From Chryseobacterium sp. KACC 21268 (lineage in GTDB: Bacteria; Bacteroidota; Bacteroidia; Flavobacteriales; Weeksellaceae), in assembly GCA_028736075.1 (NCBI GenBank), contig CP117875.1, positions 3,348,001-3,412,000 of the forward strand: a stretch of 64,000 nucleotides of DNA. Reading direction: 5' to 3'. Of this stretch, positions 1-64,000 are shown piece by piece; position 1 is the first letter of the stretch, and every line of letters starts with the position of its first letter. Under the pieces are notes generated by a model. The model worked only from the letters and a program-made list of their open reading frames with translations. It did not search any database and was not told the origin of the DNA. The translations under genes and the position numbers were made by a program.

Positions 1-1
1 G

Positions 2-1204
2 AAATCCGGAACCATCAAAAGAATGATGGACAACGACACGTTTAATTCTCTCATTTTTTGGGGACCGCCGGGAACGGGGAAAACAACTCTGGCTGAAATC
101 ATATCGGAAAGTTCAGGACGAAAGTTCTACAAATTATCAGCTGTTTCTGCGGGCGTGAAGGACGTTCGGGATATCATCGACGAAGCCAAAAAACAAAATC
201 TCTTTTCCGGAAGAAGCCCGATTCTTTTCATTGATGAGATTCACAGGTTTAACAAATCTCAACAGGATTCTTTACTTCACGCGGTCGAAAAAGGTTGGAT
301 TACTTTGATTGGCGCAACCACGGAAAACCCAAGTTTCGAAGTGGTTTCCGCTTTACTTTCGAGAACTCAGGTCTATATTCTCAAAGCTTTGACGTTTGAA
401 AAACTGGAAGAACTTGCTGACATTGCTGTTTCAAAATATAACGAACTGAATCAAACCAAATTCTTCCTCGAGGAAAAAGAAGCCTTCATCCAATATTCCG
501 GGGGCGACGCCAGAAAGTTGATTAATTCAATAGAATTGGTTCTGAATCAATTTAAATTCGCCAAGAAAAATAAAATTTCCAACAAAGATGTCCTTTATGT
601 TCTTCAGGAAAATATGGCCTTGTACGACAAAAATGGAGAGCAACATTACGACATCATCTCCGCATTCATTAAATCGATGCGCGGCTCCGACCCAAATGGC
701 GCTGTTTATTGGCTCGCCAGAATGTTGGTCGGCGGCGAAGATATCAAATTCATTGCGAGAAGAATGATGATTTTGGCAGCCGAAGATATTGGCTTAGCAA
801 ATCCAAACGCATTGGTGATGGCAAACAATTGTTTCCAGGCCATCAACGTCATCGGAAATCCAGAAGCCAGAATTATCCTCAGCGAAACTGCCGTCTATCT
901 CGCCGTTTCCCCGAAAAGCAATTCCACTTATAATGCCATCAATGAAGCAATGTCTTTTGTGAAGAAAACCGGAAACCTGCCAGTTCCACTCCACCTCAGA
1001 AATGCGCCGACCAAGCTGATGAAAAATCTGGACTACGGAAAAGATTATCAATACGCACATTCCTACGAAGGCAATTTTGTGGATTTGGAATTTCTGCCCG
1101 ATGAAATTACCGGAACTACTTTCTACAATCCTGCCAACAACTCAACGGAGAAGAAAATCCGCGAACAGCTGAAGGATAAATGGAAAGACAAATATGACCT
1201 TTGA
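2..1204 (+). CDS. rarA: Replication-associated recombination protein RarA (MgsA), 5'-truncated
   Basis: AAA+ ATPase of the RarA/MgsA/WRNIP1 family, which acts at stalled replication forks. The frame is open from base 2 and the first Met lies at 23; family members normally have about 30 more N-terminal residues, so the true start is outside the window. Counting from that Met, a Walker A GPPGTGKT lies at about residues 14-21, a Walker B IDEIHRF near 70, and the sensor stretch GATTENPSF near 97. The C-terminal half carries the oligomerisation region typical of the family (GGEDIKFIARRM, AAEDIGLANPNA). The stop is TGA. A 76-bp gap separates it from the dedA-like gene on the same strand. Identification is secure; only the 5' end is missing. 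Confidence 0.95.
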   Translation, partial: KSGTIKRMMDNDTFNSLIFWGPPGTGKTTLAEIISESSGRKFYKLSAVSAGVKDVRDIIDEAKKQNLFSGRSPILFIDEIHRFNKSQQDSLLHAVEKGWITLIGATTENPSFEVVSALLSRTQVYILKALTFEKLEELADIAVSKYNELNQTKFFLEEKEAFIQYSGGDARKLINSIELVLNQFKFAKKNKISNKDVLYVLQENMALYDKNGEQHYDIISAFIKSMRGSDPNGAVYWLARMLVGGEDIKFIARRMMILAAEDIGLANPNALVMANNCFQAINVIGNPEARIILSETAVYLAVSPKSNSTYNAINEAMSFVKKTGNLPVPLHLRNAPTKLMKNLDYGKDYQYAHSYEGNFVDLEFLPDEITGTTFYNPANNSTEKKIREQLKDKWKDKYDL

Positions 1205-1256
1205 GTTAAATATTCCTAATTTTTACATTAAGCTGATTAATTCAAATTCCTTTTAA

Positions 1257-1264
1257 TATCTTTG
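1257..1264 (+). promoter_or_regulatory. Candidate -7 promoter box (TATCTTTG) for the dedA-like gene
   Basis: The sequence matches the Bacteroidota -7 consensus TAnnTTTG and ends 16 bases before the ATG at 1281. No good -33 TTG is visible 17-23 bases upstream, so support is partial. Confidence 0.4.
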
Positions 1265-1280
1265 CGCAAGACAGAAAACT

Positions 1281-1964
1281 ATGGAACATTTCGAAAGCTG
1301 GAAAGACCTACTCAACCCCGAATTTTACATCAAAATGGGTGGTTTTTGGCTTATTTTATTTATCATTTTTGCAGAGACAGGACTTTTTGTAGGTTTCTTT
1401 TTGCCGGGCGACAGTTTACTCTTTATTTCAGGGATTTACGCCATTAAAATCATCGATACAACTTTCGGAACCACAGGTTCTGATTTTCTGGATACTACGA
1501 TTTTGGCGACCGCCGTTGCCGTTGCAGCCATCATCGGAAACGAGATTGGCTATTGGTTTGGTTACAAAAGCGGACCGTTGTTGTACGAGCGAAAAGACAC
1601 TTTCCTATTCAAGAAAAAATACCTTTTCAAGGCACACGATTTCTTCGAAGACCACGGAACTGTGGCTGTCATCCTTGCGAGATTCTTACCAATCGTGAGA
1701 ACATTTGCGCCAATCGTTGCCGGAATTGTGAAAATGGACAAGAAGAAATTCTTCTATTACAACATCATCGGAGCTTTTGCGTGGTCATTCACAATGATTT
1801 TTGCAGGACATTATCTGGACAAGTTATTTATGGACCAGTTCGGCATCGATTTGAAGAAAAAATTAGAAATCATCGTTTTGGTCATCGTTTTGGTCACAAC
1901 TTTGCCTATCATTATCAAGTTCTTTTTCACTAAGGATAAAGAGAGACCAACGAAAATTGATTAA
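1281..1964 (+). CDS. DedA family (SNARE-associated/VTT domain) membrane protein
   Basis: A 227-residue inner-membrane protein of the DedA/VTT family, thought to act as proton-dependent lipid (undecaprenyl phosphate or phospholipid) carriers. It shows the family signatures FLPGDSLLF near residue 48, GNEIGYWFGYKSG near 88, and ARFLPIVRTFAPIVAG near 135, the last carrying the conserved arginine of the re-entrant region. There are about five hydrophobic segments, ending in a Lys-rich cytoplasmic tail. Length matches the family. It stands alone between rarA and a terminator hairpin. Function beyond family level cannot be read from the sequence. Confidence 0.9.
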   Translation: MEHFESWKDLLNPEFYIKMGGFWLILFIIFAETGLFVGFFLPGDSLLFISGIYAIKIIDTTFGTTGSDFLDTTILATAVAVAAIIGNEIGYWFGYKSGPLLYERKDTFLFKKKYLFKAHDFFEDHGTVAVILARFLPIVRTFAPIVAGIVKMDKKKFFYYNIIGAFAWSFTMIFAGHYLDKLFMDQFGIDLKKKLEIIVLVIVLVTTLPIIIKFFFTKDKERPTKID

Positions 1965-1992
1965 TCAACATTGAAATATCAGCAAAACATAT

Positions 1993-2019
1993 AAAACCGG
2001 AGTCACTTTCCGGTTTTTT
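1993..2019 (+). terminator. Intrinsic terminator after the dedA-like gene
   Basis: A perfect 9-bp stem (AAAACCGGA/TCCGGTTTT) with a 7-base loop is followed by a T-run, 29 bp after the stop codon. Confidence 0.85.
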
Positions 2020-2035
2020 GCATTTAAATATTTGG

Positions 2036-2139
2036 GCAGCTTTATCCGCCTTCCACTCCCAATCTTTTTTGCTCGACGATTTGACATTAAATAGAACGAG
2101 AGTACAAACAAAAAAGGATTTCCGTTCAAGTCGGGCTGC
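2036..2139 (-). repeat. Dispersed hairpin element, copy 1 of 3
   Basis: A non-coding element about 104 bp long that starts with GCAGCCCGACTTGAACGG on the minus strand and ends with GCTGC. The outer GCAGC/GCTGC arms pair, as do inner arms of CTTTTTTG type, giving a long imperfect hairpin. Copies 2 and 3 lie at 31126-31262 and 40481-40565. The central loop differs fully between copies, while the arms are kept. It sits between the dedA terminator and the dehydrogenase start. Confidence 0.8.
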
Positions 2140-2196
2140 GGGTTTCGGTACAAAAGAACGTTTGACATTCAATTAAATCTTAAATAAAAATAAGAA

Positions 2197-3174
2197 ATGA
2201 AAGTATTTGTAAACAAAAGAATTCCGGACAATGGGATTCAGATTTTGAAAGACGGAAATTTAGACATCATTTTCCCTGAAACAGAAAACCCAACCCACGA
2301 AGAATGGCTGGAAAGCTGCCAACAAGCAGACATCATCCTAAGTGTCGGCGGAAAGAACAAATATGACAAAGAATTCTTCGACGCTTGCCCCAATGTAAAA
2401 GCTATTGCCCTATTTTCCGTAGGCTTCGACCAAGTAGATATCGAAGAAGCAACTAAACGAAAAATCGCAGTTGGAAACACGCCAGACGTTTTGAGCCGCG
2501 CCACTTCCGACGTTGCATTTCTACTGATGCAAATGGTTTCCAGAAAAGTAAACTACAACACTGCAAAAGTAAAATCCGGTAACTGGAAAGACTTCGACCC
2601 TTTGGAAGAACTCGGTCAGGAACTTTACGGAAAAACCTTAGGCGTTTTAGGACTAGGAAGAATCGGTTTTGAAATGGCTGAAAAGTGCAAAGCCGCTTTC
2701 GGAATGAACATCATCTACCACAACAGAAGCCACAACGAAGAAGCTGAAAAAGAACTCGACGCAAAATATGTTTCTTTTGACGAATTGGTGGAAAACTCAG
2801 ACATCATAAGTATTCACGCGAATTTCACACCAGAACAAGCTGACCTTTTCAACACATCAGTTTTCGAAAAAATGAAAGAAAATCTGATTTTCATCAACAC
2901 CGCAAGAGGTGGTTTTCATAATGAAAAAGATTTGTTTGAAGCTTTGATTTCAGGAAAAATTTGGGGCGCAGGTCTTGATGTTACCAATCCGGAACCGATG
3001 CAGAAAGACAGTCCGTTATTAGGACTTCCAAACGTTTGTGTCCTTCCGCATATTGGTTCTGCAACTTTGGAAGCCAGAAGCGGAATGGCAAGATTGGCAG
3101 CTGAGAACGTCGTTGCTTTCAGTAAAGGCGAAAAAATGCCTACTTGCGTAAATCCTGAAGTTTACGAAGATTAA
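2197..3174 (+). CDS. NAD(P)-dependent 2-hydroxyacid dehydrogenase (glyoxylate/hydroxypyruvate reductase type)
   Basis: A 325-residue D-isomer-specific 2-hydroxyacid dehydrogenase, probably reducing glyoxylate or hydroxypyruvate. The Rossmann motif GLGRIG is at 152-157. The catalytic triad can be placed as Arg237 (NTARGG), Glu266 (NPEP) and His285 (LPHIGSAT). The N-terminal KRIPDNGIQIL resembles the GhrB/GyaR glyoxylate reductase branch rather than SerA. It is a single gene between a dispersed repeat and the small acidic protein. Substrate is inferred from family resemblance only; a second member of the superfamily (SerA-like) lies at 40660. Confidence 0.85.
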   Translation: MKVFVNKRIPDNGIQILKDGNLDIIFPETENPTHEEWLESCQQADIILSVGGKNKYDKEFFDACPNVKAIALFSVGFDQVDIEEATKRKIAVGNTPDVLSRATSDVAFLLMQMVSRKVNYNTAKVKSGNWKDFDPLEELGQELYGKTLGVLGLGRIGFEMAEKCKAAFGMNIIYHNRSHNEEAEKELDAKYVSFDELVENSDIISIHANFTPEQADLFNTSVFEKMKENLIFINTARGGFHNEKDLFEALISGKIWGAGLDVTNPEPMQKDSPLLGLPNVCVLPHIGSATLEARSGMARLAAENVVAFSKGEKMPTCVNPEVYED

Positions 3175-3253
3175 ATTTCATCAAAATAAATCTTTCAAAA
3201 ACAAAGCTTGGAATCATATTTGTCTATCTTCAATCAACCAAAAAATAAATATT

Positions 3254-3544
3254 ATGACACCAGAAGATAACATCGAAAAAAATTTGGAAGATTTGGATTA
3301 CAATCCAGGTGACGACATTTTCAACAGAGAAGAGCATATTCCCATCGACGGCGATGGAAATCCAATCAGAAATCCAAGTCAGGTGAACGACGAAATGCCA
3401 TTCGGACTAGACGTTCCAGGCGCTGAAGATGATGACAACTTCGACCAGGTAACCAATCAACTTCCGGACGAAGAAAACAATTACTACAGCACGAGCGACA
3501 ATGAAGATGACCACGAAGAAGAAAACGACGACATTGTAGAATAA
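3254..3544 (+). CDS. Small acidic protein of unknown function
   Basis: A 96-residue, strongly acidic protein with many Asp, Glu and Asn, no Cys, and no membrane segment or signal peptide. It looks intrinsically disordered, with a C-terminal run of Asp/Glu. No known domain is recognised. The codon pattern and a strong terminator just after the stop support a real gene. It is expressed singly, 79 bp after the dehydrogenase. Confidence 0.7.
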   Translation: MTPEDNIEKNLEDLDYNPGDDIFNREEHIPIDGDGNPIRNPSQVNDEMPFGLDVPGAEDDDNFDQVTNQLPDEENNYYSTSDNEDDHEEENDDIVE

Positions 3545-3549
3545 ACAAT

Positions 3550-3578
3550 AAAGCTTACCACATAGGTAAGCTTTTATT
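3550..3578. terminator. Bidirectional terminator between convergent genes
   Basis: A 10-bp perfect stem (AAAGCTTACC/GGTAAGCTTT) with loop ACATA, flanked by A/T runs on both sides, serves the acidic-protein gene and the minus-strand thioesterase gene. Confidence 0.85.
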
Positions 3579-3579
3579 T

Positions 3580-3975
3580 TTAGTTCAAATCTCTAAATAT
3601 TCTGGAAGGCTTTTTATTTTCGTCAATCGCTACCAGAGTAAAATCGCCTGAGACAGCCTTTTCGCGCGTATCATTGTACATTTCTTCCACAAAAATCTCC
3701 ACATTCACTTTCACGCTCGTGTTCCCGACGTATTTTATTCGACCAACAAGCTCTACAATCGTATCAGCCGGAATTGGTTTTTTGAAATCAATCCTGTCAC
3801 AACTTACGGTCACAAAAGACTTTCTCGCAAATCGCGTGGCGGTCATAAAAGCCACTTCATCCATCATTTCCATTACCTTCCCACCGAACATCGTGTTATG
3901 ATGATTGGTTGTATTCGGGAAAACCACTTTGAAAACACGCGTTTCCGACTGCTGGATTTTGTCTTCGTAATTCAT
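3580..3975 (-). CDS. Acyl-CoA thioesterase, hotdog fold (YciA-like)
   Basis: A 131-residue single hotdog-domain protein that should hydrolyse acyl-CoA thioesters in the cytoplasm. The active-site region reads NTTNHHNTMFGGKVMEMMDE (about 21-40), matching the YciA/BACH pattern with N-x-x-G-x-x-F-G-G and a following Asp/Glu. The motif FVTVSCDRIDFKKPI follows the usual second strand. Length fits single-hotdog members such as YciA. It is a single gene convergent with the acidic protein. Chain-length preference is unknown. Confidence 0.85.
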   Translation of the reverse strand: MNYEDKIQQSETRVFKVVFPNTTNHHNTMFGGKVMEMMDEVAFMTATRFARKSFVTVSCDRIDFKKPIPADTIVELVGRIKYVGNTSVKVNVEIFVEEMYNDTREKAVSGDFTLVAIDENKKPSRIFRDLN

Positions 3976-4110
3976 TTCTTGATAGCTTTATAATTGTGTA
4001 CTAGAATCGTTTTTTGAAGGTGCAAATATAAGTGATAGAAACTGTTCTAAGAAATTTCATAAATTAGATTCTAATAAATCATCAGTCAAAATCATTCTAA
4101 TGATTTTTCA

Positions 4111-4169
4111 AATTCCCCTCCTCTGGAGGGGCGACTAAAATTCGAAGAATTTTTGACGGGGTGGTCACT
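4111..4169 (+). repeat. Left palindromic unit of the DUF559 module
   Basis: The unit begins AATTCCCCTCC-TCT-GGAGGGG, a 7-bp stem with a 3-base loop, then a second small hairpin AAAATTC-gaa-GAATTTT, then GACGGGGTGGTC. It ends just before the nuclease start codon. The first 21 bp recur as an exact inverted copy at 4706-4726. Confidence 0.85.
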
Positions 4170-4184
4170 CAAAAACACAAACAA

Positions 4185-4601
4185 ATGAATGAAATCCTAA
4201 CTCACATCCACGGAGTTCCCATCCGCAGGAACTTCGTAGAACACCTACCCTACAACCCTCACCTAAAAAAATTATTAAGCGGAAAATGCAAAACCGGAAT
4301 TCTAATCGAAGTTCTTTTCTGGAAGCAAGTTCGAGCAAGAACATTTCATAACATAGATTTTGACAGACAAAAAATTATAGGAAACTATATTGTCGATTTT
4401 TATGTCAAGACTCTTGGATTAATAGTAGAAATCGATGGTTCGAGTCACGATGAGAAAGAAGTTTATGATGGCATCAGACAAACTTATCTGGAATCTTTGA
4501 ATTTGAAAATAGTCAGAATTACTGATTTTGATGTGAAGAATAATTTGGCTTTGGTGATGAAAGAATTGGAGACATTTATTATTGAAAACTACAGATGCTA
4601 A
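4185..4601 (+). CDS. DUF559 domain endonuclease-like protein inside a palindromic-repeat module
   Basis: A 138-residue protein of the DUF559 family, related in fold to Vsr/PD-(D/E)XK nucleases. Core features are FDRQKIIGNYIVDFYV with the Asp, then LIVEIDGSSH with the E-x-D-G and His, then a D-x-x-R-x-x-x-L helix and RITDFDVKNN. The ATG at 4185 is chosen; an in-frame GTG at 4161 would lie inside the repeat unit. The gene is intact and full length. It sits between direct units at 4111-4169 and 4600-4659, and an inverted unit closes the module at 4664-4726. Enzymatic activity and target are unknown. Confidence 0.85.
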   Translation: MNEILTHIHGVPIRRNFVEHLPYNPHLKKLLSGKCKTGILIEVLFWKQVRARTFHNIDFDRQKIIGNYIVDFYVKTLGLIVEIDGSSHDEKEVYDGIRQTYLESLNLKIVRITDFDVKNNLALVMKELETFIIENYRC

Positions 4602-4659
4602 AATTCCCCTCCTCCGGATGGGTGGATTGGACAAAAGGGAGAAGACGGGGTGGTTCGAC
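4600..4659 (+). repeat. Second direct palindromic unit of the DUF559 module
   Basis: A degenerate direct copy of the left unit: AAAATTCCCCTCCTCCGGAT near its start and GACGGGGTGGTT near its end. The nuclease stop codon overlaps its first bases. The first hairpin is weakened by substitutions. Confidence 0.75.
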
Positions 4660-4663
4660 ACAC

Positions 4664-4726
4664 TTGACCACCCCCGAAATCTGAAATTTACAATCTCAAA
4701 TTTCTCCCCTCCAGAGGAGGGGAATT
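4664..4726 (-). repeat. Inverted palindromic unit closing the DUF559 module
   Basis: On the minus strand it reads AATTCCCCTCC-TCT-GGAGGGG, then hairpin GAAATTT/AAATTTC, then CGGGGGTGGTCA. It has the same architecture as the left unit but a different second stem that still pairs. The outer 21 bp are an exact inverted repeat of 4111-4131. Confidence 0.85.
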
Positions 4727-4796
4727 TTTTCTTATTTCATTACTATATATTTTTCAAATTGAATATCTTTAAAACTTTGAAAATCTAGACTTATTT

Positions 4797-5228
4797 ATGA
4801 AAAAAGTTTTTACAAAACATCTGTTTTTCTTATTCCTAACTCCGCTTTTACTATTAATTATATTTTACTTTTTATCAGCAAAAGGAGTCGTAGGAACTTA
4901 TGGTGTCAATAGAACTATAAATTTTGGAGGAATTGATATTGATGGAATTTTGAGAAACCCAATTTATACCGGTTCTTTTTTCCTTTTTACGTATCCAATA
5001 TATCTTTTAAGCTATTTTATTATTTTTCTGATTGGAAGATTTACAGATTTTCTATATTCTATAGTTCATTTCATTACATTTATTTTAAACTACATTTTAC
5101 TTTCTAATAATCCTGAAAATAGAATTCTAATTCCATTAACAATGATCGGTTTTATAATTTTCATTTTAAATATATTTAAAACAACAAAAAATCCATCAAC
5201 TATCAACAAACAACCATCAACGATATAA
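4797..5228 (+). CDS. Small membrane protein of unknown function, overlapping hutU
   Basis: A 143-residue, very AT-rich ORF with three to four hydrophobic segments (about 8-28, 58-80, 86-101 and 111-130). No family is recognised. Its stop overlaps the next start as TAATG, so translation may be coupled to urocanate hydratase. The last codons run through an ATCAAC-rich spacer of the kind often found between genes here (CCATCAACTATCAACAAAC), which suggests the C-terminus extended into a repeat. Base composition is unlike hutU. It may be a recent arrival with the DUF559 module. Confidence 0.55.
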   Translation: MKKVFTKHLFFLFLTPLLLLIIFYFLSAKGVVGTYGVNRTINFGGIDIDGILRNPIYTGSFFLFTYPIYLLSYFIIFLIGRFTDFLYSIVHFITFILNYILLSNNPENRILIPLTMIGFIIFILNIFKTTKNPSTINKQPSTI

Positions 5229-7213
5229 TGACTTTCCAGCAACAAATCAAACAAGGCATTCCCACCGAATTACCTCAGCCAAAACCATACGAAAACCACA
5301 TCAACCACGCACCGAAACGTAAAGAAATCCTGTCAGACGAAGAGAAAAAGCTCGCTCTGAAAAACGCTTTACGTTATTTCGAACCCAAATTCCACGCAGA
5401 ATTGTTGCCGGAATTCAGGGAAGAACTGGAAAAATACGGCAGAATTTATATGTACCGCTTCCGTCCCGATTACGAGATGAAAGCAAGAGATATTGCCGAA
5501 TATCCCGGAAAATCTGAGCAGGCAAAAGCCATTATGCTGATGATTCAGAACAATCTGGATTATGCCGTGGCGCAACATCCGCACGAACTGATTACGTACG
5601 GTGGAAATGGTGCGGTATTCAGCAACTGGGCGCAGTATCTTCTGACGATGAAATATCTGTCGGAAATGACGGACGAACAGACGTTGACGATGTATTCCGG
5701 TCATCCGATGGGATTGTTTCCTTCGCACAAAGATGCGCCGAGAGTGGTGGTAACCAACGGAATGATGATTCCAAATTACTCCAAGCCGGATGACTGGGAA
5801 AAATTCAATGCGCTGGGTGTTTCGCAGTACGGACAAATGACCGCCGGATCTTATATGTACATCGGTCCGCAGGGAATTGTGCACGGAACGACGATTACCG
5901 TTTTAAATGCTTTCAGAAAAATTAATAAAGAACCAAAAGGCGGATTATTCGTCACTTCAGGTTTGGGCGGAATGTCCGGAGCTCAGCCAAAAGCCGGAAA
6001 TATCGCAGGTTGTATTACGGTGATTGCGGAAGTGAATCCAAAGATTACCAAAATACGTCACGAACAGAAATGGGTGAATGAAATCCACGAAAATCTGGAT
6101 GAACTGGTGGCGAGAGTACGAAAAGCTCAGGAAAATCAGGAAACGGTTTCTCTGGCTTACCTTGGAAACATCGTCGATATCTGGGAGAAATTTGATGAAG
6201 AAAATTTAAGAATTGATATTGGTTCAGACCAGACTTCGCTTCACAATCCGTGGGCGGGTGGTTATTATCCGGTTGGTCAAACCTTCGAGGAATCGAATAC
6301 GATGATGGCAGAAAACCCTGAATTATTCAAGGAAAAAGTTCAGGAAACCTTGAGAAGACACGCTTCCGCCATCAATAAACATACTGCGAAAGGAACCTAT
6401 TTCTTCGATTACGGAAATGCCTTTTTACTCGAAGCTTCCAGAGCCGGAGCCGATGTAATGTCAGAAAATCCTACGATTGGAAGGGAGTTCAAATACCCAT
6501 CGTACGTTCAGGATATTATGGGACCGATGTGTTTTGATTATGGTTTCGGGCCGTTCCGTTGGGTTTGTACCAGCGGAAAACCGGAAGATTTGCAGAAAAC
6601 CGATGATATTGCGTGTGCGGTTTTAGAGGAAATGATTAAAACGTCACCGGAAGAAATCCAGCAACAGATGAAAGACAATATTACGTGGATCAAAGGTGCT
6701 CAGGAAAACAATCTGGTCGTTGGTTCGCAGGCGAGGATTCTGTATGCCGATGCAGAAGGAAGAATGAAAATCGCTGAAGCCTTCAACAAAGCCATTGCCA
6801 ACGGAGAAATCGGAGCAGTGGTTTTGGGAAGAGACCATCACGATGTTTCGGGGACGGATTCGCCGTACAGAGAGACTTCCAACATTTATGACGGCTCGAG
6901 ATTTACGGCAGATATGGCGATTCACAATGTGATTGGCGACAGTTTCCGTGGGGCAACTTGGGTGAGCATCCACAACGGTGGTGGCGTTGGCTGGGGCGAA
7001 GTGATCAACGGTGGTTTCGGGATGTTGCTCGATGGAAGCGATGATGCCGACAGAAGATTAAAATCTATGCTGTTCTGGGACGTGAACAACGGAATTTCGA
7101 GACGAAGCTGGGCAAGAAATGAAGGTGCTGTTTTCGCAATTAAACGTGCGATGGAAGCTGAGCCAAATTTGAAAGTGACGTTGCCGAATTTTGTGGATGA
7201 GAGTTTGTTTTAA
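5228..7213 (+). CDS. hutU: Urocanate hydratase (urocanase)
   Basis: A 661-residue cytoplasmic enzyme that converts urocanate to imidazolonepropionate in histidine breakdown, using NAD+ as electrophile. Diagnostic motifs are YGGNGAVFSNW (124 on), GLGGMSGAQPKAG (246 on), WAGGYYPVG, Cys447 in FRWVCTSGK, and GGGVGWGEVINGG near the end. It is longer than the roughly 550-residue proteobacterial enzyme, resembling the long form. No hutH, hutI or hutG lies in the window, so the rest of the pathway is elsewhere. The start overlaps the upstream stop (TAATG). Confidence 0.96.
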   Translation: MTFQQQIKQGIPTELPQPKPYENHINHAPKRKEILSDEEKKLALKNALRYFEPKFHAELLPEFREELEKYGRIYMYRFRPDYEMKARDIAEYPGKSEQAKAIMLMIQNNLDYAVAQHPHELITYGGNGAVFSNWAQYLLTMKYLSEMTDEQTLTMYSGHPMGLFPSHKDAPRVVVTNGMMIPNYSKPDDWEKFNALGVSQYGQMTAGSYMYIGPQGIVHGTTITVLNAFRKINKEPKGGLFVTSGLGGMSGAQPKAGNIAGCITVIAEVNPKITKIRHEQKWVNEIHENLDELVARVRKAQENQETVSLAYLGNIVDIWEKFDEENLRIDIGSDQTSLHNPWAGGYYPVGQTFEESNTMMAENPELFKEKVQETLRRHASAINKHTAKGTYFFDYGNAFLLEASRAGADVMSENPTIGREFKYPSYVQDIMGPMCFDYGFGPFRWVCTSGKPEDLQKTDDIACAVLEEMIKTSPEEIQQQMKDNITWIKGAQENNLVVGSQARILYADAEGRMKIAEAFNKAIANGEIGAVVLGRDHHDVSGTDSPYRETSNIYDGSRFTADMAIHNVIGDSFRGATWVSIHNGGGVGWGEVINGGFGMLLDGSDDADRRLKSMLFWDVNNGISRRSWARNEGAVFAIKRAMEAEPNLKVTLPNFVDESLF

Positions 7214-7229
7214 AACTTTTTAGATATGG

Positions 7230-7256
7230 AAAAACCTGCTGTGAGGCAGGTTTTTG
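7230..7256. terminator. Bidirectional terminator with CCTGC/GCAGG stem
   Basis: Stem AAAACCTGC/GCAGGTTTT with A and T flanks, between hutU and the convergent membrane-protein gene. It is one of six terminators in the window with the same CCTGC/GCAGG core. Confidence 0.85.
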
Positions 7257-7257
7257 A

Positions 7258-8313
7258 TTAAATCTTATAGTTTTTGTATTTTGATATAAACCCCGTAACT
7301 TTTATTTCTAAATCGATTAATTGTTGCCTCTCAGTATCACTTAATGTAGATTTGTCTTTATTAATATTTCTTATTTCCTTTAGTAAATTAGTAAAGTTAT
7401 TGACTTCTATTTTCAACTCATCTTGGAAGTTACCAAGAATTTGTTTTTTTCTACCATCAAATTCTATTGGATATTTTTTAATATCAACAACCTGATTAAG
7501 ATTCTGTAATTCCAATTTGATATTTTGTATTTTATTTTCTACTTCATATGAAAAATCGTTATACTTTTTATTATTAAAATCGATCCAGTAATCAATGAAA
7601 AAACCAACGTAATTTTCTTGTAACTTTTCTCTTATTTGATCATCATTTAGATTTTTTAAATAAATTTCATACTCAAAGTTTTCTAAATTAAATGTATTAT
7701 CATCTTTTCTAATTTGTTCTATAATTCTCTCAAAAATAAATAAAATTACATATAAAAGAAGTACGATTTTAATAAAGATAAACTTTTCATCTAATTGTAT
7801 TTTAATTGACATTATTATCGAAAAAACTATAACTCCAAGGGAAATAAAAAAAATTAATGCTTCCAAAGGCTTATTATTTTCATCAATATTTGATTTTATT
7901 AATTTTATATCATCTTTTTCTAAAATTGTATTTAAAACTAATATAAGAGTTATAATATTCAATACTCCTAAAAAAAGAAAGTATACTATATTCAATTGAT
8001 CTGTTCTGTAAATAAATGAAAATAGAGTACTTAATATTGGTATCATAAAGAAAATTATTGTTAATACATATCCGTAGAAACTAGTGTTTGATTTATCATA
8101 TTTAATTCTCGTGAAGTTTGAAAAGAATTTTTTCTCAGGTTGAAAAGATGATACTATGAAGTAAATAGCAATCATTGAGTTTGATACAAAACTTACTAAA
8201 AATATTGAGTTGTAAATATCTAAATTTTCTAAATTTTGGAAATAGTACAAAGAATTTTTATACAATTTATAAATGCAAAATATCAATGCCGAATATAAAA
8301 CATATGAAGTCAT
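7258..8313 (-). CDS. AT-rich multi-pass membrane protein with C-terminal coiled coil, unknown function
   Basis: A 351-residue protein with about six hydrophobic segments in the first 200 residues (an N-terminal one, then pairs near 40-55, 85-105, 110-130, 150-170 and 180-195). A Lys/Glu/Asn-rich cytoplasmic part of about 150 residues follows, with heptad-like helices. No family is recognised. The gene is much richer in A/T than its neighbours. Its ATG overlaps the stop of a 26-codon ORF (ATGA), indicating translational coupling. The architecture resembles membrane effectors of accessory islands, but that is only a guess. Confidence 0.65.
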   Translation of the reverse strand: MTSYVLYSALIFCIYKLYKNSLYYFQNLENLDIYNSIFLVSFVSNSMIAIYFIVSSFQPEKKFFSNFTRIKYDKSNTSFYGYVLTIIFFMIPILSTLFSFIYRTDQLNIVYFLFLGVLNIITLILVLNTILEKDDIKLIKSNIDENNKPLEALIFFISLGVIVFSIIMSIKIQLDEKFIFIKIVLLLYVILFIFERIIEQIRKDDNTFNLENFEYEIYLKNLNDDQIREKLQENYVGFFIDYWIDFNNKKYNDFSYEVENKIQNIKLELQNLNQVVDIKKYPIEFDGRKKQILGNFQDELKIEVNNFTNLLKEIRNINKDKSTLSDTERQQLIDLEIKVTGFISKYKNYKI

Positions 8314-8390
8314 TCCTGACTCTCTTTTTCTTTGAAAATTCTATCGTTTAGTTTAGAAATAAAATTTTTAAAATTTTCTTGGTTAGCCAT
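8310..8390 (-). CDS. 26-residue ORF translationally coupled to the membrane protein
   Basis: ATG at 8390 and TGA at 8312-8310 encode 26 residues beginning MANQENFKNFISKL and ending KEKESQE, a charged, amphipathic-looking peptide. The stop and the next gene's start share ATGA. It could be a leader peptide, a small partner protein or a truncated remnant. Evidence is the exact 4-base overlap and the plausible composition; no homologue is known to me. Confidence 0.45.
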   Translation of the reverse strand: MANQENFKNFISKLNDRIFKEKESQE

Positions 8391-8523
8391 ATTAGTTTTT
8401 TAAATATTAGTAGCAATATAAAAAATATTTAAAGATTCTAATATTTAATTTTGATAAAATCTAAACAAATTATAATTAAAGTATAATTTTAATAATCAAA
8501 CAAACTCTCAATTTTTTTTTAAA

Positions 8524-9282
8524 ATGCAAAACCTAGGAATCATCGGCTACGGCTGGCTCGGAAATCACATCGCAGAAAGACTGTCAGACCGATACAACAT
8601 CTTCGCTACCACCACCACGCCTTCTAAAGCACAAGACCTCAACGCCAAAGGCTACCACGCTACTCTAGTCAGTTTTCCCGACGAACTGGATGCCAATATG
8701 AAACCGTGGGAAGTTGCAAAAGATTTGGATGCCATTATCATAAGCGTGCCGTTTTCAGGACTTCGCGGGGCGCAGATTGCGATGAATGACAAACGTCAAA
8801 ACCTGCTGAACTTTCTTGGCGATTACAAAGGTCAATTGTTTTTAATGAGTTCCACCGGCGTTTATCCTCAGTCAGAAAAGGAATTTACGGAAGATGATAC
8901 GCCTGCTGAAAATGTGGAAAGTGAAAGTTTTATTTTGGAACAATTTCCTCAGACCAACATTCTGAGATTAGCCGGATTAATGGGTAGCGAAAGGCTTTTG
9001 AAGAATTATAATATTTCCGACCTGCATCTATTAGTCAACCATATTCACTACGCGGATATTTGTTCTGCTGTTGAAAAAATGCTGGACAATCAATCTCAAT
9101 CCAAAGTTTACAACATCGTAGCACCCATTCATCCGAACAAAGAGGAAGTGATTAATGCACAGAAAGATTTACCTTACAATGGGGAAAGAGCAACCACGGG
9201 CAGAACTATTTCGCCAGCCAGATTAATCTCAGATTTAAACTTCGAGTTCCAATATCCCGATCCGAGGTATTTCCATCTCTAA
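8524..9282 (+). CDS. NAD(P)-binding Rossmann protein, atypical SDR/epimerase (YeeZ-like)
   Basis: A 252-residue protein with an N-terminal dinucleotide-binding motif GYGWLG (8-13) and an SDR-like region SSTGVYPQSEKEFTEDD that carries the epimerase-type SSTGVYP segment, followed by RLAGLMG and HIHYADICSAV, all typical of the YeeZ/atypical extended-SDR group. The true substrate is unknown. It is a single gene preceded by about 130 bp of AT-rich DNA and followed by a terminator at 9308. GC content is higher than in the preceding membrane gene, so the AT-rich segment ends before it. Confidence 0.8.
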   Translation: MQNLGIIGYGWLGNHIAERLSDRYNIFATTTTPSKAQDLNAKGYHATLVSFPDELDANMKPWEVAKDLDAIIISVPFSGLRGAQIAMNDKRQNLLNFLGDYKGQLFLMSSTGVYPQSEKEFTEDDTPAENVESESFILEQFPQTNILRLAGLMGSERLLKNYNISDLHLLVNHIHYADICSAVEKMLDNQSQSKVYNIVAPIHPNKEEVINAQKDLPYNGERATTGRTISPARLISDLNFEFQYPDPRYFHL

Positions 9283-9307
9283 TCTCACTTCAATTTATAC
9301 AAATCAC

Positions 9308-9335
9308 AAACCTGCCCATCGGCAGGTTTTTTTAT
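9308..9335 (+). terminator. Intrinsic terminator, CCTGCC/GGCAGG type
   Basis: The stem AAACCTGCC/GGCAGGTTT with loop CATC is followed by a T-run, 25 bp after the Rossmann gene. Confidence 0.85.
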
Positions 9336-9570
9336 GAAAACCGGTCGCTGACAAAACCATTAAGTAGATTTCGTGAAGAACAAAATGTGGTATTTATACG
9401 GAACAATCTGACGTTTTTTATCACAAACTTTGTACTGCAGTAGGAAGCTAAGGAAATTCGATTTTCTGAGAAGGAAGTCAAAGGCAGTCGGAAAAGCGAA
9501 AACAGAAAGATGTTTTTATTCAATATAATCAAAAGCACAAAGGTTAGTATTAATTATAAAACTACAGATT

Positions 9571-10272
9571 ATGAAAAAGCGATTCTATTTTTTTGGTTTG
9601 GTCTTGTTGGCGACCGTCACCCGTGCACAGGTCGGAATCAACACCACCGACCCCAAATCCACACTGGACATCAATGGTAATATGACTATCAGAACTATTG
9701 CCAATGTAGAAAATGTGACTTCAGATCATACCATCCTCCTTCGGGATACGTCACCCAATGGAGACAGCGAAATCAAGGAAATCAACAGCGATCGCCTTTT
9801 CCACGGAAGCACCGCCTACTATGCCACCAAAAACGGAAACTGGTCACTCCTGAATCTCAGCATCGGCGGAAACTGGCAAAAACTGAACATCACAGGCAGT
9901 ACAGACACCAAGCTTGGCAATCCTGCCCTGTTTACAGATGGCGTTTATACCGCTCAGAAGTCCGGAATTTATGTTATCAGTTATGAATTCCAATTGGAAG
10001 CCGGCGTGAATCTAGAAGCACTTGGCGGTAAAAAACTCGGCATTTTAAAAAACAACGAGATCTGGGAAGAGAAAAGCTTTGACGGCGTACGGGTATCACT
10101 GCTTGGCATCACGCTGGCTTCCGTTCCCATTACCTCGTCGGGCATCCAGTCCATCGTTTCACTCAATACCGGAGACACACTCACCTTTGCCGTAGATCTC
10201 AACGGACTGCTAAATCTGGGACTGCTAACCAATACAAAAGTGAATCTCTATGTTTACAGGATTACGAGTTAA
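9571..10272 (+). CDS. Secreted protein with fibre-like N-terminus and C1q/TNF-like C-terminal domain
   Basis: A 233-residue exported protein. The signal peptide runs to about residue 19 (LLATVTRAQ). The mature N-terminus VGINTTDPKSTLDING is the motif found at the start of many flavobacterial fibre-like surface proteins. The C-terminal 130 residues (LFTDGVYTAQKSGIYVISYE … VSLNTGDTLTFAVDLNG) resemble the C1q/TNF jelly roll in strand pattern. Members usually form trimers. No sorting domain for type IX secretion is seen. Partner and ligand are unknown. Confidence 0.7.
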   Translation: MKKRFYFFGLVLLATVTRAQVGINTTDPKSTLDINGNMTIRTIANVENVTSDHTILLRDTSPNGDSEIKEINSDRLFHGSTAYYATKNGNWSLLNLSIGGNWQKLNITGSTDTKLGNPALFTDGVYTAQKSGIYVISYEFQLEAGVNLEALGGKKLGILKNNEIWEEKSFDGVRVSLLGITLASVPITSSGIQSIVSLNTGDTLTFAVDLNGLLNLGLLTNTKVNLYVYRITS

Positions 10273-10430
10273 GTTTTTCTTTGATCACAATTTTAAGTAA
10301 CTTTTCCAACCTTTGCACATGAAAATGCATCTTAGATAAAAAGACCTTATGAAATCGCCATCATTTCGAAACTGAAATACCGATAAAGATTGAAGATTGC
10401 GTAAGACCTAAAAACAAATAAGATCCAATT

Positions 10431-11102
10431 ATGAAAGTTACCATCCCAAAACCGTGTCACGAAAACTGGGCGACGATGACGCCCGAAGAGAAAGGCAGAT
10501 TCTGCCAAGTTTGTTCCAAGAGCGTACGAGATTTCACAAACGCTTCCGATCTGGAAATTATGAATGATCTTTTCCAAAATCCAAACATCTGCGGCAATTT
10601 CCGCGTAGATCAACTGGACAGAAACCTCAGCTATTCCTTCATCAATTCTTTGTTTGCAAAATTTGCCGTTGGTTTTGTCCTCACGTCCGGAGGCATCGTC
10701 TCGGCACAGACTCAACCGAAAGTGAATCATCCCGTAAAAACAGACGTCCCGATACAGGTCAGAGGCGAAGTAGCACAAGTTCAACCGCCTAAAGCACAAC
10801 CTGTTCAAACAGATCAAAACAGACCTATAAGGCTTGGGAAGATTGCTGTATCAAATGCTGATATACAGAATCCAAAAACGCAACAGCTCAGACTTGGAGC
10901 TCCTTTATCCATTAACGAAAACAATCAACCATTATACGTTGTAGAGGGAAAGATTATTACGAATAAACAATTTCAGCAGATCGATCCAAATAACATTAAG
11001 GATCTTAAGGTTTTAAAAGGCAAAGAAGCCATTTCTAAATATGGAGCGAAAGGGAAAAATGGGGTTGTGATTATTAGTTTGAAGAGCAAAATAAATAAGT
11101 AG
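10431..11102 (+). CDS. Protein with N-terminal Cys motif and C-terminal TonB-plug-like domain
   Basis: A 223-residue protein in three parts. Residues 1-40 carry PCHENWATMT followed by GRFCQVCSKSVRDF, giving C-x(n)-C-x-x-C plus His, a possible metal-binding knuckle. Near 75-92 is one hydrophobic segment ending in SAQ. A Pro/Gln-rich linker follows. The last 55 residues (YVVEGKIITNKQFQQIDPNN, then KVLKGKEAISKYGAKGKNGV) match the plug fold of SusC-type TonB receptors. No barrel follows. It may be an inner-membrane-anchored partner for receptors. Architecture is clear; function is inferred. Confidence 0.7.
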   Translation: MKVTIPKPCHENWATMTPEEKGRFCQVCSKSVRDFTNASDLEIMNDLFQNPNICGNFRVDQLDRNLSYSFINSLFAKFAVGFVLTSGGIVSAQTQPKVNHPVKTDVPIQVRGEVAQVQPPKAQPVQTDQNRPIRLGKIAVSNADIQNPKTQQLRLGAPLSINENNQPLYVVEGKIITNKQFQQIDPNNIKDLKVLKGKEAISKYGAKGKNGVVIISLKSKINK

Positions 11103-11125
11103 ATTTTCTTTACTGATTTTAAAAT

Positions 11126-11153
11126 AAAAAACCTGCGTTGGGCAGGTTTTTTA
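11126..11153. terminator. Bidirectional terminator, CCTGC/GCAGG type
   Basis: Stem AAAACCTGC/GCAGGTTTT with a 5-base loop and flanking A and T runs, between the plug-domain gene and the convergent 595-residue gene. Confidence 0.85.
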
Positions 11154-11160
11154 ATTAAAT

Positions 11161-12948
11161 CTATTTTTCTAATTGTAATATCTGAAAATCCACTCCTAAA
11201 TTCCTCATATTTTTAGATAATTCAACCAAAGTAAATTTTGCAATATTAGAATCAAATTTATCAATTTCTTTATCCAATCTCCTGCCACTATTAGAGGTGT
11301 CTAAAACAGCTAATACAAAAATTATTTTTTTGTCCCTTATCTTCTTAATAAATTGTGTTTTACTTACATCTTCGAATTGTGTTTTTGCATTTTGATAATA
11401 AATAGACTCACCATTATTATTTTTCACAGAATCATAAAGACTTTCAAGATATTTGTAATCATCTTTTACATCTTCTAATACTTTTCTCGAGGCAATGTAA
11501 ACTTGGTTACATAAATCTCGCATTGAATTATCAAATCCTTTTTTAATATGATAAAAATAAATATTATCTCCCTCAATTTTTAGAATATCACAAGCTTCTA
11601 TATTGAAGGGAGTAAATTTATCAAAAACAAAGGTGTTTTCTTTTGTTAAATAACTAGCATTGTAATCATTCTCTATTTTTAAAGTATCTTCCCATTTTTC
11701 AAGTCTTGGGCCTAAATACTTATTTTCTTCAAGAAAATTAGATGTCTGATCGTTTATCTTATCAATAAAAGATTGTTTGATTTGATACCAATCTTTTTCA
11801 AGTAAAAAATAATTTTGACCATTATAAACAATTTCTGAGCAAAAGTGACTAGAAAGATTCTCATAAGTTAATGTAATATTGTTTTCATCAAACGTTTCTA
11901 ATCTTGCAGAATTTATAATTTTTTTGAATTCTTCATAATTTAGCGAATCCCCACAAGCCGTAAGTATTTCAAATATCACCGATTGAAATTCTCTAAACAC
12001 ATCATCAATAATAATTTCTTTAGGTTTTCTTCTAAAATGAAAACTAAGCTTTGATTTAGTTGCTTGAAAATATTTATCAAAATCTTTGTTACTAATTTCA
12101 ATACTAAAAAAATTATTAGAATCAATATAATTTTGATATGCGTTAGTTACTAATGTATCAAACAAGTTTTCTTTAAGAACAGCTTCAGATTTTGCAACTT
12201 TATTTACACTATTTATTTCAATAGGATCCTCATTGTCAAAAAGGTACTCACACCTTTTTATTATTTTCAAAAGTTCATCAAAAGAAATGGATTTTTTTAT
12301 CGAGAACGAATCTTTTGCAATACATAAACTGTTGCTATTTAAATCTTTTAAATTAAACCCGAAAGATTTTACTAAAATATCTTTTGTGAGTAAAGCATTT
12401 AATTCATTGTAAATTTTTCCAAAGCTGTCATTATCATATAGATTATAATCATTCCTGAAAAATTTTATTTCGCCTTGAATCCCACCCGTGAGATTCCTTT
12501 CCTTAACTGACTTTAGGGCTTTATCATCACTTTTTACTATTCGCGCTAAAATCTCAATTCCAAAATCAGTAGTTGCGATTTCTTTAATAGTTATATGAGC
12601 ATAACCTCCTGTTGAAGCATATATTTTGTTTGTTAATTTATTTTGAAATAGAATTATATAACTTTCTGAACTTGATTTATTTACTTTTAAAATATTTTGA
12701 TCAGCTTCTACTACATTACTAATAAAATCCTTCCATTTTACATCGCTTGGGATTATTTTATAATACACTTTTACATCGTATAGATCGCTTAAATCCTCTT
12801 GTACTTTCTGTTCCTTAAAATCTTTTTTCTTTAAAAATTTATTTAAGTAATCAAAGTCTACATTTTTAGTAATTAATTGCTTTCTTGAATTTTGCTCTCT
12901 TACCTCTTCTCTTAACAAATAGAGATTATTTTGAATTTTTTCAGACAT
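11161..12948 (-). CDS. DUF6119/TIGR04141-like sporadically distributed protein
   Basis: A 595-residue cytoplasmic protein without membrane segments. Order and motifs fit the sporadically distributed TIGR04141/DUF6119 family: a basic N-terminal third, a central CSEIVYNGQNYFLLEKDWYQ segment (the family's Y-x-G…G-x-W-Y-x-I region), then FNIEACDILKIEGDNIYFYH plus KKGFDNSMRDLCNQVYIASR, and a C-terminal fold ending in LGVDFQILQL. The gene is AT-rich and stands alone, convergent with a core-like gene. Members are often seen in variable islands, and a defence role is suspected but unproven. A peculiar repeat array lies just upstream at 13046-13247. Confidence 0.65.
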   Translation of the reverse strand: MSEKIQNNLYLLREEVREQNSRKQLITKNVDFDYLNKFLKKKDFKEQKVQEDLSDLYDVKVYYKIIPSDVKWKDFISNVVEADQNILKVNKSSSESYIILFQNKLTNKIYASTGGYAHITIKEIATTDFGIEILARIVKSDDKALKSVKERNLTGGIQGEIKFFRNDYNLYDNDSFGKIYNELNALLTKDILVKSFGFNLKDLNSNSLCIAKDSFSIKKSISFDELLKIIKRCEYLFDNEDPIEINSVNKVAKSEAVLKENLFDTLVTNAYQNYIDSNNFFSIEISNKDFDKYFQATKSKLSFHFRRKPKEIIIDDVFREFQSVIFEILTACGDSLNYEEFKKIINSARLETFDENNITLTYENLSSHFCSEIVYNGQNYFLLEKDWYQIKQSFIDKINDQTSNFLEENKYLGPRLEKWEDTLKIENDYNASYLTKENTFVFDKFTPFNIEACDILKIEGDNIYFYHIKKGFDNSMRDLCNQVYIASRKVLEDVKDDYKYLESLYDSVKNNNGESIYYQNAKTQFEDVSKTQFIKKIRDKKIIFVLAVLDTSNSGRRLDKEIDKFDSNIAKFTLVELSKNMRNLGVDFQILQLEK

Positions 12949-13045
12949 TAGTAATTAGTTTTATTTATTCAAATCTACAAAACCTCAACCACTTACAATT
13001 ACGGATTTCCGTAAACCAACAAAATAAACCCAACAAAAAACCACT

Positions 13046-13247
13046 CTGCCAAACTGTCAAAAACCACCCAAAATCCAAACCCAACAAAAACACACTTAGG
13101 TAACGGAAAGGTAACAGCGATGTAACGGAAATCATCACCAAAAACAATCTGCCAAATTGTCAAAAACCACCCAAGTTTTAAACAGAGCAAAAGTACAGCA
13201 AGGGTACGGAAAGTGTACGGAGAGTGTACGGAGAGTGTACAGACGTA
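13046..13247. repeat. Two-module iteron-like array upstream of the DUF6119-like gene
   Basis: The stretch 12949-13375 has no convincing gene. It holds a 25-bp direct repeat (CTGCCAAAyTGTCAAAAACC + ACCCA) at 13046-13070 and 13149-13173, 103 bp apart. Each copy is followed by tandem 11-bp repeats: three of GTAACGGAAAG type (13100-13132) and five of GTACGGAAAGT type (13193-13247). ORFs on the minus strand read the two 25-bp copies in different frames, which argues against coding. Confidence 0.8.
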
Positions 13248-13375
13248 GCTTACCAAAAACTTAAGTTAAAATGACAAAACCCTATTCTCAAAAACACAAG
13301 ATTTAACAAATCTTTTAACACCCCAACCCCATCTTTGGAATCATTCTTGAACCTACTCCCGCAAAATCCCCTATT

Positions 13376-13765
13376 ATGGAAGCAAGTACAATCAAAACCA
13401 TCGCAAAATACGGTTTGGGCGCAATGCTCATCTCAGCAGGAATCGGACACCTTACGTTCGCAAGAAAAGAATTTCAGGCTCAGGTTCCGGAGTGGGTGCC
13501 ATTGGAAAAAGATGACACCGTTGTCTATTCCGGCATCGTAGAGATCGCAATGGGCGCCGCCATCATAGCCGCACCCAAGAAATATGAATCACTCGTAGGA
13601 CAACTCGCTGCCGGATTATTCACAGCCGTTTTCCCCGGAAATTATGCACAGTACAAAGAAAGAAGAAACGCTTTCGGGCTCAACTCAGACAACAAAAGAT
13701 TCGCAAGATTATTTATGCAGCCAGCACTCATCGCTTGGGCATTGAAGTCTACGGATAACAAATAA
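13376..13765 (+). CDS. DoxX-like small membrane protein
   Basis: A 129-residue protein with about four hydrophobic helices and the pattern KYGLGAMLISAGIGHLTFAR followed by VPEWVPLEKDDTVVYSGIVE, typical of DoxX/DoxX-like proteins of Bacteroidota. The family is linked to quinone or redox chemistry in membranes, but this member's role is unknown. The start ATG is supported by the N-terminal helix position. It is a single gene; 34 bp downstream begins an inverted repeat, then a terminator. Confidence 0.75.
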   Translation: MEASTIKTIAKYGLGAMLISAGIGHLTFARKEFQAQVPEWVPLEKDDTVVYSGIVEIAMGAAIIAAPKKYESLVGQLAAGLFTAVFPGNYAQYKERRNAFGLNSDNKRFARLFMQPALIAWALKSTDNK

Positions 13766-13798
13766 TCAGCATTCGATTAATAACAAAAAAACACAATA

Positions 13799-13867
13799 TT
13801 GTCATTCCGTAGGAATCTCGACCACGATATTTCGACAAAGACCGTTTAGATTCCTACGGAATGACAA
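13799..13867. repeat. Dispersed inverted repeat TTGTCATTCCGTAGGAATCT, copy A
   Basis: Perfect 20-bp arms at 13799-13818 and 13848-13867 around a 29-base loop. Related copies are at 31013-31082 and 47593-47657. All lie between genes. Confidence 0.9.
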
Positions 13868-13881
13868 ACACTGTAAAGTAG

Positions 13882-13908
13882 AAACTCAGCAATATGTTGA
13901 GTTTTTTT
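13882..13908 (+). terminator. Terminator after the DoxX-like gene
   Basis: Stem AAACTCA/TGAGTTT, 7 bp with a 9-base loop, followed by a T-run. Confidence 0.65.
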
Positions 13909-14017
13909 GATTCCCGCATAGAATAAATCTATGTTAACAGCCTTTCAGAATCAATCTTTATCTCTAAATTTATTGTCATCAAAAATCAAAACGTAATTAA
14001 TCACAATTAACAAAACT

Positions 14018-15643
14018 ATGAGTTCAGAAAATCCAAGCTTCAAAGACATATTCAAAAGCGAAAACGAAATCCCGGAAGAATACAAAGTGCCCGTCATCCA
14101 CCAAAGAGAATATCTCCTAAACGGCGAACTGGTACAATGGAACGGCGACGTCACAGAAATCTATTCCCCAATCTGCATCCCGACAGAAAACGGACTGGAA
14201 AGAAAACTGTTGGGCAGCATCCCAAACATCAGTCCGGAAGACGCAATGGACGTTCTCGAAGCCTCTGTAAAAGCTTACGACAACGGACTCGGCGAATGGC
14301 CATCAATGTCCGTGGAAGGCAGAATCAAATGTATGCAGAAGTTTGTTTACTTAATGATCAAGGAACGCGACTTGGTTATCAAACTACTGATGTGGGAAAT
14401 CGGAAAAACACTCCCAGATTCGACCAAGGAATTCGACAGAACTGTAGATTACATCAACCAAACCATTGACGCATTAAAGGATCTCGACAGAGAATCATCC
14501 AGATTCCAACAGGCAGAAGGCACCATCGCCCAAGTCAGAAGAGCGCCGCTTGGCGTAGTGTTGAGTATGGGACCATTCAATTACCCGTTGAATGAGATTT
14601 TCACAACATTGATTCCGGCTTTGATTATGGGAAATACAATTCTCTTCAAACTTCCCAAACACGGTGTTCTTGCTCATTATCCATTATTAAAAGCATTTCA
14701 GGAAGCATTTCCGGCAGGAACAGTCAATACACTTTACGGAAAAGGTGCAGAAATCATCACTCCTATTATGGAAAGCGGAAAAGTAAATGTTCTCGCCTTC
14801 ATCGGATCCAGCAAAGTGGCAAATGGTTTGAAAAAACTCCATCCAAAAGTCAACAGACTGAGAGCAATTCTCAGTCTTGATGCAAAAAACGCCGCCATCG
14901 TTACCAAACACGCCAACCTCGATATTGCAGTCAGCGAAATTATTCTCGGCTCACTTTCCTTCAACGGTCAAAGATGTACAGCCTTGAAACTGATCTTCGT
15001 TCAGAAAGATGTTGCTGAGGAATTCACTAAGAAATTAACGGCTGCAGTTTCCGCTTTGAAGCCAGGTTTACCTTGGGAAAAAGATGTGAAAATCACACCA
15101 CTTCCGGAAGTCAACAAACCGCCTTATCTTGAAGAATGCATTCAGGATGCGATATCGAAAGGTGCAAAAGTCCTAAACGAAAACGGCGGTTATAACGAAG
15201 CTTCTTTCGTTTTCCCTGCTGTAGTTTATCCTGTCAATGATCAGATGAAATTATACCACGAAGAGCAATTTGGCCCCGTGATTCCGGTGGTTCCTTTTGA
15301 CAGTATTGATGAGCCAATCGACTATCAAGTGAACGCAGACCACGGAATGCAGGTAAGTATTTTCAGCGAAGATCCACAGGAAACATCTAATTTAATTGAT
15401 GCGTTTGTAAATCTTGTAAGCCGCGTAAACATCAATTGTCAGGCGCAGAGAGGTCCGGACGTTTTCCCTTTCACAGGAAGAAAAGACAGCGCAGAAGGAA
15501 CACTTTCTGTCTTTGATGCCTTGAGATCATTCTCCATCAGATCTTTGGTTGCTGCAAAAATCACAGACGCAAATAAGGAACTTTTGAATTCTATCGTTAG
15601 AGACCACGATTCTAACTTCTTGAGTACGGATTATATTTTTTAA
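14018..15643 (+). CDS. gapN: Aldehyde dehydrogenase, non-phosphorylating GAPDH (GapN) type
   Basis: A 541-residue ALDH-superfamily enzyme, closest in motif pattern to NADP-dependent non-phosphorylating glyceraldehyde-3-phosphate dehydrogenase. The catalytic Cys320 lies in FNGQRCTALK, Asn188 in GPFNYP, and the cofactor-binding Lys211 in LFKLPK. The motif that normally reads LELGGK reads L-S-L-D-A-K at 285-290, so the usual catalytic glutamate is replaced. The N-terminus is about 40 residues longer than classic ALDHs. It is a single gene with its own terminator. The GapN assignment is likely but the substrate is not proven. Confidence 0.8.
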   Translation: MSSENPSFKDIFKSENEIPEEYKVPVIHQREYLLNGELVQWNGDVTEIYSPICIPTENGLERKLLGSIPNISPEDAMDVLEASVKAYDNGLGEWPSMSVEGRIKCMQKFVYLMIKERDLVIKLLMWEIGKTLPDSTKEFDRTVDYINQTIDALKDLDRESSRFQQAEGTIAQVRRAPLGVVLSMGPFNYPLNEIFTTLIPALIMGNTILFKLPKHGVLAHYPLLKAFQEAFPAGTVNTLYGKGAEIITPIMESGKVNVLAFIGSSKVANGLKKLHPKVNRLRAILSLDAKNAAIVTKHANLDIAVSEIILGSLSFNGQRCTALKLIFVQKDVAEEFTKKLTAAVSALKPGLPWEKDVKITPLPEVNKPPYLEECIQDAISKGAKVLNENGGYNEASFVFPAVVYPVNDQMKLYHEEQFGPVIPVVPFDSIDEPIDYQVNADHGMQVSIFSEDPQETSNLIDAFVNLVSRVNINCQAQRGPDVFPFTGRKDSAEGTLSVFDALRSFSIRSLVAAKITDANKELLNSIVRDHDSNFLSTDYIF

Positions 15644-15695
15644 GAAGACTCAAAGATGATAGACGAATAGATAATTGACTTCTATTATTATATTT

Positions 15696-15724
15696 AATCC
15701 GCAATGTTGAATTGCGGATTTTTG
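15696..15724 (+). terminator. Terminator after the GapN-like gene
   Basis: Perfect 9-bp stem AATCCGCAA/TTGCGGATT with a 7-base loop and a T-run. Confidence 0.85.
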
Positions 15725-15842
15725 TTATCTGAACGTAGCTTTACATTATTTTTTCGTTATCTGACCGTAGCCGAAGATAAAATCCTCCAACCCATTTCAG
15801 TATTGCTTTTTTTGCAGTATTTTTGAAGTTTAAATTTCTGAA

Positions 15843-17300
15843 TTGAAAAAATTAGATCAATATATAATCAAAACCTTTTTCGGACCGTTTCTTTTTATTT
15901 TCAGTGTGTTGTTTTTCATCTTCATTGTGAATATTATCTGGACACAAATGTCCCAGCTGACAGGAAAAGGACTGACTTATGGGGAAATCACAAAACTGCT
16001 TTTCTATCTTGGAATGAGCGTTGTGAGTATGGTTTTACCATTAACCATTCTCCTTTCATCGATTATGACTTTTGGAGATTTCGGGGAACGGTATGAGCTT
16101 GCGGCAATGAAAGCTGCGGGGATTTCGCTTCTTCGTGTGATGATGCCTTTGCTAATTACAGTTTCTTTTCTCGCCGGAATTCTCTTTTTATTTTCGAATA
16201 ACATTATTCCGGATTTCCAGCGGAAAGCGAAAAATATGTTGTTTAACATCGTGTCTTCAAAGCCGGCACTTAACTTTACACCAGGCGTTTTCATCGATCA
16301 GATTTCCGGATATTCGGTAAAGTTTGATAAAATATATGGTGAAGGTGGCGAAAAACTGGAAGGCGTGTTCCTGCACAAGAATGCAAGTCCTTACGACAAT
16401 CAGCAAACCATCATTGCCAAAAAAGGAAAATTTGCAAATGCTGAAGACAGAAACTACCTGAAACTAATTCTTTACGATGGATATGTTTACGAAGACAACA
16501 TCTCTGGAAAACCTTACGAAGAAAGAAAAAAACAACCGAATCAATCGGTAAAATATGACAGCCTAGTCTATCACTTTGACATCAGTGAGTTAATTAACAA
16601 CGCTATTGAAAAAGAAAAAATCACAGACGATTACCGCTTCCAGACTTATATGGAAGTGAATGAAACCCTAGAGAAAAACAGGAAGAATAATATTTCATCC
16701 GTGAGTTCTATGGCTTCTCCTGCACTATCGCAGACCAATAATTATGTTCAGTACATTGATAAGATAAAACCAAAGGATAAAACCATTATCAAAGAACAGT
16801 ATAAAATTGACACTCTAAAAAAAGACAAAAAACTGGAAGTCCTTTGGGGTGCTTACAGTAAAATAGATGTTTTGAAAGCCAGCATAGAAGCAAATCAAGG
16901 TGGCATTGCAGACATTGTAAAAAATCATAATAAAATTGTAATGTATCAGCAAAGGATCGTCTCCTACTCTTTTACTTGTATTATTTTCTTTTTGATTGGT
17001 GCCAGTCTTGGATCCATCATCAGAAAAGGTGGAATGGGACTTCCTGTGATCATCGCAATCATCATTTTCATCATTTTCTATGTTCTCAATCTGACGGTAG
17101 AAAACATCTCCTGGAAAGGAAAACTGAATCCTTACCTCGCGGCTTGGATCCCAAATATGGTACTTTTCCCATTCAGTGTTTGGATTACATATAAGGCGCT
17201 GACAGATTCTCAGTTGTTTGACATTGAGAAATATAAAGTGATCTTCAAACCAATCATTGATAAGTTTTCCAAACCGAAAGAACATCAGCGATATCAATAA
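15843..17300 (+). CDS. LptF/LptG family permease (lipopolysaccharide export)
   Basis: A 485-residue inner-membrane protein of the YjgP/YjgQ family, which with LptB drives lipopolysaccharide from the inner membrane toward LptC/LptA. The start is TTG at 15843: an in-frame TAA lies four codons upstream, and the family N-terminus KKLDQYIIKTFFGPF follows at once. Three helices span about 12-120, a large periplasmic jellyroll region covers roughly 125-370, and three helices follow at about 375-460. It is longer than the E. coli proteins (about 360) because of the middle region, common in Bacteroidota. LptF versus LptG cannot be told. Confidence 0.88.
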   Translation: MKKLDQYIIKTFFGPFLFIFSVLFFIFIVNIIWTQMSQLTGKGLTYGEITKLLFYLGMSVVSMVLPLTILLSSIMTFGDFGERYELAAMKAAGISLLRVMMPLLITVSFLAGILFLFSNNIIPDFQRKAKNMLFNIVSSKPALNFTPGVFIDQISGYSVKFDKIYGEGGEKLEGVFLHKNASPYDNQQTIIAKKGKFANAEDRNYLKLILYDGYVYEDNISGKPYEERKKQPNQSVKYDSLVYHFDISELINNAIEKEKITDDYRFQTYMEVNETLEKNRKNNISSVSSMASPALSQTNNYVQYIDKIKPKDKTIIKEQYKIDTLKKDKKLEVLWGAYSKIDVLKASIEANQGGIADIVKNHNKIVMYQQRIVSYSFTCIIFFLIGASLGSIIRKGGMGLPVIIAIIIFIIFYVLNLTVENISWKGKLNPYLAAWIPNMVLFPFSVWITYKALTDSQLFDIEKYKVIFKPIIDKFSKPKEHQRYQ

Positions 17301-17304
17301 AATC

Positions 17305-17337
17305 AAAAGCCGAACGACTCCAAGTTCGGCTTTTTTA
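17305..17337 (+). terminator. Terminator after the LptF/LptG gene
   Basis: Perfect 11-bp stem AAAAGCCGAAC/GTTCGGCTTTT with an 8-base loop, then T-run. Confidence 0.9.
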
Positions 17338-17460
17338 TGATTTTGAGATAATAGATAAACCGCAGAACAAGCTCTCAAAGATCATTTATATATTTTGTCG
17401 TACCTTACTGATATTAATATTCGAAATCAATAATTAAAATAATCATATAAAATTGTAATT

Positions 17461-18231
17461 ATGAAAATAGGATTAATAGGATTTGGGAAGGCCGGAAAAG
17501 CGGTTGCAAACGTTATCCTTCAGAATCACTATTTCACACTGGAATGGGTACTGAAGGATAATGACCAACTGAGCCAGCTCTCTGCCAAAGATATTCTTGG
17601 AGTCAATGCGGCAGATACCGCGACTATATTTTCTCAGCAGACTACCGATTTGGAAACCTTGTTTACAAATCGACCAGTAGATCTCATCATTGATTTTTCT
17701 ACAGAGGCAAGCATTTATTATTACGGTAAAACGGCGGCTCAGAAAAAGATCAAAATCATCTCAGCCATTTCGCATTACGGAGAAAATGAAACCAAACTTC
17801 TGAGAGAGCTATCGGGAGAAACCGTGGTTTTCTGGTCACCAAACATCACATTGGGCGTCAATTACCTTTTGTTTGCAGCTTCATTATTAAAAAATATTGC
17901 GCCGAATGTGGACATTGAAGTGATTGAAGAACATTTCAAAGCTAAATCCGGTGTATCAGGAACAGCGATGAAAATTGCTGAGGTTCTCGATGTTGAAACA
18001 GAAAGTATCAACTCCGTGAGAGCAGGCGGAATCGTTGGAAAGCACGAAGTTATTTTTGGGTTTCCTTATCAAACGGTGAGGTTGGTGCACGAGTCTATCT
18101 CCAGGGAAGCTTTTGGGAGTGGCGCTTTATTCGTAGCAGAAAATCTGAAGGACAAACCCTCTGGACTTTATAATTTTGAAGATATCTTGAGGCCTTATTT
18201 TTTCAGTCAATCTCAAAACAGTTTATCATGA
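17461..18231 (+). CDS. Divergent dihydrodipicolinate reductase (DapB-like)
   Basis: A 256-residue protein with the DapB fold: nucleotide motif GFGKAG (7-12), a central IDFSTEASI segment like the family's DFT, and VIEEHFKAKSGVSGTAMKIA in place of the usual E-x-H-H-x-x-K-x-D-A-P-S-G-T-A. One His and the Lys are kept, the second His is Phe, and the DAP segment is one residue shorter. RAGGIVGKHEVIFGF matches the C-terminal DapB motif. It may be a paralogue with altered substrate rather than the lysine-pathway enzyme. It stands alone, with no lysine genes nearby. Confidence 0.75.
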   Translation: MKIGLIGFGKAGKAVANVILQNHYFTLEWVLKDNDQLSQLSAKDILGVNAADTATIFSQQTTDLETLFTNRPVDLIIDFSTEASIYYYGKTAAQKKIKIISAISHYGENETKLLRELSGETVVFWSPNITLGVNYLLFAASLLKNIAPNVDIEVIEEHFKAKSGVSGTAMKIAEVLDVETESINSVRAGGIVGKHEVIFGFPYQTVRLVHESISREAFGSGALFVAENLKDKPSGLYNFEDILRPYFFSQSQNSLS

Positions 18232-18361
18232 TTGGACCATTATCAGTTGCTTAATGTTTGTGGTATTATAAAAGCCGGATTAGAAGTACGGTCTTTTTCA
18301 TATTTTGATTTTATTAAAAATGCAATTAAAACCTTATATTCGTACCATAAAAGCTGATGTT

Positions 18362-18907
18362 ATGAAAAAAATAATTGTTTCTGTCTGTGCATTGATTGTT
18401 CTTCAGTCCTGCATCATGACTACTGCTACAAAAGCAGTGACAGGTGTTGCGAAACTCGGTTACAAAGCCGTGAAAGGCACAGTCAAAGGTGTGAGTTGGG
18501 CGGTGAGTAAGGCTAATGGAAAAATCGATAAAGACAGGATCGACGGAACTTGGAAGATTGTCGGTGTTTATCACGGTTCTTTTGAGCAGTTCAGCCAGGA
18601 TCAAAATCCGGAAAGCTCCTTCAACAGTGAGTGTGTAGATGGTTTTGATCAGATTGTTTTTAATTCCAAAAGATCCAAATACAAACCAGTCCATTGCAAT
18701 ACAGAAAAGGAAAGCTGGGAAAAATATGATTTCGAATTTGGAAAAAATCCGTTGACCAAAGAGAAAGAAAATTACCTGGAGTTCAATTCCAGCAACTATA
18801 TTTCAATCATTGACATCAACAGTAAGACGATGGTTTTGGAAGGCAGCCTAATGCCCAAACAAGCCTTCACTGGTGGCAAGCTATACCTCTTAGAAAAAGT
18901 AAAATAA
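18362..18907 (+). CDS. Putative lipoprotein of unknown function
   Basis: A 181-residue protein starting MKKIIVSVCALIVLQSC, with lipobox LQSC and Cys17 as acylation site. The ATG at 18362 is preferred over one 57 bp upstream because it places the signal peptide at the N-terminus. Residues 25-60 are Lys/Gly/Ala-rich and amphipathic; the remainder (GTWKIVGVYHGSF … MVLEGSLMPKQAF) looks like a small beta-rich, lipocalin-like domain. It resembles no family I can name. A strong terminator follows. Confidence 0.7.
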   Translation: MKKIIVSVCALIVLQSCIMTTATKAVTGVAKLGYKAVKGTVKGVSWAVSKANGKIDKDRIDGTWKIVGVYHGSFEQFSQDQNPESSFNSECVDGFDQIVFNSKRSKYKPVHCNTEKESWEKYDFEFGKNPLTKEKENYLEFNSSNYISIIDINSKTMVLEGSLMPKQAFTGGKLYLLEKVK

Positions 18908-18946
18908 GCAAAATACTAGAGTTTACTTTAGTAGAAACAATAAATT

Positions 18947-18981
18947 AAAAAGTCAAAAAGAAATCTTTTTGACTTTTTTGT
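18947..18981. terminator. Bidirectional terminator between convergent genes
   Basis: Perfect 14-bp stem AAAAAGTCAAAAAG/CTTTTTGACTTTTT with a 4-base loop, between the lipoprotein gene and the convergent minus-strand gene. Confidence 0.85.
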
Positions 18982-18985
18982 TTTT

Positions 18986-19396
18986 CTATTTTATCTTGTC
19001 ATAAATCACTTTCGTGACTATCGCTCCAAACAAATAATAGCCTACTGTCATCAGCTTCTTCTGAGTAGTTTCCGCAACGGGCGAATCATCCAGTCCCATT
19101 TTTTTGGGAAGCATCACAGCGCCTACGCCTGCAGCCACACCAGAAACCAAATTAAAACCGCTCGTAGATGTTGTCGCATAGTATAAACCATTGCTGATCA
19201 CATCCCCGGCAAGTGTCGCAGCGTACAATTGATTCTGATCTGTAATCTTTTGATCTACGGTTTCTAACGCTTTATTTAGAGCCTCCTCTCCTACTTTGTT
19301 CACTTCTGGAACATTATCAAAGTTATTTCTGATGATCTCGTGTAAAAGATTTAGGGCAATTGCGCCACCTAAACCTGCAAGTATTTTCTTGTACAT
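18986..19396 (-). CDS. Small membrane-associated protein of unknown function
   Basis: A 136-residue protein starting MYKKILAGLGGAIALNLLHE; this ATG is preferred over one 36 bp upstream because it begins the hydrophobic glycine-zipper segment. Two further hydrophobic stretches lie at about 75-97 and 115-130, with an amphipathic middle (NKVGEEALNKALETVDQKI). No domain is recognised. It precedes no gene in operon; the SemiSWEET gene lies 71 bp upstream on the same strand, so the two may be co-transcribed. Confidence 0.65.
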   Translation of the reverse strand: MYKKILAGLGGAIALNLLHEIIRNNFDNVPEVNKVGEEALNKALETVDQKITDQNQLYAATLAGDVISNGLYYATTSTSGFNLVSGVAAGVGAVMLPKKMGLDDSPVAETTQKKLMTVGYYLFGAIVTKVIYDKIK

Positions 19397-19467
19397 ATTG
19401 TATGAATTTTGGTAATAAACCTGGTTGCACAAATTGAGCCAATAAAAAGCAATCTCAAAAATGAAAA

Positions 19468-19731
19468 TTAAACAGCAGTTACAAAGGCAAATATCCCAAA
19501 GAAAATCCCCGGTGAATTGGCTACCACGATTGGCCAGTCACTCTTAGGCTTTTTCAAAAAACCGTAGGCAACCCACAGACTGCAGTTGATGGCTGCGACT
19601 AATGGCTGGAGCCAGTCACCTTTATCACCGTTTAGATTGTGAGAGATTTGTGGAATGTAAGAAAAGTACATTGCCATTGCTGTAACTGTCGCGACCCAGC
19701 CTAAGATCTGCATAAATTTTCCTTCTTTCAT
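19468..19731 (-). CDS. SemiSWEET sugar transporter
   Basis: An 87-residue three-helix membrane protein of the SemiSWEET family, which works as a homodimer for passive sugar movement. Signature residues are the PQ motif in FSYIPQISHNL in helix 1, then LQPLVAAINCSLWVAYGF with the conserved Asn and Trp in helix 2, and WPIVVANSPGIFFG with Asn-Ser-Pro-Gly in helix 3. The start may be Met1 or Met7 (MQILGWVATV); both keep the helices. Neighbours give no clue to the sugar. Confidence 0.9.
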   Translation of the reverse strand: MKEGKFMQILGWVATVTAMAMYFSYIPQISHNLNGDKGDWLQPLVAAINCSLWVAYGFLKKPKSDWPIVVANSPGIFFGIFAFVTAV

Positions 19732-19821
19732 ATATTAATTTCAGTTGAGGTCAACATTTGAAATTATCATACCAAGTGGACATCTATGATAATCTGACAT
19801 TAGTTTTTGCAAATATTAATG

Positions 19822-20220
19822 TTAGATGGCTTGGCGAGCTGGCAGATCTTGATGGATATTATTGTAAGTAATGTAAAGATCATAGAAGTAAATATCCTGA
19901 TCCACATACTCATTCAGTACTTTTTTGTTCGTTTTAAGGTTAGCAGACAAATTATCCAGTGTATCATTTTGCGACTCCGCACAAGTACAATATTGATGAT
20001 CATATTTGAGGTGTTCTTCAAAGTCCACAACCTTCACATCAGCTGACTGATGATCCACTGAGAGATCAAAGGTTTTTTTGTCCAAGGTGAACCAAGGTTC
20101 GCCGTGATAGAAGTAATGATCTATGATCTCTGGACTGCTGAGATCTTTGGTATTTAATACTGTTGAAGAATAGTATCCTTTGCAAATGTTGCAGTGTGCC
20201 AATTGTAATTCTAGTGCCAT
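19822..20220 (-). CDS. Small soluble protein with possible metal-binding Cys/His cluster
   Basis: A 132-residue acidic protein with an N-terminal AHCNICKGYY (C-x-x-C), several His residues (HYFYHGEPW, DHQS), and a CTCAES pair near residue 80. Together these could bind zinc. No signal peptide or membrane segment. No family recognised. It is transcribed alone, in the same direction as the SemiSWEET gene but 90 bp upstream of it. Confidence 0.6.
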   Translation of the reverse strand: MALELQLAHCNICKGYYSSTVLNTKDLSSPEIIDHYFYHGEPWFTLDKKTFDLSVDHQSADVKVVDFEEHLKYDHQYCTCAESQNDTLDNLSANLKTNKKVLNEYVDQDIYFYDLYITYNNIHQDLPARQAI

Positions 20221-20544
20221 AGTTTGTAATTTGATATGGTCTTCTTATCAGAATTTGTGCCATTAAAAGGGAGTTTCGGAAGTAATCTGAAGATAAAAGT
20301 TGATTTTAGTTTTAGATAAATGATATCTGATTTCTATTTTTAATGCGTCATTTTACAACTTTATAAAACTCGTAAAGATTGATTTTGAGGATTTTCCAAT
20401 CTAGATTTGAGCTAAATTTTATTACTAAATAGAATGAGCTTTATCTATTTTTAATTAATAAATGCGTCAAAAAATTATTTTGATCATTAATGAAAAAAAC
20501 CTGCTCAACAGCAGGTTTTATATTTTAAATTTAAAGTTCTTGAA
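20221..20544. other. Gene-free stretch with a terminator
   Basis: AT-rich DNA of 324 bp without a convincing ORF. It contains two copies of AATGCGTCA (about 20342 and 20461) and the terminator at 20496-20523. The promoter of the minus-strand gene at 19822-20220 should lie here, but I see no clear TAnnTTTG box. Confidence 0.5.
20496..20523 (-). terminator. Terminator tail 1 of 3 (CCTGCT-caac-AGCAGG)
   Basis: Stem AAAACCTGCT/AGCAGGTTTT with loop CAAC, downstream of the sorbosone-dehydrogenase-like gene. The same hairpin and flanking ATATTTTAAA tail recur at 24127 and 24620. Confidence 0.8.
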
Positions 20545-21861
20545 TTACTTTTTTGTATGTGCAACTCTCCAAACAATACCGCTCACATCATCTGCAACCA
20601 GCAAAGATCCGTCAGTAATCTGAAGAACGCCAACAGGCCTTCCATACACATCACCTTTTGCTTCATCTGCTATGAATCCCGTTAGAAATGGCTGATACGG
20701 TCCTGAAGCTCTACCATTTTTACAAGGCACAAACGCCACTTGATAGCCTACAAGTGAAGAGCGATTCCACGAACCGTGCTGCCCTATGAAAGCGCCGTTT
20801 TTGTACTGTTCCGGAAACTGAGATCCAGTGTAGAATGTCAAACCGAGTGATGCTGTGTGACTTCCCAAAGGTACATCTGGCACAATAGTTTTGGCAACCA
20901 GATCTGGTTTCTCTCCTTTTCTTCTCGGATCTTCATTTTTTCCGAAATAGGCGTAGGGCCAGCCATAGAAGGCATCTCGTTTCACGCTGGTAAGGTAATC
21001 CGGAACGAGTTCATCACCCAGTTCATCTCTTTCATTCACAACAGTCCAGAGTTGTCCGGTAGTGGGATTCCAGCTCATCCCAACAGGATTCCGGAGTCCG
21101 GCTGCGAAAATCTTTTCGCCACTTCCGTCTGGATTGATTTCCAAAATGTTGGCTCTTCGGACTTCGTATTCCATCCCATTTTCACCGACATTGCTGCCTG
21201 ATCCTACGGAAATGTAGATTTTAGACTGGTCTTTGTTGGCAATTAGATTTCTCGTCCAGTGGTTGTTGTACCCGCCTGCTGGGAGATTGACGATTTTTTT
21301 CCCAGGTTGTGTGATCTTGGTGTCGCCTGCTTTGTAGGGATAAACGTAGAGTCCGTCGGTATTGGCAACATAGAATTTGTCTTTGATGATCAGCATTCCG
21401 TAAGGCTGATTCAGATTGGCCAGAAATACGGAAGACGTTTCCGGAATGCCGTCTTTGTTGGCATCGCGGTAAAGAATGATTCTGTTGGCAGATTTGCCGC
21501 CCACCTCAGCATCACTTTTTCCGCTCAGGTCATTTTTGATCTTATCTGCAGTAGAACGTTCTGAATTGGAAAGTACAACGAAGATATCACCATTCTCTCC
21601 CTGAATCATATTTCTCGGACTTTTGATATTCTCTGCAAAACGCGTTACGGTAAAACCTTCTGGCGCGGTGGGAGCTTTATCCTTCGCCCATCCGATGACG
21701 TTGCTGAATTTATTTTTGGCACTTTTCTCATCCGGTGGCGGCAGTTTCAAAGTATCGGTTTGGGTCACAGCCTCTTCGCTTGGTCCCGAACCGTCGGTCT
21801 TTTTGGTTTCTTGACAACTGAAAAACAGCACGGCGACGGCTGGTAAAAGATAATTTTTCAT
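20545..21861 (-). CDS. PQQ-dependent sugar dehydrogenase-like (sorbosone dehydrogenase family) lipoprotein
   Basis: A 438-residue exported beta-propeller. The N-terminus MKNYLLPAVAVLFFSC has a lipobox with Cys16. The propeller shows GFTVTRFAENIKSPRNM, then NQPYGMLIIKDKFYVANTDG, NNHWTRNLIANKDQSKIYIS, GLRNPVGMSWNP and PLGSHTASLGLTFYTGSQFP, which match the soluble glucose/sorbosone dehydrogenase family. It probably oxidises an aldose at the membrane using PQQ, but no PQQ-synthesis genes are in the window and the sugar is unknown. Single gene. Confidence 0.85.
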   Translation of the reverse strand: MKNYLLPAVAVLFFSCQETKKTDGSGPSEEAVTQTDTLKLPPPDEKSAKNKFSNVIGWAKDKAPTAPEGFTVTRFAENIKSPRNMIQGENGDIFVVLSNSERSTADKIKNDLSGKSDAEVGGKSANRIILYRDANKDGIPETSSVFLANLNQPYGMLIIKDKFYVANTDGLYVYPYKAGDTKITQPGKKIVNLPAGGYNNHWTRNLIANKDQSKIYISVGSGSNVGENGMEYEVRRANILEINPDGSGEKIFAAGLRNPVGMSWNPTTGQLWTVVNERDELGDELVPDYLTSVKRDAFYGWPYAYFGKNEDPRRKGEKPDLVAKTIVPDVPLGSHTASLGLTFYTGSQFPEQYKNGAFIGQHGSWNRSSLVGYQVAFVPCKNGRASGPYQPFLTGFIADEAKGDVYGRPVGVLQITDGSLLVADDVSGIVWRVAHTKK

Positions 21862-22049
21862 AATATTTTGAGATTTGGTATTATAAGAATTCTAAAGGCT
21901 CAAAAATTACAAAAACCGTTCCCTAAAGGGAAAAGGACTGTTAAGAGTTGTTTAAGAAATAATAGAACCTCTTTTTTCACTTCAATCCTAAGTCTATTAA
22001 ACCTATAGATTGTGCAAAATAAGACAATGATAATTGAGACGCGTTAGTT

Positions 22050-22057
22050 TATTTTTG
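22050..22057 (+). promoter_or_regulatory. Candidate -7 box (TATTTTTG) upstream of the nuclease-helicase
   Basis: Matches TAnnTTTG, 95 bp before the ATG at 22153. No matching -33 element at proper spacing. Confidence 0.3.
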
Positions 22058-22152
22058 AGATTATGGAAAACCGTAATTTAGTGTGATGAGTTGTATGTAT
22101 ATTTGATGAAGTTCTAAGCGAGTAGTGATATCTAGCAAAAAGCAAATAATTA

Positions 22153-24120
22153 ATGAAAAGAAGTTATTATCAAAATACCATAAATAATTTTTTAAGAGAA
22201 GACTCAAATTCTATTTTTGGGCAACTAGCTCAAAATCATCAACACGATCTCGAAGAACTTCAGAAAAATGCTTGGTTAAAACAAATTCAAATTTTAAAAT
22301 CTGGATTGACTGATCTTGAAGGAAAGATCTACTTTGAGTTTTCTATTCCACGAATGGGAAAGCGTGTAGATACAATTGTCATCATTGAAGACTTTATTTT
22401 TGTTATAGAATTCAAAGTTGGTGACTCACAGTACACTCAAGATGCACAAGATCAAACAATAGATTATTGTCTCGATTTAAAAAATTTTCACGCTGGTAGC
22501 CATAATAAAACTATTATTCCAATTTTAGTGGCCACCAGAGCCCACAAAATAGAAAACGATGTTCAAAACGCCATGGCATTGGAAAAATCGCTATTATGTA
22601 ATTCTGAAAATTTTGTAAACATAATAAACGAAATTTTATCTACGCAAAAAGGAACCGAAGAGATTAATGTCACTGACTGGGAAAATAGCATATACAAACC
22701 TACTCCTACAATCATAGAAGCAGCTCAAGCTCTTTATAAAGGTCACAATGTTGAAGAAATTTCGCGTAATGATTCTGGTGCTATCAATCTTTCACGGACA
22801 GCAGCTACAATTAATAAAATAATTGAAACTACAAAAATCAAAAAAGAAAAATCTATTTGCTTCCTCACCGGTGTTCCCGGCGCAGGAAAAACACTCGCTG
22901 GTCTAAATATAGCAAATGAAAGATTAAAAAAAGATGAGTCCGAACATTCCGTATTTCTGTCGGGAAACGGACCATTAGTTGATGTTTTGAGAGAAGCATT
23001 AACCAGAGACTCTGTAGAGACAGCAAAAAACGTTGGAAAAAAAGTATCTCGTTCTACAGCTGAACGAGAAGCAAAAGCATTTATTCAGAATATTCATCAT
23101 TTTCGTGATGACAACTTAGGAAGTAGCAAGCCACCAATAGAAAAAGTTGTAGTTTTTGATGAAGCCCAAAGAGCTTGGCAAAAAGAACAGGTTTCAAAAT
23201 TCATGAAGACTAAAAAAGGTATTGAAAATTTTGAAATGTCTGAGCCAGAATATTTAATCAGTGTTATGGATCGACACCAAGATTGGTGTGCAATTGTTTG
23301 TTTAATAGGTGGCGGCCAAGAAATTAACACTGGTGAAGCAGGAGTTTCTGAATGGATAGAATCACTAAAGGAAAAATATCCCAATTGGAATGTTTACTTT
23401 TCTGATAAAATTCTAAGCGAAAAAACAACCTACTTAAATGATGAAGTCCTTTTGGATTGGCTGGAAACAAGCGGACAAAAAGAGACAGACTTACACCTAG
23501 CAGTTTCTCTACGCTCTTTTAGAAGTGAAAAGGTTGCTTTGCTAGTACAACATATTTTAGAAATTGAAAGTGAAAAAGCAAAATTGGTTTATGACTCAAT
23601 CAAAGAAAATTATCCTGTTCGTTTAACAAGAGATTTGAAGAAAGCGAAAGGTTGGATCAAAGAAATGGCGAAAGGCACAGAAAGGATTGGGCTCGTTGCC
23701 AGTTCTGGAGGGCGGAGGTTACGGGCAGATGGGATTGATGTCAAAAATGAAATTAAGCCAGCAAACTGGTTTCTAAATGGTAAAGATGATGTACGTTCAT
23801 CCTATTATCTAGAAGAAGTTGCTACCGAATTTGACATTCAGGGCTTAGAAATTGACTACACTTGTGTTGCTTGGGATATTAATTTATATTTTGAAGACGG
23901 ATGGAAGCATCAAAATTTTAAAGGTTCTAAATGGCAAAAGATCAATCAACAATCCACTAAAAATTATCTACTAAACTCGTATCGTGTATTGCTAACACGA
24001 GCAAGACAAGGAATGATTATATATGTTCCAGATGTGGATGGTCAAGATCCAACGCGTTCTAAAAAACTATATGATGGCACTTTTAACTATTTAGCAAAAT
24101 GTGGACTAGATGTAATTTAA
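22153..24120 (+). CDS. PD-(D/E)XK nuclease fused to DUF2075/Schlafen-3-type helicase
   Basis: A 655-residue two-part enzyme. The N-terminal part holds RVDTIVIIEDFIFVIEFKVG with Asp73, Glu86 and Lys88 spaced as a PD-(D/E)XK nuclease. An SF1-like ATPase follows: Walker A GVPGAGKT at 240-247, Walker B FDEAQ at 335-339, a QEINTGE loop, and a C-terminal LTRARQGMIIYV that matches the DUF2075 motif VI. Such nuclease-helicase proteins are known single-gene antiphage candidates (for example Nhi-like), though this link is inferred. The gene is AT-rich and stands alone between terminator hairpins. Confidence 0.85.
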   Translation: MKRSYYQNTINNFLREDSNSIFGQLAQNHQHDLEELQKNAWLKQIQILKSGLTDLEGKIYFEFSIPRMGKRVDTIVIIEDFIFVIEFKVGDSQYTQDAQDQTIDYCLDLKNFHAGSHNKTIIPILVATRAHKIENDVQNAMALEKSLLCNSENFVNIINEILSTQKGTEEINVTDWENSIYKPTPTIIEAAQALYKGHNVEEISRNDSGAINLSRTAATINKIIETTKIKKEKSICFLTGVPGAGKTLAGLNIANERLKKDESEHSVFLSGNGPLVDVLREALTRDSVETAKNVGKKVSRSTAEREAKAFIQNIHHFRDDNLGSSKPPIEKVVVFDEAQRAWQKEQVSKFMKTKKGIENFEMSEPEYLISVMDRHQDWCAIVCLIGGGQEINTGEAGVSEWIESLKEKYPNWNVYFSDKILSEKTTYLNDEVLLDWLETSGQKETDLHLAVSLRSFRSEKVALLVQHILEIESEKAKLVYDSIKENYPVRLTRDLKKAKGWIKEMAKGTERIGLVASSGGRRLRADGIDVKNEIKPANWFLNGKDDVRSSYYLEEVATEFDIQGLEIDYTCVAWDINLYFEDGWKHQNFKGSKWQKINQQSTKNYLLNSYRVLLTRARQGMIIYVPDVDGQDPTRSKKLYDGTFNYLAKCGLDVI

Positions 24121-24126
24121 AATGTT

Positions 24127-24154
24127 AAAACCTGCTCAACAGCAGGTTTTATAT
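24127..24154. terminator. Terminator tail 2 of 3, between convergent genes
   Basis: Stem AAAACCTGCT/AGCAGGTTTT with loop CAAC, 7 bp after the nuclease-helicase stop and just before the convergent 118-residue gene's end. Confidence 0.85.
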
Positions 24155-24159
24155 TTATA

Positions 24160-24516
24160 TCAAAATTCATAATTTGAAATTACCATACTCAGGATAAAAT
24201 GGACGAGATCCTGCTCTGCTTCTTTCCTATCGATCAGCTTCTTTTTGTATCGGTAGGATGAAAGTATCTTCTTTAGATTTTTATATTTTATAAAGTCATC
24301 GCCTCTGATGTAGGTATTTACGTTGCCATCCTTTTTTTTAAAAATCTGATCATCCAGTGTTCTCACTTTAAAAAGGACTTCACAAAGTTTTGGTTTTTCA
24401 GCATTACAGTCAGCATAGCGCTCAACAATATTAACTTTAAATGAGTTTAAAAGAATAGTAGTAAAGATCACATTGGATTCTCCTTCCCTCACATTAAGTT
24501 CAAGCGTGTATTTCAT
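24160..24516 (-). CDS. Small protein of unknown function
   Basis: A 118-residue basic protein without signal peptide or membrane segment. The middle holds two Cys in ADCNAEKPKLC. It is Lys-rich toward the C-terminus (LSSYRYKKKLIDRKEAEQDL). No domain recognised. It converges on the nuclease-helicase gene, sharing the terminator. It could be an unrelated singleton or part of the same insertion. A clear ATG and terminator are the main support. Confidence 0.55.
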   Translation of the reverse strand: MKYTLELNVREGESNVIFTTILLNSFKVNIVERYADCNAEKPKLCEVLFKVRTLDDQIFKKKDGNVNTYIRGDDFIKYKNLKKILSSYRYKKKLIDRKEAEQDLVHFILSMVISNYEF

Positions 24517-24617
24517 AGATTAGTTTTTACGAATTTAAAAAATAAGAAAAGGAATTTTTTATGACCCTAGTCATATTTTAAACATTTCTCATCTTCTGCA
24601 TTTTAATCATTGCAGAA

Positions 24618-24645
24618 AAAAACCTGCTCAACAGCAGGTTTCATA
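24618..24645 (-). terminator. Terminator tail 3 of 3, after the MFS gene
   Basis: Stem AAACCTGCT/AGCAGGTTT with loop CAAC, followed by the same ATATTTTAAA-type tail as at 20520. Confidence 0.8.
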
Positions 24646-24663
24646 TTTTAAAATTTAAAGATT

Positions 24664-26088
24664 TTAATGTCCAGACTTAGCTTCAGAATCCTGTTTCACG
24701 TGCCCCAGATATTTGGTGCAATACGCTCCGAAGATCAGGATAAACAAGTAACAGAACACAGGGATCACAAAGGAATGCTGAACGCCAAACTGATCCGCCA
24801 AGTAACCTTGGAAAATGGGAACAATAGCACCTCCTAAGATGGCCATTACGACCAAAGAAGAACCTTGGCTGGTATATTTTCCTAAACCGGAAATTGCCAA
24901 CGTGTAGATATTAGAGAACATGATCGAGTTGAAGATCCCAATTCCCAAAATGCTGTACATTGCCAGCTCGCCGTGGTTCAGCATCGCTGAGATCAATAGC
25001 AGAACGTTGATCCCTGCAAAGATAGAAAGGGTTCTTGCTGGAGCAGATTTTCCGATGAAGAACGCAACGAAATTTAAAGCAATAAATACCAGGAAGAAAC
25101 TGATCTGTGCAAACGTCAGATTCACAATACTGAAAATCACTAAGAAAACAGCAATGGCTGCACCCAACATATAGATGGCTTTTTTGCCTTGGCTGATAGA
25201 ATGATTCAGAGAAATCGCACCCAGAAAACGCCCGATCATCGCACCGCCCCAATACAGTGCTAAATAGTTTTTGCTCACAACCTCGGAAAGGTTCATCACT
25301 TGTGGTTGTTCCAGAAAGCTGATGATAAAACTTCCTACCGCTACTTCGCCACCTACATAGCAGAACATCGCGAAAACACCGAACTTCAGGTGGTTGTATT
25401 TCAAGGCACCATAACCTTTCACGATCTCTTCGCCTTTCACCTGAAAGTCGGGAAGCTTCACTCTAGAGATCAACAAAGCGACCAACAACAGGATCCCGGC
25501 AAAAATCAGATATGGAATTTTTGTTGCTGCTGCGGAGAAAGAACCATCAGGTGCGGAGAATAATTCGAAAATTAAATGTCCTCCCAAAACCGGTGCAATG
25601 GTTGTCCCGAAGGCGTTGAAAGCCTGCGTCATATTCAGTCGGCTGGACGCGGAATCTTCCGGACCCAACAGTGAAACGTAAGCATTGGCCGTAATCTGCA
25701 ATACCGTAAAACCCAGGCCTAAGATAAACAAAGCGCCTAAGAACAACGGATACGAAGATAAACTCGCCGCCGGATAAAACAAAACGCAACCAAAAGCTGC
25801 AAGGAAAATCCCGAATAGAATTCCTTTCTTGTATCCTACTTTATCGATGGGGTCACCCTGCGTGGTTGAAATTAAAAAGTAAATTAATGAGCCTATAAAA
25901 TAAGCACCAAAGAAACAGAACTGTACCAACATCGACTGGAAGAAGGTCAGATTGAAAAGCTGTTTCAGGTAAGGAATCAGGATGTCATTCATACACGTGA
26001 TGAATCCCCACATAAAAAATAAAAGCGTAATGGTAATCAAAGGGATGGTATAGTTCCTCTTCGATTGTGCGTCATTCGTCATAATCAT
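24664..26088 (-). CDS. Sugar MFS transporter, FucP/GluP (glucose/galactose) family
   Basis: A 474-residue 12-helix H+-symporter of the FHS family. The N-terminal PLITITLLFFMWGFITCMND and NDILIPYLKQLFNLTFFQ are the family hallmarks, followed by a GYKKGILFGIFLAAFGC loop. The start is probably the second Met (MTNDAQSK) two codons in. It should take up glucose, galactose or fucose. It is the last gene of the minus-strand sugar locus that also holds two GH3 enzymes, which suggests it imports the freed sugar. A 196-bp gap with inverted repeats separates it from the GH3 gene. Confidence 0.9.
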   Translation of the reverse strand: MIMTNDAQSKRNYTIPLITITLLFFMWGFITCMNDILIPYLKQLFNLTFFQSMLVQFCFFGAYFIGSLIYFLISTTQGDPIDKVGYKKGILFGIFLAAFGCVLFYPAASLSSYPLFLGALFILGLGFTVLQITANAYVSLLGPEDSASSRLNMTQAFNAFGTTIAPVLGGHLIFELFSAPDGSFSAAATKIPYLIFAGILLLVALLISRVKLPDFQVKGEEIVKGYGALKYNHLKFGVFAMFCYVGGEVAVGSFIISFLEQPQVMNLSEVVSKNYLALYWGGAMIGRFLGAISLNHSISQGKKAIYMLGAAIAVFLVIFSIVNLTFAQISFFLVFIALNFVAFFIGKSAPARTLSIFAGINVLLLISAMLNHGELAMYSILGIGIFNSIMFSNIYTLAISGLGKYTSQGSSLVVMAILGGAIVPIFQGYLADQFGVQHSFVIPVFCYLFILIFGAYCTKYLGHVKQDSEAKSGH

Positions 26089-26204
26089 TCAGTTTAAAAA
26101 TAAAGAGGCTAAAGATAGCCTCTTTTGTTGATAATTGCTTATTTTGAGACAATAATTTGTCATTAAAAATTGAACATTTGTTTTCAAAATTCCATTAAAT
26201 TATT

Positions 26205-26290
26205 TTCCCCTTCCCTAAAGGGTGTAATTTTCAGGAGAATTTTACTCCCTTTAGGATTGGGGTAAAGAAAATTCTCCTGAAAATTTAAGG
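26205..26290. repeat. Nested inverted repeats between GH3 and MFS genes
   Basis: Arms CCTAAAGGG/CCCTTTAGG enclose AATTTTCAGGAGAATTTT (26226-26243). That element has an exact reverse complement at 26268-26285, which overlaps the GH3 stop. It probably ends GH3 transcription. Confidence 0.75.
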
Positions 26291-28744
26291 TCTTAAATCT
26301 TCAAACTTTGTATCTGCAGGGAAAACGTGCTGTACTTTTTCAACCACGAGTTCTTTTGGTAGCGAGAAATCTGCAGTTTGTTTAATGTCTAACGAAGACG
26401 CTCCCAAAGACACTTTATAATTTCCTGCTTCCGCAACCCAAGCGGATTTTGCGGTGATATAAGAAGCCAAATCTTTAGGATTCAAAGTCAAGGTGATGGT
26501 TTGAGATTCTCCGGGTTTCAAATCTTTTGTTTTGGCATAGGCTTTCAGCTCAGATTTTGGTTTGTCGATGGATTGGTTAGGTGCAGAAAGATATAATTCT
26601 ACAACTTCTTTTCCGGCGACTTTTCCGGTATTTTTAACTTCAATTGTTACCTCTAAATTATTATTGAAAGTTTTAGAATTCAGTTTTAAATTACTATAAG
26701 CAAAATCTGTATAAGATTTACCGAAACCAAATTCATAAGATGGTCTCACATTGAAGGTATTGAAATAACGGTACCCGACATAAACACCTTCTTCATACGT
26801 CACCTCTTTAGGATTATCCGCAGGAATTCCCGGGAAATTCTTTGCTGATGCGTGGTCTGAATAATTGACGGGGAAAGTCATTGTCAGTTTTCCCGAAGGA
26901 TTTACTTTTCCTGAAACGACGTCAGCTACGGAATGTCCGCCTTCCTGACCTGGTTGCCAAGCCAAAAGAATCGCATCGACTTTGTCTTTCCAGGACGCAG
27001 TTTCAATAACACCACCAATATTTAAAATTACCACCACTTTTTTTCCTTTAGCGTGGAACGCTTTGGAGATTTTGTCCAGCATTTCGATTTCTTCCGTTGC
27101 CAGATTGAAATCCTCGTTCACTACTCTATCGCCGCCTTCTCCTGAGTTTCTTCCTAAAGTTACAAAAGCGATTTCAGAAGTTTCTGCTTTTTTAGCCAGG
27201 AAAGCGTCGTCCATTTTCATTTCAGCCAGTCTTCCCGGAAGTGCTAAAATGCCTCTTGCTTTTCGGCTTTCTTTTTCGGCAGTTGCTTCTTTTTCAGCGA
27301 AAGGTTTGTACAAATCAACCAATTCTTTGTCCAGTTTGTAACCTGCAGAATTTAAACCTTCCAAAAGGGAAACCGTATGTTTGTTGTTCACACTTCCACT
27401 TCCTGTTCCGCCTGTAATCCAGGCATAAGAAGTTACTCCGAATAATGAAACTTCCTTCTGTTTATCGGTAAAAGGCAATGCATTTTTTTCATTTTTAAGC
27501 AAAACCATTCCTTCTGCTGCCGCGTTTCTCGTTACCTCTGCGTGTTCAACCAAGTTTGGTTTGTCGCTGTATTTGTACTGTGCGAAAGTTGGCGTTTTGA
27601 ATATGTATTCCAAGATTCTTTTCGCATTCAAGTTTGCTACTTCCTGAGACAATTTACCGGTATTTAAAGCTTCCAACAATACTTTTTTCTGCGCTGGAAT
27701 TCCCGGCATTAACAGGTCATTTCCTGCATTCATTTGTTTGACCACATCAGAAAGTCCGCCATCTTTAATCGATTCAAATCCCGGAAAACCTCCAAACCAG
27801 TCGGTCATTACGATTCCTTTGAAATCCCATTCATTTCTTAAAACCTGAGTCAGTAAATCTTTAGAATCTGAAGTGTAAACGCCGTTCAGTTTGTTGTAAG
27901 ACGACATTACCGTCCAGGGCTGAGATTCTTTAACAGTAATTTCAAAATTTCTCAGATATAATTCTCTCATTGCTCTTTCGGAAACGTGAGCGTTGATTGT
28001 CAAACGGTTGGTTTCCTCATTGTTCGCAGCGAAATGTTTGATGGAAGTTCCGACACCCTGAGATTGAATTCCATTCACAATAGCAGCCGCAGTTTTACCG
28101 GAAATTAATGGGTCTTCGGAATAATATTCGAAATTTCTTCCGTTCAATGGATTTCTCTGAATGTTCAAAGCCGGAGCCAAAAGAACATCGACTCCATATT
28201 CCTTCACTTCATTTCCCATTGCTTTTCCAACTTTTTCCAGCAAATCTTTATTCCAGGTTGAAGCTAAAGCTGTTCCCACTGGAAATGCCGTTGCATAATA
28301 CGTTTTTGAATCATTATCTCTCGTTGGCTGAATTCTCAAACCAGCAGGTCCATCCGCAACAATCGTCGCCGGAATTCCAAATCTGTCGAAAGAATCTGTT
28401 CCACCGGCAGCTCCGGGAACCAAACCTTGTTTTGAATCTCCGACAGGACCTGTCAGCACTTCGATTCCGGGCATTCCGGTTCCGATTAAGAGATTGACCT
28501 TTTCTTCGTTGGTCATTTGCCTGATAATGGCGTCGATTCTTTTGTCAACAGAAAGTCTTGTGTCTTCCCAAACATCTAATTTCCCGTTGTTGTTGGAATC
28601 TTTAAATGTTTTTCCGTCAACCGTTACCGTTGCATTTTTAGTCTGAGCCTTCGCAAACGACGATGCAGCCAATAAAGCCAGGAATAATCCTGAATATTTT
28701 GCTTTCTGAGAAAGTCCTATCAGCGTTGATATATTCTTCTGCAT
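26285..28744 (-). CDS. Glycoside hydrolase family 3, beta-glucosidase type
   Basis: An 819-residue exported enzyme. The signal peptide ends near SSFAKAQ (about 33). Residues 42-66 hold DGKTFKDSNNNGKLDVWED, an EF-hand-like Asp/Asn loop shared with the other GH3 here. The GH3 barrel has KHFAANNEE (KH near 236), SYNKLNG and the nucleophile Asp315 in GIVMTDWFGG. The second domain carries LNIGGVIETASWKDKVDAIL, and the C-terminal fibronectin III-like domain follows (TYEEGVYVGYRYFN). It would split beta-glucosides in the periplasm. The upstream neighbour is 13 bp away, so they form one operon. Confidence 0.92.
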   Translation of the reverse strand: MQKNISTLIGLSQKAKYSGLFLALLAASSFAKAQTKNATVTVDGKTFKDSNNNGKLDVWEDTRLSVDKRIDAIIRQMTNEEKVNLLIGTGMPGIEVLTGPVGDSKQGLVPGAAGGTDSFDRFGIPATIVADGPAGLRIQPTRDNDSKTYYATAFPVGTALASTWNKDLLEKVGKAMGNEVKEYGVDVLLAPALNIQRNPLNGRNFEYYSEDPLISGKTAAAIVNGIQSQGVGTSIKHFAANNEETNRLTINAHVSERAMRELYLRNFEITVKESQPWTVMSSYNKLNGVYTSDSKDLLTQVLRNEWDFKGIVMTDWFGGFPGFESIKDGGLSDVVKQMNAGNDLLMPGIPAQKKVLLEALNTGKLSQEVANLNAKRILEYIFKTPTFAQYKYSDKPNLVEHAEVTRNAAAEGMVLLKNEKNALPFTDKQKEVSLFGVTSYAWITGGTGSGSVNNKHTVSLLEGLNSAGYKLDKELVDLYKPFAEKEATAEKESRKARGILALPGRLAEMKMDDAFLAKKAETSEIAFVTLGRNSGEGGDRVVNEDFNLATEEIEMLDKISKAFHAKGKKVVVILNIGGVIETASWKDKVDAILLAWQPGQEGGHSVADVVSGKVNPSGKLTMTFPVNYSDHASAKNFPGIPADNPKEVTYEEGVYVGYRYFNTFNVRPSYEFGFGKSYTDFAYSNLKLNSKTFNNNLEVTIEVKNTGKVAGKEVVELYLSAPNQSIDKPKSELKAYAKTKDLKPGESQTITLTLNPKDLASYITAKSAWVAEAGNYKVSLGASSLDIKQTADFSLPKELVVEKVQHVFPADTKFEDLRP

Positions 28745-28757
28745 AATTCTATATTTT

Positions 28758-29786
28758 TTACTTTTTGTTATTGAATAATTTTAGTTTTGAGTAGAAATCT
28801 TCGAACATCAGTCGGGTATCGAGTTGGGTGTAGACTCTGATGTTTCTTCGTTTCGGATTGTCTTCGTAAAGTCCGCTGTCATTGATTTTAGGAGCATTTT
28901 TAATGACATAAGAACTTGATGACGGGTCGGCTTCAAATGATGATTGTAAAGCTGTCAGCAAAACCAACGGTGAATCTCCCATTATGTAAGTCTCCCCGAT
29001 TTTCAGATTGAATTTTTGAACCATTTCCATTAAATCTTCAATCTTTTTGGTTAAATAAGCTCCAGTTTTTCCTTCAGGATTAACTTTCGTTAGGAGTTCT
29101 GCGTAAGACATCAAAGTTTGTCGATAGGCATTCCTCGGAATTTGCCAAATGTTTAAATTCGATTCGTTGAAAACAACCTGTGCTGCTTTGATATCGATTC
29201 CAAGATTGTATTCCAAAGGTGTGTAACCAGGAGGTGGCGTTGCCAAATCGGGATATTCCGGACCTCCAATCCAAACGACAACAATTTTGTCTGCGATTTT
29301 TGGTTCAATTAGGTAAGCACTTGCCACTTCCGTCAAACCTGCACCGCAAACTACGAACAAAGGGTTCTTTTCATCTGCTTTCATCGCTTCTGCAACGATG
29401 GCTTTTGCACCTTCGGAAATATTGGGTGTTTTCAAATCCGTCAATGGGGCATTGGAACCTTGCAGAACGTTGAATCTGTTTTTTAAATTCATTACTTCCA
29501 AAGTTTCGTTGATTTTCTTCACCGCATTTTCCGCGGTAATATTTGATTTATCAAACGGGTCGCCTGCTTTCAGATGAGAACCGATAATTCCTCTAATTTC
29601 TGTAGAAGGCGAAAGAATCTGATGAACGAGCTGAAATAAACCATCCGGGTCGCCACCAAAATCATTGTTGACGATGACGCGATAGCGAGGTTTTACGTAT
29701 TTGTCCATTTCTGAAATCACGGGAGGCGACTGTGCGGACACAGCCACTGCCGCGAAAAAAGAAGCAATATTAAAAAATGATTTCAT
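28758..29786 (-). CDS. Exported nucleoside hydrolase-like protein
   Basis: A 342-residue protein with signal peptide MKSFFNIASFFAAVAVSAQ; the ATG at 29786 is preferred over one 108 bp upstream because it starts the signal. The motif VNNDFGGDPDGLFQL (Asp42, Asp46, Asp48) corresponds to the Ca-binding D-x-G-x-D-D of inosine-uridine nucleoside hydrolases. VVWIGGPEYPD and a second Asp-rich end (TYIMGDSPLVLLTALQ) fit the family. It may cleave N-ribosidic bonds or a related glycoside. It sits 13 bp upstream of a GH3 gene in a sugar locus, which is unusual for such enzymes. Confidence 0.8.
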   Translation of the reverse strand: MKSFFNIASFFAAVAVSAQSPPVISEMDKYVKPRYRVIVNNDFGGDPDGLFQLVHQILSPSTEIRGIIGSHLKAGDPFDKSNITAENAVKKINETLEVMNLKNRFNVLQGSNAPLTDLKTPNISEGAKAIVAEAMKADEKNPLFVVCGAGLTEVASAYLIEPKIADKIVVVWIGGPEYPDLATPPPGYTPLEYNLGIDIKAAQVVFNESNLNIWQIPRNAYRQTLMSYAELLTKVNPEGKTGAYLTKKIEDLMEMVQKFNLKIGETYIMGDSPLVLLTALQSSFEADPSSSSYVIKNAPKINDSGLYEDNPKRRNIRVYTQLDTRLMFEDFYSKLKLFNNKK

Positions 29787-29798
29787 TATTTTATTTTT

Positions 29799-29962
29799 AA
29801 CCACAAAAGTTTTTAACACATTAGTCACATTAGATTTAAGTTTTAAAACTTTGAAAATAAAAGAACACATTAGTCGAAAATCAAAGATTTTCAAAAGGTT
29901 TTATGCTCTTTAAAAAGTTTAGTGTTCAAACTTTACAATCAAAAAAGCTTTTGTGACTTTTG
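29799..29962. repeat. AT-rich inverted repeat AACCACAAAAG … CTTTTGTG, copy 1
   Basis: Left arm AACCACAAAAGT at 29799 and right arm CTTTTGTGACTTTTG at 29948-29962. A better-preserved copy with 20-bp perfect arms is at 48541-48675. It fills much of the gap between the esterase and nucleoside hydrolase genes. Confidence 0.7.
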
Positions 29963-30010
29963 ACTTCGTCGAATCTTCGATTTGTGGTTTATATTTTGAG
30001 TTTAAATATT

Positions 30011-30889
30011 TTATAAAAACTTGTGGAATTTCAGCCAGTCTAAATACACATCAGACCATTTGTCAACAGGAAGATTCTGTTTTCCCATTCCGAAGCCGTG
30101 ACCGCCTTTTTCGTAGATGTGAAGTTCGGTGGGTTGTCCTGCTTCGAGCCATTTACTGTACAGCAAAACTGATTTTGGAGCCAGTTTCAACTGGTCATCA
30201 CTTGCAGCACAAATGAACATTGGAAGAGATGCTTTTGGAATTTCAGTATCTAAAATCTCCTGACTTGGTCCGCCGTAAATAGAAGCTGCGAAGTTGGGTA
30301 ACGTTGAAGCATCTTTGCTGTGAAGAACGCTTTCCAAAATGACACTTGCACCTGCAGAAAATCCGATAACGCCCAATTTATAAGGATTGATGTTCAGTTC
30401 TTTTGCGTGGGTTCTGATGTAGGAAATTGCAGTTTTGATGTCCTCGCCTGCCATTACCTTGATAGGAGCTGTATTTGCATCAAAAGCTTTTCGGTCTTTG
30501 ATGTTTTCCATCATTTCTTTGGCCGGGTCGTTGGATTTTGTTTCCAATAATCTGTATTTTAAAACGACTGCTGTGATTCCGTTTTCTGCTAATTTTTTGG
30601 CGACATCAATTCCTTCCCGGTTGATGGATAAACTTTGGAAGCCTCCACCCGGAGCAATGACAATTACTGTTCCGTTGGCTTTTGATTTATCGGCTTCGAA
30701 CAATAACATTGAAGGTTGTGCGACGTTGAAAACGACTTCGGTTTTGAACAATTCATTGAATTGCTGTGCTTCTTTCTGCGTCCAGTTTTCTGTTCCCGGC
30801 GCTTTTCCTTTGTATAATGGAATTGATTTTTGAGCGTTGATGGTGCTTAATCCTAAAAGGAATGCACTTGCTATGATTAATTTTTTCAT
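30011..30889 (-). CDS. Exported alpha/beta-hydrolase (esterase, acetyl-xylan-esterase-like)
   Basis: A 292-residue secreted hydrolase. The signal peptide is MKKLIIASAFLLGLSTINAQ. The oxyanion segment is IAPGGGFQSLS (about 78-88), the nucleophile Ser178 sits in GFSAGAS, the acid is probably Asp231 or Asp232 (ASDDQLKL), and His264 lies in GGHGFGMG. The form matches the BD-FAE/Axe-like family that removes acyl groups from sugars. It lies in the sugar locus between the nucleoside hydrolase and second GH3. Its 450-bp upstream gap means it could have its own promoter. Confidence 0.85.
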   Translation of the reverse strand: MKKLIIASAFLLGLSTINAQKSIPLYKGKAPGTENWTQKEAQQFNELFKTEVVFNVAQPSMLLFEADKSKANGTVIVIAPGGGFQSLSINREGIDVAKKLAENGITAVVLKYRLLETKSNDPAKEMMENIKDRKAFDANTAPIKVMAGEDIKTAISYIRTHAKELNINPYKLGVIGFSAGASVILESVLHSKDASTLPNFAASIYGGPSQEILDTEIPKASLPMFICAASDDQLKLAPKSVLLYSKWLEAGQPTELHIYEKGGHGFGMGKQNLPVDKWSDVYLDWLKFHKFL

Positions 30890-31012
30890 TTTGATTTGAT
30901 ATTATTTTTTAATCCCGAAGTTTCGGGACTAAGGTTTTTTTGATTATTAAACTGTTTTTAAGTTCGCAAAGGCGTTCTACTCAGCTAAGACAAACAATTA
31001 GATAACAGTTAG

Positions 31013-31082
31013 TTTGTCATTCCGTAGGAATCTAAGCTCAGTATTTCAAATATCATTGTTGAGATTCCTACGGAATGACAAA
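31013..31082. repeat. Dispersed inverted repeat TTTGTCATTCCGTAGGAATCT, copy B
   Basis: Perfect 21-bp arms at 31013-31033 and 31062-31082, loop 28 bases. Same family as copies at 13799 and 47593. Confidence 0.9.
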
Positions 31083-31125
31083 AATGCCGTTGACTTATCT
31101 CAATAATTTTAGCAGCGAATCACAC

Positions 31126-31262
31126 GCAGCCCGACTTGAGTGGAGCTCTTTTTGTGATTGCGATTGCTGAAAAGTTCAACTTGTTGACTCAGTTTCTTCG
31201 TAATGACAAAAAAGCGAGAATCCTTCGACAAGCTCAGGATAAACTACAGGCGGAAAAGCTGC
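31126..31262 (+). repeat. Dispersed hairpin element, copy 2 of 3
   Basis: Starts GCAGCCCGACTTGAGTGG and ends AGGCGGAAAAGCTGC on the plus strand. The apical part is enlarged relative to copies 1 and 3 and includes CAAAAAAGCGAGAATCCTTC. 137 bp long. Confidence 0.75.
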
Positions 31263-31339
31263 CCAAAATATTCTAATAAAGAAATGAGACCGAACACAAT
31301 GCCCGGTCTCAAGACATCAATTAACCTATTTATGATGAA

Positions 31340-33634
31340 CTATTGCTTATGATATTTTAGAGTTCTGGCATCTTTAATCACACCAGACCAGTTCATTCCG
31401 TACCCGAAATCGTAGTGGTGACCTTCGGAATCTTTGTGCGTTTCCATATCGTAAGGCACGTCTTCTTTCTGCTTTTCAACCGTCGCCATATTCGCAGGCA
31501 TCTGAAGCGGGAGCAATCCTGAAGGTTCGTATTTTCCGGTCACAATATCCACAACTGCCTGATTTGACACGTTGAAATTCATCAGAATTGCGTCTGCGTG
31601 TTTTTCGAATTCATTAAAAATCATCGGCTTGGAAGCTGTGATAGAAACGATAACCGGTTTTCCGTTCATTGCTTTGTACGCATTTTCAATGGCTAACAAA
31701 TCCGTGAAGTTGGTCGCTGTAGATGTTTTGTTTTTGAAGGTTCTGTCGTGTACAGTCGGTGCAACAACAGGGTCTCCTGCTGCGATACTTTTTTCACGGG
31801 CTTCGGTTGCTGTGTACGTTTGGTACTGAAGAGAAATCGGGACATAACCGTTTCCGCCCTCTTTGGCATCAACATCGCTGTAACCGCCTTCTTCACTGTG
31901 CGGACTTTTCACAAAAACCAAGGCAAAATCAGCTTTCGCAGGGTCATCGGTCACATTAAAATGCTGCTTCACTTTTTCGATATCGATAGGATATTCCAAA
32001 GATGGTCCGGTGTAAATCCCCCACCAGTTGAACGTTGCCGGAGAATATCGCTTCGGAATGTAAGCCGTTTTTCTTTCTTTGATGGGAAGAATACTGGCTT
32101 TGTTTTTCAGCATCACGATTGATTTTACCTGAGCTTCGTAACCTGCTTTCATAAATTCAGGATTACCAACGATTTTCTTGGTTTCTTCCGTGTTTACATA
32201 AGGGTTTTCAAACAATCCGGTTCTGAAGAAATTCCTCAGCAAACGAACCGCAGACTGCTCAAATTTTGCACGATACGCTTTTTCGCCGTGTTCTTTCACG
32301 CCCATTTGATAGGCTTCTAAAACAGGAGCTTTGTCGTTGTTTCCTCCAAATTGGTCAACGCCCGCTTCCAAGACTTTGTAATGACGTTCTGCGATGGACA
32401 ATTTTTCTGCGCCCCAAGGTTTTCCGGCAAATCCTCCCGGAGATTTTGGTTCGTCTGCGGTGATGAGCCAATCGGTGCAGACTACGCCGTCGTATTTATA
32501 TTTTCCACGCAGTAAATCGGTGATTAAGTACTTGCTGTAACCGTTTCCAACGTTTTCTCCGTTTTTCGTATCCTGATTGAAACTAATCGTGTAATAAGGC
32601 ATTACCGCAGAAGCTTCTTTGGTTCCGCCATTCAGTTTAAAAGCACCTTCAGTAAAAGGTTTTACGTGATTCTGGAAATTATTTCCCGGATAAACTGCGT
32701 ATTTTCCCATTGCCCAGTGACCGTCGCGACCGCCTTCCTCAGGTCCGCCGCCCGGCCAATGTTTGACCATTGCATTCACACTTTTGTTCCCCCAACCGTT
32801 TTTACTACCGATAGTTGTCTGGAAACCGTCGATGTAACCTCTTCCCAAATCTGCGGTCAACTCTGGACTTTCGCTGAAAACGTAAGCTATTCTGTACCAG
32901 CGAGGTTCTGTTCCCAAATCGATTTGAGGAGATAAAGCGGTTGAAATTCCCAAGGCTCTGTATTCCTGAGCAGCGATATTTCCGAATTTCTTCACCAATT
33001 CCGGGTCGAATGTTGCGCCCATTGCCAAACCATCTGGCCAAAGAGAGATTTGTCCTCCAGCTCCTTCATTGAATTCTGCCGTTACCGTTGCCGAATGTCT
33101 CGGGTCTGTACTGTTGTTGGCAGGAATTCCCAATCCTAAACCTTCGATGTATGCCTGAATATTATTGCTCCATTTTGCTGCGATTTCCGGAGATTCTACT
33201 GTCGTTACCAAGACGTGACGAAGATTATCGTCTTTTAAAAATTTCTTCTGCTGGTCAGTTAAGTCAAAAGCTTTGGCGCCACTTTCTTTGTAGAACATTC
33301 CGTTGTATTTTCCTGCTCTGAAGCCTTCTGCAGGAGCCGGAACAGATTGGTGACCGCTGTATAGCATCAATCCTGCAATCTGTTCAACCGACATTTTTGA
33401 AGCTAAATCTTTGGCTCTTTCGTCCACCGGAAGTCTCCAGTCTTCATATTTGTCAAGCTTTCCGTTTTTGTTTAAATCTTTAAATTTATTTCCTGCAACC
33501 GTCAGGATTTTCACGCCTGAATCTGCAGAATATCCCAAAACCGGACCTTTGGAGTTGGTAACGGTCTGAATGTTTTGTGCAAACGCTGTTATTCCTAAAA
33601 ATAATGCGGCAACATTTAAAACTGTTCTTTTCAT
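31340..33634 (-). CDS. Glycoside hydrolase family 3, atypical branch
   Basis: A 764-residue exported GH3 enzyme. The signal peptide ends ITAFAQ (about 20). Residues 46-68 hold AGNKFKDLNKNGKLDKYEDW, the same Asp/Asn-rich loop as the other GH3. The barrel shows KHWPGGGPEEGGRDGHW at 291 on in place of the commoner KHF…; the nucleophile is Asp388 in GVVCTDWL. A GH3 C-terminal domain follows (KSIVMLKNKASILPIK), but no fibronectin III-like tail is evident. It starts 10 bp after the TonB receptor gene, so the two form an operon. Substrate is unknown. Confidence 0.88.
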   Translation of the reverse strand: MKRTVLNVAALFLGITAFAQNIQTVTNSKGPVLGYSADSGVKILTVAGNKFKDLNKNGKLDKYEDWRLPVDERAKDLASKMSVEQIAGLMLYSGHQSVPAPAEGFRAGKYNGMFYKESGAKAFDLTDQQKKFLKDDNLRHVLVTTVESPEIAAKWSNNIQAYIEGLGLGIPANNSTDPRHSATVTAEFNEGAGGQISLWPDGLAMGATFDPELVKKFGNIAAQEYRALGISTALSPQIDLGTEPRWYRIAYVFSESPELTADLGRGYIDGFQTTIGSKNGWGNKSVNAMVKHWPGGGPEEGGRDGHWAMGKYAVYPGNNFQNHVKPFTEGAFKLNGGTKEASAVMPYYTISFNQDTKNGENVGNGYSKYLITDLLRGKYKYDGVVCTDWLITADEPKSPGGFAGKPWGAEKLSIAERHYKVLEAGVDQFGGNNDKAPVLEAYQMGVKEHGEKAYRAKFEQSAVRLLRNFFRTGLFENPYVNTEETKKIVGNPEFMKAGYEAQVKSIVMLKNKASILPIKERKTAYIPKRYSPATFNWWGIYTGPSLEYPIDIEKVKQHFNVTDDPAKADFALVFVKSPHSEEGGYSDVDAKEGGNGYVPISLQYQTYTATEAREKSIAAGDPVVAPTVHDRTFKNKTSTATNFTDLLAIENAYKAMNGKPVIVSITASKPMIFNEFEKHADAILMNFNVSNQAVVDIVTGKYEPSGLLPLQMPANMATVEKQKEDVPYDMETHKDSEGHHYDFGYGMNWSGVIKDARTLKYHKQ

Positions 33635-33644
33635 TATTAAAATT

Positions 33645-35912
33645 TTAGAAATTAAAGCTTACAGAAAACTGTCCTGTCAATGGCATAATGTAGGTTCCCG
33701 TCAACAGTTTTCCGTAATATGGATTGGCATCGGTAATCAATTCGGCTCCGTTAATGGTTCCGCTCGCCCCTCTTTGGTTCAGGAAGTTGATAACTGTTGC
33801 GCCGAGGTTGATGTTTTTGTTCACCGTATAACTTACTCCACCGAAAGTTTCCCATCTTGGTGCGAAGTATAAAGCATTCGTAAGGTTTGCGTATTGTTTT
33901 GAGAAATATCTGAAACTTGCCCAGAATCTCCATTTGTCAACCGTATAACTTGGGTCGATTTCCATCAACACTTTTGCAACACCTAACACATTGTTGTCGT
34001 TGTAATCGTAAGCTGTTTCGAAAGCATTGAAATTGAATTTCTTGTACACAGGATTCTGCAAAGTCAATAGATAATGCAGGTTAAATCCTTTGAAAGGTTT
34101 GATTACAAAATCGGTTGTCCATCCAATCGTCTGAATATCATAGTAAACCGTAACGTTTTGAGCCTGAGTTGTGTTTGCAGGGTTGACTAAGTTGTATCTG
34201 TTCAGGTTATTATTCTTTTTAAGATAAGTTGCCTGAGAAATCAACTGAATGTAATCTGTGTTCCAGAAAATTCCCAACGCTCCCAACGGACTTTTAATCT
34301 TGTTGGTATTCGGTTCGAAAGCCTGAGAATAACTTTCCAGTCTTCTGTTTTCCTCGGTATATAAAGCATTTGCGATAACACCGAAGTTTTTGCTGATGTT
34401 GTAAGTTGCGTTCAAACTACCTCCAATCTGGTAAAAACTTTGATTGATTTGATTAAACTGGCTTGGGTGTGTAAAGTTGAAACCTACCGTTCTCGGTGTT
34501 AGTGAATATTCTCCGTCTAAGATGTGGTTTTTCAAATGCAAGCCGTAGCTTAAGTTGAAATTATCAGAAACTTTCCACTCGTCGGTTCCGTATATTGAAA
34601 GTTTATTTTCCGTTCCACTGTGGAATTCACCTCCTGCATTGTAGTTGTAAAAACCGTCTGCATCCGTTGTAGGGCCAATCAGTCTTTGAGGCTGTGGTTC
34701 AATAGTCTGGAAGAAAAACGACCTGTTCGAAGTAAATTTATCAATGTTATAATATTGTTCTAAGACTCCAACCGTCACATTGTGATTTCCTATTTGTTTG
34801 TTCAGTGAAAAACGTCCTGCAATATTGGTAATCGGTGTTGAAGGCGTGTGCATTGCCAGCTGCGTTCCCACTGCTCCGGTGTAGGCCTGACCTGTTGAAG
34901 CAATCGTGTAGCCCGAAGTCGCATCAGCATTGAAAATACTTAAAGGAATAATGTTGGAAGATTTCGCGGTAGCAAAGTGTGCTTTCGTTGAGAATTTGAA
35001 ATTCCAGCCGTTGTTCAGTAAATAATTACCGAAAATATCGATGTTGTGAGAAGTATTTCTGCTGTCATTTCCGTCCATATTTGCCCAGTAGGTTTGTCCG
35101 GAAAAGATGTCTTTCATTTTGATTTGCCCGTCTCTTACGACGTAAGAATCTCTACCTATTCTGAAATTGTCGAGCTCAGTTACTTTACCTTCCGGTCCGT
35201 ATTGGAAAACGGCGTAATTGGTAATGCTGTAAGAATCCGCGTACTTGTATTGAATCGAGATTTTTCCTTTATCATCATTAAAATATTTGGTCACACCTGC
35301 TCTGAAAATCTTTGTTTCATCAACATTTCTTGTAAAACCCAATTTATAAGTGCTCGGGTCGAAGTTGGCAAAAGCCCCAACGGTGTACGTCCAGCCATTT
35401 TTAGAAATCGGTCCGGAAACATTCACGTCTCCTTGCAACCAACCAAAAGTACTGGTTGTGAACTTTCCTTTTAATTTAAAATCTTTAGTTCCGGTTTGAG
35501 AATAAGAGTTCACTGCAAAACCAAGGTCGCCCATTGTATTTGCAAGCTGGTCCATTTTCAATAATCCGGTTTTTTCCAAGCCGACACTCTGTCTCCAGGT
35601 TTTGTTTGGAAGTTCGGGCCAGAAGAAATAAACGGCAGGCAAATCGTTTTCAAGGATGGTAATTCCACCTACTGTTGATGGCAAACCGATATTCACGTCC
35701 CTTGGACTCGTGTTGTTGGCTGCGTTCAACATTACGTTTCTGTTGTTGTCTTCTTTGGAAGACGTGGTCACAGTTTTTACGCCTTCTTCATTTTTTGCAG
35801 CAGCATTGATTGCGCTTTTCACTGCAAGACTGTCTGTCTTTTCCTGTCCAAAAACTGTGGCGAAGGAAAGCATCAGTCCAAGAGCTGAAATTTTAGTTAA
35901 AGATTTTCTCAT
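33645..35912 (-). CDS. TonB-dependent outer-membrane receptor
   Basis: A 755-residue beta-barrel receptor with signal peptide to about residue 22 (FATVFGQ). A plug-like region follows (TVGGITILENDLPAVYFFWP, then KMDQLANTMGDLGFAVNSYS), then the barrel with many alternating aromatic strands, ending in the terminal Phe of GQFSVSFNF, the Bam signal. It lacks the N-terminal carboxypeptidase-like domain of SusC proteins, and no SusD gene is beside it, so it is a plain siderophore/sugar-type TBDR. It is first in the minus-strand sugar locus, divergent from the NUDIX regulator. Confidence 0.88.
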   Translation of the reverse strand: MRKSLTKISALGLMLSFATVFGQEKTDSLAVKSAINAAAKNEEGVKTVTTSSKEDNNRNVMLNAANNTSPRDVNIGLPSTVGGITILENDLPAVYFFWPELPNKTWRQSVGLEKTGLLKMDQLANTMGDLGFAVNSYSQTGTKDFKLKGKFTTSTFGWLQGDVNVSGPISKNGWTYTVGAFANFDPSTYKLGFTRNVDETKIFRAGVTKYFNDDKGKISIQYKYADSYSITNYAVFQYGPEGKVTELDNFRIGRDSYVVRDGQIKMKDIFSGQTYWANMDGNDSRNTSHNIDIFGNYLLNNGWNFKFSTKAHFATAKSSNIIPLSIFNADATSGYTIASTGQAYTGAVGTQLAMHTPSTPITNIAGRFSLNKQIGNHNVTVGVLEQYYNIDKFTSNRSFFFQTIEPQPQRLIGPTTDADGFYNYNAGGEFHSGTENKLSIYGTDEWKVSDNFNLSYGLHLKNHILDGEYSLTPRTVGFNFTHPSQFNQINQSFYQIGGSLNATYNISKNFGVIANALYTEENRRLESYSQAFEPNTNKIKSPLGALGIFWNTDYIQLISQATYLKKNNNLNRYNLVNPANTTQAQNVTVYYDIQTIGWTTDFVIKPFKGFNLHYLLTLQNPVYKKFNFNAFETAYDYNDNNVLGVAKVLMEIDPSYTVDKWRFWASFRYFSKQYANLTNALYFAPRWETFGGVSYTVNKNINLGATVINFLNQRGASGTINGAELITDANPYYGKLLTGTYIMPLTGQFSVSFNF

Positions 35913-36200
35913 TTCCAGTTATATATATTTTAATTTTCTTCAGCTTTTAATATCCATTCAATCATCATATTCGATTATTGATACAGATAATCCTGTTGTA
36001 ATTATTGCCAATAATATTGTTGTCTAATTGAATATAACCTTCAACTTTTGTTTGAAACGGCAACTAATTTCATTGCTTCATATTGAAACATTACAATAGT
36101 ACATTCTTTATTTTAATTGAACAAATAAATATTAATAAAACTTAACATTGAATATATTTAATTGATAATCAAATAATTAAAACCAAAAATATCAATAAAA

Positions 36201-36229
36201 TTTCATTGATTCAAATAGAATCAATGAAA
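36201..36229. promoter_or_regulatory. Candidate operator palindrome of the NUDIX regulator
   Basis: Perfect 12-bp arms TTTCATTGATTC and GAATCAATGAAA separated by AAATA. No T-run follows, so an operator is more likely than a terminator. It lies about 100 bp before the regulator start. Confidence 0.65.
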
Positions 36230-36280
36230 ATATTATGTTAAATCATCACCAAAAAATGACTCGATTTCTTAAAATTTGCT

Positions 36281-36309
36281 TTTGTTCAATTTTTTTATTA
36301 ATATTTTTG
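36281..36309 (+). promoter_or_regulatory. Promoter of the NUDIX regulator gene
   Basis: A TTTG at 36281-36284 and TATTTTTG at 36302-36309, spacer 17, match the Bacteroidota -33/-7 consensus. The ATG is 22 bases downstream. Confidence 0.6.
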
Positions 36310-36330
36310 TAACATTGACATCAGAAACTA

Positions 36331-37089
36331 ATGAAAATGGACTCTAAGGAATTAATCTCACAACGATCGAACGAAGCAAAAGAAATATTTCTCCCGAATC
36401 TTTCTGCAGACCCGGTGATTTTTGGATTTGACCAAAACGAACTGAAAGTTCTTCTGCTGAAAATGAATTACAGAAAACTATGGTTTTTGCCTGGAGGCTA
36501 TGTCAAAAAGGAAGAGGACTTGGACGACGCCGTAGTGAGAATTTTAAGAGAAAGAGCTGGCGTGAACGCCGTTTCTTACCTGGAGGAGTTTGGTGTTTTT
36601 GGAAAAAAGAACAGAAGTGAAGATTACTTCGAAGACTTTGATGAGACCTTGTTCCACAAACAAAGGTTTATCACAATTGGGTATTACGCCTTATACAATC
36701 CATCTAAAATCGATTTGACGGTGGACGAATATAGTGAGAGTTGTGAATGGATCTACCTCAGCCAACTTCCGGATATCGAAATGGCTATGGACCATAAAGA
36801 GATTGTGGAAAAAGCTTTGCTGACATTGCGCGAAAAGATCTCGATCAAGCCAATTGGTATCAATCTTCTACCAGAAAAATTTACGCTGTCTGAGCTCCAA
36901 AAATTATATGAAGCCATTCTCGGAAAAGAACTTAACCGAGGAAATTTCTATCGAAAAATAAAGAATCTTGGAATTCTAAAAAAACTGGACGAACAAAGAA
37001 AAGGTGGTGCTCACAAAGCGCCAGACCTCTACTCTTTTGATGAGGAAATTTACAACAAAGCGCTTGAAAACGGTTTGATCAGTTGGTAA
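36331..37089 (+). CDS. NUDIX-winged-helix transcriptional regulator (NrtR/AraR type)
   Basis: A 252-residue regulator: an N-terminal NUDIX domain (about 25-160) and a C-terminal winged helix (about 170-245, LLPEKFTLSELQKLYEAILG, NFYRKIKNLGILKKLDEQ). The Nudix box has Gly56, Glu62, Arg70, Glu74 and Gly77, but the first and last glutamates of R-E-x-x-E-E are Ile71 and Arg75, so hydrolysis is unlikely and ligand sensing is expected. In Bacteroides the arabinose regulator AraR has this design. It is divergent from the receptor-GH3 genes and probably controls them. Confidence 0.88.
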   Translation: MKMDSKELISQRSNEAKEIFLPNLSADPVIFGFDQNELKVLLLKMNYRKLWFLPGGYVKKEEDLDDAVVRILRERAGVNAVSYLEEFGVFGKKNRSEDYFEDFDETLFHKQRFITIGYYALYNPSKIDLTVDEYSESCEWIYLSQLPDIEMAMDHKEIVEKALLTLREKISIKPIGINLLPEKFTLSELQKLYEAILGKELNRGNFYRKIKNLGILKKLDEQRKGGAHKAPDLYSFDEEIYNKALENGLISW

Positions 37090-37096
37090 TATTTAA

Positions 37097-37438
37097 TTAG
37101 GTCAAAGTATTTTCAGTTTTCATATCATACTCCGCTTCCCATTTTTCCAAAAGTTCGAGGATGGGAAGAAGCGCCAGACCTTTTTCTGTAAGGCAATACT
37201 CTACTCTCGGCGGCGTTTCCTTGAATTCTTGTCTCGTTAAAAGATGATCAGTTTCCATTTCTCGCAACTGATCTGTTAAAACTTTTCTGGAAATCACAGC
37301 AATTCGTGCGGCAATCTCACCGAAGCGCAATTTTCTATTGTTGATGACCAAAACGATGATCGGCTTCCACTTGCTTCCCAAAGCCGACATTGCCTTTCCC
37401 AGCGGGCAACTGCAACCTAATGTTTTCTGCTGTCTCAT
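37097..37438 (-). CDS. HxlR family transcriptional regulator
   Basis: A 113-residue winged-helix protein with the HxlR pattern CSCPLGKAMSALGSKWKPII and LRFGEIAARIAVISRKVLTD, the recognition helix. Cys9 and Cys11 near the N-terminus could sense electrophiles or redox state, as in YodB/QorR relatives. The C-terminus ends ELLEKWEAEYD. It is divergent from the Old Yellow Enzyme gene, and GTTAC half-sites lie in the gap, so it probably represses that gene. Confidence 0.9.
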   Translation of the reverse strand: MRQQKTLGCSCPLGKAMSALGSKWKPIIVLVINNRKLRFGEIAARIAVISRKVLTDQLREMETDHLLTRQEFKETPPRVEYCLTEKGLALLPILELLEKWEAEYDMKTENTLT

Positions 37439-37465
37439 CTTTTTACCAAGCTTTTATTTTCATTT

Positions 37466-37537
37466 GTTACCGCCAAGTTACCACTTTTTTCATTCAAAAG
37501 ATACAAATCCAAACTATTATTAGTTACTTTGTGTAAC
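37466..37537. promoter_or_regulatory. GTTAC half-sites between the HxlR and OYE genes
   Basis: GTTACC occurs at 37466-37471 and 37477-37482, 11 bp apart, and a dyad GTTAC-tttgt-GTAAC lies at 37523-37537. These could be binding sites of the adjacent regulator. Confidence 0.5.
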
Positions 37538-37562
37538 AATTAATCAAATAACAAAATTTAGA

Positions 37563-38624
37563 ATGAGTTTAGACGCATTATTCACGCCGTTCACATACAA
37601 AAACCTTCATCTCAAAAACAGGATCGTAATGGCTCCAATGACAAGAGCCTTTTCCGACAATGGTGTTCCAACGCAACAGATCGCAGATTATTACGCAAGA
37701 AGAGCCGGGTCAGAAATCGGATTGATATTATCAGAAGGAACCGTCATCAACAGACCTGCTTCCAAGAATATCCAAAACATCCCGGACTTTTTTGGAACAG
37801 AAGCTTTGAAAGGTTGGAAAAACGTGATCGATTCTGTCCATCAAAATGGCGGAAAAATGGGACCTCAGATCTGGCACGTTGGCGATACGAGAAGTTCCCC
37901 AGACTATCCCACAACGGAGATGGAAAAAGCTTCGACAATGACCCTGGAAGACATCCAAGATACAATTGCACAATTTGCAGCATCAGCCAAATCGGCGAAA
38001 GACCTTGGGTTTGATGTACTTGAAATTCACGGCGCACACGGCTACTTGATCGACCAATTTTTCTGGGAAGTGACCAATACAAGGACTGATGAATATGGTG
38101 GAAAAACTTTGATGGAAAGAAGCAAATTTGCTGTCGATATCATCAAAGCAATGAGAGCTGCAGTGGGACCAGATTTCACAATCATCATCCGACTTTCCCA
38201 ATGGAAACAGCAGGATTACAAAAGCCGACTGGCGACGACTCCAGAAGAAATGGAAGAATGGCTTGTACCAATGAAGGAAGCAGGTGTGGACATATTCCAT
38301 TGCTCACAGCGAAGATTCTGGGAGCCGGAATTCGAAGGTTCTGACCTCAATTTTGCAGGTTGGGCAAAGAAATTGACAGGACAACCGACCATCACAGTTG
38401 GATCTGTGGGACTAAACGGTGATTTTATGGGCGCCTTTGCAGGACAAGGTTCTGAGAAAAGTGACCTATCGGAATTATTAAAAAGATTAGATCGTCAGGA
38501 TTTTGACCTTGTAGCTGTCGGAAGAGCAATCTTAAGCGACTACGAATGGGCAAAGAAAGTGAAAGAAGGAAGATTTGATGAGATTTCAGATTTTGCCGGA
38601 GAAAGTTTAGGCGTTCTTTATTAA
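37563..38624 (+). CDS. NADH:flavin oxidoreductase, Old Yellow Enzyme family
   Basis: A 353-residue FMN-dependent TIM-barrel enzyme that reduces activated double bonds. Motifs are NRIVMAPMTRA near 21, QIWHVGDTRS (about 98), the substrate-binding EIHGAHGYLIDQF, and the phosphate-binding VAVGRAIL near the C-terminus. Length and motif order match NemA/YqjM-like enzymes. It pairs with a divergent HxlR regulator, a common arrangement for electrophile detoxification, and has a terminator after it. The natural substrate is unknown. Confidence 0.9.
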   Translation: MSLDALFTPFTYKNLHLKNRIVMAPMTRAFSDNGVPTQQIADYYARRAGSEIGLILSEGTVINRPASKNIQNIPDFFGTEALKGWKNVIDSVHQNGGKMGPQIWHVGDTRSSPDYPTTEMEKASTMTLEDIQDTIAQFAASAKSAKDLGFDVLEIHGAHGYLIDQFFWEVTNTRTDEYGGKTLMERSKFAVDIIKAMRAAVGPDFTIIIRLSQWKQQDYKSRLATTPEEMEEWLVPMKEAGVDIFHCSQRRFWEPEFEGSDLNFAGWAKKLTGQPTITVGSVGLNGDFMGAFAGQGSEKSDLSELLKRLDRQDFDLVAVGRAILSDYEWAKKVKEGRFDEISDFAGESLGVLY

Positions 38625-38640
38625 TAATTAAAATTGAATA

Positions 38641-38675
38641 AAAAAGCGGCTTATTTATGATAAGTCGCTTTTTTT
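38641..38675 (+). terminator. Terminator after the OYE gene
   Basis: Stem AAAAAGCGGCTTAT/ATAAGTCGCTTTTT with one mismatch and a 6-base loop, then T-run. Confidence 0.8.
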
Positions 38676-38810
38676 ATTTTTAAGTAGATTGGAAAAAATA
38701 ATGCCGAAAGAATATTGGAAGGAAATGATCTCAATTCAGATGAAAATATCTATACATAGAAATCTACAAGAAGTCAAATGATCTCGTCATAATGATTGTC
38801 TAAAGCACTC

Positions 38811-38890
38811 AAAAAAAAATCCCCAAAAGAATTGGGGATAAAAACTAATAACCATGAAAACCTTTTAAAAAAATTTCCGTTACAAAAATA
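38811..38890 (-). ncRNA. Candidate small RNA, minus strand, with own promoter and terminator
   Basis: On the minus strand a -7 box TATTTTTG (38890-38883) is followed after about 45 bases by a hairpin ATCCCCAA/TTGGGGAT (38839-38819) and a run of nine T. No gene lies upstream on this strand before the tRNA, which has its own terminator. The product would be about 65 nt. No clear -33 box. Function unknown. Confidence 0.4.
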
Positions 38891-39075
38891 TGAAAAGTAT
38901 ACTTAGCTTTCGCTAATTAACAATGTTAATTGTATGATAAAAAAAGAATGATAATCTTAATTTATCGTAATAAATTTTATCAAGTTACAATGACTATCTA
39001 AATAACAATTCCCAATAAATATTGAAATAATATTTGATAGTGAGGTAAATCATAAATTATAATCACTTTTAAATA

Positions 39076-39148
39076 TAAATTTGTTATGTCCTTTCAAAGG
39101 ACTTTCATCATTTGTGTTTTTAGCTTCCCTTTTGGGAAGCTTTTTTTA
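39076..39148 (+). ncRNA. Candidate small RNA, plus strand
   Basis: A -7 box TAAATTTG (39076-39083) is followed by a small hairpin GTCCTTT-c-AAAGGAC (39088-39102) and then a terminator hairpin AGCTTCCC/GGGAAGCT (39122-39141) with a T-run. No gene lies between. A 26-codon ORF starting at 39086 is possible but overlaps the terminator. The transcript would be about 60 nt. Confidence 0.4.
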
Positions 39149-39237
39149 TTGACAAAAGACCTTTAAAATATAATAAGTGATGTAAATATAGAGTGAAATT
39201 TTATCTCACAAACCTGCATTCTACAGAATCACAAAAC

Positions 39238-39277
39238 AAAAAAGCCTTACTAACAAAACGTTAGCAAAGCTTTTTAG
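39238..39277 (-). terminator. Terminator of tRNA-Ser
   Basis: An imperfect hairpin on the minus strand (AAAGC…CTAAC paired with GTTAG…GCTTT) followed by T-run, 5 bases after the tRNA 3' end. Confidence 0.65.
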
Positions 39278-39281
39278 ATTG

Positions 39282-39368
39282 CAGAGAGGAAGGGATTCGA
39301 ACCCTCGGTACAGTTACCCGCACACTAGCTTTCCAGGCTAGCTCCTTCAACCACTCGGACACCTCTCT
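39282..39368 (-). tRNA. tRNA-Ser (anticodon GGA)
   Basis: Acceptor stem AGAGAGG (39368-39362) pairs with CCTCTCT (39289-39283). The D-arm starts GTCCGAGTGG, the anticodon loop is CTGGAAA with stem GCTAGC-type arms, and a long class II variable arm (GTGCGGGTAACTGTAC) precedes the T-arm GAGGG-TTCGAAT-CCCTT. Discriminator is G and CCA is not encoded. Anticodon GGA reads UCC/UCU. 87 nt. Confidence 0.95.
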
Positions 39369-39415
39369 ATTTGAGGTTGCAAATATAATGAAATATCTGA
39401 ATTCTCAAAAGATTA

Positions 39416-40432
39416 TTAAAATTCTTCTGTGATTTCTCCCGAAATATTTTCAATGAATAGTTCTGAGAAGCTTCTATCGTACTTTGGATTGTTCAAAATA
39501 TGCATTGCTTTGGTAATGGCAGACTCCGCGGTCATATCTTTTCCACTAATGGCGCCAATCTTCGTAAAGATATTGCTGTTGCTATATTTCCCGAAACTAA
39601 TGCCACCTGAAATACATTGACTGATAACGACAACCTCAACGCCTCTATTCCTAAGTTCCTGCAAAACATTCTGCGTTTTCTCATTGTTAAAGATCGTTCC
39701 GGAACCAAAAACCTGCAAAATGATCGCTTCGGCTGTTTTGATTTCCAATAACGATTCGAAGTTCATCCCAGGGAAAATCCTACAAAACAAAATATTCTCA
39801 TTGAGATAATTATCGAGTTCGAATTGACCTTTAGGTTTCCAAAGCACATTCTTATCGACATTCAGATGGACGCCAGATTGCCCAAGGATCGGGTAATTTG
39901 GACTTTGGTAAGCATCGAAGAACTCCGCTGAATATTTCAGACTTCGGTTTCCGCGCAAGAGTTTATATTCGAAATAGACTGCCACTTCTTTGATGACCGC
40001 TTCGTCATTTTCATATAGGCTGGCGTAATACAGACTTGTCAAAAGATTTTCTTTCGCATCGGTACGCAAGTCTCCAATTGGTAATTGTGAACCTGTAAGA
40101 ATCACTGGTTTCCCAAGATTCTTCAACATAAAACTAAGGGCGGAGGCCGTGTACGACATCGTATCCGTCCCGTGGAGAATCAGAAAGCCATCAAAATTGT
40201 CGTAGTTCTTGTAGATCCAGTCTGCAATCATCCGCCATTCCTGCGGACCCATATCGGATGAATCTACGGGATTCTCGAACGGATGGACGGAAACCTCACA
40301 TTCCAGAAGATTCATCTCCGGAATCCTTTTGAAGATCGTGGAGAAATCAAACGGAACCAGACTTCCCGTTTCGTAATCTTTTTCCATTCCAATGGTGCCG
40401 CCGGTGTAGATGAGAAGTACTTTTCTATTCAT
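39416..40432 (-). CDS. ansA: Type I L-asparaginase
   Basis: A 338-residue cytoplasmic asparaginase. The ATG at 40432 is preferred over one 24 bp upstream because it puts the family N-terminus KVLLIYTGGTIGM at the right distance. The nucleophile Thr13 lies in YTGGTIG, the second triad residues Thr89-Asp90 in HGTDTMSY, and the Lys lies in the DAKENL region. No signal peptide, so it is the cytosolic type I form. It hydrolyses asparagine to aspartate and ammonia. Single gene. Confidence 0.93.
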   Translation of the reverse strand: MNRKVLLIYTGGTIGMEKDYETGSLVPFDFSTIFKRIPEMNLLECEVSVHPFENPVDSSDMGPQEWRMIADWIYKNYDNFDGFLILHGTDTMSYTASALSFMLKNLGKPVILTGSQLPIGDLRTDAKENLLTSLYYASLYENDEAVIKEVAVYFEYKLLRGNRSLKYSAEFFDAYQSPNYPILGQSGVHLNVDKNVLWKPKGQFELDNYLNENILFCRIFPGMNFESLLEIKTAEAIILQVFGSGTIFNNEKTQNVLQELRNRGVEVVVISQCISGGISFGKYSNSNIFTKIGAISGKDMTAESAITKAMHILNNPKYDRSFSELFIENISGEITEEF

Positions 40433-40480
40433 AGTTGAACGCCAAATCTTTGGCAATAGTTTGTTTCGAAGGTGAAAACT

Positions 40481-40565
40481 GCAGCCCGACTTGAGTGGAA
40501 ATCCTTTTTTTGCTTGGGTACAAGCGTTGGCAAAAAAGATTGGGAACGGAAGGCGGAAAAGCTGC
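40481..40565 (+). repeat. Dispersed hairpin element, copy 3 of 3
   Basis: The compact form, 85 bp: GCAGCCCGACTTGAGTGG … GGCGGAAAAGCTGC with inner arms CTTTTTTTGC/GCAAAAAAG. It lies 49 bp upstream of the asparaginase start. Confidence 0.85.
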
Positions 40566-40614
40566 CATAAAATCCCAACAAAAGTAAAATTTTAATCTGA
40601 ATGGTGAAAATAAA

Positions 40615-40645
40615 AAATGCCCGTTAAAAAACGAGCATTTTATTT
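40615..40645 (-). terminator. Terminator of the SerA-like gene
   Basis: Stem AAAATGCccGT/ACgaGCATTTT with a mismatch and A/T flanks, 15 bp after the minus-strand stop. Confidence 0.65.
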
Positions 40646-40659
40646 ATGTTTAAGTTAAA

Positions 40660-41616
40660 TTATTTAACCAAAAGGATGCTTGCGATCTGATTCGCCAACT
40701 CAGTTCCAATTCTATCCTGAGCTTCCTCTGTCGCAGCTCCTGTATGAGGCGTCAAAGAGATCTTCGGGTGGTTCAAGATCTTATCAGAAGGCGTAGGCTC
40801 GTTCTCGAAAACATCAAGACCTGCAAACGCTATCTTCCCAGAATCCAACGCTGCAATCAAAGCATTTTCGTCGATCACACCACCTCTCGCACAGTTCACG
40901 ATGGCTGCACCAGGTTTCATTTTGTCCAATTCGGCCGCGCCGATGATCGGACCATCCTGAGCAGGAACGTGAAGCGTGATGAAATCTGAATGCTGGATCA
41001 ATTGCTCCAACGGTTCTGTTTCAATTTCAACATTGATGTATTGGCTGTTGTAGAAATCCACTCTGACGCTCGCCTTCCCGATTCTCGTATCAGAAGCGAT
41101 TACTTTCATTCCCAGTCCAAGTGCTATTCTAGCCACTTCTTGTCCAATTCTTCCGATGCCGACGATCCCGATGGTTTTACCTCTTAGTTCAATTCCAGCT
41201 TCATATTTTTTCTTAAGTTTTGCAAACTCGGTGTTTCCTTTCACTGGCATTTGTCTGTTCGCATCCTGCAAGAATCTGCAACCTGAGAAAAGGTGTGCAA
41301 AAACCAGTTCCGCCACAGATTCTGATGAAGCTGCCGGCGTGTTGATCACGTGTTTTCCTTTTTCTCTCGCGTAAGCCACTTCGATGTTGTCCATCCCAAC
41401 GCCACCTCTACCGATGATCTCCAGGCTTGGGCAATTGTCCACCATTTCCTTGGTCACTTTTGTCGCGCTTCTTACAAGCAGAACAGTCACCTGATTTTCG
41501 TTGATATAAGTAATTAGATCTTCCTGAGCCACCTTTGCAGTAATCACCTCGAATCCGTTTTCTAATAGCGCATTGATCCCAGACTGCGTCAATCCGTCAT
41601 TTGCAAGTACTTTCAT
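40660..41616 (-). CDS. serA: D-3-phosphoglycerate dehydrogenase-like 2-hydroxyacid dehydrogenase
   Basis: A 318-residue cytoplasmic dehydrogenase of the SerA branch that would oxidise 3-phosphoglycerate in serine synthesis. The Rossmann motif GIGRIG is at 153-158. Arg244 (NCARGG), Glu273 (ENEP) and His291 (TPHTGA) form the catalytic set. It lacks the C-terminal ACT/ASB regulatory domains, so serine feedback is unlikely. No serC or serB lies in the window. It starts about 100 bp downstream of a HAD gene, with AT-rich repeats between. The SerA name is the likeliest assignment. Confidence 0.85.
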   Translation of the reverse strand: MKVLANDGLTQSGINALLENGFEVITAKVAQEDLITYINENQVTVLLVRSATKVTKEMVDNCPSLEIIGRGGVGMDNIEVAYAREKGKHVINTPAASSESVAELVFAHLFSGCRFLQDANRQMPVKGNTEFAKLKKKYEAGIELRGKTIGIVGIGRIGQEVARIALGLGMKVIASDTRIGKASVRVDFYNSQYINVEIETEPLEQLIQHSDFITLHVPAQDGPIIGAAELDKMKPGAAIVNCARGGVIDENALIAALDSGKIAFAGLDVFENEPTPSDKILNHPKISLTPHTGAATEEAQDRIGTELANQIASILLVK

Positions 41617-41621
41617 TCTGT

Positions 41622-41718
41622 ATAATTGATATTTGATAAATGATGAATGATAAAAAGAAAAGTGATAAACAATCTGAATTTACAATCATTTATCACTCAC
41701 CGATTATCATTTATTATA
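41622..41718. repeat. AT-rich TGATAAATGATGAATGATAA inverted repeat
   Basis: An imperfect inverted repeat built of GATAAATGAT words with counterparts such as ATCATTTATCAC in the gap before the HAD gene. A similar element is at 51583-51661. Confidence 0.6.
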
Positions 41719-41719
41719 A

Positions 41720-42121
41720 TTAGTCGCGGAAAACTTCTATGGTCACTTGTTTCTCAACCATATCTGTGAATTTCCCTTTGTATCTCGTTGCTTTTACCAG
41801 GTGGTTATCGATCCAGTGGTAGTTTCCGCCTCTTGGTTTTCCTAGCAGTACGCTGTGGTATTTGAAGCCGTGTTTGTTCAACCAGGTTTCTGTCACTTCT
41901 CTCAGATCCTCAGTTCTGGAAGTGAAAAAACAGATCTGGTGACCTTCGTCATACCATTTGTTGATCGTTACCAAAGCGTCTGGAAAAGGCTCGCAAGTCA
42001 CCATTCTTTCCGGCTCCTCATTAGGCACATCTTCTGTAATAGTTCCGTCGATATCGATCAGATAATTCTTGATATCGCCTTTCAACATTGGGCTCAGGTG
42101 TTCTACGTATTCTAGTTCCAT
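41720..42121 (-). CDS. HAD-superfamily phosphatase
   Basis: A 133-residue single-domain HAD protein with LIDIDGTITED as motif I (D-x-D-G-T), a CFFTSRTEDLREVTETW segment as motif II and the HWIDNHLVKATRYKG tail in place of a canonical motif III/IV. The size matches the small LNS2/phosphatase group common in Bacteroidota. The substrate is unknown. It lies upstream of the SerA-like gene, which could hint at phosphoserine, but nothing in the sequence proves that. Confidence 0.8.
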   Translation of the reverse strand: MELEYVEHLSPMLKGDIKNYLIDIDGTITEDVPNEEPERMVTCEPFPDALVTINKWYDEGHQICFFTSRTEDLREVTETWLNKHGFKYHSVLLGKPRGGNYHWIDNHLVKATRYKGKFTDMVEKQVTIEVFRD

Positions 42122-42339
42122 ATTGTGTGTAAAATTGAAGTTGCAAAATTAGGCTTTTCTCTCTGAACTAACAAACTATTATCGAATGCTTAATGAAATC
42201 TTAATTTTATAGAATATTTTAAAGAAAAATTTACTTTTAGTTTTACACAAATCATACGCTTGGATAAAAATATTAACCACAACTAATTTTCCGCATCAAC
42301 AAAAAATGAGAATTAAAACACTGATTCACGATGAGAAGA

Positions 42340-43323
42340 TCACTTCATCTTTGACAAAAGAAACCGAATTTCTGTCATCATAGCTTCAAAAGGTTTTGTT
42401 TTTTTGGTCGCAGAAACGATTGTCAGATGCCTATACTTGTTTGAATTTGTCTTCTTAGAGAAAAGCATATTGAGCGATGTTCCCGTGTAGAAGCCATTGG
42501 TGTAATGTTTTGTGACCTCAAAATTGTGGAATAGGTCAAGATTCATTTTCTCATACGGAATCACCCAAAAAAATTTGGTGTAGACCATCCTGTCTTTAAG
42601 ATTAAAAATTTTTCGGGTTGAAATAATGATCAGAAAAACAAAGGCCGGAATTCCCGTTACAAAATCTATAAATCCTATATCAGAAGTGCTTTTCGACTGC
42701 AAATTATAAAGCTGATAGAGAAATGCTAAACAGAAAACAACAAACAACACCAAATGAAGTTTGTTGGTCTTGATCAACTCAAATTCGTTATCATCAATTG
42801 ATTTGAAATAAACCAAGCTATTAAAGCCGAGTGCTTTCTCTTCTACACTTTCCGGCATTTGACTGAGCCAATTTTTATCAATGAGGCCAATAAGCTCTTG
42901 GGTATTCTCAGAAATATTTTGACGTTTCATTCCAAAGAACATCAAGTTTATGACGTTGGAAAATCTATCGGTTTTGTCTATAATTTTGTAATTACTTCTA
43001 TCAAGCTCAATGTTTTCCGCCTCCATTTTCAACTTTTTGTAGAAGAATAATTTTTTGTAAATCTTCTTTTCGACCCAGGAAAAATGGTAGGAGTAATGGT
43101 ACAAAATGAGAACGATTGGAAAAAAGATAAGAATATTGATCAACAAAGAATAAAAAACGAGCTTCAAAACTTCTTCAATGATAAAATCATCTGAGATAAA
43201 ATACAGAATCGGAACTAGCGCTATCAGGAGAAAAAGCAGAAGATAGACCAGAATAGAGATATACCCTCGCAACGGAAATATTTCATAGGCTTTTCCATCA
43301 TTCACAGATTGAAATTTTGTCAT
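42340..43323 (-). CDS. Membrane protein of unknown function
   Basis: A 327-residue protein with two hydrophobic pairs: about 22-45 and 53-75, then about 187-207 and 222-240, separated by a Lys/Glu-rich part. The C-terminal 80 residues (TKFFWVIPYEKMNLDLFHNF) look like a PH-like soluble fold. No family recognised. It follows the 171-residue gene by 32 bp on the same strand, so the two probably share a transcript. Confidence 0.65.
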   Translation of the reverse strand: MTKFQSVNDGKAYEIFPLRGYISILVYLLLFLLIALVPILYFISDDFIIEEVLKLVFYSLLINILIFFPIVLILYHYSYHFSWVEKKIYKKLFFYKKLKMEAENIELDRSNYKIIDKTDRFSNVINLMFFGMKRQNISENTQELIGLIDKNWLSQMPESVEEKALGFNSLVYFKSIDDNEFELIKTNKLHLVLFVVFCLAFLYQLYNLQSKSTSDIGFIDFVTGIPAFVFLIIISTRKIFNLKDRMVYTKFFWVIPYEKMNLDLFHNFEVTKHYTNGFYTGTSLNMLFSKKTNSNKYRHLTIVSATKKTKPFEAMMTEIRFLLSKMK

Positions 43324-43355
43324 TGTTTTTACTTTGATATTAATTATTCTGTGCT

Positions 43356-43871
43356 TTAATCACCATCTTCACCATCTGTTTTAGCATCTTCCTGAGACAC
43401 GCAAAACAATCTGTGATGGAACTCGTAATCCGACTTTGTTCGCACCGTTGTTGGCGCAGGTTCTAGTAAATAAGAGATCATACCTTTCGGGATCATTTGC
43501 GTAGCTTTTGGCAAGATCTCGACATTGATAGATTTTTCCTGTACTTTCTCCTCCGGGGGATTTCCGTAAACGTAGGTCACAATTCCCAAAACTTCCGTCG
43601 ATTCATTGATCACGTAGCATTTCCCACTGCCATACGTGAAACTTTGGGTAGGAAAAACCATCACTTTTTCCTCGCTGGTAGTACAATTTTTGATGACGTA
43701 AATTTTCGGGCAGAACATATAGATCAGGATTCCCAGCGGGACGATGACCAAGAATGATTTGCGTTTGAAATCTTCCTTGTCATACTTGTTTTCCACAAAA
43801 AGGAAGACACCATAAATAACAGCCGCCAAAACAGCCAGTGAAATGTAGAATGCAGTTGCAGTAATGATCAT
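43356..43871 (-). CDS. Small membrane protein of unknown function
   Basis: A 171-residue protein with two hydrophobic segments (about 5-25 and 39-55) and a C-terminal extracytoplasmic part with Cys pairs (NCTTS, GSGKCY, FCVS) and a charged tail. No family recognised. It is first of a two-gene unit with the 327-residue protein; a 47-bp gap separates it from the next upstream gene. Confidence 0.6.
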   Translation of the reverse strand: MIITATAFYISLAVLAAVIYGVFLFVENKYDKEDFKRKSFLVIVPLGILIYMFCPKIYVIKNCTTSEEKVMVFPTQSFTYGSGKCYVINESTEVLGIVTYVYGNPPEEKVQEKSINVEILPKATQMIPKGMISYLLEPAPTTVRTKSDYEFHHRLFCVSQEDAKTDGEDGD

Positions 43872-43918
43872 ATTAAAAATTTTTTGGGTTTAGTTTTATT
43901 GAAATTTCTTTTCGAATG

Positions 43919-44620
43919 TTATAGTGAAAGAGGAATGAAAACCACTCCAGTTAGTTTATAGCCCTGGATCAGAGTGGTCCATTTTGGCATTTCTGCAATT
44001 TTTGAGAGCAATGCTTTTTCTGTTTCCTTAGGCAAAGCCAAAAGCGATAGATTTTGCAAAGTGGCTGTTCCATCACTATCGATTTCTAAAGTAAGAACGA
44101 CATCTTTGGAAGCCAATGTTTTTCTTAAGATTGGAACAAGATTTTTCTCGGACCATTTATTCAACTCCACAGTACCACCAGGAAATTCCGGATGAATTGG
44201 CTGGTTGTTTTTAAATTTTGGAGGCAGATCCTTCGGAAAATCAGCGAGATCAAATTCCTTTTTCACGAGCATCAATTTCCCTTTGTTGTTGGGAGCATAG
44301 ACATAATGATTGAGTGTTGCAGGTGTTTTCGTTTGGTTGAATTCTATGAAATGTAACTCACTGTCGTTCTTTCTGTAAATGCCAAGATAGGTTTCCTTCG
44401 CCAACTTTTTGTCGAAAATCCTTGCAATATGTTCGATCTTTTCATTTTGATTTCCAACGACTTGATATCTGGTTTGTTCCGATTTTTCATCATTTGAAGT
44501 GACATCTGATATTTTAAACGTTGCGCCATTCAAGGTCACTTCTTCTCTGAGATCTTGTGCATTGACATTAGCAACAAAAAAGGCTGAAACCAGGATAGTT
44601 GACAAGATTTTTTTCATTTG
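43919..44620 (-). CDS. Exported protein with TonB-C-like C-terminal domain
   Basis: A 233-residue protein with signal peptide MKKILSTILVSAFFVANVNA; the ATG at 44620 is preferred over one 18 bp upstream for that reason. The C-terminal 90 residues (PEFPGGTVELNKWSEKNLVP, LTLEIDSDGTATLQNLSL, SKIAEMPKWTTLIQGYKL) match the TonB C-terminal fold seen in many Bacteroidota proteins that lack the membrane anchor. The N-terminal half has no known domain. Partner is unknown. Confidence 0.75.
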   Translation of the reverse strand, partial: QMKKILSTILVSAFFVANVNAQDLREEVTLNGATFKISDVTSNDEKSEQTRYQVVGNQNEKIEHIARIFDKKLAKETYLGIYRKNDSELHFIEFNQTKTPATLNHYVYAPNNKGKLMLVKKEFDLADFPKDLPPKFKNNQPIHPEFPGGTVELNKWSEKNLVPILRKTLASKDVVLTLEIDSDGTATLQNLSLLALPKETEKALLSKIAEMPKWTTLIQGYKLTGVVFIPLSL

Positions 44621-44760
44621 TGTATAAGTTTTTATCAAAAATAATATTTTAAACGATATTTATGATAAGAATTTTTTGGAAATATTATTTATTTGACATT
44701 AATAAAGCTTGTCAACAACTTTTAATTCACCCGCCGTCATCAAAATACCAAAGATGTTTT

Positions 44761-44768
44761 TATATTTG
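44761..44768 (+). promoter_or_regulatory. Candidate -7 box (TATATTTG) for the APC permease gene
   Basis: Matches TAnnTTTG and ends 17 bases before the ATG at 44786. No -33 TTG is seen at normal spacing. Confidence 0.45.
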
Positions 44769-44785
44769 ATGAAGAATAAAAAACT

Positions 44786-46195
44786 ATGGAAAAGAAACTC
44801 AAACTTTGGGACGCAGTGATGATCGTGATGGGATCGATGATCGGGAGCGGGATTTTTATCGTAAGCGCCGACATCATGCGGAATCTCGGTTCTGGCTATT
44901 GGCTGATTGTCGTTTGGTTGATCACAACTGTGATGACCGTAGCGGCGGCAATCAGCTACGGCGAACTCTCGGCGATGTTCCCAAAAGCGGGCGGACAATA
45001 TACTTACATCACAGAAATCTTCGGGAAACCAATGGGATTTCTCTACGGTTGGGGAATGTTTACCGTAATTCAAACCGGGACAATTGCAGCTGTGGCTGTG
45101 GCTTTCGGAAAGTTCACGGCTTATCTTGTTCCATCTCTGAATGATGCTGCTCCAATTTTCCAAAGTGGCGAATTTCAGATTACCTGGATTCAAATCCTAG
45201 CGATTGTCGTGATTCTTTTCCTGACTTTTGTGAATACCAAAGGTGTACAATTCGGGAAAATCTTGCAGAATGTTTTCACTTCTTCAAAAATCATCGCACT
45301 TCTCGGATTGATTATTTTAGGTTTTATTTTGATCGACAAATCCAATTGGAGTTCGAATATGAGTTTTGGTTGGGACGCTTTTCAAAATTTAAAAAACACA
45401 GAATGGACCGGAATCTCCGGTGCAACCATCCTTGGCGGAATTGCCGCAGCGATGGTTGGTTCGGTTTTCAGTTCGGTGGCTTGGGAGAATGTGACTTTCA
45501 TTTCCGGCGAAATCGAGAATCCAAAAAAGAATGTTGTAAAAGCAATGATCTTAGGAACTTCGGCTGTGATGATCCTTTATCTTTTGGTGAATTTCGTTTA
45601 CCTGAATGCGCTTGACAGAGATTCTATCGCCTTTGCAGCGAATGACAGAGTGGCGGTTTCTGCAGCGGAGAAAATGTTTGGGAATGCAGGAACAATCATC
45701 ATCGCCGTTTTGGTGATGATTTCGACTTTTGGCTGTGTGAACGGAATTGTTCTAGCTGGCGCAAGGGTTTTCCAAACGATGGCAAAAGATGGATTATTCC
45801 TAAAATCAGCTGTTGAAAACAACAAAAACGGCGTTCCAGAAAAATCCCTTTGGATGCAAGGAATCTGGGCTAGTTTGCTTTGTTTGAGCGGACAATACGG
45901 GAATCTTTTGGATATGGTTTCCTTCGTGATCGTTCTGTTTTATATGCTAACCGTTTTTGGTGTGATCTACCTTAGAATCAAAAAACCTGAAATGGAAAGA
46001 GGTTACAAAACCTTCCTTTATCCATTCACGCCCGTACTTTACCTTTTGATTGGGACGGCGTTTTGTATTTTGCTTTTGATCTACAAGCCAGGTTACACGT
46101 TGCCAGGATTGGGATTGATTTTGCTTGGGTTGCCGGTTTATTTTTTTATTAATAAGAAAATTATTGATGTCAATGATACCACAACTGAAGATTAA
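44786..46195 (+). CDS. APC family amino-acid permease
   Basis: A 469-residue, 12-helix inner-membrane transporter of the APC superfamily. The N-terminal KKLKLWDAVMIVMGSMIGSG with GSGIF is the hallmark of helix 1, followed by ELSAMFPKAGGQYTYI (the family's P-x-x-G-G-x-Y) and VFSSVAWENVTFISGEIENP. Its length fits the LAT/APA branch. Probable cargo is an amino acid; which one is not known. The 3' end overlaps the next gene by 23 bp. Confidence 0.9.
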   Translation: MEKKLKLWDAVMIVMGSMIGSGIFIVSADIMRNLGSGYWLIVVWLITTVMTVAAAISYGELSAMFPKAGGQYTYITEIFGKPMGFLYGWGMFTVIQTGTIAAVAVAFGKFTAYLVPSLNDAAPIFQSGEFQITWIQILAIVVILFLTFVNTKGVQFGKILQNVFTSSKIIALLGLIILGFILIDKSNWSSNMSFGWDAFQNLKNTEWTGISGATILGGIAAAMVGSVFSSVAWENVTFISGEIENPKKNVVKAMILGTSAVMILYLLVNFVYLNALDRDSIAFAANDRVAVSAAEKMFGNAGTIIIAVLVMISTFGCVNGIVLAGARVFQTMAKDGLFLKSAVENNKNGVPEKSLWMQGIWASLLCLSGQYGNLLDMVSFVIVLFYMLTVFGVIYLRIKKPEMERGYKTFLYPFTPVLYLLIGTAFCILLLIYKPGYTLPGLGLILLGLPVYFFINKKIIDVNDTTTED

Positions 46196-46922
46196 ATTTT
46201 TATTTTTCTTATTATTCTTATCAGTCAAATTTTCAGCTTGTTCTTGTGCAGAAGATGCTATTGCTCAAGAGTATTTTGAATCCGATGTCGTTGGAATAAT
46301 TACTATAGAATCTACTTATGGAAATGAAGAGCGAGAGGAAAAAATGTTTGGTTTAAGAATTTATAAAGCTAAAATAAGTTTCGATAAACTATACAAGGGA
46401 AATAAATTTGAAGAATTGATAATCTTTGGCAGTACTACTGGTGCGAATTCAGGAGCTTGTGAAAAGCTTGTCAAAGCTGGAGAAAAATATCTTCTTCTCA
46501 CGAGTAAAAATCAAAATGGAGAATATGTTGAGTCTCTTTGTAGCAGTATGTATAAAATTTATGACAACAGTCTGAATGAAGTCAATAAATACAGCAAACA
46601 ATTCAATTATTTAGAGAAAAATAAAAGCCTCTTTAAAGATTTAAAGTTTATAAATTACTATGATAAATCCGAGAATTGGGATAATGTAAAAAAAATCACA
46701 ACCAATGAGTTTAAAATTATTTTTGGAAAAAAAATAAAAAACAAATTTGGAGTTTATAAAGTCAAAATAGATAGTCAAAATAAGATTATCGAAATACAAT
46801 CTATTAAAAAAATTGGACTTAATGAAAGGAAAATGTTGGCATTAATAAAGAAAAATATTAAAATAAACTTTTTATTTGAACAAAATCCTAATTCAGAATA
46901 TTTGTTACTTCTAAGTTTTTAA
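46173..46922 (+). CDS. Exported protein with NTR/TIMP-like domain
   Basis: A 249-residue protein starting in the last codons of the APC gene. The N-terminus has a hydrophobic signal (LFFLLFLSVKFSACSC) that could be cut at a lipobox (FSAC) or give an N-terminal C-x-C, as in TIMP-like proteins. Then come VVGIITIESTYGN, SFDKLYKGNKFEELIIFGST, GANSGACEKLVKAGEKYLLL and VESLCSSMYK, which follow the NTR-module pattern of Cys and strand spacing. The C-terminal part is Lys/Asn-rich and AT-rich. Function unknown. Confidence 0.65.
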   Translation: MIPQLKIKFLFFLLFLSVKFSACSCAEDAIAQEYFESDVVGIITIESTYGNEEREEKMFGLRIYKAKISFDKLYKGNKFEELIIFGSTTGANSGACEKLVKAGEKYLLLTSKNQNGEYVESLCSSMYKIYDNSLNEVNKYSKQFNYLEKNKSLFKDLKFINYYDKSENWDNVKKITTNEFKIIFGKKIKNKFGVYKVKIDSQNKIIEIQSIKKIGLNERKMLALIKKNIKINFLFEQNPNSEYLLLLSF

Positions 46923-46932
46923 GTGTCTACAA

Positions 46933-47556
46933 ATGTCCATCAATCTAAAATCAATTTTCTCAAATCTAATCTCCAAGTTTTCAAACGACGAAAAACTGAA
47001 ACTTGATTATTGGCAAGAAATTGAAAAATTATATTCCCAAAAAAGCAGGAAATACCACAATCTCGCTCATCTTGAGAATATGATTTTGGAATTGGAAAAT
47101 GTGAAAGATGAAATTTCAGATTTCGATACTTTATTATTTTCAGTGTTTTATCACGACATTGTCTATAAAGCAACATCAAAAGACAACGAGGAAAAAAGTG
47201 CAGAAATTGCAAAGAAACGCTTAGAAAAAATCAATATTTCAAACGAAAGAATAACCAAAATCTACAATCAAATTCTTGCCACAAAATCTCACAAAAAAAG
47301 TGATGATTCTGATACCAATTTTCTTCTCGACGCAGATTTGGCAATTCTTGGAAAAGATTGGAATGTTTATGAAAATTATGTTCGACAAATCAGAGAGGAA
47401 TATTCAATCTATCCGGATTTTCTTTATAAACCTGGTAGAAAAAAAGTTCTAACTCATTTTCTTGAATTTGAAGAGATTTTTAAAACGGATTATTTTAAAG
47501 AAAAATATGAGAAAATTGCAAGAGAAAATATCAAAAGAGAAATCTCAATATTGTGA
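46933..47556 (+). CDS. Predicted metal-dependent HD-superfamily hydrolase
   Basis: A 207-residue cytoplasmic protein of the COG4339 type. RKYHNLAHLENMILEL (about 39-54) gives the N-terminal His pair, LFSVFYHDIVYKATSKDNE gives the HD, and LLDADLAILG gives the downstream Asp. These would bind one or two metal ions. The substrate is unknown; related proteins are called predicted phosphohydrolases. It follows the NTR-like gene by 10 bp, so the three plus-strand genes are probably co-transcribed. Confidence 0.82.
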   Translation: MSINLKSIFSNLISKFSNDEKLKLDYWQEIEKLYSQKSRKYHNLAHLENMILELENVKDEISDFDTLLFSVFYHDIVYKATSKDNEEKSAEIAKKRLEKINISNERITKIYNQILATKSHKKSDDSDTNFLLDADLAILGKDWNVYENYVRQIREEYSIYPDFLYKPGRKKVLTHFLEFEEIFKTDYFKEKYEKIARENIKREISIL

Positions 47557-47592
47557 TTATTGAATGTCTGTAATAATTTAGTTCTAGTATAA

Positions 47593-47657
47593 TTTTGTCA
47601 TTCTTAAAGAATCTCAACACACTAAAAAACCGTTTAGATTCCTACGGAATGACAAAA
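47593..47657. repeat. Dispersed inverted repeat, copy C (degenerate)
   Basis: Right arm AGATTCCTACGGAATGACAA is intact; the left arm carries CTTAAAG in place of CCGTAGG. Same family as 13799 and 31013. Confidence 0.8.
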
Positions 47658-47668
47658 GAATGAGCTTT

Positions 47669-48517
47669 CTACCCTTCCAACAAAAACTCCTTGTAATTCC
47701 CCAAAAACTTCACATCAGCACCAATCGCTTTCAGTTCGTCCACGGAATTAATGTAGAGCACATCATCCCAACCGCCAACAACGGTCACGAAGAAGAAGTA
47801 ATTTCCCAATCTGGTTTTTAAAGTTCGGGATTCGATTTTGCTAAGGTTCATATTTCGCCACGCAAAAACGGACAAAACCTGATGCAATCCTCCAGCATGA
47901 TCTTGTGGTAACGTGATGAGCATTGCGGTTTTTTTTCCTATATTTTCCAGATGGTTCTCGTAAGAATTCTCAGTTTTGGAAATGATGATGAATCTGGTGT
48001 GATTTTCCTCGACGTCGTGAATGTTTTCGTTAAGGATCTTCAACCCGTATAATTCTGCCGCAAATTTGTTCGCAACCGCCGCGATTTTACGATCAGGATT
48101 TTCAGAAACGCGTTTTGCCGCCGCCGCTGTGGAAGCAAAATCTTGTTTCGGAACATCAGGATAATTTTTATTCAGGAAATGAAAACTTTGCGCAAGCGCC
48201 TGTGGATGAGAATAGATCTTCTCGATAGATTCTGGATTTTCCTGACTCGGATGGATCATCAAATGATGCGCAATCGGCATTACCGCTTCCGCTTCGATCT
48301 TGATTTCGGGCGTTTGATAAAGATAATCCAAAGTCATAGAAACCGTTCCTTCTATCGAGTTTTCCAAGGGAACCACCGCTTTGTCTACTTCATTATTCTG
48401 AACCGCCAGAAAGCAATCCAAAATATTGGCTTTTGGGACCAACTCATCATTTGGGAATAACTGCGTTGCGGTCAACTGCGTAAAAGAAGCTTCGGGTCCG
48501 AGGAATGCTATTTTCAT
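47669..48517 (-). CDS. pheA: Prephenate dehydratase
   Basis: A 282-residue enzyme converting prephenate to phenylpyruvate in phenylalanine synthesis. The N-terminus IAFLGPEASFTQLTATQLFP, the segment VVPLENSIEGTVSMTLD and the TRF motif in EENHTRFIIIS (catalytic Thr) are diagnostic. The C-terminal ACT domain has HQVLSVFAWRNMNLSKIESR, where the usual ESRP reads ESRT. There is no chorismate mutase domain. It is monocistronic. Phe feedback through the ACT domain is expected. Confidence 0.95.
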   Translation of the reverse strand: MKIAFLGPEASFTQLTATQLFPNDELVPKANILDCFLAVQNNEVDKAVVPLENSIEGTVSMTLDYLYQTPEIKIEAEAVMPIAHHLMIHPSQENPESIEKIYSHPQALAQSFHFLNKNYPDVPKQDFASTAAAAKRVSENPDRKIAAVANKFAAELYGLKILNENIHDVEENHTRFIIISKTENSYENHLENIGKKTAMLITLPQDHAGGLHQVLSVFAWRNMNLSKIESRTLKTRLGNYFFFVTVVGGWDDVLYINSVDELKAIGADVKFLGNYKEFLLEG

Positions 48518-48540
48518 TTTGCGAAATTAAATAATTTTTG

Positions 48541-48675
48541 AACCACAAAAGTCACAAAAGATATCGAAAAACAAAAATTTACCGAAGATCAAAAAAATTA
48601 AAACTTTAAAATAGACTCCTTTTTTAAACTTTTATAGATCTAAGAAGGATAATAGCTTTTGTGACTTTTGTGGTT
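48541..48675. repeat. AT-rich inverted repeat AACCACAAAAG … CTTTTGTGGTT, copy 2
   Basis: Perfect 20-bp arms AACCACAAAAGTCACAAAAG at 48541-48560 and its reverse complement at 48656-48675, spacer 95 bp. A weaker copy is at 29799-29962. It fills the gap between pheA and the DUF2490 gene. Confidence 0.85.
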
Positions 48676-48678
48676 AAA

Positions 48679-49470
48679 TTAATCTACAATTTTCTTAGAA
48701 AAATCAAAATTGAAATTCGCGCTTACAATAAATCCATTGTTGTATTGGAACACATTCTTTCCCTCGATTTCGCGTCCAAACTGCACAATCTGATTCAGAT
48801 AACCGCCTTCTACCCTAAGCAAATTATTGAATTTGTAACCCAACAAAACACCGATTCGGTTTTGGTCAAAAATATTCTCGCCGACATTCTTCCCAAATCC
48901 TATCATCAATTCGTCATAAACTGCTACGTAAGGCGTTTTATCTCCAATCGAATTTCCCTTCAAAGGCATTTGCAAACGGATCATATATCGCGCTCGGTTC
49001 AGAAATGGATATTGGTCTTCGGAAGTTAGACCGGCATTGGAATATCGCCCTACCCAACGCTGTTCTAGCATAAAACGGTGCGACAAATCTACCTTTCCTA
49101 TTTTGTCAGTAATGGTTGCCATTTCGTAGATCCTGTGTTCTGTGAAATCTTTTCCCATCCCGTTGATCGGAATGTCACCATAAGGAAAAGTCTCTGCCCA
49201 AGCGTAACCTACACGCAATTGCAAATTTGGATTTACTTGATAATTAAGTCCCAAACGCAAAAGACTCTGTTGCCAAGTCGTGATGAAATCATTTCTTCGC
49301 CACTGATATTCTGTGTGAATGGAGAATTTCGAATCCAGCTTGAAAGTTCCGTTGTACGCGTACCAGCCGATATTATTGTAATCGCTGATTCGGTTTTGCG
49401 CTGAAAAAGATGTTGAAATTGAAATCAGAAAAACTGAACTGAGAAATAATTTTGCCTTGGTGAAAAACAT
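48679..49470 (-). CDS. DUF2490 outer-membrane-like protein
   Basis: A 263-residue exported protein with a signal peptide (MFFTKAKLFLSSVFLISI to about SFSA); the ATG at 49470 is preferred over one 24 bp upstream. The body is rich in alternating aromatic beta-strands such as FSIHTEYQWRRNDFITTWQQ, HRFMLEQRWVGRY and RARYMIRLQMPL, typical of DUF2490 barrel-like proteins. Function unknown. It lies downstream of a short secreted protein on the same strand. Confidence 0.8.
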   Translation of the reverse strand: MFFTKAKLFLSSVFLISISTSFSAQNRISDYNNIGWYAYNGTFKLDSKFSIHTEYQWRRNDFITTWQQSLLRLGLNYQVNPNLQLRVGYAWAETFPYGDIPINGMGKDFTEHRIYEMATITDKIGKVDLSHRFMLEQRWVGRYSNAGLTSEDQYPFLNRARYMIRLQMPLKGNSIGDKTPYVAVYDELMIGFGKNVGENIFDQNRIGVLLGYKFNNLLRVEGGYLNQIVQFGREIEGKNVFQYNNGFIVSANFNFDFSKKIVD

Positions 49471-49524
49471 ATTTTGAAATATCGATTTCAGCAAAAATAG
49501 AAATTCGGAAATGGATAGACAACC

Positions 49525-49968
49525 CTAATCGGTTTTTATCTTTAAAACGGGTGCGCTGTAATTGTTCGTTTTTTTGTCAGGCTCTATGACGCTGGAAGTT
49601 TTCAAAAGATCTTCAGCAATCAAGATATTTTCGTTGTGAACAGCGATATCATTAAGGAAAACCAAAGCATTAGCAGGTAATTTGAATCTTTTCTTCGCTT
49701 CGGAAATCGTCAGACTTTCGATGGTCATTTTTTCTTTGAGCGTGATGTTGATCAACCCATTTTTTATCAGATCATCAAATTTCGCAGTTTCTGTAGAAGG
49801 TGTTTTGTAAACCTGAACCTGCTCGATCTTATTTGGATCCAAACTATTCAAGGTTAGATTTCCCATTACCACATTTTGGACAATGACAATTGGTTTTGGT
49901 TCCGTTGTCTGTGAGGAATTTAAAATAAATGCGAAGGAAAGTATTAAACCAAAGATAATCTTTTTCAT
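49525..49968 (-). CDS. Short exported protein with TonB-plug-like segment
   Basis: A 147-residue protein with signal peptide MKKIIFGLILSFAFILNSSQ. The middle (TLNSLDPNKIEQVQVYKT, then LIKNGLINITLKEKM) resembles the plug-domain pattern 'dI..v.vlK…nGvi.it.k' of SusC-type receptors. The rest is unassigned. It precedes the DUF2490 gene, 54 bp apart, and follows the EEP gene, 32 bp apart, so these are likely one operon. Confidence 0.6.
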   Translation of the reverse strand: MKKIIFGLILSFAFILNSSQTTEPKPIVIVQNVVMGNLTLNSLDPNKIEQVQVYKTPSTETAKFDDLIKNGLINITLKEKMTIESLTISEAKKRFKLPANALVFLNDIAVHNENILIAEDLLKTSSVIEPDKKTNNYSAPVLKIKTD

Positions 49969-50000
49969 TATTAATAAATTTAATTTTAAAGATATAAAAA

Positions 50001-51071
50001 TTAATTGGCATCACCTTTCTCGATGCCTTCTTCTATTTTTTCAACCACTTCCTGCTCTTCTTTATCTGAAATTTCCAGTTGATCTTCTGTATCTTCATTT
50101 CTGATGACGAGCGATATCCAAATTGGAAAATGGTCAGAATCTACGGACTTTGTGACATTCATATCTACCAATCGGAAATGTGGACTCACGAAAAAATGAT
50201 CTAATGGCCAACGCAAAAACCAATATTTGGCGTGAAAGGTATTGAACATACCTCTTCCACGTCGGGGATCCAACATTCCACTGGATTTTAGAAATAGTTT
50301 GGTGGTTTGTGACCAAGCGACATCATTCAGGTCTCCAAAAACGATGGCTGGTTTTCCGTATTCTTCCGCTTTTTTTCCGACCAAAAGAATCTCAGCATCA
50401 CGTTCGGTACTTTCTGGATTTTCCTGAGGAACTGGCGGCGTAGGATGAATTCCGTATAACCGAACAACGTTATTATTGTATTCCAGGTCGGCAACGATGG
50501 ACGGAATATCATCATCTATCAAATAATTGATCTCGTAATTCTTAACCGGAAAATGACTGTAAAACAAAAGGCCATAAGTATTTGCTAATGGAACCTCAAT
50601 TTTGTATTCATAATCTTTTGTGACCACTTCCAACGCTTTTCTCCACTCTTCATCCGTTTCGAGAAAGAACAAAACGGTGGGATCATTTTCTTTGATCAGG
50701 TCAATTAGTTTCTGATAATTTCGGTTGTGTTGATAGACATTACAAACCAAAATATCGAGCGTGGTCTCGTCCGCATTTGGTTTAACTTTGTCGATCATTG
50801 TCTTTCCAAATCTTGTGTAAGGAAGAATGATATATAAAAGGTAAAGTGCAAATACCACTTCTAACGCCAAAAGAACTTTGTCGTAATCCGTGGGTTCAGG
50901 AACGGCAAATTTCCATAAAAGAATCAGAACAATCAGGATCACAAACTTCTGAAAACGAGGATAATCGAAAATCCTAAAGGTCCAAAATGTGTTTTTGACA
51001 GAAGGAATCAGAACAGAGAAGATCGCCAATATGGAAATGATCCAGTACAAACAATACGTGTAGTTTTCCAT
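50001..51071 (-). CDS. Membrane-anchored endonuclease/exonuclease/phosphatase (EEP) family protein
   Basis: A 356-residue protein with three N-terminal helices (about 8-25, 40-58 and 66-85) and a C-terminal EEP domain: LDILVCNVYQHNRNY with the first Asn, FFLETDEEW with Glu, AIVFGDLNDVAWS (G-D-x-N), and VDSDHFPIWISL (S-D-H). The active site is complete. The domain should face the periplasm given one charged loop. Substrate unknown: a nucleic acid or a phospholipid are both possible for EEP proteins. It follows the GNAT gene by 8 bp. Confidence 0.85.
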   Translation of the reverse strand: MENYTYCLYWIISILAIFSVLIPSVKNTFWTFRIFDYPRFQKFVILIVLILLWKFAVPEPTDYDKVLLALEVVFALYLLYIILPYTRFGKTMIDKVKPNADETTLDILVCNVYQHNRNYQKLIDLIKENDPTVLFFLETDEEWRKALEVVTKDYEYKIEVPLANTYGLLFYSHFPVKNYEINYLIDDDIPSIVADLEYNNNVVRLYGIHPTPPVPQENPESTERDAEILLVGKKAEEYGKPAIVFGDLNDVAWSQTTKLFLKSSGMLDPRRGRGMFNTFHAKYWFLRWPLDHFFVSPHFRLVDMNVTKSVDSDHFPIWISLVIRNEDTEDQLEISDKEEQEVVEKIEEGIEKGDAN

Positions 51072-51079
51072 ATATAAAT

Positions 51080-51577
51080 TTAGTCTTTGATGGTTTTGCC
51101 TAAAATAATGAGACTTTGTTTTTCGCCATCGAGTTCAGCGATATTTTTGAGATTGGCCCAAAGTTCGAAACCGAATTTTTCAAATAAGGTCAAACTTGGC
51201 AAATTGTGAGCGAAGATAAATGCAAGGAGATTCTCGATGCCCAAGCTCGGGCATTTTTCAATGGATAACTTTAAGATCTGTTGTCCGAAACCTTTGCCTC
51301 GGAAATTTTCATCAATATAGATACTAATCTCAGCCGTTTTCTGATAAGCCGGACGTCCGTAGAAATCCTGAAAACTGACCCAACCGATGGTATTTTTCTG
51401 AGCATCTTCCACCATCCAAAGCGGACGCGTTTCAGAATTGTGCTCATTGAACCAATCAAGTTTGCTTTCGACAGAAACAGGTTCCAGATCGGCAGTAACC
51501 AATCGCGACGCCACCGTAGAGTTATAAATTTCTACAATCTTGGGAAGATCATCTAAAGTGACGTCTCGAAAAGTCAT
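51080..51577 (-). CDS. GNAT acetyltransferase (phosphinothricin acetyltransferase-like)
   Basis: A 165-residue cytoplasmic N-acetyltransferase. MTFRDVTLDDLPKIVEIYNS, the TAEISIYIDENFRGKGFGQQ acetyl-CoA pyrophosphate loop, and FAHNLPSLTLFEKFGFELWA fit the Pat/bar-like branch. Substrate is unknown. It lies in the operon with the EEP gene, 8 bp apart. Confidence 0.85.
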   Translation of the reverse strand: MTFRDVTLDDLPKIVEIYNSTVASRLVTADLEPVSVESKLDWFNEHNSETRPLWMVEDAQKNTIGWVSFQDFYGRPAYQKTAEISIYIDENFRGKGFGQQILKLSIEKCPSLGIENLLAFIFAHNLPSLTLFEKFGFELWANLKNIAELDGEKQSLIILGKTIKD

Positions 51578-51582
51578 ATTTT

Positions 51583-51661
51583 TTATTATAATTGATGAAT
51601 GATAATTGATGAATGATTTTTAAATAATTAATCAATTATCATCTATCATTAATCATTTATT
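51583..51661. repeat. AT-rich TTGATGAATGATAATTGATG repeat
   Basis: Tandem ATAATTGATGAATG words followed by inverted counterparts AATTATCATCTATCATTAATC, in the gap between the GNAT start and the PLP-enzyme stop. Similar to 41622-41718. Confidence 0.6.
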
Positions 51662-52803
51662 GAACTAAATGCTTGTTCCAAATCAGCGATCAGATCTTCA
51701 GCATCTTCGATTCCGACGCTTAGTCTTACCAAGTCATCCGTGATTCCAAGAACTGCTCTTTTGTCTTCTGGGATCGATGCGTGCGTCATCAAAGCTGGAA
51801 GGTTTGCCAACGATTCTACGCCACCCAAAGATTCTGCCAAAGTGAAAACTTTGATGTTTTCCAAGAATTTAACTGCATCTTCTTTCTTTCCAGATTTGAA
51901 AGTGAAAGAAACCATTCCACCAAACTCGGTCATTTGTCTGGTTGCCAAATCGTATTGCGGATGAGAAGACAATCCTGGGTAATAGATCTTATCAACCAAA
52001 GAATGCGTTTCCAAATATTTTGCCACTTCGAAACCGTTGTCCGAATGTCTTTGCATTCTCAGCGCCAAAGTTTTAATTCCTCTCAGAACCAAATAAGAAT
52101 CGTGTGGTCCCAAAATTCCTCCACTTGCAAACTGGATAAAATGTAATTTCTCGCCCAACTCTGCATCTTTCGCGATCAAAGCTCCAGCGATTACATCAGA
52201 ATGTCCGCCTAAATATTTTGTTGCAGAATGCATCACAATGTCAGCACCCAGATCCAAAGGTTTTTGAATATAAGGCGTTGCAAATGTATTATCCACAGCT
52301 ACCAAAATATCTTTCCCTTTCACGGTGTCAGCCACCATTTTGATGTCCACCAATTTCATCAATGGATTGGTTGGTGTTTCTAGCCAGATCAATTTTGTTT
52401 TGTCTGTGATGACATTTTCCAATTGTTCCACATTATCGAATCCAATGAACGTAAATTTCAGTTGGTATTTTTCGAATAATCTGGTGAACATTCTGTAAGA
52501 TCCACCATAAAGATCATCTACAGCAATGACTTCATCACCTGGATTCAGTAACTTCAAAACACAATCGATTGCGGCCAAACCTGATCCGAAAGCCAATCCT
52601 CGAGCGCCGTTTTCGATGCTTGCTAAAGAATCTTCTAAAGCTTGTCTTGTTGGGTTTGCACCTCTTGAATATTCGTAGCCAGAGATCAATTGTCCTGGAC
52701 TTTTCTGTGCGAATGTTGATGTTAAAAAAACGGGAACGTTGACTGCGCCAGTCGCTGGCTCGTGCTGTTGTCCGCCGTGAATAACTTTTGTATTGAATTT
52801 CAT
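51649..52803 (-). CDS. Cystathionine gamma-synthase/lyase family PLP enzyme
   Basis: A 384-residue PLP-dependent enzyme of the trans-sulfuration family. The ATG at 52803 gives the family start KFNTKVIHGGQQHEPATGAV; an upstream ATG would lie in repeat DNA. The motif SGYEYSRGANPTR, FGSGLAAIDCVL near 72, and the PLP Lys196 in HSATKYLGGHSDV are all present. It may make or cleave cystathionine, linking cysteine and methionine. MetB and MetC/CGL cannot be told apart by eye. Single gene. Confidence 0.9.
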   Translation of the reverse strand: MKFNTKVIHGGQQHEPATGAVNVPVFLTSTFAQKSPGQLISGYEYSRGANPTRQALEDSLASIENGARGLAFGSGLAAIDCVLKLLNPGDEVIAVDDLYGGSYRMFTRLFEKYQLKFTFIGFDNVEQLENVITDKTKLIWLETPTNPLMKLVDIKMVADTVKGKDILVAVDNTFATPYIQKPLDLGADIVMHSATKYLGGHSDVIAGALIAKDAELGEKLHFIQFASGGILGPHDSYLVLRGIKTLALRMQRHSDNGFEVAKYLETHSLVDKIYYPGLSSHPQYDLATRQMTEFGGMVSFTFKSGKKEDAVKFLENIKVFTLAESLGGVESLANLPALMTHASIPEDKRAVLGITDDLVRLSVGIEDAEDLIADLEQAFSSIND

Positions 52804-52813
52804 ATTTCTAATA

Positions 52814-52880
52814 TTTTGTTTGAAGCTGGAAGTTTGAAGCTGGAAGTTTTTTAACATCCATCTTCCAACTTCCAGCATCC
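52814..52880. repeat. GAAGCTGGAAG hairpin repeat
   Basis: GAAGCTGGAAGTT occurs twice in tandem and its reverse complement AACTTCCAGC follows, in the gap between gldC and the PLP-enzyme gene. It forms a hairpin and then a T-run. Confidence 0.65.
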
Positions 52881-52887
52881 TTTTTTT

Positions 52888-53214
52888 TTACATTTTGATA
52901 GCCGACTTCACTGCAAATTCCTCAGCTACTTCTTCCAGCCAACCAGCAACATCTTCTTCTCCAGTTGCACGGAGGTAAGTTTGTCCAAGGGAAACGATGA
53001 TCTGGTGATAGAAACGTTTCATATGATCCACAGGCATATCTTTTGTCCAAAGATCGATTCTCAACGCTTCGGAAGTTTTCTCGTCCCAAACTGAGATCAT
53101 CACGGCTTTGGTCTCTTGGTTTTCTACGCCGCCATCTTGTGCATTCCACATCATTTTTTCTGGAACGTGATTCTCGTCCAACTCTATATCTACTGTAATT
53201 TTTGTTTTACGCAT
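52888..53214 (-). CDS. gldC: Gliding motility protein GldC
   Basis: A 108-residue soluble protein matching GldC of gliding Bacteroidota: MRKTKITVDIELDENHVPEK, then MMWNAQDGGVE, LWTKDMPVDHMKRFYHQI and a C-terminal EEVAEEFAVKSAIKM. It sits directly downstream of gldB, as in Flavobacterium. The protein is needed for efficient gliding in that genus but has no known enzymatic role. The gldB-gldC gap is 102 bp. Confidence 0.92.
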   Translation of the reverse strand: MRKTKITVDIELDENHVPEKMMWNAQDGGVENQETKAVMISVWDEKTSEALRIDLWTKDMPVDHMKRFYHQIIVSLGQTYLRATGEEDVAGWLEEVAEEFAVKSAIKM

Positions 53215-53316
53215 TGTTATATTAAAATTATTGATTAAAAAATTAAATGATCAAAAAATTAGAGATTTGAAATATGATAGTCTCTAATATCTCTCAAACG
53301 CTCATATTCTCCAACT

Positions 53317-54303
53317 CTACTTCGGTCTGTATTCCGATCCATTGAAAATCTCTGTTGCGTTCTTCTTCAAAAACACGTCCAATTTTTCTTCGGGATGTGC
53401 TTTCAGATAATGTTTGCAAATTTGCCAACCTGTCCAGATCGCGATCTGAGGCGAACTTTCTCTGTCAACTTCTGTGTAGAATTTTGAAAAAGGTCCTGGC
53501 GCAATGAATCTTTCTGATAATCCGGGATCTGCACTGAAGAGCAAGTCACCTTCTACAAAATAATTCCAGATATTGGCTTCGTTGGCAACAGCCCAATCGT
53601 ACTGTTCTTTGGAGTAATTCATTTTCAAATGATCAGAAGAAACATTAGGCAAAAAAGCGTCCTGAAGGATCTGAACTTTCCCTTGATAGACCATTTGATC
53701 CAAAAATTTCTGTTGCTCTATCGGAGCAGGAACCAATCTTGCGGCAAAAAAAGCAGAGATCTTTGGAACCAAATTTTCCGGGTTCATCGATTTTTGAAAA
53801 TAGAGATCGAGACCTTTATAATTTTTATTTCCATCACCCATAAATCCCGTAATGTCCACGAAAAGCATATTCTCGTCTTCTCTCAAAAAAATCGGATCCG
53901 TCACATTTTGAGGATCGATCACAGATGAATAGAGATAAATATGAGGCGGCTGGAACTTCGGAAAATAATTTTTGATGTGTGAGAAAAGGTCGATCAAATC
54001 TTTATCCAGTTTTGTTTTGTTGATTTTGGAAATCGCTTCTTTGTAGATGCGAACTTCCATCGTATCTTTTCTTCTGTCACCGTAATCGGCGTCTGGAACT
54101 GAACCTTGGAACCAAGGATATTTTTGTTTGAAATCTTCCAAGCTTACAGAAGAATTGTAGAATTCTCCAGAGAGATCGGTGACATTTATTTTCTTGACAG
54201 GATTCTTGATCTCAACATCCCATTTGTTTTCGTTTTCCTTTTTGCAAGCCGATAAACTGAAAACAATTATGGCCGAAAAAGAGATATATCGGAAAAACTT
54301 CAT
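53317..54303 (-). CDS. gldB: Gliding motility lipoprotein GldB
   Basis: A 328-residue lipoprotein. The ATG at 54303 places a signal peptide MKFFRYISFSAIIVFSLSAC with lipobox LSAC (Cys20). Upstream in-frame Met codons are not needed. The body shows DFKQKYPWFQGSVPDADYG, PPHIYLYSS and the C-terminal LSERFIAPGPFSKFYTEVDR, typical of GldB, an essential gliding/type IX secretion-linked lipoprotein. It is followed by gldC. Confidence 0.92.
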   Translation of the reverse strand: MKFFRYISFSAIIVFSLSACKKENENKWDVEIKNPVKKINVTDLSGEFYNSSVSLEDFKQKYPWFQGSVPDADYGDRRKDTMEVRIYKEAISKINKTKLDKDLIDLFSHIKNYFPKFQPPHIYLYSSVIDPQNVTDPIFLREDENMLFVDITGFMGDGNKNYKGLDLYFQKSMNPENLVPKISAFFAARLVPAPIEQQKFLDQMVYQGKVQILQDAFLPNVSSDHLKMNYSKEQYDWAVANEANIWNYFVEGDLLFSADPGLSERFIAPGPFSKFYTEVDRESSPQIAIWTGWQICKHYLKAHPEEKLDVFLKKNATEIFNGSEYRPK

Positions 54304-54349
54304 TATTTTTACATTAAGATTTTCGAAAAGCAAAAATACGATTTAATAG

Positions 54350-54874
54350 ATGAAGCTACCAATAATTACGGAAAGATTAATTTTAAGAAAATTGACCGAA
54401 GCGGATGTTGATAACATCTTCCTTCTGGACAGCAATCCCGACGTGATGAAGTATGTAGGAGTTCCGCCTTCTACTAGTAGAGAACAATCTAAAAAAATGG
54501 TTGAGAATATCCTAGATCAGTACGCCAAAAACGGAACTGGCAGACTTGCGGTCATCGAAAATGAAACTAACAAATTTATCGGCTGGAGTGGCATCAAACT
54601 TTTGACAGAGGAAGTCAATGGTTTCAAAAATGTTTACGAATTAGGCTACAGATTTCTCCCTGAATTCTGGGGAAAAGGTTACGCGACAGAATCTGCAAAA
54701 GCTTCATTGGATCTAGGTTTTAATCAACTGAATGCTGAGAAGATCTATGCTTATGCCGATGTTGACAATGAATCTTCCAATCACATTCTCACGAAATTAG
54801 GTTTCGAAAACAAAGGTGCTTTTCTTGATAATGGCGACAATTGCTATTGGTACGAATTAGAAAAAAATAAATAA
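54350..54874 (+). CDS. GNAT acetyltransferase (RimJ/RimL-like)
   Basis: A 174-residue N-acetyltransferase with ITERLILRKLTEADVDNIFL, ELGYRFLPEFWGKGYATES (acetyl-CoA loop GKGYA) and DNESSNHILTKLGFENKG. The RimJ/RimL type acetylates protein N-termini or small molecules; here the substrate is unknown. Stop and next start overlap as TAATG, so translation of the next gene is coupled. Confidence 0.87.
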   Translation: MKLPIITERLILRKLTEADVDNIFLLDSNPDVMKYVGVPPSTSREQSKKMVENILDQYAKNGTGRLAVIENETNKFIGWSGIKLLTEEVNGFKNVYELGYRFLPEFWGKGYATESAKASLDLGFNQLNAEKIYAYADVDNESSNHILTKLGFENKGAFLDNGDNCYWYELEKNK

Positions 54875-55314
54875 TGAGAGCTTGTAATATATTATTTTTC
54901 TTATTCTTATCGTTGATGTGCGTTCCAGTGCATTCACAAACTAAAAACCAAAACAACAAAATAGTTTTGAATAAAACCTTCAGAACATCAGTGGGAAGCA
55001 TGTGTGTGGAAACCAATACGCCGAAACCCTGTGCTGGATCTACCGTTTTTCTGGAATTAAATTTCAAAAATGATTTTGTCTTGGTTAATGAAAAGAATGA
55101 AAATGCTTGTGGAACCATTTCTGAAAATAAATATAAAACGAATTACAGTACACAAGGAAATATTGTGAAAGTTGAAAAGTTGACCCGATATGGCGAACCG
55201 TTGAAAATCAAACAATTTTTGTACACCAAGAATAGTTTGATCGGAGAAGCAATCGATGTGGACGGACGCAAAAAAGAATATGTCTTTGAAGAAATTAAAA
55301 TAAAACAAAAATAA
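54874..55314 (+). CDS. Small secreted protein of unknown function
   Basis: A 146-residue protein with signal peptide MRACNILFFLFLSLMCVPVHS. Cys residues at GSMCVET, KPCAGS and ENACGT could form disulfides. No domain recognised; the C-terminal half has beta-strand-like alternation (YSTQGNIVKVEKLTRYGEP). It is wedged between the GNAT and nadE genes with TAATG overlaps on both sides, so it is probably translated with them. Confidence 0.65.
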   Translation: MRACNILFFLFLSLMCVPVHSQTKNQNNKIVLNKTFRTSVGSMCVETNTPKPCAGSTVFLELNFKNDFVLVNEKNENACGTISENKYKTNYSTQGNIVKVEKLTRYGEPLKIKQFLYTKNSLIGEAIDVDGRKKEYVFEEIKIKQK

Positions 55315-56105
55315 TGCAGACACAAAAAGTAATAGATCATATCGTCAACTGGTTAAAAGATTATGCAACCAAAGCCAACTCAAAAGGATTCGTAGTAGGT
55401 GTTTCTGGCGGAATTGATTCCGCAGTCGTTTCAGTTTTGGTAGCGAAAACAGGATTGCCAGTTTTGGTTTTGGAAATGCCAATCCGTCAAAAAGCCGACC
55501 AGGTGGACAGAGCTCAAGATCACATCGATTTTTTGAAATCTAATTTTCCAAATGTGGATGGTTTCCGAGTGGATTTGACGCCTACTTTTGAAAGTTTTGA
55601 AAAAACCACGGAAGGCTACAAAGACGATTCACCGAGCAAAAATCTGGCAGAAGCGAATACAAGATCGAGATTGAGAATGATAACACTTTATTATTACGGT
55701 CAGATCAATGGATTTCTTGTGACTGGAACTGGAAACAAAGTGGAGGATTTTGGCGTTGGATTTTTCACAAAATATGGCGATGGCGGCGTGGACATCTCTC
55801 CTATCGCTGACCTTTACAAAACGCAGATCTATGAAATTGCCAAAGAACTAGGCATTCTTGAGAGCATTCAGAAAGCTAAACCTACGGACGGACTTTGGGA
55901 AGTGGAAAGAACAGATGAAGACCAAATTGGCGCAACCTATCCTGAATTGGAATGGGCAATGGAACAGCAAAAAGCCGGAAAAACCGAAGCTGATTTTGAT
56001 GGAAGAGAAAAAGAGGTGATGACCATTTATCTTAGATTTAACAGAGCGACGCAACATAAGATGAATCCGATTCCTGTTTGTGAAATTCCGGCGGAATTGA
56101 AATAA
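55314..56105 (+). CDS. nadE: NAD(+) synthase
   Basis: A 263-residue enzyme that amidates nicotinic acid adenine dinucleotide. The P-loop VVGVSGGIDSAVVS (SGGIDS at 31-36), TGNKVEDFGVGFFTKYGDGG, the DISPIADLYKTQ segment and a PTDGLWEVERTDEDQIG motif are diagnostic. It has no N-terminal glutaminase domain, so it uses ammonia. Its start overlaps the upstream stop (TAATG). Close linkage with gldB recalls the flavobacterial arrangement. Confidence 0.95.
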   Translation: MQTQKVIDHIVNWLKDYATKANSKGFVVGVSGGIDSAVVSVLVAKTGLPVLVLEMPIRQKADQVDRAQDHIDFLKSNFPNVDGFRVDLTPTFESFEKTTEGYKDDSPSKNLAEANTRSRLRMITLYYYGQINGFLVTGTGNKVEDFGVGFFTKYGDGGVDISPIADLYKTQIYEIAKELGILESIQKAKPTDGLWEVERTDEDQIGATYPELEWAMEQQKAGKTEADFDGREKEVMTIYLRFNRATQHKMNPIPVCEIPAELK

Positions 56106-56154
56106 TATTCACAGGACAAAACATAAGATTCAGAACATTAAATAAATAAATTCT

Positions 56155-56811
56155 ATGAAAAATAAAATTCTACTTTCTGCTTTTAGTCTTTTCGCATTCA
56201 CTTCGGCTTTTCAGTCCCAAGAAACAAAGCAAGAAGAAATAGCCGTTTCAGCGCCGGTTGAAGTGATTGACAGACTCAATATTCCAGGTCCGCTGACATT
56301 TCGGGAAAATGAATACATCTTGACCTGGAGCAAACAAAACTCTCCAACTTGGGCGCAACAGCAATATATTTTACGCGATGACGATTTTAATAATTACAAA
56401 GAGCTCATCAATTTCTCATACTTCGATAAAGAAATCGATATGGACACTGCTGTAAAACAAAAAGTGGAATATGTAGAAAAAAGAAAGGACAGAACGCAGG
56501 ACAAGTACTCTTTCGTAAGTGTAACGGAAAGTCCAGACGGAAAGGAAATCGTAGTAGATTACCTCGTGACCGTTGTTCCACAAGAAGGGGAATCTTACGC
56601 TGAATACAATATTGACCGATTCAAAAGTTTCGAAGCTGGTGGCAAAAAGTCTTTCTTGATTTTCTCCTATTCCAAAAGACTTGCAGGTGATTTGAAATAC
56701 GCTTCAAAATCTCTGTCCAAAGAAAGAAGCCGACTGATGGAAGGTGTCATCACCATGGCTATTCCGCCGATTACTTACAAACCAACTGCGGTTGAAGCAA
56801 AGAAAAAGTAA
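56155..56811 (+). CDS. Exported protein of unknown function
   Basis: A 218-residue protein with a signal peptide MKNKILLSAFSLFAFTSAFQS and no membrane helix after it. The mature part is charged and beta-rich (LTFRENEYILTWSKQNS, EIVVDYLVTVVPQEG, YNIDRFKSFEAGG). Possibly a Chryseobacterium-type conserved protein; no domain recognised. It follows nadE by 49 bp, so co-transcription is likely. Confidence 0.6.
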   Translation: MKNKILLSAFSLFAFTSAFQSQETKQEEIAVSAPVEVIDRLNIPGPLTFRENEYILTWSKQNSPTWAQQQYILRDDDFNNYKELINFSYFDKEIDMDTAVKQKVEYVEKRKDRTQDKYSFVSVTESPDGKEIVVDYLVTVVPQEGESYAEYNIDRFKSFEAGGKKSFLIFSYSKRLAGDLKYASKSLSKERSRLMEGVITMAIPPITYKPTAVEAKKK

Positions 56812-56877
56812 TTGGTTAATGGTCCGATATTGATAGTTGGCGGATTTATATTAATCTAATTTTTAATCATTGAATCT

Positions 56878-57915
56878 TTGAATCAAGAGTATTATATCAA
56901 ACGTTGCATTGAATTGGCACAAAAAGCTTTGGGGAGAACTTATCCAAATCCGTTGGTTGGTTCTGTGATTGTTCATAACGACAGAATCATTGGCGAAGGT
57001 TTTCATAAAAAAGCTGGCGAACCGCACGCAGAAATCAATGCAATCAAATCTGTAAAAGAAGAAGACAAGCATCTTATTCCGGAATCTACGATTTATGTTT
57101 CTTTGGAACCTTGTGCCCATTTTGGGAAAACACCACCGTGCGCTTTGAAAATTGTAGAACTCGGTTTTAAAAAAGTGGTTATCGGCGCGATGGACAGCCA
57201 CGACAAAGTGAATGGGAAAGGCAAAAAAATCATTACCGATGCAGGAATCGAAGTTATGTCCAGCGTTTTAGAAAATGAGTGCCGAAAACTCAACAAACGA
57301 TTTTTCACTTACCACGAAAAGAGAATGCCGTTCATTATTCTGAAGTGGGCGGAATCTGCTGATGGTTTTATGGACAAAGATTACAAACCTACACAGATCA
57401 GCAATTCACTTTCGAAGCAGTTGGTTCATCAAATGAGAAGTGAGGAACACGCGATTTTAGTTGGAAAAAATACCGCACTTCGTGACAATCCAAGTTTGAC
57501 AGTCAGAGAAGTTGAAGGTCGAAATCCTACTAGAATTTTGATTGATTTCAACCTTGATGTTCCAGAGAATTTTAATATTTATAATGATGAAGCGGAAACA
57601 ATCATCTTTAATTCAATTAAAAATTCCACAGCTCAAAATCTGAAATTCATTAAAATAGAAAAAGAAAATTCATTAGATAAAATCTTAGAAAAGCTGTACA
57701 AATTGCAAATTCAATCCGTCATCATCGAAGGTGGAAGATTTACATTACAACAATTCATTGATCAAAATCTTTGGGATGAAACTTTGATTTTCAAAAATCC
57801 AAATTTGAATCTTGAGAATGGAACCAAAGCGCCAACTTTCGATTTCAATCCAGAAAAAACGGAAAGTCTGAGAGATTGCGAGGTTTTGTTTTTCAGGAAT
57901 CCAAGTCTTGATTAA
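56878..57915 (+). CDS. ribD: Bifunctional riboflavin biosynthesis deaminase/reductase RibD
   Basis: A 345-residue enzyme for two steps of riboflavin synthesis. The N-terminal deaminase has GEPHAEINAI (His50, Glu52), then LEPCAHFGKTPPC (Cys79, Cys88). The C-terminal reductase has RMPFIILKWAESADGFM and SVIIEGGRFTLQQF. The start is taken as TTG at 56878, because an in-frame TAA lies just upstream and NQEYYIKRCIELAQKALG is the family N-terminus. Length fits the family. Confidence 0.92.
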   Translation: MNQEYYIKRCIELAQKALGRTYPNPLVGSVIVHNDRIIGEGFHKKAGEPHAEINAIKSVKEEDKHLIPESTIYVSLEPCAHFGKTPPCALKIVELGFKKVVIGAMDSHDKVNGKGKKIITDAGIEVMSSVLENECRKLNKRFFTYHEKRMPFIILKWAESADGFMDKDYKPTQISNSLSKQLVHQMRSEEHAILVGKNTALRDNPSLTVREVEGRNPTRILIDFNLDVPENFNIYNDEAETIIFNSIKNSTAQNLKFIKIEKENSLDKILEKLYKLQIQSVIIEGGRFTLQQFIDQNLWDETLIFKNPNLNLENGTKAPTFDFNPEKTESLRDCEVLFFRNPSLD

Positions 57916-57987
57916 TATCAGAATTATTAAAAATCAGCGCTCGGAAAAAAATCCGTAAATTCGCATCCTTAATAGATTTCAATAAAT

Positions 57988-58563
57988 ATGAAAAATCTGA
58001 GCGCCTCCACAAAAGGCTTGATTTTTTCTTTGCTGGCAATGGGATTTGCGTTCGCTATTTACTTTTTGTTTTTGGCGAAAAAAAATTATTATCTGGTAGA
58101 CAATCCTACGCCGGAAACTTTCTACTTTAAGATCAATAACGGATCACAAAACATACTTTCTGCAGGACAATATTTGAAGGTTGACCTTAATAAAGGAAAA
58201 AATAAAATCGCCGTTTTTGACCAGAATAAAAAGCTACTCTACGATTCTGCTTTTACCGTAAGCAAGATCCGAGGTCTGCTGAACATTGCGAATAAAGATT
58301 ACTACGTCAACCATCAATATTACGGATATGGCCTGAACAAAGATTCTCTAATGGCCGCAAAGCCTGGAATCGAGATCGACAAAAAGCACTATCTGGGCGA
58401 CGTGAAGAAGATCAACAAGCTTTACACAGAAGATTTCTATTACAACCTGGACGAAGAATATGACCGCGTCATCAAAAATGTAGCGAAAGTCGAAAGCCGA
58501 TCGAAGATCTTCAGAAAACAGGATTTCATCAATTATTACAACAATTATTACAAGTTCAAATAG
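57988..58563 (+). CDS. Single-pass membrane protein of unknown function
   Basis: A 191-residue protein with one N-terminal hydrophobic helix (about 10-28, GLIFSLLAMGFAFAIYFLFL) and an extracytoplasmic domain: beta-rich first half (KINNGSQNILSAGQYLKVDL), then a Tyr-rich, charged, likely helical tail (YTEDFYYNLDEEYDRVIKNV). No family recognised. It lies 72 bp after ribD and 67 bp before ubiE. Confidence 0.6.
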   Translation: MKNLSASTKGLIFSLLAMGFAFAIYFLFLAKKNYYLVDNPTPETFYFKINNGSQNILSAGQYLKVDLNKGKNKIAVFDQNKKLLYDSAFTVSKIRGLLNIANKDYYVNHQYYGYGLNKDSLMAAKPGIEIDKKHYLGDVKKINKLYTEDFYYNLDEEYDRVIKNVAKVESRSKIFRKQDFINYYNNYYKFK

Positions 58564-58630
58564 ATTTAATAATTAAAAGATCAACCATCAACTATCGGTC
58601 GAAGATCATTTATCAACTCTCATCATCAAA

Positions 58631-59356
58631 ATGGAACACAACAACGTAACACCATACAACTCCGAATACAGCAAAAAAAGTCAGGTAGAAGATATGTTTG
58701 ACAACATTGCGCCAAAATATGACCTTCTAAATCACGTACTGTCTATGAAAATAGATGTGCTCTGGAGAAACAAGTTGGTGAATATGCTAAAGAAAGACCA
58801 GCCAAAATTGGTTTTGGATGTGGCCACAGGCACAGGAGATCTTGCCATTGCAGTTCAAAAAGGGACCAATGCAGATGTTGTAGGTCTGGACCTTTCTCAG
58901 CAAATGCTGAACGTGGGGATCGAGAAGATCAGAAAGCAAAATCTGGACGGAAAGATCTCTATGCAAAAAGGCGATGCGGAACAACTTCCCTTCGAAGACA
59001 ATAAATTTGATGGCGTTACCGTTGCATTTGGAGTGAGAAATTTCGAGAATCTCGAAAAAGGATTATCAGAATTACGCAGAGTTGTGAAAGAAGACAAAAG
59101 TATTTATATATTAGAGTTTTCAAAAGTAGAAGGATTCTTGGGACCATTTTATATGTTTTATTTTAAAAACATTTTGCCTGCAATTGGGCGTTTGGTTTCC
59201 AAAGACAACCGTGCTTACACGTATCTTCCGGATTCTGTGAACGCTTTTCCTTTTGGAGAGAAGATGAAAACGATTCTACTGGATACTGGTTTCAAAAAAG
59301 TAGAATACACCAAACTAAGTTTAGGAATAGCCACCATTTATAAAGCTACAAAATAG
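58631..59356 (+). CDS. ubiE: Demethylmenaquinone methyltransferase
   Basis: A 241-residue SAM-dependent methyltransferase making menaquinone. YNSEYSKKSQVEDMFDNIAP and PKYDLLNHVLSMKIDVLWR are the UbiE N-terminal motifs; motif I is VLDVATGTGDLAIA. Also KGDAEQLPFEDNKFDGVTVA, FGVRNFENLEKGLSELRRV and the C-terminal GIATIYKATK. As in other Bacteroidota it is followed by porT after only 1 bp. Confidence 0.95.
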   Translation: MEHNNVTPYNSEYSKKSQVEDMFDNIAPKYDLLNHVLSMKIDVLWRNKLVNMLKKDQPKLVLDVATGTGDLAIAVQKGTNADVVGLDLSQQMLNVGIEKIRKQNLDGKISMQKGDAEQLPFEDNKFDGVTVAFGVRNFENLEKGLSELRRVVKEDKSIYILEFSKVEGFLGPFYMFYFKNILPAIGRLVSKDNRAYTYLPDSVNAFPFGEKMKTILLDTGFKKVEYTKLSLGIATIYKATK

Positions 59357-59357
59357 A

Positions 59358-60161
59358 ATGAAGCAGCGACTTATCAAGATTTTATCCTTTGCAGTACTTC
59401 TGAGCGGTAATTTACACGCCCAGACTTTCAACAATCTTTTCAGGACAAAGGACAGACCAGATAATGAGGCTGGAGGTAATGATCTGCAAAAATACAGCTT
59501 CGGATTTTATCTAGCTGCCAATAACTTTGATTACAAAATGAATCTCAGCCCTGTGTTTGGGATGAATGGAAATCAAAATCTGGTAGAATCGAAAGCCACT
59601 TATAGTTTCGGAGCCGGATTGATAGGTAAAATGAGACTTAATGAATTTCTGGATCTCAGATTAGAACCTGGATTACACTTCGTACAAAGAGACTTGACGT
59701 TTAATACATTTGACCATGTAAATCAATACTCGGGCGGAACAAACTATAATTTACCATTTGTACCACTAGATGAATTTACAGAAACAGACTCAAAAAAAAT
59801 AGTAAAATCTACATATATAGACATTCCGCTTCTTTTGGAAGTTCATGGTGACAGATGGTACAACTCCCGTCCGTATGCCGCTGCAGGAATTAATTATCTG
59901 GTAAATTTACAATCAAACCAGACAGCAACCGATGATAATCAACAGAATATTTTCCGGACAACAACACATAACTTTGGTTGGAGTGCAGAGTTAGGAATTC
60001 AGTTCTATTTCAGCAAATTTAAGTTTACGCCTGCCATCCGAGGGACATTCTTCACAAACAATGAGTTGGTGCAGGATAAGGAAACCACACCACCCTACTG
60101 GACACCAGCCATTTCTACACTGCAGACCAGAGCATTTATGCTGGTTCTGAAATTTGAATAA
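59358..60161 (+). CDS. porT: PorT-like outer-membrane protein (type IX secretion)
   Basis: A 267-residue exported protein with signal peptide (ILSFAVLLSGNLHA) and a beta-barrel pattern of the outer-membrane beta-barrel superfamily. KYSFGFYLAANNFDYKMN and GLIGKMRLNEFLDLRLEPGL resemble PorT/SprT, needed for type IX secretion. The invariant neighbour ubiE, 1 bp away, matches the known ubiE-porT order in Bacteroidota. The C-terminus ends in LVLKFE. Confidence 0.82.
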   Translation: MKQRLIKILSFAVLLSGNLHAQTFNNLFRTKDRPDNEAGGNDLQKYSFGFYLAANNFDYKMNLSPVFGMNGNQNLVESKATYSFGAGLIGKMRLNEFLDLRLEPGLHFVQRDLTFNTFDHVNQYSGGTNYNLPFVPLDEFTETDSKKIVKSTYIDIPLLLEVHGDRWYNSRPYAAAGINYLVNLQSNQTATDDNQQNIFRTTTHNFGWSAELGIQFYFSKFKFTPAIRGTFFTNNELVQDKETTPPYWTPAISTLQTRAFMLVLKFE

Positions 60162-60173
60162 AAATATAAATTG

Positions 60174-60199
60174 AGCTTTTTCTGAAGGCTCTTTTTTTT
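60174..60199 (+). terminator. Terminator after porT
   Basis: Short stem GAGC/GCTC with a loop of 11 bases, followed by eight T. Moderate support. Confidence 0.5.
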
Positions 60200-60347
60200 T
60201 GTTCACTTTGTGCTTAGAATCAGGCTCAAGGCTTTCATTTCTAATTATTTTGATGAGTTACTTAAAGTTAAATCATTATAAATCAAACAGAAGCAAGATC
60301 AATCTCACAAAAGAGAAATATCGTGTTAAATCATCATTAATTTTTCC

Positions 60348-60355
60348 TATTTTTG
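60348..60355 (+). promoter_or_regulatory. Candidate -7 box (TATTTTTG) upstream of the zapA operon
   Basis: Matches TAnnTTTG, 25 bases before the ATG at 60381. No -33 box at normal spacing. Confidence 0.45.
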
Positions 60356-60380
60356 TAAAAGTTAGAATTTAATTCTGGTT

Positions 60381-60683
60381 ATGTTAGGCGAATTAGAAAA
60401 CAACTTTTCTGTTTTAGAAAAAAAGATCCTCAATCTTTACAAGAAGTTTAAGAATCTTTCGGAGAAACACGCAGAAACGTCTGATGAGCTACAAAAATTG
60501 AGGGAGGAGTACATGGAGGAGAAACGCAAAAACCAGATCTTAGCAGAAGAAAACAAAGAATTAAAACTTTATTCAGCAATATCCGGAAACGCAGAACACA
60601 ACCGACTGATGAAAAATCACATCAACAGATTGGTAAAAGAAATAGATATGTGCGTCTCTGAATTACAAAACACCGGCTTATAA
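60381..60683 (+). CDS. Small coiled-coil protein upstream of zapA
   Basis: A 100-residue, strongly charged protein that is almost wholly a heptad coiled coil (about 1-62, KKILNLYKKFKNLSEKHAET, EEYMEEKRKNQILAEENKEL), followed by a shorter helix ending in EIDMCVSELQNTG. No family recognised. Its start and stop sit tightly before zapA (2-bp gap), suggesting a partner in cell division. It resembles ZapB in size and form, but homology is not shown. Confidence 0.7.
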   Translation: MLGELENNFSVLEKKILNLYKKFKNLSEKHAETSDELQKLREEYMEEKRKNQILAEENKELKLYSAISGNAEHNRLMKNHINRLVKEIDMCVSELQNTGL

Positions 60684-60685
60684 CT

Positions 60686-60973
60686 ATGGATTTCAGAAGA
60701 ATAACTATAACTATTGCCGGAAGAAATTATCCGCTGAATGTCCCAGCAGCCGAGGAAGAAACCCTTCGGAAAGTTGGAAAGCAGATAGAAATGATGATAA
60801 AGGACTTCGAAGCCAGTTTCGATGTGAGGGACAAGCAGGATGCACTTGCTATGTGCGTTTTGAAACTCGGAACCAATGCAGAAGTTTATTCTTTAAATAA
60901 TGAGAAAAATATAAAAAATACAAACGAGCGCGTCACCAAGATCAACGCACTCCTTGAGCAATTGGAAAAGTAA
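60686..60973 (+). CDS. zapA: Cell division protein ZapA
   Basis: A 95-residue ZapA family protein that bundles FtsZ filaments. DFRRITITIAGRNYPLNVPA is the N-terminal globular part (ITIAG-x-x-Y-x-L), EEETLRKVGKQIEMMIKDFE follows, then a C-terminal coiled coil. Located in the classic zapA-6S RNA-rny context. Start ATG is 2 bp after the upstream stop. Confidence 0.88.
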   Translation: MDFRRITITIAGRNYPLNVPAAEEETLRKVGKQIEMMIKDFEASFDVRDKQDALAMCVLKLGTNAEVYSLNNEKNIKNTNERVTKINALLEQLEK

Positions 60974-60989
60974 ATTTTTTCAAATTACA

Positions 60990-61158
60990 AGCTGCCTACA
61001 ATAGTTCTAACACAAAGAAGTAAACTCAACAATTAAAAATTACCGGACGAAAGTTCATTCGATGGCGTGCTGCCTTGCGCAGATTACAGAGAATGAAAAT
61101 CAGTTCAAATCGTGTTTTTATGGAGTTTACTCTATATCTGAACTGTTGTAGGTTTTTT
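60990..61158 (+). ncRNA. 6S RNA (6S-Flavo type)
   Basis: The closing stem CCTACAATAGTTC (60995 on) pairs with GAACTGTTGTAGG (ending 61152), followed by a T-run. The interior holds GGCGTGCTGCCTTGCGCAG-like segments and AGTAAACTC paired with GAGTTTACT. Position between zapA and rny fits the 6S location. A search against the 6S-Flavo covariance model would settle it. It would bind housekeeping RNA polymerase. Confidence 0.75.
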
Positions 61159-61299
61159 TTATTTGTAAAATGTACATCGTAAAATGTATTAATGATAAAA
61201 AACTAATACCTAAAAAAAAAAGACATAAAAAGAACCATACAACGCAAGAATTGCTTTGTAAATTAAATTAAAAACAAAACTCAACATATATATAAATTT

Positions 61300-62871
61300 A
61301 TGGACACAATTACCATTATTATCGGTGTCGTTGCACTTATCGTAGGAGCGGTTGCAGGACTTTTCTTCGGAAAGAGTTCTTTGAACACAAAAGCGCAGTA
61401 CGTAGTAGAAGATGCTAAAAAGACAGCCGAAAACATTATAGAAAAAGCCAATGTACAAGCCGAAGCTGTAAAGAAAGAAAAACACCTGCAGGCTAAAGAA
61501 AAATTCCTTGAGCTAAAATCCCAACACGATGCGGACATCCAGTCGCGTGAAAGAAAAATGCAGGAAGCTGAAAAACGCACCAAGGATAAAGAAAACAAAT
61601 TGAATGACGAGCTTAGCAAAGCCGGAAAACTTGAAAAAGATCTTGAAAGACAGGTTGGCGACTACAACAAAAAACTGGAAGTTGTTCAGAAAAAACAACA
61701 AGATCTGGAAGTTGCAACCGCGCAAAAAGTAGAAATGCTGGAAAAAATCTCCAACTATTCTGCAGAAGAAGCTAAGACGGAATTGGTAGAATCTTTGAAA
61801 GCTGAAGCTAAAACCAAAGCATCGGCACACGTTCAAAGCATTATGGAGGAAGCGCAATTGAATGCGAAAAATGAAGCGAGAAAAATCATTATCCAGACAA
61901 TTCAACGAATTGGAACAGAGCAAGCGGTAGAAAACTCAGTTTCTGTATTTAATATCGAATCTGATGAGATCAAAGGTAGAATCATCGGGCGTGAAGGTAG
62001 AAACATCCGTGCGTTGGAAGCTGCAACAGGCGTAGAAATCATCGTTGATGATACGCCAGAAGCCATTCTTCTTTCTTGTTTTGATCCGGTGAGAAGAGAG
62101 ATTGCAAGATTGTCCCTTCACAGATTGGTGACCGATGGTAGAATTCACCCAGCGAGAATCGAGGAAGTGGTTGAAAAAACAAGAAAGCAAATCGAGGAAG
62201 AAATCATTGAAGTGGGTAAAAGAACGATCATTGATCTAGGCATCCACGGTCTTCACCCAGAATTGGTAAAAGTGGTTGGTAGAATGAAGTTCCGTTCTTC
62301 CTATGGACAGAATTTACTACAGCACTCCAGAGAAGTTGCCAACATCGCAGCAACGATGGCCGCAGAATTAGGATTAAATGTAAAACTTGCGAAACGTGCA
62401 GGTTTACTACACGATATCGGAAAAGTTCCAGAGCAGGAATCAGAATTGCCACACGCACTTCTTGGAATGCAATGGGCTGAGAAATACGGCGAAAATGCAG
62501 AAGTGATCAACGCTATTGGTGCTCACCACGACGAGATCGAAATGACTTCTCTCCTATCACCAATCATCCAAGTTGCCGACGCTATCTCCGGTGCAAGACC
62601 AGGCGCAAGAAGACAAGTTTTGGAATCTTACATCCAAAGGCTGAAAGATCTGGAAGCGGCTGCGTTAAGTTTCGACGGCGTTTCCAGCGCTTACGCAATC
62701 CAAGCGGGAAGAGAACTGAGAGTAATGGTAGAAAGTGGAAAAGTGAACGACGAAAATGCGCACCAACTGTCTTACGACATCTCTGAGAAGATTCAAAACG
62801 AATTGACTTACCCAGGACAAGTAAGAGTTACAGTAATTAGAGAAACAAGATCTGTGAATATCGCGAGATAA
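61300..62871 (+). CDS. rny: Ribonuclease Y
   Basis: A 523-residue membrane-anchored endoribonuclease that starts mRNA decay. One N-terminal helix (about 5-25) is followed by a long coiled coil (about 30-205), a KH domain ([20 protein letters not shown]), an HD domain ([14 protein letters not shown], with [10 protein letters not shown] after it) and the conserved C-terminal end [13 protein letters not shown]. Length fits the family. A strong terminator follows. Confidence 0.95.
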
Positions 62872-62890
62872 TTTTCAGTTTGATATAAAA

Positions 62891-62928
62891 AATAAAGGCT
62901 TCCAGATTTTGGAAGCCTTTATTTTTTT
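62891..62928. terminator. Bidirectional terminator after rny
   Basis: Stem AATAAAGGCTTCCA/TGGAAGCCTTTATT with a short loop and T-run; about 60 bp from the convergent gamma-glutamyltransferase end. Confidence 0.85.
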
Positions 62929-62987
62929 ATAGTTTGGATAATTTATCTGAAACGATTAGGAACATTAATTTATACTTTAATAATTTC

Positions 62988-64000
62988 TTATTCTACTCCA
63001 ACGGAATCATCTCCTCTCCCATCTGCAACTGCGTGGACATTTTGATTATCATCAACAAGAATGATTTCTGTTTTTCCGATTTGCTTAATTTTCTCGAATT
63101 TGTAATTCTTTTTTTCAAGAGCTTTGATCGTAGTTTCCGGGAAGTTATATTCTATTTTTACAACTTCCGGAAGCCATTGGTGATGAAACTTCGGTGTATT
63201 GATTGAGAAATTGGCATTTTGATTAAAATCAATCACACCAACAATTGCCTGAAAAACTGAAGTCGGAATTGTAGTTCCACCGGGAGTGCCTACAACCATT
63301 CTTACTTTTCCATCTTTTAAAACTATTGTTGGCGTCATAGAAGATAGCATTCTTTTTCCGGGCTCAATTTTATTCGCTTCTCCACCCACTGCACCAAACA
63401 TATTTGGAACGCCCGGCTTTATGGAGAAATCGTCCATTTCGTTATTTAAGAAAAATCCTGCACCGGAAACAACTGTTTTGCTTCCGTAATAACCATTAAG
63501 TGTAGTGGTAATGGAAACCGCATTTCCAAACTTATCCAGAATTGAAATATGTGTGGTTTCTGTACTTTCTTTTGGCTGATTGACAATCTTTCCAACATCC
63601 TTACTCGGCGTCGCTAAATCCTGATTATAAGAACTCCAACGTTTTTTGAGATAATCATCAGAAATCAGCATTTGGGTTTTATCTTCTGTAAAATCAGGAT
63701 CACCCATATATTCTGCCCTGTCAGCATAAGCTCTTCTTTCAGCTTCTATCATAATCTGAACTGCCTCTGCAGAATTCTGCTGATATTTGGAAAGATCTTC
63801 ATAAGAAGCCAATTTGAGCATCTGAGCCAGCAAAGTTCCCCCGCTGGACGGCATTGGCATAGAAACAATCTGATTACCTTTATAATCGAACGTCAGTGCT
63901 TTTCTTTCTTTGGTTTTATACGCTTTAAGGTCTTTTGCCTGTATAATTCCGTTTCCAAGTTTCATTTCTGCGAGAATTAATTCTGCAGTTCTTCCTTCGT
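62988..64000 (-). CDS. Gamma-glutamyltransferase, 5' part outside window
   Basis: The reading frame stays open to base 64000 with TAELILAEMKLGNGIIQAKD, the usual mid-protein pattern, so the start and first part lie outside. Visible parts: the maturation site ESTETTHISILDKFGN (TTH, whose Thr becomes the nucleophile of the small subunit), GYYGSKTVVSGAGFFLNNEM, then LSSMTPTIVLKDGKV and GTPGGTTIPTSVFQ. The enzyme breaks glutathione or other gamma-glutamyl compounds, usually in the periplasm. The stop is TAG on the minus strand. Confidence 0.93.
   Translation of the reverse strand, partial: EGRTAELILAEMKLGNGIIQAKDLKAYKTKERKALTFDYKGNQIVSMPMPSSGGTLLAQMLKLASYEDLSKYQQNSAEAVQIMIEAERRAYADRAEYMGDPDFTEDKTQMLISDDYLKKRWSSYNQDLATPSKDVGKIVNQPKESTETTHISILDKFGNAVSITTTLNGYYGSKTVVSGAGFFLNNEMDDFSIKPGVPNMFGAVGGEANKIEPGKRMLSSMTPTIVLKDGKVRMVVGTPGGTTIPTSVFQAIVGVIDFNQNANFSINTPKFHHQWLPEVVKIEYNFPETTIKALEKKNYKFEKIKQIGKTEIILVDDNQNVHAVADGRGDDSVGVE

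Follow-up and report, generated by a model that had tools for sequence, protein, structure and literature searches.

A DUF559 nuclease gene bracketed by triplex-type DNA units in Chryseobacterium: a candidate REPtron-like mobile element

In Chryseobacterium sp. KACC 21268, a small gene for a nuclease of the DUF559 family stands between GC-rich palindromic units, which raises the question whether gene and units together form a mobile element. The locus lies in a stretch of 64,000 nucleotides (contig CP117875.1, positions 3,348,001 to 3,412,000), called the window here. The original prediction compared the arrangement to a REPtron, with DUF559 in place of the RAYT protein. With moderate confidence, we regard the locus as one copy of a widespread REPtron-like mobile element, in which the Vsr-like PD-(D/E)XK-type nuclease DUF559 is carried between units acting as the ends of the element. 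Statements on papers cited by PMC number refer to the available parts of these papers.

Table 1. Positions of the nuclease gene, the units and the flanking direct repeat in the window.
Feature	Positions	Strand	Description
Unit 1	4111-4165	+	AATT tag 4111-4114; hairpin CCCCTCC-TCT-GGAGGGG 4115-4131
Unit 1, spacer and tail		+	Spacer of 26 nt with AT-rich second hairpin; mirror tail GGGGTGG 4158-4164
DUF559 (PF04480) gene	4185-4601	+	138 aa, Vsr-like PD-(D/E)XK-type nuclease
Unit 2	4602-4654	+	AATT, imperfect hairpin CCCCTCC-TCC-GGATGGG, tail GGGGTGG; begins directly after the DUF559 stop codon
Unit 3	4667-4726	-	AATT, hairpin CCCCTCC-TCT-GGAGGGG, spacer with second hairpin, mirror tail GGGGTGG
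12-bp direct repeat ATTTTTCAAATT, left copy	4103-4114	+	Overlaps the start of unit 1; two-copy family D6
12-bp direct repeat ATTTTTCAAATT, right copy	4749-4760	+	Family D6

The exact 21-bp inverted repeat noted in the original prediction could be confirmed: AATTCCCCTCCTCTGGAGGGG is present at 4111-4131 (+) and 4706-4726 (-), a further copy at 4602-4622 (+) differs from it by 2 mismatches, and the repeat was absent from 100 dinucleotide shuffles (0 expected by chance). Equally, the full DUF559 reading frame does match PF04480 and lies between direct units, with an inverted unit closing the segment (units +, + and -); units 2 and 3 form an inverted pair, tail to tail. The palindromes are thus real, but the unit extends further than they do and comprises hairpin, spacer and tail. 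That the unit is a triplex design is the most informative part and was missed in the original prediction. The tail GACGGGGTGGT occurs at 4155-4165 and 4644-4654, downstream of hairpin and spacer, and ACCACCCCC at 4667-4675 is the tail of unit 3 on the opposite strand. For a systematic search we used a strict scanner, which demands a stem of at least 7, a 7-nt purine window and an exact mirror tail within 45 nt, and which contains no lineage information. It found two units in the 64-kb window, at 4115-4164 (+) and 4668-4723 (-), the imperfect middle unit not being counted, and none in six dinucleotide-shuffled windows. The 12-bp direct repeat around the element is a possible target duplication; a stretch similar to ATTTTTCAAATT (TTTTCAAATTGAATATC, TCTTCAAATTGAATATC) occurs once only in the empty sites of the two related genomes G021 and G003. 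Neighbours of the nuclease gene, named from their translations, are a thioesterase-like gene at 3580-3975 (-) and hutU at 5228-7213 (+). Between the element and hutU there is a 143-aa open reading frame (4797-5228, +) without Pfam match, and in genome G010, which has no upstream element, a sequence related to it by eye precedes hutU. A known RNA was rejected, as no Rfam match above gathering was obtained at the locus. Unit 3 (4666-4725, -) gave a weak, full-length match to whalefall-1 RNA (22.5 bits vs gathering 37, E=0.0031), and whalefall-1 may be partly made of such DNA units.

By its general plan, a unit opens with an AATT tag (found in 33 of the 37 distinct units in the genus loci examined), continues with a hairpin CCCCTCC-NNN-GGAGGGG and a spacer that varies and often contains a second hairpin, and closes with a tail GGGGTGG. 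Reversed, this tail equals the purine arm of the hairpin with T opposite A; the mirror holds in units 1 and 3, unit 2 being imperfect. Antiparallel purine-motif triplexes pair according to the rule G·G:C, A·A:T and T·A:T. Because the tail mirrors the purine arm as this rule demands, we read the unit as the design of a purine-motif intrastrand triplex, the same pairing as in the motif that Holder et al. (2015; PMC4666352) call class II. For a covariation test we selected, irrespective of their tails, GC-rich hairpins whose 3' arm is purine and which lie no more than 500 bp from a DUF559 domain; this gave 146 hairpins from 60 of 69 loci in 45 Bacteroidota genomes. Of these hairpins, 112 have a perfect mirror tail of 8 nt no more than 50 nt away to either side, compared to a mean of 12.3 and a maximum of 20 when tails were swapped between genomes (200 repeats). 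Direct copies of the arm occurred near 43 of the 146 hairpins (swapped mean 12.0, maximum 23) and its reverse complement near 15 (swapped mean 3.3, maximum 8), an excess which is probably due to units in pairs and arrays. When one hairpin per genome was taken, the mirror was present in 33-35 of 45 and the direct copy in 11-13 of 45. Since the mirror is kept though the arms differ among lineages (GGAGGGG, GGAGAGGG, GGGGAGGG, GGAGAAGG and others), tails co-vary with arms. The tail base opposite A is A in 149 and T in 133 cases, i.e. about equally often, each hairpin being counted on both strands. A G-quadruplex as the sole constraint was rejected, because it would not require mirrored A positions, yet these are mirrored.

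Motifs of this kind are already known. Holder et al. (2015; PMC4666352) described intrastrand triplex motifs, formerly named PIT elements, and listed 23 of them as TM_ECO; such motifs are numerous in bacteria, E. coli K-12 among them, and have been linked to genome instability, with their origin left open. Formation of the TM_ECO triplex was demonstrated in vitro by CD and NMR, and an in vivo footprint in E. coli did not show it (PMC4666352). Our units share with the TM_ECO/PIT motifs the pyrimidine arm, the purine arm and the G-rich third strand antiparallel to the purine arm, as well as the occurrence as solo copies and inverted pairs in intergenic regions of many bacteria. They differ in the second loop, for which the ITxF search of that study allowed 1-6 nt, whereas units 1 and 3 have spacers of 26 and about 30 nt with a hairpin of their own; short second loops do exist in units of other lineages. 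Moreover, according to Holder et al., mobility activities were never found near TM_ECO sites, whereas the window units bracket a nuclease gene. The main text of PMC4666352 mentions neither nuclease nor homing nor ycj, nor any Vsr- or DUF- word, and the available literature on YcjD and DUF559 (PMC1189080, PMC12817139) gave no link to triplex motifs. Nor was a DUF559-triplex link found elsewhere in the literature searched, which mostly did not cover subscription papers and preprints and leaves priority uncertain.

The DUF559 gene of E. coli is ycjD, whose product belongs to the same Pfam family as the window protein and other DUF559 proteins (PDB 3hrl), and ycjD also adjoins a motif of the TM_ECO type: in K-12 MG1655, CCCCTCGCCCCTCTGGGGAGAGGGTTAGGGTGAGGGG with loop TTA lies 166 bp downstream of the gene, and an apparent decayed motif overlaps the ycjD end. 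Of 5426 E. coli genomes, 3361 contain 80% or more of a 1-kb query covering ycjD. The species was discarded for the comparison with clean empty sites: in two records that lack ycjD, sapF is followed by efflux genes (cf. PMC12817139), and the site is thus more than simply empty.

The window protein itself matches PF04480 with E=2.3e-22 and 79.4 bits (gathering 20.6) over profile positions 18-106 of 109. Invariant between it and 12 diverse DUF559 proteins are E27, F44, Q47, D56, F57, E67, G70, H73, D82, R85 and R98 (numbering of the first sequence), and it contains the conserved motifs E, FxRQ, DF, ExDGxxH and DxxR, whose residues we take to be of catalytic type. A broad DUF559 profile recognised PDB 3hrl at 6.7e-34 and, at 4.3e-6, also 3r3p, titled 'Mobile intron protein' and presumably I-Bth0305I; the profile of the window subfamily matched 3hrl at 1.5e-15 and did not match 3r3p. 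To our knowledge, no general role has been established for DUF559. Its kinship to Vsr and to EDxHD homing endonucleases is already in print (PMC1189080; PMC9403480), including the detection of Vsr by a YcjD profile at 1e-5 (PMC1189080). With a pLDDT of 51, and based on close homologues only, the structure that AlphaFold predicted for the window protein was too poor for use. Affiliation to a defence system was rejected, the only PADLOC match being a weak one to mREase_II, and so was a phage origin, with only two distant matches among 50,697 records. Elsewhere in the same genome, a weak DUF559 match at C1:3025779-3026162 has a PF03852 match in the adjoining stretch, with the same strand and frame length, and looks like the terminal part of a Vsr gene; the genome then has Vsr and two stand-alone DUF559 genes.

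How general is the neighbourhood of nuclease and units? DUF559 was detected in 138 of 247 sampled Bacteroidota genomes. From a longer match list, 69 loci were used, namely 29 auto-chosen best matches and 40 selected by E-value with large frames skipped, and 56 of the 69 are stand-alone genes. A strict unit within 500 bp was present at 48 of the 56 stand-alone loci, on both sides at 28; it must be mentioned that the scanner was designed after inspecting the flanks of the first 40 of the 56 loci, which makes these counts partly post hoc. Near these loci there were 130 units in 54.7 kb (up to 500 bp), seven of them overlapping the DUF559 open frame, vs 2 in 82.4 kb further out. The auto-chosen loci had a unit in 26 of 29 cases, with 85 units in 29 kb near and 17 in 55.8 kb further out. 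For two control nucleases, with the 30 best loci each in the same 247 genomes, the corresponding figures were 0/30 (Vsr) and 1/30 (YraN). Two further sets of loci are separate from the scanner design, and the covariation test picks hairpins without a tail rule. A second scan of genome contigs with a Sphingomonas DUF559 query, yielding mostly Pseudomonadota, found a unit at 47 of 59 loci, on both sides at 30, with 122 units in 56.6 kb near vs 9 in 164 kb far. At the remaining 12 loci, four of them with clipped flanks, no strict unit was found within 500 bp; they belong to Myxococcota/Polyangiaceae (six, all that were returned), a delta-proteobacterium, Oscillospiraceae, Phycisphaerales, Rhodospirillales and two Enterobacter. 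In the plasmid collection, 16 loci were fetched from 43 matching records of Cyanobacteriota, Deinococcota, alpha- and gamma-proteobacteria; 12 had a unit, and the other four showed imperfect or T-containing units by eye. Here, 28 units in 16 kb near vs 13 in 52 kb far were counted, 10 of the latter 13 in one Photobacterium array. The association is hence observed directly in several phyla: in all three samples, DUF559 was not mostly unit-free, and the units were not indifferent to it.

Plasmid pGJ3-1 of Photobacterium sp. GJ3 has units of two types in one long array after its DUF559 gene (2357-3939 of locus L147), and another DUF559 gene (L081, G176:C18:44094) has no strict units and stands amid imperfect repeats of about 140 bp on both sides. 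An orientation rule with units pointing towards the gene, which many genus loci fit, was rejected at the phylum level (up+ 36, up- 27, dn- 30, dn+ 30).

Thirteen of the 29 auto-chosen loci have DUF559 inside an open frame of at least 230 aa, and 12 of these 13 have a strict unit within 500 bp; this proportion refers to the auto-chosen loci only, as the other 40 had been selected to avoid large frames. Units in such long frames are often translated as proline- and glycine-rich peptides. A Pfam scan of eight fusions gave host domains in all eight, on both sides of DUF559 in seven (two leucyl-tRNA synthetases, two B12-dependent methionine synthases MetH, HsdR, a UvrD-type helicase and a type ISP enzyme) and on one side only in an HsdM fusion; some of the remaining long frames, in GC-rich DNA, are perhaps not genuine fusions. 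In leucyl-tRNA synthetase (LeuRS), 30 loci were examined after searching 60 genomes. DUF559 was in frame in three of them, one with a strict unit and two with units by eye, and was absent from the loop in 27, none of which had a strict unit. The same loop, which takes up DUF559 in three genera, holds other short inserts in other genera (L183, L187, L194, L200 and others), e.g. VIASEAKQSH, HAELVEAPQ or RHSELVSESH, some of which look like translated repeats; small mobile DNA possibly has an insertion hotspot in this loop of an essential gene.

At a score of at least 20, 10 of 114 loci are flanked by direct repeats (26 to about 200 bp), where 0.03 are expected, unit arrays included. Four of the strong cases (L106, L114, L119 and L094) include unit sequence, two (L081 and L114) are arrays, and a single hutU site accounts for three of the entries; the cleanest repeats are those of L085 (133 bp) and L093 (26 bp). 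A clean universal target-site duplication was not found among the 114 loci. We take the flanking repeats as a lead towards staggered cutting or break repair.

Within the genus, 73 full units were found in 17 of 23 genomes, and none with the reversed pattern. The genome of the window strain alone has eight exact palindromes vs 0 for the reversed control, six of the eight away from the DUF559 gene. The 25 DUF559 matches of the genus comprise 13 'B' genes, five 'A' genes and seven fragments or large proteins. All 13 'B' genes have at least one unit in the locus (looser scanner), all five 'A' genes lack a unit within 500 bp, and one of the seven others (L012) has a unit about 350 bp away. The 'A' genes (L009, L013-L016; at C1:99418 in the own genome, and relatives) share the conserved N-terminus TTNYD.G.WKGAP.SSF. 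This subfamily has possibly arisen as a domesticated copy.

The 'B' genes sit at two places, upstream and downstream of hutU. Among 24 upstream loci surveyed in 23 genomes, nine have DUF559, nine lack it with synteny established by the thioesterase neighbour, and six lack it with the neighbour not in view. Filled and empty sites, for which the original prediction had proposed to look in relatives, do therefore both exist (9 vs 9 upstream of hutU; 3 vs 27 in LeuRS), and this insertion polymorphism, like the in-frame insertions, is seen directly in the genomes. The empty hutU sites of G021 and G003 are intergenic regions of 135-136 bp with no trace of the element and no strict unit; G018 has a single degraded palindrome and no gene, and G007 a solo unit, again with no gene there. 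Downstream of hutU, a second, more diverged element is present in G007, G009, G010 and G022, and in three of these four genomes the hutU end is partly duplicated beyond it. A solo unit elsewhere is present in six and absent in four of 10 alignable genomes, the copy in G021 being diverged. Generally, units elsewhere are more numerous in the 13 genomes with unit-flanked DUF559 (mean 3.1) than in the 10 without (0.8; p=0.0024, kinship ignored), and G003 has five units and no DUF559 match. No recent movement of the element was seen within the genus, where DUF559 at the hutU sites is probably mostly inherited. Purifying selection acts on the nuclease upstream of hutU, with dN/dS of 0.034-0.144 in 15 pairs from six full-length orthologues, leaving out G020 (111 aa, shorter frame), G013 (96 aa, contig edge) and G015 (89 aa).

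Because an enzyme gene lies between units and because orphan units, polymorphic sites and intragenic copies exist, we favour the REPtron-like reading. It shares with the REPtron (PMC3733652) the enzyme gene between its own palindromes, orphan units, inverted dimers and insertions inside genes, and differs in having a PD-(D/E)XK-type nuclease, an AATT tag and a mirror third strand instead of the RAYT tyrosine HUH enzyme and the GTAG tag. The larger number of units elsewhere in genomes with unit-flanked DUF559 and the 3r3p match of the broad profile were counted in its favour. We counted against it the missing universal target-site duplication, the lack of recent movement in the genus, the unit-free DUF559 loci ('A' genes, 12 of 59 in the second scan), the units of G003 without DUF559, the solo unit of G007, the units further out in the auto-chosen set, the missing phylum-wide orientation rule, direct and reverse-complement arm copies above chance, the subfamily profile without 3r3p match and the E. 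coli footprint. On balance, the proposal of a REPtron-like module with DUF559 in place of RAYT is supported by association, controls and filled and empty sites; its limits are that inside the genus the gene is probably mostly inherited and that the 'A' subfamily has no units within 500 bp.

Palindromic repeats inserted in genes are also known from Rickettsia, as the Rickettsia palindromic elements (RPE). Like these and the CGTC repeats (for the latter, PMC3733652), our units are palindromic repeats in genes and belong to a repeat class without known enzyme. The CGTC repeats differ, as their stems begin with AT, most tails fit CCA, and no mirror tail is described in the available text (PMC3733652).

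For triplex folding in the cell, recognition by the nuclease and the chemistry of movement, we infer the following course as the most likely one. When single-stranded, a unit would fold into a purine-motif intrastrand triplex, in which the purine arm of the GC-rich hairpin binds the G-rich tail as third strand. The DUF559 nuclease would recognise the folded unit, either during replication or as an extruded structure, and would nick or cut at the unit edge and at the target. Through repair, the gene with its flanking units could then be copied or joined into the new site, at times with a duplication of target DNA. The solo and paired units at other places of the genome would be non-autonomous copies, related to the element as REPs are to RAYTs.

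Among the other explanations, homing fares best, though we think it rather unlikely. Here the units would have spread by another route and would be the cut site of DUF559 as a free-standing homing endonuclease, whose gene is copied into unit clusters by break repair without the whole element transposing. The Vsr/EDxHD kinship fits this, and in Thermosynechococcus a DUF559-containing gene is placed in the EDxHD homing endonuclease family, in the intein section of PMC9403480. Compared with EDxHD enzymes such as I-Bth0305I (PMC3943268, PMC9403480), the Vsr-like catalytic family and the self-propagating gene are the same, whereas in our case no intron or intein was seen, repeats flank the gene, and the close subfamily profile does not match 3r3p. 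DUF559 genes inside unit pairs or arrays, long direct duplications around some genes, as after break repair, and the gene-less degraded palindrome in G018 and solo unit in G007 upstream of hutU would suit homing as well. However, the empty hutU sites of G021 and G003 and the 27 empty LeuRS sites have no strict unit either, so that gene and units appear to have come or gone as one.

Less probable still is a host function, with DUF559 as a structure-specific repair nuclease processing triplex-prone repeats, the units as regulatory or protective sequences, and neither of them selfish. The purifying selection on the nuclease agrees with this, one genus subfamily without close units may be domesticated, and in Caulobacter lacking the methyltransferase ScmA the DNA damage response depends on VsrA, a DUF559 protein (PMC12907096). 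Nevertheless, a housekeeping repair gene would not be expected to occupy scattered sites, to show insertion polymorphism or to be inserted in frame into unrelated genes.

That the units are terminators or insertion hotspots and DUF559 a passenger is strongly disfavoured by the controls: a hairpin followed by a T-run gives one strand a terminator-like look, but Vsr and YraN in the same genome sample were almost free of units compared with 26 of 29 DUF559 loci, the contrast between near and far DNA is steep (130 vs 2 units), and the mirror tail has no terminator role. Least credible of all are ordinary REPs moved by a RAYT or another HUH transposase encoded elsewhere, since the one Y1_Tnp gene of the own genome sits in a 3.3-kb locus without strict unit or such palindrome and the 5' tag of the genus units is AATT and not GTAG, so that RAYT involvement was rejected.

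Triplex motifs and the kinship of DUF559 with Vsr and EDxHD enzymes are known; the enzyme gene bracketed by triplex units is what is added here. The REPtron-like reading leads to a broader proposal, which we hold as evenly balanced: DUF559 and triplex units may form a separate class of mobile DNA in Bacteroidota, Pseudomonadota, Cyanobacteriota, Deinococcota and others, with the nuclease as sole enzyme and a three-stranded fold as end signal, and the orphan PIT/TM motifs in E. coli and numerous other genomes, whose source is missing, may come from it. The pairing of DUF559 with units at scattered sites in many bacterial groups, also inside genes, points to overlooked mobile DNA, and the mobile-element reading may explain the origin of orphan triplex repeats. 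As ycjD and a TM_ECO-type motif stand side by side in E. coli K-12, the link is directly testable there. It would give the nuclease family and the triplex motif each a testable function, and it suggests a DNA end signal based on triplex folding.
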